From Candidatus Cloacimonadota bacterium (GTDB taxonomy: Bacteria > Cloacimonadota > Cloacimonadia > JGIOTU-2 > B8-G9), in the NCBI GenBank assembly GCA_003647765.1, contig QMNM01000021.1, positions 1 to 11,213 on the forward strand: a stretch of DNA of 11,213 nucleotides, read 5' to 3'. Shown piece by piece: positions 1 to 11,213 of the stretch; position 1 is the first letter of the stretch, and every line of letters starts with the position of its first letter. The translations under genes and the position numbers were made by a program. The notes below the pieces were generated by a model that was not told the DNA's origin, ran no database searches, and saw nothing but the letters and a program-made list of their open reading frames with translations.

Positions 1-50
1 CAGGACTTGTAATATGTACTCAGTTTTACTTTGTCAAGTTACAAAAGTGC

Positions 51-90
51 GAGTGGGTGAACCAACACGCTAAGTCAAAAAAAGCGTTCT
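51..90 (+). repeat. Repeat block A, copy 1
   Basis: This stretch resembles 11084-11125 near the other end of the window. Both read roughly 'gcga-tgg-t-aa-cc-(a)cac--taagtcaaa-aaagc', with the exact core TAAGTCAAA at 71-79 and 11106-11114. In both places the block is followed by an AGAACGCT palindrome and then by a GGTGT-ACACC palindrome with GTAGCAA after it. The conserved order shows these are two copies of one composite dispersed repeat. No coding potential was seen. Confidence 0.6.
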
Positions 91-198
91 AATATTATTA
101 AAGCCACGAATTCACAAATTAAAATATTTACTTTTTGGCTAACAAGGTTTTGTGTGTTTTTGTGTAATTTTGTGGCTAATAGAACGCTTTAGCGTTCT
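81..198. repeat. Three-armed inverted repeat with AGAACGCT palindrome
   Basis: AAAGCGTTCT (81-90) is the exact reverse complement of AGAACGCTTT (181-190). The second arm is also the left half of a perfect palindrome, AGAACGCT-TT-AGCGTTCT (181-198). The middle arm can therefore pair either with the distant arm, enclosing the element at 102-177, or with its neighbour, in a short hairpin followed by TTTTA. A related palindrome, AGAACGCT-TC-AGTGTTCT, lies at 11141-11158. It could act as a weak terminator for upstream transcription, but nothing shows this directly. Confidence 0.6.
102..177. repeat. Small element bounded by imperfect terminal inverted repeats (MITE-like)
   Basis: The left end AGCCACGAATTCACA (102-116) matches the reverse complement of the right end TGTAATTTTGTGGCT (163-177) at 12 of 15 positions. 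The 76-bp element lies inside the composite repeat, between block A and the AGAACGCT palindrome; the other copy of the composite repeat, near 11121-11140, has about 20 unrelated bases at that point. The right half (TTTTGTGTG, TTTTTGTGT, TTTTGTGGCT) resembles a decayed form of the TTCGTG repeat at 1198-1229. It encodes nothing. No clear target-site duplication was found. Confidence 0.5.
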
Positions 199-282
199 TT
201 TATTGATTTACCCTGTAAAATATAAAAATAGATTAGACCAAAGATGTAGAGATAAAGTAATTATTTCATTGGGTAAAGCGAG

Positions 283-301
283 GGTGTTGACACCGTAGCA
301 A
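283..301 (+). repeat. GGTGT-TG-ACACC palindrome with GTAGCAA tail
   Basis: This is a five-base perfect dyad with two central bases, followed by GTAGCAA. The same unit (GGTGT-TT-ACACC then GTAGCAA) recurs at 11176-11194. In both places it follows block A and an AGAACGCT palindrome, so it is the third member of the composite repeat. Confidence 0.6.
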
Positions 302-312
302 TCAAAAAAATT

Positions 313-350
313 AATCAGTGAAAATCAGTGTAATCAGTGTCATCCGTGTT
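313..350 (+). repeat. AATCAGTG short tandem repeat
   Basis: Three copies of AATCAGTG (313-320, 323-330, 332-339) are followed by the related CATCCGTG (341-348), spaced 9-10 bases apart. Strings of this kind occur between genes in many environmental genomes, but their role is unknown to me. This one ends about 24 bases before the open frame of the prepilin peptidase. No protein or RNA gene is visible in it. Confidence 0.6.
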
Positions 351-374
351 ATATTAAAATTGGTAATGTATAAA

Positions 375-378
375 GGAG
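375..378 (+). promoter_or_regulatory. GGAG ribosome-binding-like site upstream of prepilin peptidase
   Basis: AAAGGAG (372-378) is the only Shine-Dalgarno-like sequence near the start of the prepilin peptidase frame. The frame is open from base 374 after the TAA at 371-373. No ATG, GTG or TTG in this frame lies between the GGAG and TTG 437; the only candidates are ATC 383, ATC 392 and ATT 395. Initiation at one of these, or an indel in the AT-rich run at 398-418, would explain the site. Confidence 0.35.
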
Positions 379-436
379 TTGTATCAACAGAATCATTTAT
401 ATAATAATTATTATTTTTGGAGCTTCTGCTGGGAGT

Positions 437-1141
437 TTGTTCTCACTAATAATTTATAGATTACCTCGTAAAATCTCTATATTCAAGCCAAGCTCCTTCT
501 GTGAAATCTGTCATCAACATTTAAAATTTTACCATAAAATACCAATTATAAGCTATATTTTATTAAAAGGAAAATGCCCATATTGCTCTCACAAATTCGG
601 TTTTAATCATCTTTTGTTAGAGTTATTGACCCCTTTATTTTTCCTTATTATCTATATCAATAATCCTATCGGATTAAACTTTTATAAGTATTTAATTCTC
701 ACTTCTGCTTTCATTATTATTTTCTTTTTAGATTGGGAAAACAGGATTATCCCAAATTTAATTACATTGCCTTTAATAGTAATAGGTTTACTATTTTCTT
801 TTTGGAGCAAAATCAATATTATTCAATTATTTTTAGGAATCTTAATAGGTGGTGGAATATTAACAATTGTAGGATTAGTGTATCAATGTATAACAAAACA
901 GCAAGCTATAGGCGGTGGCGACATAAAACTATCAATTGCTATTAGTATATTTATTGGCTGGCAACTTACATTATTTACATTATTTTTTGGCTCAGTTTTA
1001 GGTATAGTTTATTATATATTCTCACATAAAAAATCCGAGACCATTCCTTATGGAGCATTTCTTTCGCTTTCTGCATATATTTCTATTATTTATGGAAAAG
1101 AAATTCTAAATTTATGGATCAAATATTTAAGTCCGAGCTAA
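437..1141 (+). CDS. pilD: Prepilin peptidase (type IV leader peptidase, aspartic protease)
   Basis: A polytopic inner-membrane aspartic protease of family A24. It removes the leader of type IV pilins or type II secretion pseudopilins and usually N-methylates the new end. Numbering from TTG 437, the cytoplasmic zinc site is C22-x2-C25 and C47-x2-C50. The first catalytic Asp is D99 (LDWENRIIPN) and the second is D162 in the GGGDIK motif. The C-terminal IPYGAFL stretch and several hydrophobic segments also fit. The conserved N-terminal helix (FGASAGSLFSLIIYRLPR) begins upstream of 437 and is coded in frame from about 374, so the true protein is probably 12-18 residues longer with a non-standard start, or the sequence has an indel at 398-418. 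No pilus or secretion genes are nearby, so its substrates must be encoded elsewhere. The family call is firm; the start is not. Confidence 0.9.
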   Translation: MFSLIIYRLPRKISIFKPSSFCEICHQHLKFYHKIPIISYILLKGKCPYCSHKFGFNHLLLELLTPLFFLIIYINNPIGLNFYKYLILTSAFIIIFFLDWENRIIPNLITLPLIVIGLLFSFWSKINIIQLFLGILIGGGILTIVGLVYQCITKQQAIGGGDIKLSIAISIFIGWQLTLFTLFFGSVLGIVYYIFSHKKSETIPYGAFLSLSAYISIIYGKEILNLWIKYLSPS

Positions 1142-1197
1142 AAAGAATCAACCACAGATTTTAAAAGATTGATTTTATTAAAGCTATAAAAATTATA

Positions 1198-1229
1198 TTC
1201 GTGTTACTTCGTGTCCTTCGTGGCTTTTT
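1198..1229 (+). repeat. TTCGTG dispersed repeat
   Basis: Three TTCGTG units (TTCGTGTTAC, TTCGTGTCC, TTCGTGGCT) lie at 9-10 base spacing in the gap between pilD and hypF. A C-to-T-decayed relative is the right half of the element at 102-177, and AGCCACGAA at 102-110 is the inverted form. It ends about 40 bases before the hypF start, so it probably lies in the hypF leader. Its role is unknown. Confidence 0.55.
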
Positions 1230-1271
1230 AGACCGGATTCATAATTATAAAATGAGAAACTCCTATTTATT

Positions 1272-3626
1272 ATGAAAACACAAGCAGAAATCATTATCAA
1301 AGGCATTGTTCAAGGCGTAGGATTTCGCCCTTTTATTAGTAAATTAGCAAAGAAATTTGCACTTACTGGCTATATTGAAAATCGCGAGTTCGGAGTCAAA
1401 ATTATTGTTGTTGGCAATAAAGAAAAAATAGAGCAATTCTACAATAGTATCATAAATAACAATCCACAATTATCGCTTATTCTTGAACATTCTATAATTT
1501 GGCAAAATCAGATTATTTACGATTATGATAAATTTGTTATCAGACCGAGTAAAAAATTCAGTATTATCAACACCTATATTCCGCCAGATATTGCTACTTG
1601 TACTGACTGTTTGAGAGAGATATTAGACAAAACAGATAGACGATACCATTATCCATTTACTAATTGCACAAATTGTGGGCCTAGATTTACTATTATTAAA
1701 AAACTGCCTTATGACCGCAATCAGACCACAATGGATAAATTTCAAATGTGTGATAAATGCCAGTCAGAATATGAAAATATTGATAATAGAAGATACCACG
1801 CTCAACCAAATTCTTGTTCAGTTTGTGGACCAAAAATTACTTATGTTGAATTACGAAATGGCAAAATAGCAAATAGCATTGAACAGGATTTGGCATTACA
1901 AAAGATTATTGAACTGCTAAAAATTGGAAAAATAGTTGCTATAAAAGGACTTGGCGGCTTTCATATTTCCTGTGATGCATTAAATAAAGATGCTGTAAAT
2001 AAATTAAGGGAATTAAAAAATCGTCCACAAAAGCCATTCGCTCTGATGGCTAACACAATTGAGACCATTGAAAAATATGCAAATATAAATGATTATGAGA
2101 AAGATTTGTTAACTGGACAGATAAAGCCAATTGTGTTGTTAGATAAAAAAAATGATAAACTTAATCACATTGCTCCGGGATTGAAGCAAGTCGGCTTTAT
2201 GTTGCCTTATACTCCTCTTCATTATGTTCTATTGCAAAAGACAAAATTATTAGTAATGACCAGTGGCAATATTTCAGACCGAGCAATTGAAAAGGATAAT
2301 CATAAGGCAATGGAAAGTTTGTCAGTGATTACAAATTATTTTTTGTTGCATAATCGCGAGATTTATAATCAGTGTGATGATTCCATTGTCAGATTTGCCG
2401 GGAAAGAGCAAATATTAGTTCGTCGTGCTCGTGGTTATGTGCCTTTGCCAATACCTGTAAAATTAGACACGAAATTGGAAATAATTGGTGCAGGTGGTGA
2501 TTTGAAAGCTAGCTTTGGTCTATGGAAAAATAATCTTTATTTTGGCAGTCAGTATCTCGGCGATTTACAATTTTTCTCTAATCAGGAATTTTACAAGCGC
2601 TCTCTTGACTATTTTGAGCATCTATTTGAGATAAATCCACAGGTTATTATAGCAGACAAACATCCTGATTATTTCTCTACTCGCATTGCTAAAGAGTATG
2701 CTGAAAACAAAAATATAAAAATTGTTTATATACAGCATCATAAAGCACATATTTATAGTGTAATGGCAGAACATAACTTACAAGAAACAATTGGAGTTGC
2801 TTTTGATGGCACTGGCTTTGGAGATGATGAGCAAATCTGGGGTGGAGAATTCTTTGTATATAAACATAACAATATGAAGAGACTTGCTCATCTGCAATAT
2901 GTGCCTCTAATTTCTGGTGCAAAATCTATCAAAGAACCATGGCGTATGGGATTGACTTATCTTTATCTCACTAATAAAAAATTGATTGACGAATTCTATC
3001 CAGAAGAAAAATTCCATTATCAAAAGGCAATAACAAAATTATTATCACAGGAGACAGAACACAGGAAGCAGAACACAGGAAGCAGAACACAGGAAAATGG
3101 AAATTATCGTCTGTTTAGCTCAAGTGTAGGAAGATTATTTGATGCAGTTGCAAGTATAATTTCTATTTGTCATTACAACAGTTACGAAGGTGAATCAGCA
3201 ATGAAATTACAAGCATTGACACAAACAGGTCAAAATGATATTGAAAAAGGCAGATATTTATGGAAATTAGACGATAAACAAATTCCATTACATATAGATA
3301 TTTTGCCAATGATTGATGGAATAGTTACGGACATTTCAAAAGGAATTTCAACTAATGAAATTGCAGTAAAGTTTCATCTTACGATAGTTAATATAATTGT
3401 TGAGATTTGTAAAAGATTGCGTGATGAGTATAGAATACATAATATATCCCTTTCTGGCGGTGTATTTCAGAATGATTTTTTGGTAGAGAAGACCAAGACG
3501 AAATTATTGGATAATGGATTCTCTCCATTTTTCAATAATAAAATCCCGCCAAACGATGCTGGAATTTCTTTAGGTCAAATTTATGGATATTTGAAAGCAA
3601 TGCACTGTAAAGTAAATTCTGATTGA
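1272..3626 (+). CDS. hypF: Carbamoyltransferase HypF, [NiFe]-hydrogenase maturation
   Basis: HypF takes the carbamoyl group of carbamoyl phosphate, activates it with ATP and passes it to the C-terminal Cys of HypE, the first step in making the CN ligands of [NiFe]-hydrogenase. At 784 residues it is full length. The acylphosphatase domain is at about 1-92, with GIVQGVGFRPF at 11-21 and N37. Paired zinc-finger cysteines are C110/C113, C132/C135, C160/C163 and C182/C185. A YrdC-like nucleotide-binding domain (about 205-390) ends near the VRRARGYVP motif. The Kae1-like C-terminal domain has HHKAH at 489-493, DGTGF at 512-516 and SGG at 728-730. No other hyp or hydrogenase gene is in the window, so partners must lie elsewhere. 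The Shine-Dalgarno is weak (ATGAGAAA before ATG 1272). Residues about 592-608 are an insertion made of a 14-bp tandem repeat. Confidence 0.96.
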   Translation: MKTQAEIIIKGIVQGVGFRPFISKLAKKFALTGYIENREFGVKIIVVGNKEKIEQFYNSIINNNPQLSLILEHSIIWQNQIIYDYDKFVIRPSKKFSIINTYIPPDIATCTDCLREILDKTDRRYHYPFTNCTNCGPRFTIIKKLPYDRNQTTMDKFQMCDKCQSEYENIDNRRYHAQPNSCSVCGPKITYVELRNGKIANSIEQDLALQKIIELLKIGKIVAIKGLGGFHISCDALNKDAVNKLRELKNRPQKPFALMANTIETIEKYANINDYEKDLLTGQIKPIVLLDKKNDKLNHIAPGLKQVGFMLPYTPLHYVLLQKTKLLVMTSGNISDRAIEKDNHKAMESLSVITNYFLLHNREIYNQCDDSIVRFAGKEQILVRRARGYVPLPIPVKLDTKLEIIGAGGDLKASFGLWKNNLYFGSQYLGDLQFFSNQEFYKRSLDYFEHLFEINPQVIIADKHPDYFSTRIAKEYAENKNIKIVYIQHHKAHIYSVMAEHNLQETIGVAFDGTGFGDDEQIWGGEFFVYKHNNMKRLAHLQYVPLISGAKSIKEPWRMGLTYLYLTNKKLIDEFYPEEKFHYQKAITKLLSQETEHRKQNTGSRTQENGNYRLFSSSVGRLFDAVASIISICHYNSYEGESAMKLQALTQTGQNDIEKGRYLWKLDDKQIPLHIDILPMIDGIVTDISKGISTNEIAVKFHLTIVNIIVEICKRLRDEYRIHNISLSGGVFQNDFLVEKTKTKLLDNGFSPFFNNKIPPNDAGISLGQIYGYLKAMHCKVNSD
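3046..3095 (+). repeat. 14-bp tandem repeat inside hypF
   Basis: About 3.6 copies of CACAGGAAGCAGAA: 3046-3059 (variant CACAGGAGACAGAA), 3060-3073, 3074-3087 and a partial copy at 3088-3095. It encodes a polar stretch of Q, E, T, N, R and H at residues about 592-608, just before the conserved SSxGRLFDAVA segment of the Kae1-like domain. Because 14 is not a multiple of three, gain or loss of one or two copies shifts the frame, while three copies (42 bases) keep it. A similar string, GACAGAAGCACACAA, starts at 3629 just after the hypF stop. Confidence 0.85.
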
Positions 3627-3677
3627 TAGACAGAAGCACACAACTTCAATTGTGGGGTGAACGCAGAACAACATATT

Positions 3678-3720
3678 CATAACCGTTTCAACGGTTTTAA
3701 AAACCATTAAAATGGTTATG
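3678..3720. repeat. Double hairpin AACCGTT/AACGGTT and AACCATT/AATGGTT
   Basis: Two perfect seven-base dyads, each with two central bases, lie side by side: AACCGTT-TC-AACGGTT (3681-3696) and AACCATT-AA-AATGGTT (3702-3717). The outer ends CATAACC (3678-3684) and GGTTATG (3714-3720) are also complementary, and the centre GGTTTTAAAAACC is nearly symmetrical. The whole 43 bases are thus an imperfect palindrome that can form one long stem or two hairpins. It lies 50 bases past hypF and could end its transcript, although no T-run follows. Confidence 0.7.
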
Positions 3721-3741
3721 TATTAGTTATTGGCTTATATA

Positions 3742-3761
3742 CCCACGATTAAAATCGTGGG
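3742..3761. repeat. CCCACGATT-AA-AATCGTGGG palindrome (REP-like)
   Basis: A perfect nine-base dyad with two central bases, flanked by GGCTTATATA and CTTCTATA. Its form, GC at the outer ends and AT in the middle, is like REP sequences associated with RAYT/IS200-type transposases, but no transposase is in the window. It is the strongest palindrome in the gap between hypF and the patatin gene (3627-3897), which is otherwise non-coding. Confidence 0.65.
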
Positions 3762-3814
3762 CTTCTATATCTAAATGTCATACAAAATAACTATCAGAAT
3801 TAAAGTAACACTGC

Positions 3815-3838
3815 AGTAGAACGACCTTCCAAGCTCGT
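3815..3838 (+). repeat. AGTAGAACGACCTTCC repeat, copy 1
   Basis: AGTAGA followed by ACGACCTT-CC-AAGCTCGT matches 11039-11062 at 23 of 24 bases. Both copies are near-perfect dyads with two central bases, and each deviates from perfect symmetry only at the same position (C here, A in the other copy; G would make it perfect). This copy lies 59 bases before the patatin start codon. Confidence 0.7.
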
Positions 3839-3897
3839 AAAAAAGAATTTTTGATGAAAACCAAATTTTTAAGCATATTTAGCATAGAGAAAAACTT

Positions 3898-6492
3898 ATG
3901 CGGATAATTAAACTACTATTCTTTCTTTTGTTATTATATTCCAAAGGAATATTCAGTTCTGAAGTTTTTGGTGAGCAAGTAATTAAAATTAGCCCAGAAC
4001 ACTTGGAATATCCCAAAATTGGGTTAGTATTAAGTGGTGGAGGAGCCAGAGGAATTGCTCATATCGGAGTATTGAGAATTTTGGAAGAAAATAATATTTC
4101 GATTGATTATATAGGTGGAACGAGTTTTGGAGCATTAGTTGCCGCTTTTTATGCAAGTGGATATACACCTTATCAGATAGAACAAATAATGAAAAATCTG
4201 GACTGGCAAGGAATAATCAATCCTCAGCTAGAACGGGAAAAATACTATTTTTACGCTAGACAGGAAAGAGATAAAAATATTATCAGAATCCAATTTAAGA
4301 ATTGGAAGATTCAGTTTCCTTCTGCACTTTCTAATATGCAAAAGATGCGTATAAGAATGGCTGAATATTTCACACGGGCTAACTACATATCAAAAAATGA
4401 TTTTTCAAAATTACATCCTCCACTTTTCATAATAGCAACAAATATTTTGGATGGTATGCAAAATGAATTTACAAATGGCAATTTAATTGATGCTTTATTA
4501 GCTAGTTTAGCTGTTCCTTTTGTGTTCTCTCCTGTTGAGATTGATACTGTGTTATATCTTGATGGTGGATTAACTAATAATTTACCAATCTCTGTAATGA
4601 AAAGAAAACCAGTTGATAAAATAATTGCCTCTAATACATCAAGTTTTCTACGGAAAAAGAAGGACCTAAAATCCGCATTAGGCATCGGAGACCAAATAAT
4701 CAATATTATGATGAAACAGAGTATAGATCAAGAGATGCAATTAGCTGATGTTGTTTTAAGACCAGCTTCAGAACAACTTACTAATACAGAATTTGATAAG
4801 GTAGAACAATTTATCAAACTCGGAGAAGATACTACTCGGAATAAAATAAATCAGATAAAAAAACTATTATACAGTTCTAGTGTTGATACTTCTTATTTTA
4901 TAGATAAAGTCGTAATATTGACTGATCATGAAACTCCATTAGACATTCATTATTTGCCAGAACATTATAACTATCATTATAATGAAATAATTAACTATTT
5001 ACGGATGCTCAAACATCATCCAGCAATAAAGGGATTGGTTGCTTCCTTAATTGTAAAAGGGAAAAATACTACATTGAGAATTGAAATAGAGAAAAATCCT
5101 TTGTTAAAAAAGATTGATATTTGTGGAAATACAATATATACTCAACAGACCTTATTAGATGGTATAGGTAAAATAAATTATTTATCACAATGTTCAATAG
5201 AAATGATAAAAAAGCATATTGAGGATAAATATGTAAAAGATGGATACATTCTTGCTTATATAGATTCAGTCAACATAAATAACAACAAAGTAACTTTTCA
5301 TATAAATGAAGGAGTGGTTGCCAATATCAATGTACAAGGGAACGAGATTTCTAAATGTTCAGTTATTAAACGAGAAATTAATACTACAACAAATACTATT
5401 TTTAATATCAATCAAATAAGAAAAGATATTGACCGTATTTATAGTACTAATCTTTTTAGTTTAGTTAATTTTGATGTATCTTTGTCAAATAATGGGAATG
5501 TGAAACTTGACTACATAGTAAAAGAGGTTCCTTATGGTGAAATTGGTATTGGAGCAAGTTATAACACTCAAGAATCCTCATCTGCTTATTTTTCAATTGG
5601 GCATAAGAATCTTTTTGGCACAGGGGATTTTGGTGAAATTTATACAAAATTTGGTGACCAAAGCGAGTTTGGCATTAGATTTTCATCTGACAGATTATTT
5701 TCTACTTACATAACCCAATCTTTTTTGATAAATTATAAATCAGGAAAGGACTATATTAAGGGACGGAAATGCAGATGTAAAAACGGAAATTTGATCTATA
5801 AAATTGGCATTTTGGATTATAAGAAATTAGGAATTGGCACACTTATCTATCAGGCAAAAAATGCAATTTTGAAAGATGATTCCTCAGTATTAAATATAAT
5901 TACAGATAAAAATTTAACACTTTCTGGACTTGGTTTCCAGTTTATTTATGACAGTTTAGACAAAATGCCTTATGCTACACAAGGATTATATCGTAAATTT
6001 GCGTACTCTTTATTTCATAGAGGTCTAAAATCTGATTATAATTTCTATCGTTTTTATTTAGATAATCGGATAGTTTATACTATATTTCATCGTCTCACAT
6101 TTGACTTAGATAACAGATTGGTCATAAGTGATGGTAATGTGCCATATATTGCTTATTTACAGAATAATCCGTCTATAGATTTTTGTGGATATTCAAACGC
6201 GAAAATTTTTGGAGAGGATTATGTTTATCTATCTGGAACATTAAGGATTTTGTTAAAACAATTTGTAAATGATCCGCGAGACAGGTTATTTTTATCTGTT
6301 AAATACGGATGTGGAGATATTAAATCATTTAGGAGTTTTGAAGATTTTATTAAGGATATGAAAGGACTTCCTCGCTCTGGTATTGCAATTGGCTTAGAAA
6401 TGGGTACAAATTTTGGGCCTATAGAACTTATGTATAATAGAAGTAAGGATGATGAATTTTGGTATTTTTCTGCTGGGTATCAATTCAGATAA
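3898..6492 (+). CDS. PlpD-like patatin phospholipase with POTRA repeats and outer-membrane beta-barrel
   Basis: A predicted type Vd (PlpD-like) autotransporter: a patatin lipase carried on its own BamA-like translocator in the outer membrane. A signal peptide covers about 1-21 (R2, K5, hydrophobic 6-14). The patatin domain (about 38-330) has the oxyanion motif GGGARG at 47-52, the nucleophile S76 in GTSFG and the catalytic D222 in DGG, so it should be an active lipid acyl hydrolase. Two POTRA-like modules follow, about 400-470 and 473-546, then a barrel from about 547 to 864 ending in FSAGYQFR. It is longer than PlpD, as expected if it has two POTRA modules rather than one. The last residue is Arg after Phe, unlike the usual aromatic end of barrel proteins. 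The ribosome site before ATG 3898 is weak (AGAGAAA). Lipid substrate and release from the barrel cannot be read from the sequence. Confidence 0.92.
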   Translation: MRIIKLLFFLLLLYSKGIFSSEVFGEQVIKISPEHLEYPKIGLVLSGGGARGIAHIGVLRILEENNISIDYIGGTSFGALVAAFYASGYTPYQIEQIMKNLDWQGIINPQLEREKYYFYARQERDKNIIRIQFKNWKIQFPSALSNMQKMRIRMAEYFTRANYISKNDFSKLHPPLFIIATNILDGMQNEFTNGNLIDALLASLAVPFVFSPVEIDTVLYLDGGLTNNLPISVMKRKPVDKIIASNTSSFLRKKKDLKSALGIGDQIINIMMKQSIDQEMQLADVVLRPASEQLTNTEFDKVEQFIKLGEDTTRNKINQIKKLLYSSSVDTSYFIDKVVILTDHETPLDIHYLPEHYNYHYNEIINYLRMLKHHPAIKGLVASLIVKGKNTTLRIEIEKNPLLKKIDICGNTIYTQQTLLDGIGKINYLSQCSIEMIKKHIEDKYVKDGYILAYIDSVNINNNKVTFHINEGVVANINVQGNEISKCSVIKREINTTTNTIFNINQIRKDIDRIYSTNLFSLVNFDVSLSNNGNVKLDYIVKEVPYGEIGIGASYNTQESSSAYFSIGHKNLFGTGDFGEIYTKFGDQSEFGIRFSSDRLFSTYITQSFLINYKSGKDYIKGRKCRCKNGNLIYKIGILDYKKLGIGTLIYQAKNAILKDDSSVLNIITDKNLTLSGLGFQFIYDSLDKMPYATQGLYRKFAYSLFHRGLKSDYNFYRFYLDNRIVYTIFHRLTFDLDNRLVISDGNVPYIAYLQNNPSIDFCGYSNAKIFGEDYVYLSGTLRILLKQFVNDPRDRLFLSVKYGCGDIKSFRSFEDFIKDMKGLPRSGIAIGLEMGTNFGPIELMYNRSKDDEFWYFSAGYQFR

Positions 6493-6502
6493 TATTTGTG
6501 AA

Positions 6503-6525
6503 ATACAGAATTAAAAATCCTGTAT
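6503..6525 (+). terminator. Hairpin just after the patatin gene, possible terminator
   Basis: ATACAGAAT (6503-6511) pairs with ATCCTGTAT (6517-6525) at eight of nine positions around the loop TAAAA, starting 10 bases after the stop codon. The position suits the end of a transcript. No T-run follows, so it is at best a weak intrinsic terminator. Confidence 0.3.
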
Positions 6526-6541
6526 AATCAAGCAATCTAAG

Positions 6542-6558
6542 TTGACAAAGTAGAATCA
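6542..6558 (+). repeat. TTGACAAAGTAGAATCA repeat
   Basis: The same 17 bases with one change (TTGACAAAATAGAATCA) are the last 17 bases of the window, 11197-11213, and the first 11 bases recur inverted at 27-37 (TACTTTGTCAA). TTGACA resembles a -35 box, but no good -10 lies 16-18 bases downstream, so the shared string is better explained as a dispersed repeat. Confidence 0.5.
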
Positions 6559-6652
6559 AAGAACATTTTGCGAAATTCCTGATAAATAATTAAATTTGAC
6601 ACTAAAGATGTTATTATTGAATTTTTGTTTAATAGTCAGGTTTTTGGCTAAT

Positions 6653-6739
6653 GCGAAAGTGGCGGAATTGGCAGACGCGCTGGACTTAGAATCCAGTTCT
6701 GGAAACAGAGTAGGGGTTCAAGTCCCCTCTTTCGCACCA
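6653..6739 (+). tRNA. tRNA-Leu(UAG)
   Basis: A class II tRNA reading CUN codons. The acceptor stem is GCGAAAG (6653-6659) with CTTTCGC (6729-6735), followed by the discriminator A and an encoded CCA (6737-6739). The anticodon stem CTGGA/TCCAG encloses the loop CTTAGAA with anticodon TAG at 6687-6689. The long variable arm is typical of tRNA-Leu, and the T arm has GGTTCAAGTCC. The tig start codon is 20 bases after the CCA, and the tig ribosome site begins 11 bases after it, so the two are probably transcribed together and the tRNA 3' end must be cut from the mRNA. Confidence 0.97.
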
Positions 6740-6759
6740 AAGAATTTATTGGAGGAAAA

Positions 6760-8070
6760 ATGCAAGTAGAAATCAAAGAAATCAGTAATTGTAAGAGAGA
6801 ACTTTATGCTACTGTTGAATCAAATCGGGCAAAAGAAGATTATCAAAAAATCCTTATGAAGTATAGGAAAAGTATAGTTGTTCATGGTTTTAGAAAAGGG
6901 AAAGCACCGTTATTTATGATTGATAATATTTATGGAAAACAAGCATTAGAAGAGTATTATGATGAATATTTACCTAAATATTTTGATGAAATCATTAAAG
7001 ACAAAAACATTACGCCAGCCGCAAGAGGAAGTGTAAAAAAAGTTGAATGGGACAAGAAAAGTGATATGAACATAACATTTTCCTATGATATTGATCCTGA
7101 ATTTGAACTTACTGACTATAAAGGAATTGAGCTAGCTGTAAAATTGCACGAATTTAATGAAGAACAGGTAAATTTTGCATTAAGAAAAATACAAGAACAG
7201 TTTGCTAATGTGAAAGAGAAAGAAGGTCCAGCAGAAGAGAATAATCTGGTAGTTTGTAATATAACGGTTATAGATAAAAATGGTAAAAAAATAATGTTAT
7301 ATAATAATAAAACTTACAAAATCGGCTCTAACAAATTTGGAAAACAATTTGATAAAGATTTGATTGGTGTAAAAAAGTTTGATAAAATAAAAACAGTAAT
7401 AGAATATTTTGATAAAGATATAATAGAAAAATTTTCAGATATAGTGGACTTGAATGAACCCAAAAATGTTATTGTAGATGTCAATGAGGTAGAAATAGAA
7501 GAATTGCCGGATTTAGATGATGAATTAGCAAAGGATACTGGAGAATATGAAACTATAGATGAGATGAAACATGCAATTCGCAAGGATATTCAAAATGATA
7601 TTGAAAATTTGAATAGTAAAATTAAAGAAGATGCTTGGTTTAATTATGTGATAGAAAAGAATAATTTTGAAGTTCCAGAAAGTAAGGTTGAACAACTTGC
7701 TATTCGCAATCTTATGAATCTTGTAGATATAAAACATTTGGACAAATCCTTACTTGAAAAGTATCTTGAAAGAATGAGAAAGCCTATTATAGAGAAATTG
7801 AAAAGAGATTATATTATTGAGAAACTGACAGAATTAGAAACAGCAGAAGTAACTGATGAAGAGATAGAAAATAAGATTATTAAAGAGGCAGAAGAACATC
7901 AAATGGATTTAGAAAAGTTTAAAAAAGTGTATAAAAAGCAGTTAAAAAGAGATGTAATAGAAAAGCTATTAAAGCAAGAGAAGATTCTGAAAAATGTTAT
8001 AAATAGCTGTAAAATAGTTGAACCCAAAGAAGAGATAAATACTGACAAGGCAAACCAACAAGAGGAGTAA
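6760..8070 (+). CDS. tig: Trigger factor, ribosome-bound chaperone
   Basis: Trigger factor docks at the ribosome exit tunnel and shields nascent chains. The N-terminal domain (about 1-125) carries the ribosome-binding signature GFRKGKAP at 43-50, at the same position as in E. coli. A diverged FKBP-like prolyl-isomerase domain covers about 150-248. The link into the chaperone arms is conserved (EELPDLDDELAKD, then a charged helix), and the C-terminal domain is helical, rich in Lys and Glu, and ends in QQEE. The length of 436 residues is normal. The start is well set by GGAGG at 6751-6755, four bases before ATG 6760. It follows tRNA-Leu closely and precedes clpP by 51 bases, the usual tig-clpP-clpX order. 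The isomerase domain is weakly conserved, so isomerase activity is uncertain. Confidence 0.96.
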   Translation: MQVEIKEISNCKRELYATVESNRAKEDYQKILMKYRKSIVVHGFRKGKAPLFMIDNIYGKQALEEYYDEYLPKYFDEIIKDKNITPAARGSVKKVEWDKKSDMNITFSYDIDPEFELTDYKGIELAVKLHEFNEEQVNFALRKIQEQFANVKEKEGPAEENNLVVCNITVIDKNGKKIMLYNNKTYKIGSNKFGKQFDKDLIGVKKFDKIKTVIEYFDKDIIEKFSDIVDLNEPKNVIVDVNEVEIEELPDLDDELAKDTGEYETIDEMKHAIRKDIQNDIENLNSKIKEDAWFNYVIEKNNFEVPESKVEQLAIRNLMNLVDIKHLDKSLLEKYLERMRKPIIEKLKRDYIIEKLTELETAEVTDEEIENKIIKEAEEHQMDLEKFKKVYKKQLKRDVIEKLLKQEKILKNVINSCKIVEPKEEINTDKANQQEE

Positions 8071-8121
8071 AAGCAATCACAAGAATATTACATTAAAATA
8101 TATGGATAATAGGAGGATTTT

Positions 8122-8718
8122 ATGCCATTAATACCAATGGTGGTAGAGCAAGTAGGAAAAGTGGAACGGGCTTACGATATTTATTCCAGATTATTGAAGG
8201 AGCGAATAGTTTTCATTGGCTATCCTATTGATGATAATATGGCTAACATAGTAATTGCTCAACTGCTTCATTTAGAAGGTGATGATCCAGATAGAGATAT
8301 TTATATGTATATCAATTCGCCAGGTGGAATTGTTAGTTCAGGTTTAGCTATTTATGACACTATTCAATACATTCGTCCTGATGTTGCTACAATTTGTATG
8401 GGTCAAGCCGCAAGTATGGGAGCATTGATTTTAGCAGCTGGTACTCGTGGAAAACGATCAGCATTGCCTAATTCAAGAATTATGATTCATCAACCAATGG
8501 GCGGTGTACAAGGACAAGCATCTGACATAGCTATACATGCCAATGAAATAATAAAAACAAAAAATCAAATTAATAATATTTTACAAAAACTTACAGGTCA
8601 GTCATTAAAAAAAATTGAGAAAGATACGGACAGAAGCTATTTTATGAATCCAGAAGAGGCTAAAGAGTACGGAATTATTGATGAAGTTATTAAAAGTAGG
8701 AAACAATTGGTAAAATAG
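8122..8718 (+). CDS. clpP: ClpP protease subunit with Ser at the catalytic Asp position
   Basis: ClpP forms a barrel of two seven-membered rings that degrades proteins fed in by ClpX. The 198 residues align with S. aureus ClpP without gaps through residue 174. The nucleophile is S98 (GQAASMGA) and the base is H123 (MIHQP), and the substrate-binding loop YINSPGG is at 63-69. The usual third member of the triad, the last Asp of DTDRD, is replaced: this protein reads DTDRSYF with S172 (AGC at 8632-8634). From GAC or GAT that needs at least two base changes, so a single read error is unlikely. Everything else looks intact, including the N-terminal LIPMVVE and the hydrophobic pocket region. AGGAGG at 8111-8116 sets the start at ATG 8122. 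It is probably cotranscribed with tig; clpX follows after a 380-base gap. The identity is certain; the activity is open. Confidence 0.97.
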
Positions 8719-8788
8719 AGAATAATAATACATAGATCAGCACAGATAAAAAATTTAAGTTTCGCAGGAGATATTGTGAAAATTACCT

Positions 8789-9000
8789 AATTACAAATAA
8801 CTAATTTCTAATGAAATTTCAAATTACAAATAACAAATTACAAAATAGGAAGAAACACAATTTAGAGGAGAGAACTGGAAAGTTTGATGATGATATTATA
8901 GAATTTGCTAAAAAATTCCAAAAAATCCGAGCAGAAACAATGACTTTGTCATTTATATTTTGGCATTTTATTTGACATTAGAAATTAGAATTTTGAAATT
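8789..9000. repeat. Inverted repeats flanking a remnant in the clpP-clpX gap
   Basis: The left arm at 8789-8813 matches the reverse complement of 8976-9000 at 21 of 25 bases, with an exact 13-base core: CTAATTTCTAATG (8801-8813) and CATTAGAAATTAG (8976-8988). Between them lies the 54-codon remnant. AATTACAAATAAC-type strings also repeat at 8789-8801 and 8820-8843. The arrangement looks like a cassette bounded by inverted ends that entered between clpP and clpX. Confidence 0.55.
8811..8975 (+). pseudogene. N-terminal remnant of a four-helix-bundle (S23/IVP-like) protein
   Basis: A 54-codon open frame from ATG 8811 to TGA 8973-8975. Residues about 17-41 (HNLEERT, then IIEFAKKFQKIRAET) resemble the first helix of the four-helix-bundle family related to the protein encoded in 23S rRNA intervening sequences, which typically begins with 'DLEERTAKF...IIEFAKKIPK' and is about 120 residues long. 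The remaining three helices are missing; the frame ends in unrelated hydrophobic residues. The first 15 residues come from the low-complexity AAATTACAAATAAC repeat that often precedes such genes. The family's function is unknown. This copy is surely not functional as a bundle. The assignment rests on remembered motifs and is moderately sure. Confidence 0.6.
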
Positions 9001-9098
9001 AACAATATGATTTATTCTGTAATTTTTGCTTCTGAGAAAATTGAGTAAAAATATATTTTATTATTTTCCTGTGTTGGTGCAATTCAATAGGTGATATT

Positions 9099-10343
9099 AT
9101 GTTATACTTAACTTGTTCTTTTTGTGGTAAATCCGAGAGGGAAGTTGGCCGTATGATCAGAGGTATTTCTGGTGCAATATGTACGGACTGTATTAAAATG
9201 TGTAATGCTATTATTGAAAAAGAAGAGGAAGAAATAAACGCAAGCGATTTTAATTTACCTACTCCAATTGAGATTAAGAAATATCTTGATGAGTATGTAA
9301 TTAGTCAGGAAAAGGCTAAACGAATTATATCTGTTGCAGTGTATAATCATTATAAACGGATTTTTAAGCAGAAGTCCATTCGTGATGTAGATTTGGAAAA
9401 GAGTAATATTTTGATGATTGGTCCCACAGGAACAGGTAAAACATTAATCGCTCAGACATTAGCCAAGTTTCTCAGCGTCCCATTTGCTATTGCTGATGCT
9501 ACTACTCTTACAGAAGCTGGGTATGTAGGTGAAGATGTAGAAAATATTTTGGTACGATTGCTTCAAAATGCTGATTACAATCTTGAACGAGCTGAAAAAG
9601 GGATTGTTTACATAGATGAGATAGATAAAATCTCACGCAAGTCAGAAACACCAACCATTACTCGTGATGTTTCTGGTGAAGGAGTACAACAGGCATTATT
9701 GAAAATTTTAGAAGGAACAAAAGTTAATGTGCCTCCAAAAGGTGGTCGCAAACACCCAAATCAAGATTTTATTGAAATCAATACTAAAGATATACTTTTT
9801 ATATGTGGTGGTGCTTTTAATGGCATAGAGAAAATTATTACTGAGAGAACTAAACAAAATGCTATTGGATTTGGTGTAGATGTAATTAGTAAAAAAAGAA
9901 AGAGTTTAAATTCCATACTGGCTCATGTTGAACCACAAGATTTCTTGCGATATGGACTAATTCCCGAGTTAATTGGAAGATTGCCAGTAATTGCAACTTT
10001 GGATAAATTAGGTACTGGTGCCTTAATAAAAATTCTGACACAGCCAAAAAATGCAATTTGCAAACAGTATAAGAAACTATTTGAATTAGAGGATGTGAAG
10101 TTAGAGTTCACAGATAAGGCATTGGAGGAGATAGCGAAAATCGCCATTAAGAGAGGCATAGGTGCTCGCGGATTACGAGCAATTATGGAGGACTTTATGA
10201 GTAATATTATGTTTGAATTGCCTTCCAAACCTGAAATTCATCAATGTATCATCTCTGAAAATGTAGTACTAAAAAAAGAAAAACCACTTTGTAATCTTAG
10301 AAGTAAAGATGATACTCAAGAAATACACAAGTCCGTAGCATAA
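9099..10343 (+). CDS. clpX: ClpX, AAA+ unfoldase of the ClpXP protease
   Basis: ClpX unfolds tagged or damaged proteins with ATP and threads them into ClpP. The N-terminal zinc domain has C6, C9, C28 and C31. Walker A is GPTGTGKT at 108-115, pore loop GYVG at 141-144, Walker B IDE at 172-174, RKH loop at 217-219, the IGF loop that docks on ClpP at 256-258, an arginine-finger region with R294 in ELIGRLP, and sensor 2 GARGLR at 355-360. All functional elements are present in 414 residues. The start at ATG 9099 is preceded by AGGTGA at 9089-9094. The intact IGF loop shows that docking on ClpP is kept, which bears on the unusual ClpP encoded upstream. The 380-base gap after clpP suggests a separate promoter; TATATT at 9052-9057 is a weak candidate -10. 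Confidence 0.97.
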
Positions 10344-10365
10344 TATCTTCAATGGACTCTTGTGT
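10325..10365 (+). terminator. Stem-loop across the clpX stop codon
   Basis: ACACAAGTCC (10325-10334) pairs with GGACTCTTGTGT (10354-10365) in ten base pairs with a two-base bulge around a 19-base loop that contains the TAA stop. No T-run follows. It may stabilise the 3' end or act with a factor; an intrinsic terminator is not shown. Confidence 0.3.
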
Positions 10366-10419
10366 GAGATTGAGAAAAATAATCTATTTTGCATAATTCA
10401 TTAGTCCAAATATAGAAAA

Positions 10420-10512
10420 ATGAAAGATAGAAGTATCAAAATAACAGCGGTACAATCTGGAAATATTGCAGTCACTCTGCCCTACAATCCAACTTACATT
10501 AGATTGGTTTAA
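10420..10512 (+). pseudogene. Probable N-terminal fragment of a tyrosine recombinase/integrase
   Basis: A 30-codon frame from ATG 10420 to TAA 10510-10512. Its motif VQSGNIAVTLPYNPTYIRLV matches my memory of the short domain before the SAM-like domain of some tyrosine recombinases, in which 'FPYNPEYIxxIKxIPGRxWHP..KYW' is typical. The frame stops exactly where the IK..PGR part should begin, and none of the catalytic domain (Arg, His and Tyr residues) is present in the following bases. If right, this is a dead trace of a mobile element downstream of clpX. A chance short frame is the alternative. Confidence 0.42.
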
Positions 10513-10564
10513 ATGCATAAAAACAGTAAGACCTTTGTGAAAATAATACATCTCAACTTGATAA

Positions 10565-10987
10565 ATCTTCAAATATATTAAAAATAAAAGGATTATTGAT
10601 ATAGTCAACTTGCCGCATAATACACTCCATAAATATCCTGATGAATTATCAGGTGGTGAAGCCCAAAGAGTATCTATTGCTCGTGCATTAGCTGTCTCAC
10701 CTTCTATTCTTATAGCAGATGAACCTGTCTCTTCTCTTGATGAATCTAATAAGATAAAAATCATAGAACTACTTAATTCCCTTAAAGAAAAAATAGAAAT
10801 GTCCATTATCTTGATAAGTCATAACTTGTTCATAGTTAGAAAATTGGTTGATAAGATAATTATCCTTCAAAATGGCAACCTTATTGAAATGAACACTACA
10901 GAAAATATATTCAACAATTCTCAGAACGAATATACAAAAAAACTAATAGAATCAGGAAAATTAACAGCTATTTCAAGATATTATTGA
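10565..10987 (+). pseudogene. C-terminal half of an oligopeptide-type ABC transporter ATPase, 5'-truncated
   Basis: The frame is open from 10565 (after TAA 10562-10564) to TGA 10985-10987; TTG 10610 is the first usual start. From about 10592 it reads like the OppF/DppF family: IIDIVNLPHNTLHKYPDE, the ABC signature LSGGEAQR, Walker B ILIADEP with D-loop SSLD, the switch His in ISHN, and the typical tail NTTENIF...EYTKKL. Walker A, the Q-loop and the whole N-terminal half are missing, and no upstream frame supplies them. Without Walker A the product cannot bind ATP normally, so it is treated as a pseudogene. No permease or binding-protein gene is near. The preceding fragment (10420-10512) is also truncated, which suggests a rearrangement or insertion point downstream of clpX. 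Confidence 0.85.
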
Positions 10988-11000
10988 TATTTTGATCCGG

Positions 11001-11040
11001 TCAAGAAAACAAGAAGACAAGAGTTCAAGAAGTTAAGAAG
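11001..11040 (+). repeat. Purine-rich AAGAAG/CAAGA tandem-like tract
   Basis: An irregular repetition of CAAGA, AAGAAG and AGTTAAGAAG with almost no T or C. It runs directly into the second copy of the AGTAGAACGACC repeat. No coding or RNA feature was seen. Confidence 0.5.
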
Positions 11041-11062
11041 TAGAACGACCTTCCAAGATCGT
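11039..11062 (+). repeat. AGTAGAACGACCTTCC repeat, copy 2
   Basis: AGTAGA followed by ACGACCTT-CC-AAGATCGT is identical to 3815-3838 except for one base, which lies at the single position that breaks the symmetry of the palindrome. Here it follows the ABC-ATPase fragment; the first copy lies upstream of the patatin gene. Confidence 0.7.
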
Positions 11063-11083
11063 TTGACAAAAAGAGGTAAGTCA

Positions 11084-11194
11084 GCGACTGGATAAATCCA
11101 CACCTTAAGTCAAAGAAAGCATACTAAAAACCATATTCAAAGAACGCTTCAGTGTTCTTTATTTGACTCAGCCTCGGTGTTTACACCGTAGCAA
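11084..11194 (+). repeat. Composite repeat, copy 2 (block A, AGAACGCT and GGTGT palindromes)
   Basis: Contains block A (11084-11125, core TAAGTCAAA), the palindrome AGAACGCT-TC-AGTGTTCT (11141-11158; one G-T pair) and GGTGT-TT-ACACC with GTAGCAA (11176-11194). The same three parts occur in the same order and strand at 51-301, but there they are spread out by the 76-bp element and other bases. No gene is present in 10988-11213. Confidence 0.65.
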
Positions 11195-11196
11195 CC

Positions 11197-11213
11197 TTGA
11201 CAAAATAGAATCA
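11197..11213 (+). repeat. TTGACAAAATAGAATCA repeat at the window edge
   Basis: It differs from 6542-6558 at one of 17 bases and may continue past the window end; the internal copy continues AAGAAC. Confidence 0.45.

Follow-up and report, generated by a model that had tools for sequence, protein, structure and literature searches.

The ClpP encoded in the window, the whole stretch of 11,213 nucleotides from a Cloacimonadota bacterium analyzed here, keeps the nucleophile and the general base of its family but carries a serine at the position of the third catalytic residue, Asp172. Textbooks present the Asp of the ClpP triad as invariant and Listeria ClpP1 as an odd accessory exception. Judged from alignments and trees, exchanges of this third residue in housekeeping ClpPs recur and can be reversed, and the one seen here is real barring a one-base sequencing error. 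With moderate confidence, we propose that the window encodes a working housekeeping ClpXP whose ClpP went from Asp to Asn to Ser at this position, catalysis relying on Ser98 and His123, resting activity being low, and ClpX acting as the switch.

By homology, the window protein is a family S14 ClpP peptidase, with matches of 284.7 bits to PF00574 and 314.2 bits to TIGR00493 that exceed the curated cut-offs of both models (20.2 and 308.6). Residue numbers follow S. aureus ClpP, and the solved ClpP chains, which match without gaps, agree with this numbering. The alignment to S. aureus ClpP and to the solved ClpPs has no gaps and confirms what the first-pass annotation had read for S98 (AASM context) and H123 (MIHQP context), as well as the Ser at residue 172. 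However, that annotation placed the Ser172 codon at 8632-8634, which is one codon early; codons 168 to 173 read GAT ACG GAC AGA AGC TAT, so that 8632-8634 is AGA, encoding Arg171. Where the canonical Ser-His-Asp arrangement has Asp172, the window ClpP has Ser (Table 1).

Table 1. Positions of clpP, its active-site codons, and its conserved neighbors in the window.
Feature	Position	Strand	Evidence or remark
tig (trigger factor), conserved neighbor	6760..8070	+	TIGR00115, 233 bits
clpP, 198 aa	8122..8718	+	Only true ClpP found in genome G000
Nucleophile Ser98 codon	8413..8415	+	S. aureus alignment; Ser in 228/228 aligned rows with a residue there
His123 codon	8488..8490	+	S. aureus alignment; His in 229/229
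Asp170-Arg171 oligomerization sensor, intact	8629..8634	+	Arg171 in 228/228; D/E at 170 wherever a residue is present
Ser172 codon AGC, at triad Asp position	8635..8637	+	S. aureus alignment, codon readout
clpX, 414 aa, every motif present	9099..10343	+	TIGR00382, 606.9 bits; motif check

The genes of the window are a prepilin-peptidase-like gene, hypF, a patatin/POTRA/Omp85 fusion, tRNA-Leu, tig, clpP, clpX, and a partial ABC transporter gene, and the order tig-clpP-clpX is common to the window and to a genome of the phylum WOR-3 (G350). The window ClpX keeps its zinc fold, Walker A and B motifs, GYVG pore loop, IGF loop, and sensor 2, in agreement with the earlier description of its zinc domain and loops as intact. 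The accompanying suggestion that the pair is still used looks correct, clpX being intact and adjoining clpP. Between both genes lies an AT-rich gap of 380 bases (8719-9098) with degenerate AATTACAAATAACAAATTAC repeats, whereas in G350 (locus L201) they overlap by four bases.

A comparison with 109 other Cloacimonadota ClpPs, in which S98 and H123 are kept, shows Asn at residue 172 in 98 of them and Asp in 10, one sequence ending before the site. All 10 Asp172 proteins belong to a single genus, g10. Ser172 is absent from the 108 readable relatives, none of which comes from the window's own family; this is the outcome of the alignment that had been proposed as a check of whether S172 is fixed in the lineage. 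The Asn codons in Cloacimonadota are AAT or AAC and, since the lineage codon is Asn, the AGC of Ser172 is one transition (AAC to AGC) from the lineage norm, while two changes separate it from Asp. Then, the direct Asp-to-Ser loss described by the first-pass annotation gives way to a Ser that arose from an Asn background. Moreover, pattern matches that had passed a visual check of their ClpP context gave N40 D15 E6 S1 at residue 172 in the WOR-3 sample, N54 D17 in Marinimicrobia, and N19 D3 in Calditrichota; among the named loci, those of Aquificota, Nitrospirota, and Desulfobacterota have Asp172. The Glu172 ClpPs form one WOR-3 clade. At loci L207-L211 and L240, the motif reads DTDRE, a Ser-His-Glu arrangement in what is mostly the only ClpP of the genome. 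No report of sole Asn172 ClpPs was found in the literature searched, which leaves most subscription journals outside, so an earlier mention is possible.

The second Ser172 ClpP, that of G350, is full length, single in its genome, and part of an intact tig-clpP-clpX operon with overlapping genes; it was the only Ser-type protein in a scan of 147 WOR-3 genomes with a pattern that misses part of the true ClpPs. In a careful tree, built on a smaller row set under a mixture model and with column 172 removed, the G350 protein clusters with the WOR-3 Asn ClpPs (support 97/94) and the window ClpP with its own order (94/89), and a common origin of both Ser172 rows is rejected (p-AU 0.0005). A large quick tree places both rows in the same way, but there forcing them together gives a p-AU of 0.30. 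As for reversal, genus g10 is nested in the Asn-bearing family f3, and forcing it out is rejected in the careful subset (p-AU 0.003), the corresponding value in the large quick tree being 0.53. On this phylogenetic evidence, Asp172 is a residue regained from Asn in g10. The proteins of this genus (L136-L141 and L161-L164) gained Arg132 and Trp126, which belong to the handle region or its surroundings, along with the recovered Asp172. On the 227-row tree, the minimum for site 172 is 15 changes.

Outside residue 172, the window ClpP is well conserved. Along residues 3 to 193, position 172 is the only one where the window residue is unseen in 136 relatives, which argues against a general decay of the protein. 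Among the 63 columns with an identity of 95% or more, the window departs at one, I103, a residue common to five relatives, and in a larger set of relatives Tyr34 and Ser172 are the only window residues of such rarity. Differences between clpP and its relatives amount to 0.50-0.64 at third codon positions versus 0.11-0.23 at the other two; for one relative, the values by codon position are 0.21/0.12/0.61, consistent with purifying selection.

The window genome, G000, is a draft of 1.97 Mb in 360 contigs, 88.8% complete, from which a second clpP could be missing. A Pfam search of this assembly gave one strong ClpP match and four weak PF00574 matches, and revealed no second true ClpP. Of the weak matches, one is SppA-like and another is ClpP-like and by eye resembles a phage prohead protease; the remaining two lie within long frames, one of 454 aa and one of 854 aa. 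The ClpP-like protein (L002, 1111-1971, minus strand) bears SPGG and MYMAHRES motifs and is possibly a phage prohead protease. Nearly all the Asn-type genomes checked carry a single ClpP, including chromosome-titled records and a one-contig relative. The second ClpP partner considered by the first-pass annotation was thus found neither in G000 nor in nearly all of these genomes, and a division of labor like that of Listeria ClpP1 and ClpP2 is unsupported. Also, no Clp_N domain protein (ClpA/ClpC) was found in the assembly, which makes ClpX the likely partner of ClpP. Two Lon proteases are present in G000.

Published mutants indicate that Ser and His are indispensable and that the third residue modulates. 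In Pseudomonas plecoglossicida ClpP2, Ala in place of Ser or His abolishes peptidase activity, whereas the Asp-to-Ala and Asp-to-Pro mutants keep 16% and 13% of it, respectively (PMC12900304). The D172N mutant of S. aureus ClpP is an inactive compressed tetradecamer that ADEP, sitting in the same docking pockets as the ClpX loops, converts to an active extended form (PMC7496096, PMC8182300, PMC9035409). Listeria ClpP1, with Asn172, is alone an inactive heptamer that requires ClpP2, and its Asn-to-Asp mutant becomes tetradecameric and more active (PMC5361862).

In the sequence of events that we propose, an ancestor first exchanged Asp172 for Asn, the residue of most sampled Cloacimonadota, WOR-3, Marinimicrobia, and Calditrichota; a single-base change then turned Asn into Ser in the window lineage. 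The window ClpP most likely still hydrolyzes peptides through Ser98 and His123; a hydrogen bond to His123 from the hydroxyl of Ser172, or from a water molecule, would be weak at best. Because no charged residue would hold His123 and favor the extended barrel, the protein probably rests in a compressed state of low activity and, by analogy with the S. aureus D172N work, docking of ClpX in the hydrophobic pockets would render it active. Given that no second ClpP was found, the simplest reading is that, for Asn172 and Ser172 ClpPs, ClpX docking would play the role taken by ClpP2 in Listeria or by ADEP in S. aureus D172N. Among the options listed in the first-pass annotation, a conditionally active, ClpX-activated ClpP then appears the most plausible. 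An AlphaFold model built with 35 relatives (mean pLDDT of 60.8, below 50 at residues 87-133) is too poor to describe the surroundings of His123.

A comparison with known ClpPs places the window protein close to the canonical enzymes of S. aureus and E. coli (S14, TIGR00493), with which it shares full-length homology, Ser98, His123, the oligomerization sensor, the pocket Tyr63, and the clpX neighbor; the difference is Asp172 in those enzymes, Ser in the window, and Asn in most of the phylum. The nearest experimental model is S. aureus D172N, a neutral residue 172 in a canonical ClpP body, although it is engineered, bears Asn instead of Ser, and stays compressed and inactive until ADEP binds. 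Listeria monocytogenes ClpP1 is similar in its neutral residue 172, but it is an accessory paralogue without the N-terminal chaperone-binding motif, whereas the window ClpP is the sole one found, adjoins clpX, and aligns ungapped to canonical ClpPs from residues 1-3. Likewise, the ClpP1 of P. plecoglossicida (Ser-His-Pro) conserves Ser and His next to a non-Asp third residue; nonetheless, it is a divergent second paralogue, truncated at the N terminus and of low activity, in contrast to the single-copy and well-conserved window ClpP.

Other explanations of Ser172 have to be weighed against this proposal. A base-calling or assembly error, the true codon being AAC and the protein an ordinary Asn172 ClpP of its phylum, is unlikely: AGC and AAC differ by one base, the assembly is a draft, and Ser occurs in none of the readable Cloacimonadota relatives, but Ser172 arose independently in a second phylum, in a gene that is otherwise intact, and the remainder of the window clpP is without sign of errors. 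It is similarly improbable that the protein is a dead or dying subunit that has lost proteolysis and persists only to provide ClpX with a docking or regulatory barrel, degradation being left to the two Lon proteases. The lost triad residue, the inactivity of Listeria ClpP1 with Asn when alone, and the pair of Lon genes would fit such a subunit; however, S98 and H123 are conserved along with almost all near-invariant columns, the pore and docking loops of ClpX are intact, whole phyla keep the gene with a non-Asp residue, and the Asp-to-Ala mutant of P. plecoglossicida ClpP2 remains partly active (PMC12900304).

A hetero-complex of the Listeria type, in which the window ClpP requires a second, Asp-bearing ClpP ring, has that precedent and the incompleteness of the genome in its favor, but we regard it as highly improbable in view of the single ClpP of nearly all Asn-type genomes, chromosome-titled and one-contig records among them, and of the weaker PF00574 matches in G000, which include SppA and the phage-like protein and no second ClpP. 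Finally, takeover of the Asp172 role by another residue would account for the occurrence of S, N, D, and E at position 172, and Gln132 of the handle QxT motif is present in 149/150 non-Asp rows, while 14/14 rows with R132 or V132 have Asp172. Nevertheless, Gln132 is usual in Asp-type ClpPs too and cannot substitute for a carboxylate, and in paired comparisons of low power no column co-varies with Asn172, nor is an acidic residue gained among the best-associated columns, making this takeover very unlikely. In the Asn-versus-Asp contrast, the most strongly associated columns (129, 50, 62, and others) reflect ancestry, and independent pairs gave no support. As a lead, the Gln132 pattern fits a barrel that may lean on the handle contact when Asp172 is absent, a post hoc observation from few independent events.

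Other features of the window are worth recording. In hypF, a 14-nucleotide tandem repeat, CACAGGAAGCAGAA, occurs in about 3.5 copies in frame (3046-3095) and inserts the hydrophilic stretch EHRKQNTGSRTQEN into the Kae1-like portion of the protein. The fusion gene at 3898-6492 encodes a protein of 864 aa that combines a patatin phospholipase, a POTRA domain, and an Omp85 barrel. Three pairs of intergenic repeats, 77-79% identical, lie at 49-92/11084-11127, 181-214/11141-11174, and 3796-3838/11020-11062, one of them with a hairpin, AGAACGCTTTAGCGTTCT, which suggests a dispersed repeat family in the genome.

Since the window Ser is a further step among phyla whose only ClpP mostly has Asn, the "essential" third catalytic residue looks, from the sequences compared, optional across much of the bacterial tree. 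More tentatively, and somewhat short of an even chance, several phyla (Cloacimonadota, WOR-3, Marinimicrobia, Calditrichota) may run their sole ClpP on a Ser-His pair completed by a third residue that is neutral or varies (Asn, Ser, Glu), an enzyme that would be off at rest and switched by ClpX, with the window Ser172 as the furthest natural departure. The apparently sole Asn-type ClpPs across several phyla are more interesting than the window Ser172 itself. Variation at residue 172 would also bear on ClpP drugs because ADEP-like activators act on the switch between compressed and extended barrels. Moreover, the Asn majority, the independent moves to Ser and to Glu, and one or more reversals to Asp constitute a natural mutational series in conserved backgrounds, suited to the question of whether the third residue governs the catalytic step or the compressed/extended switch of the barrel.
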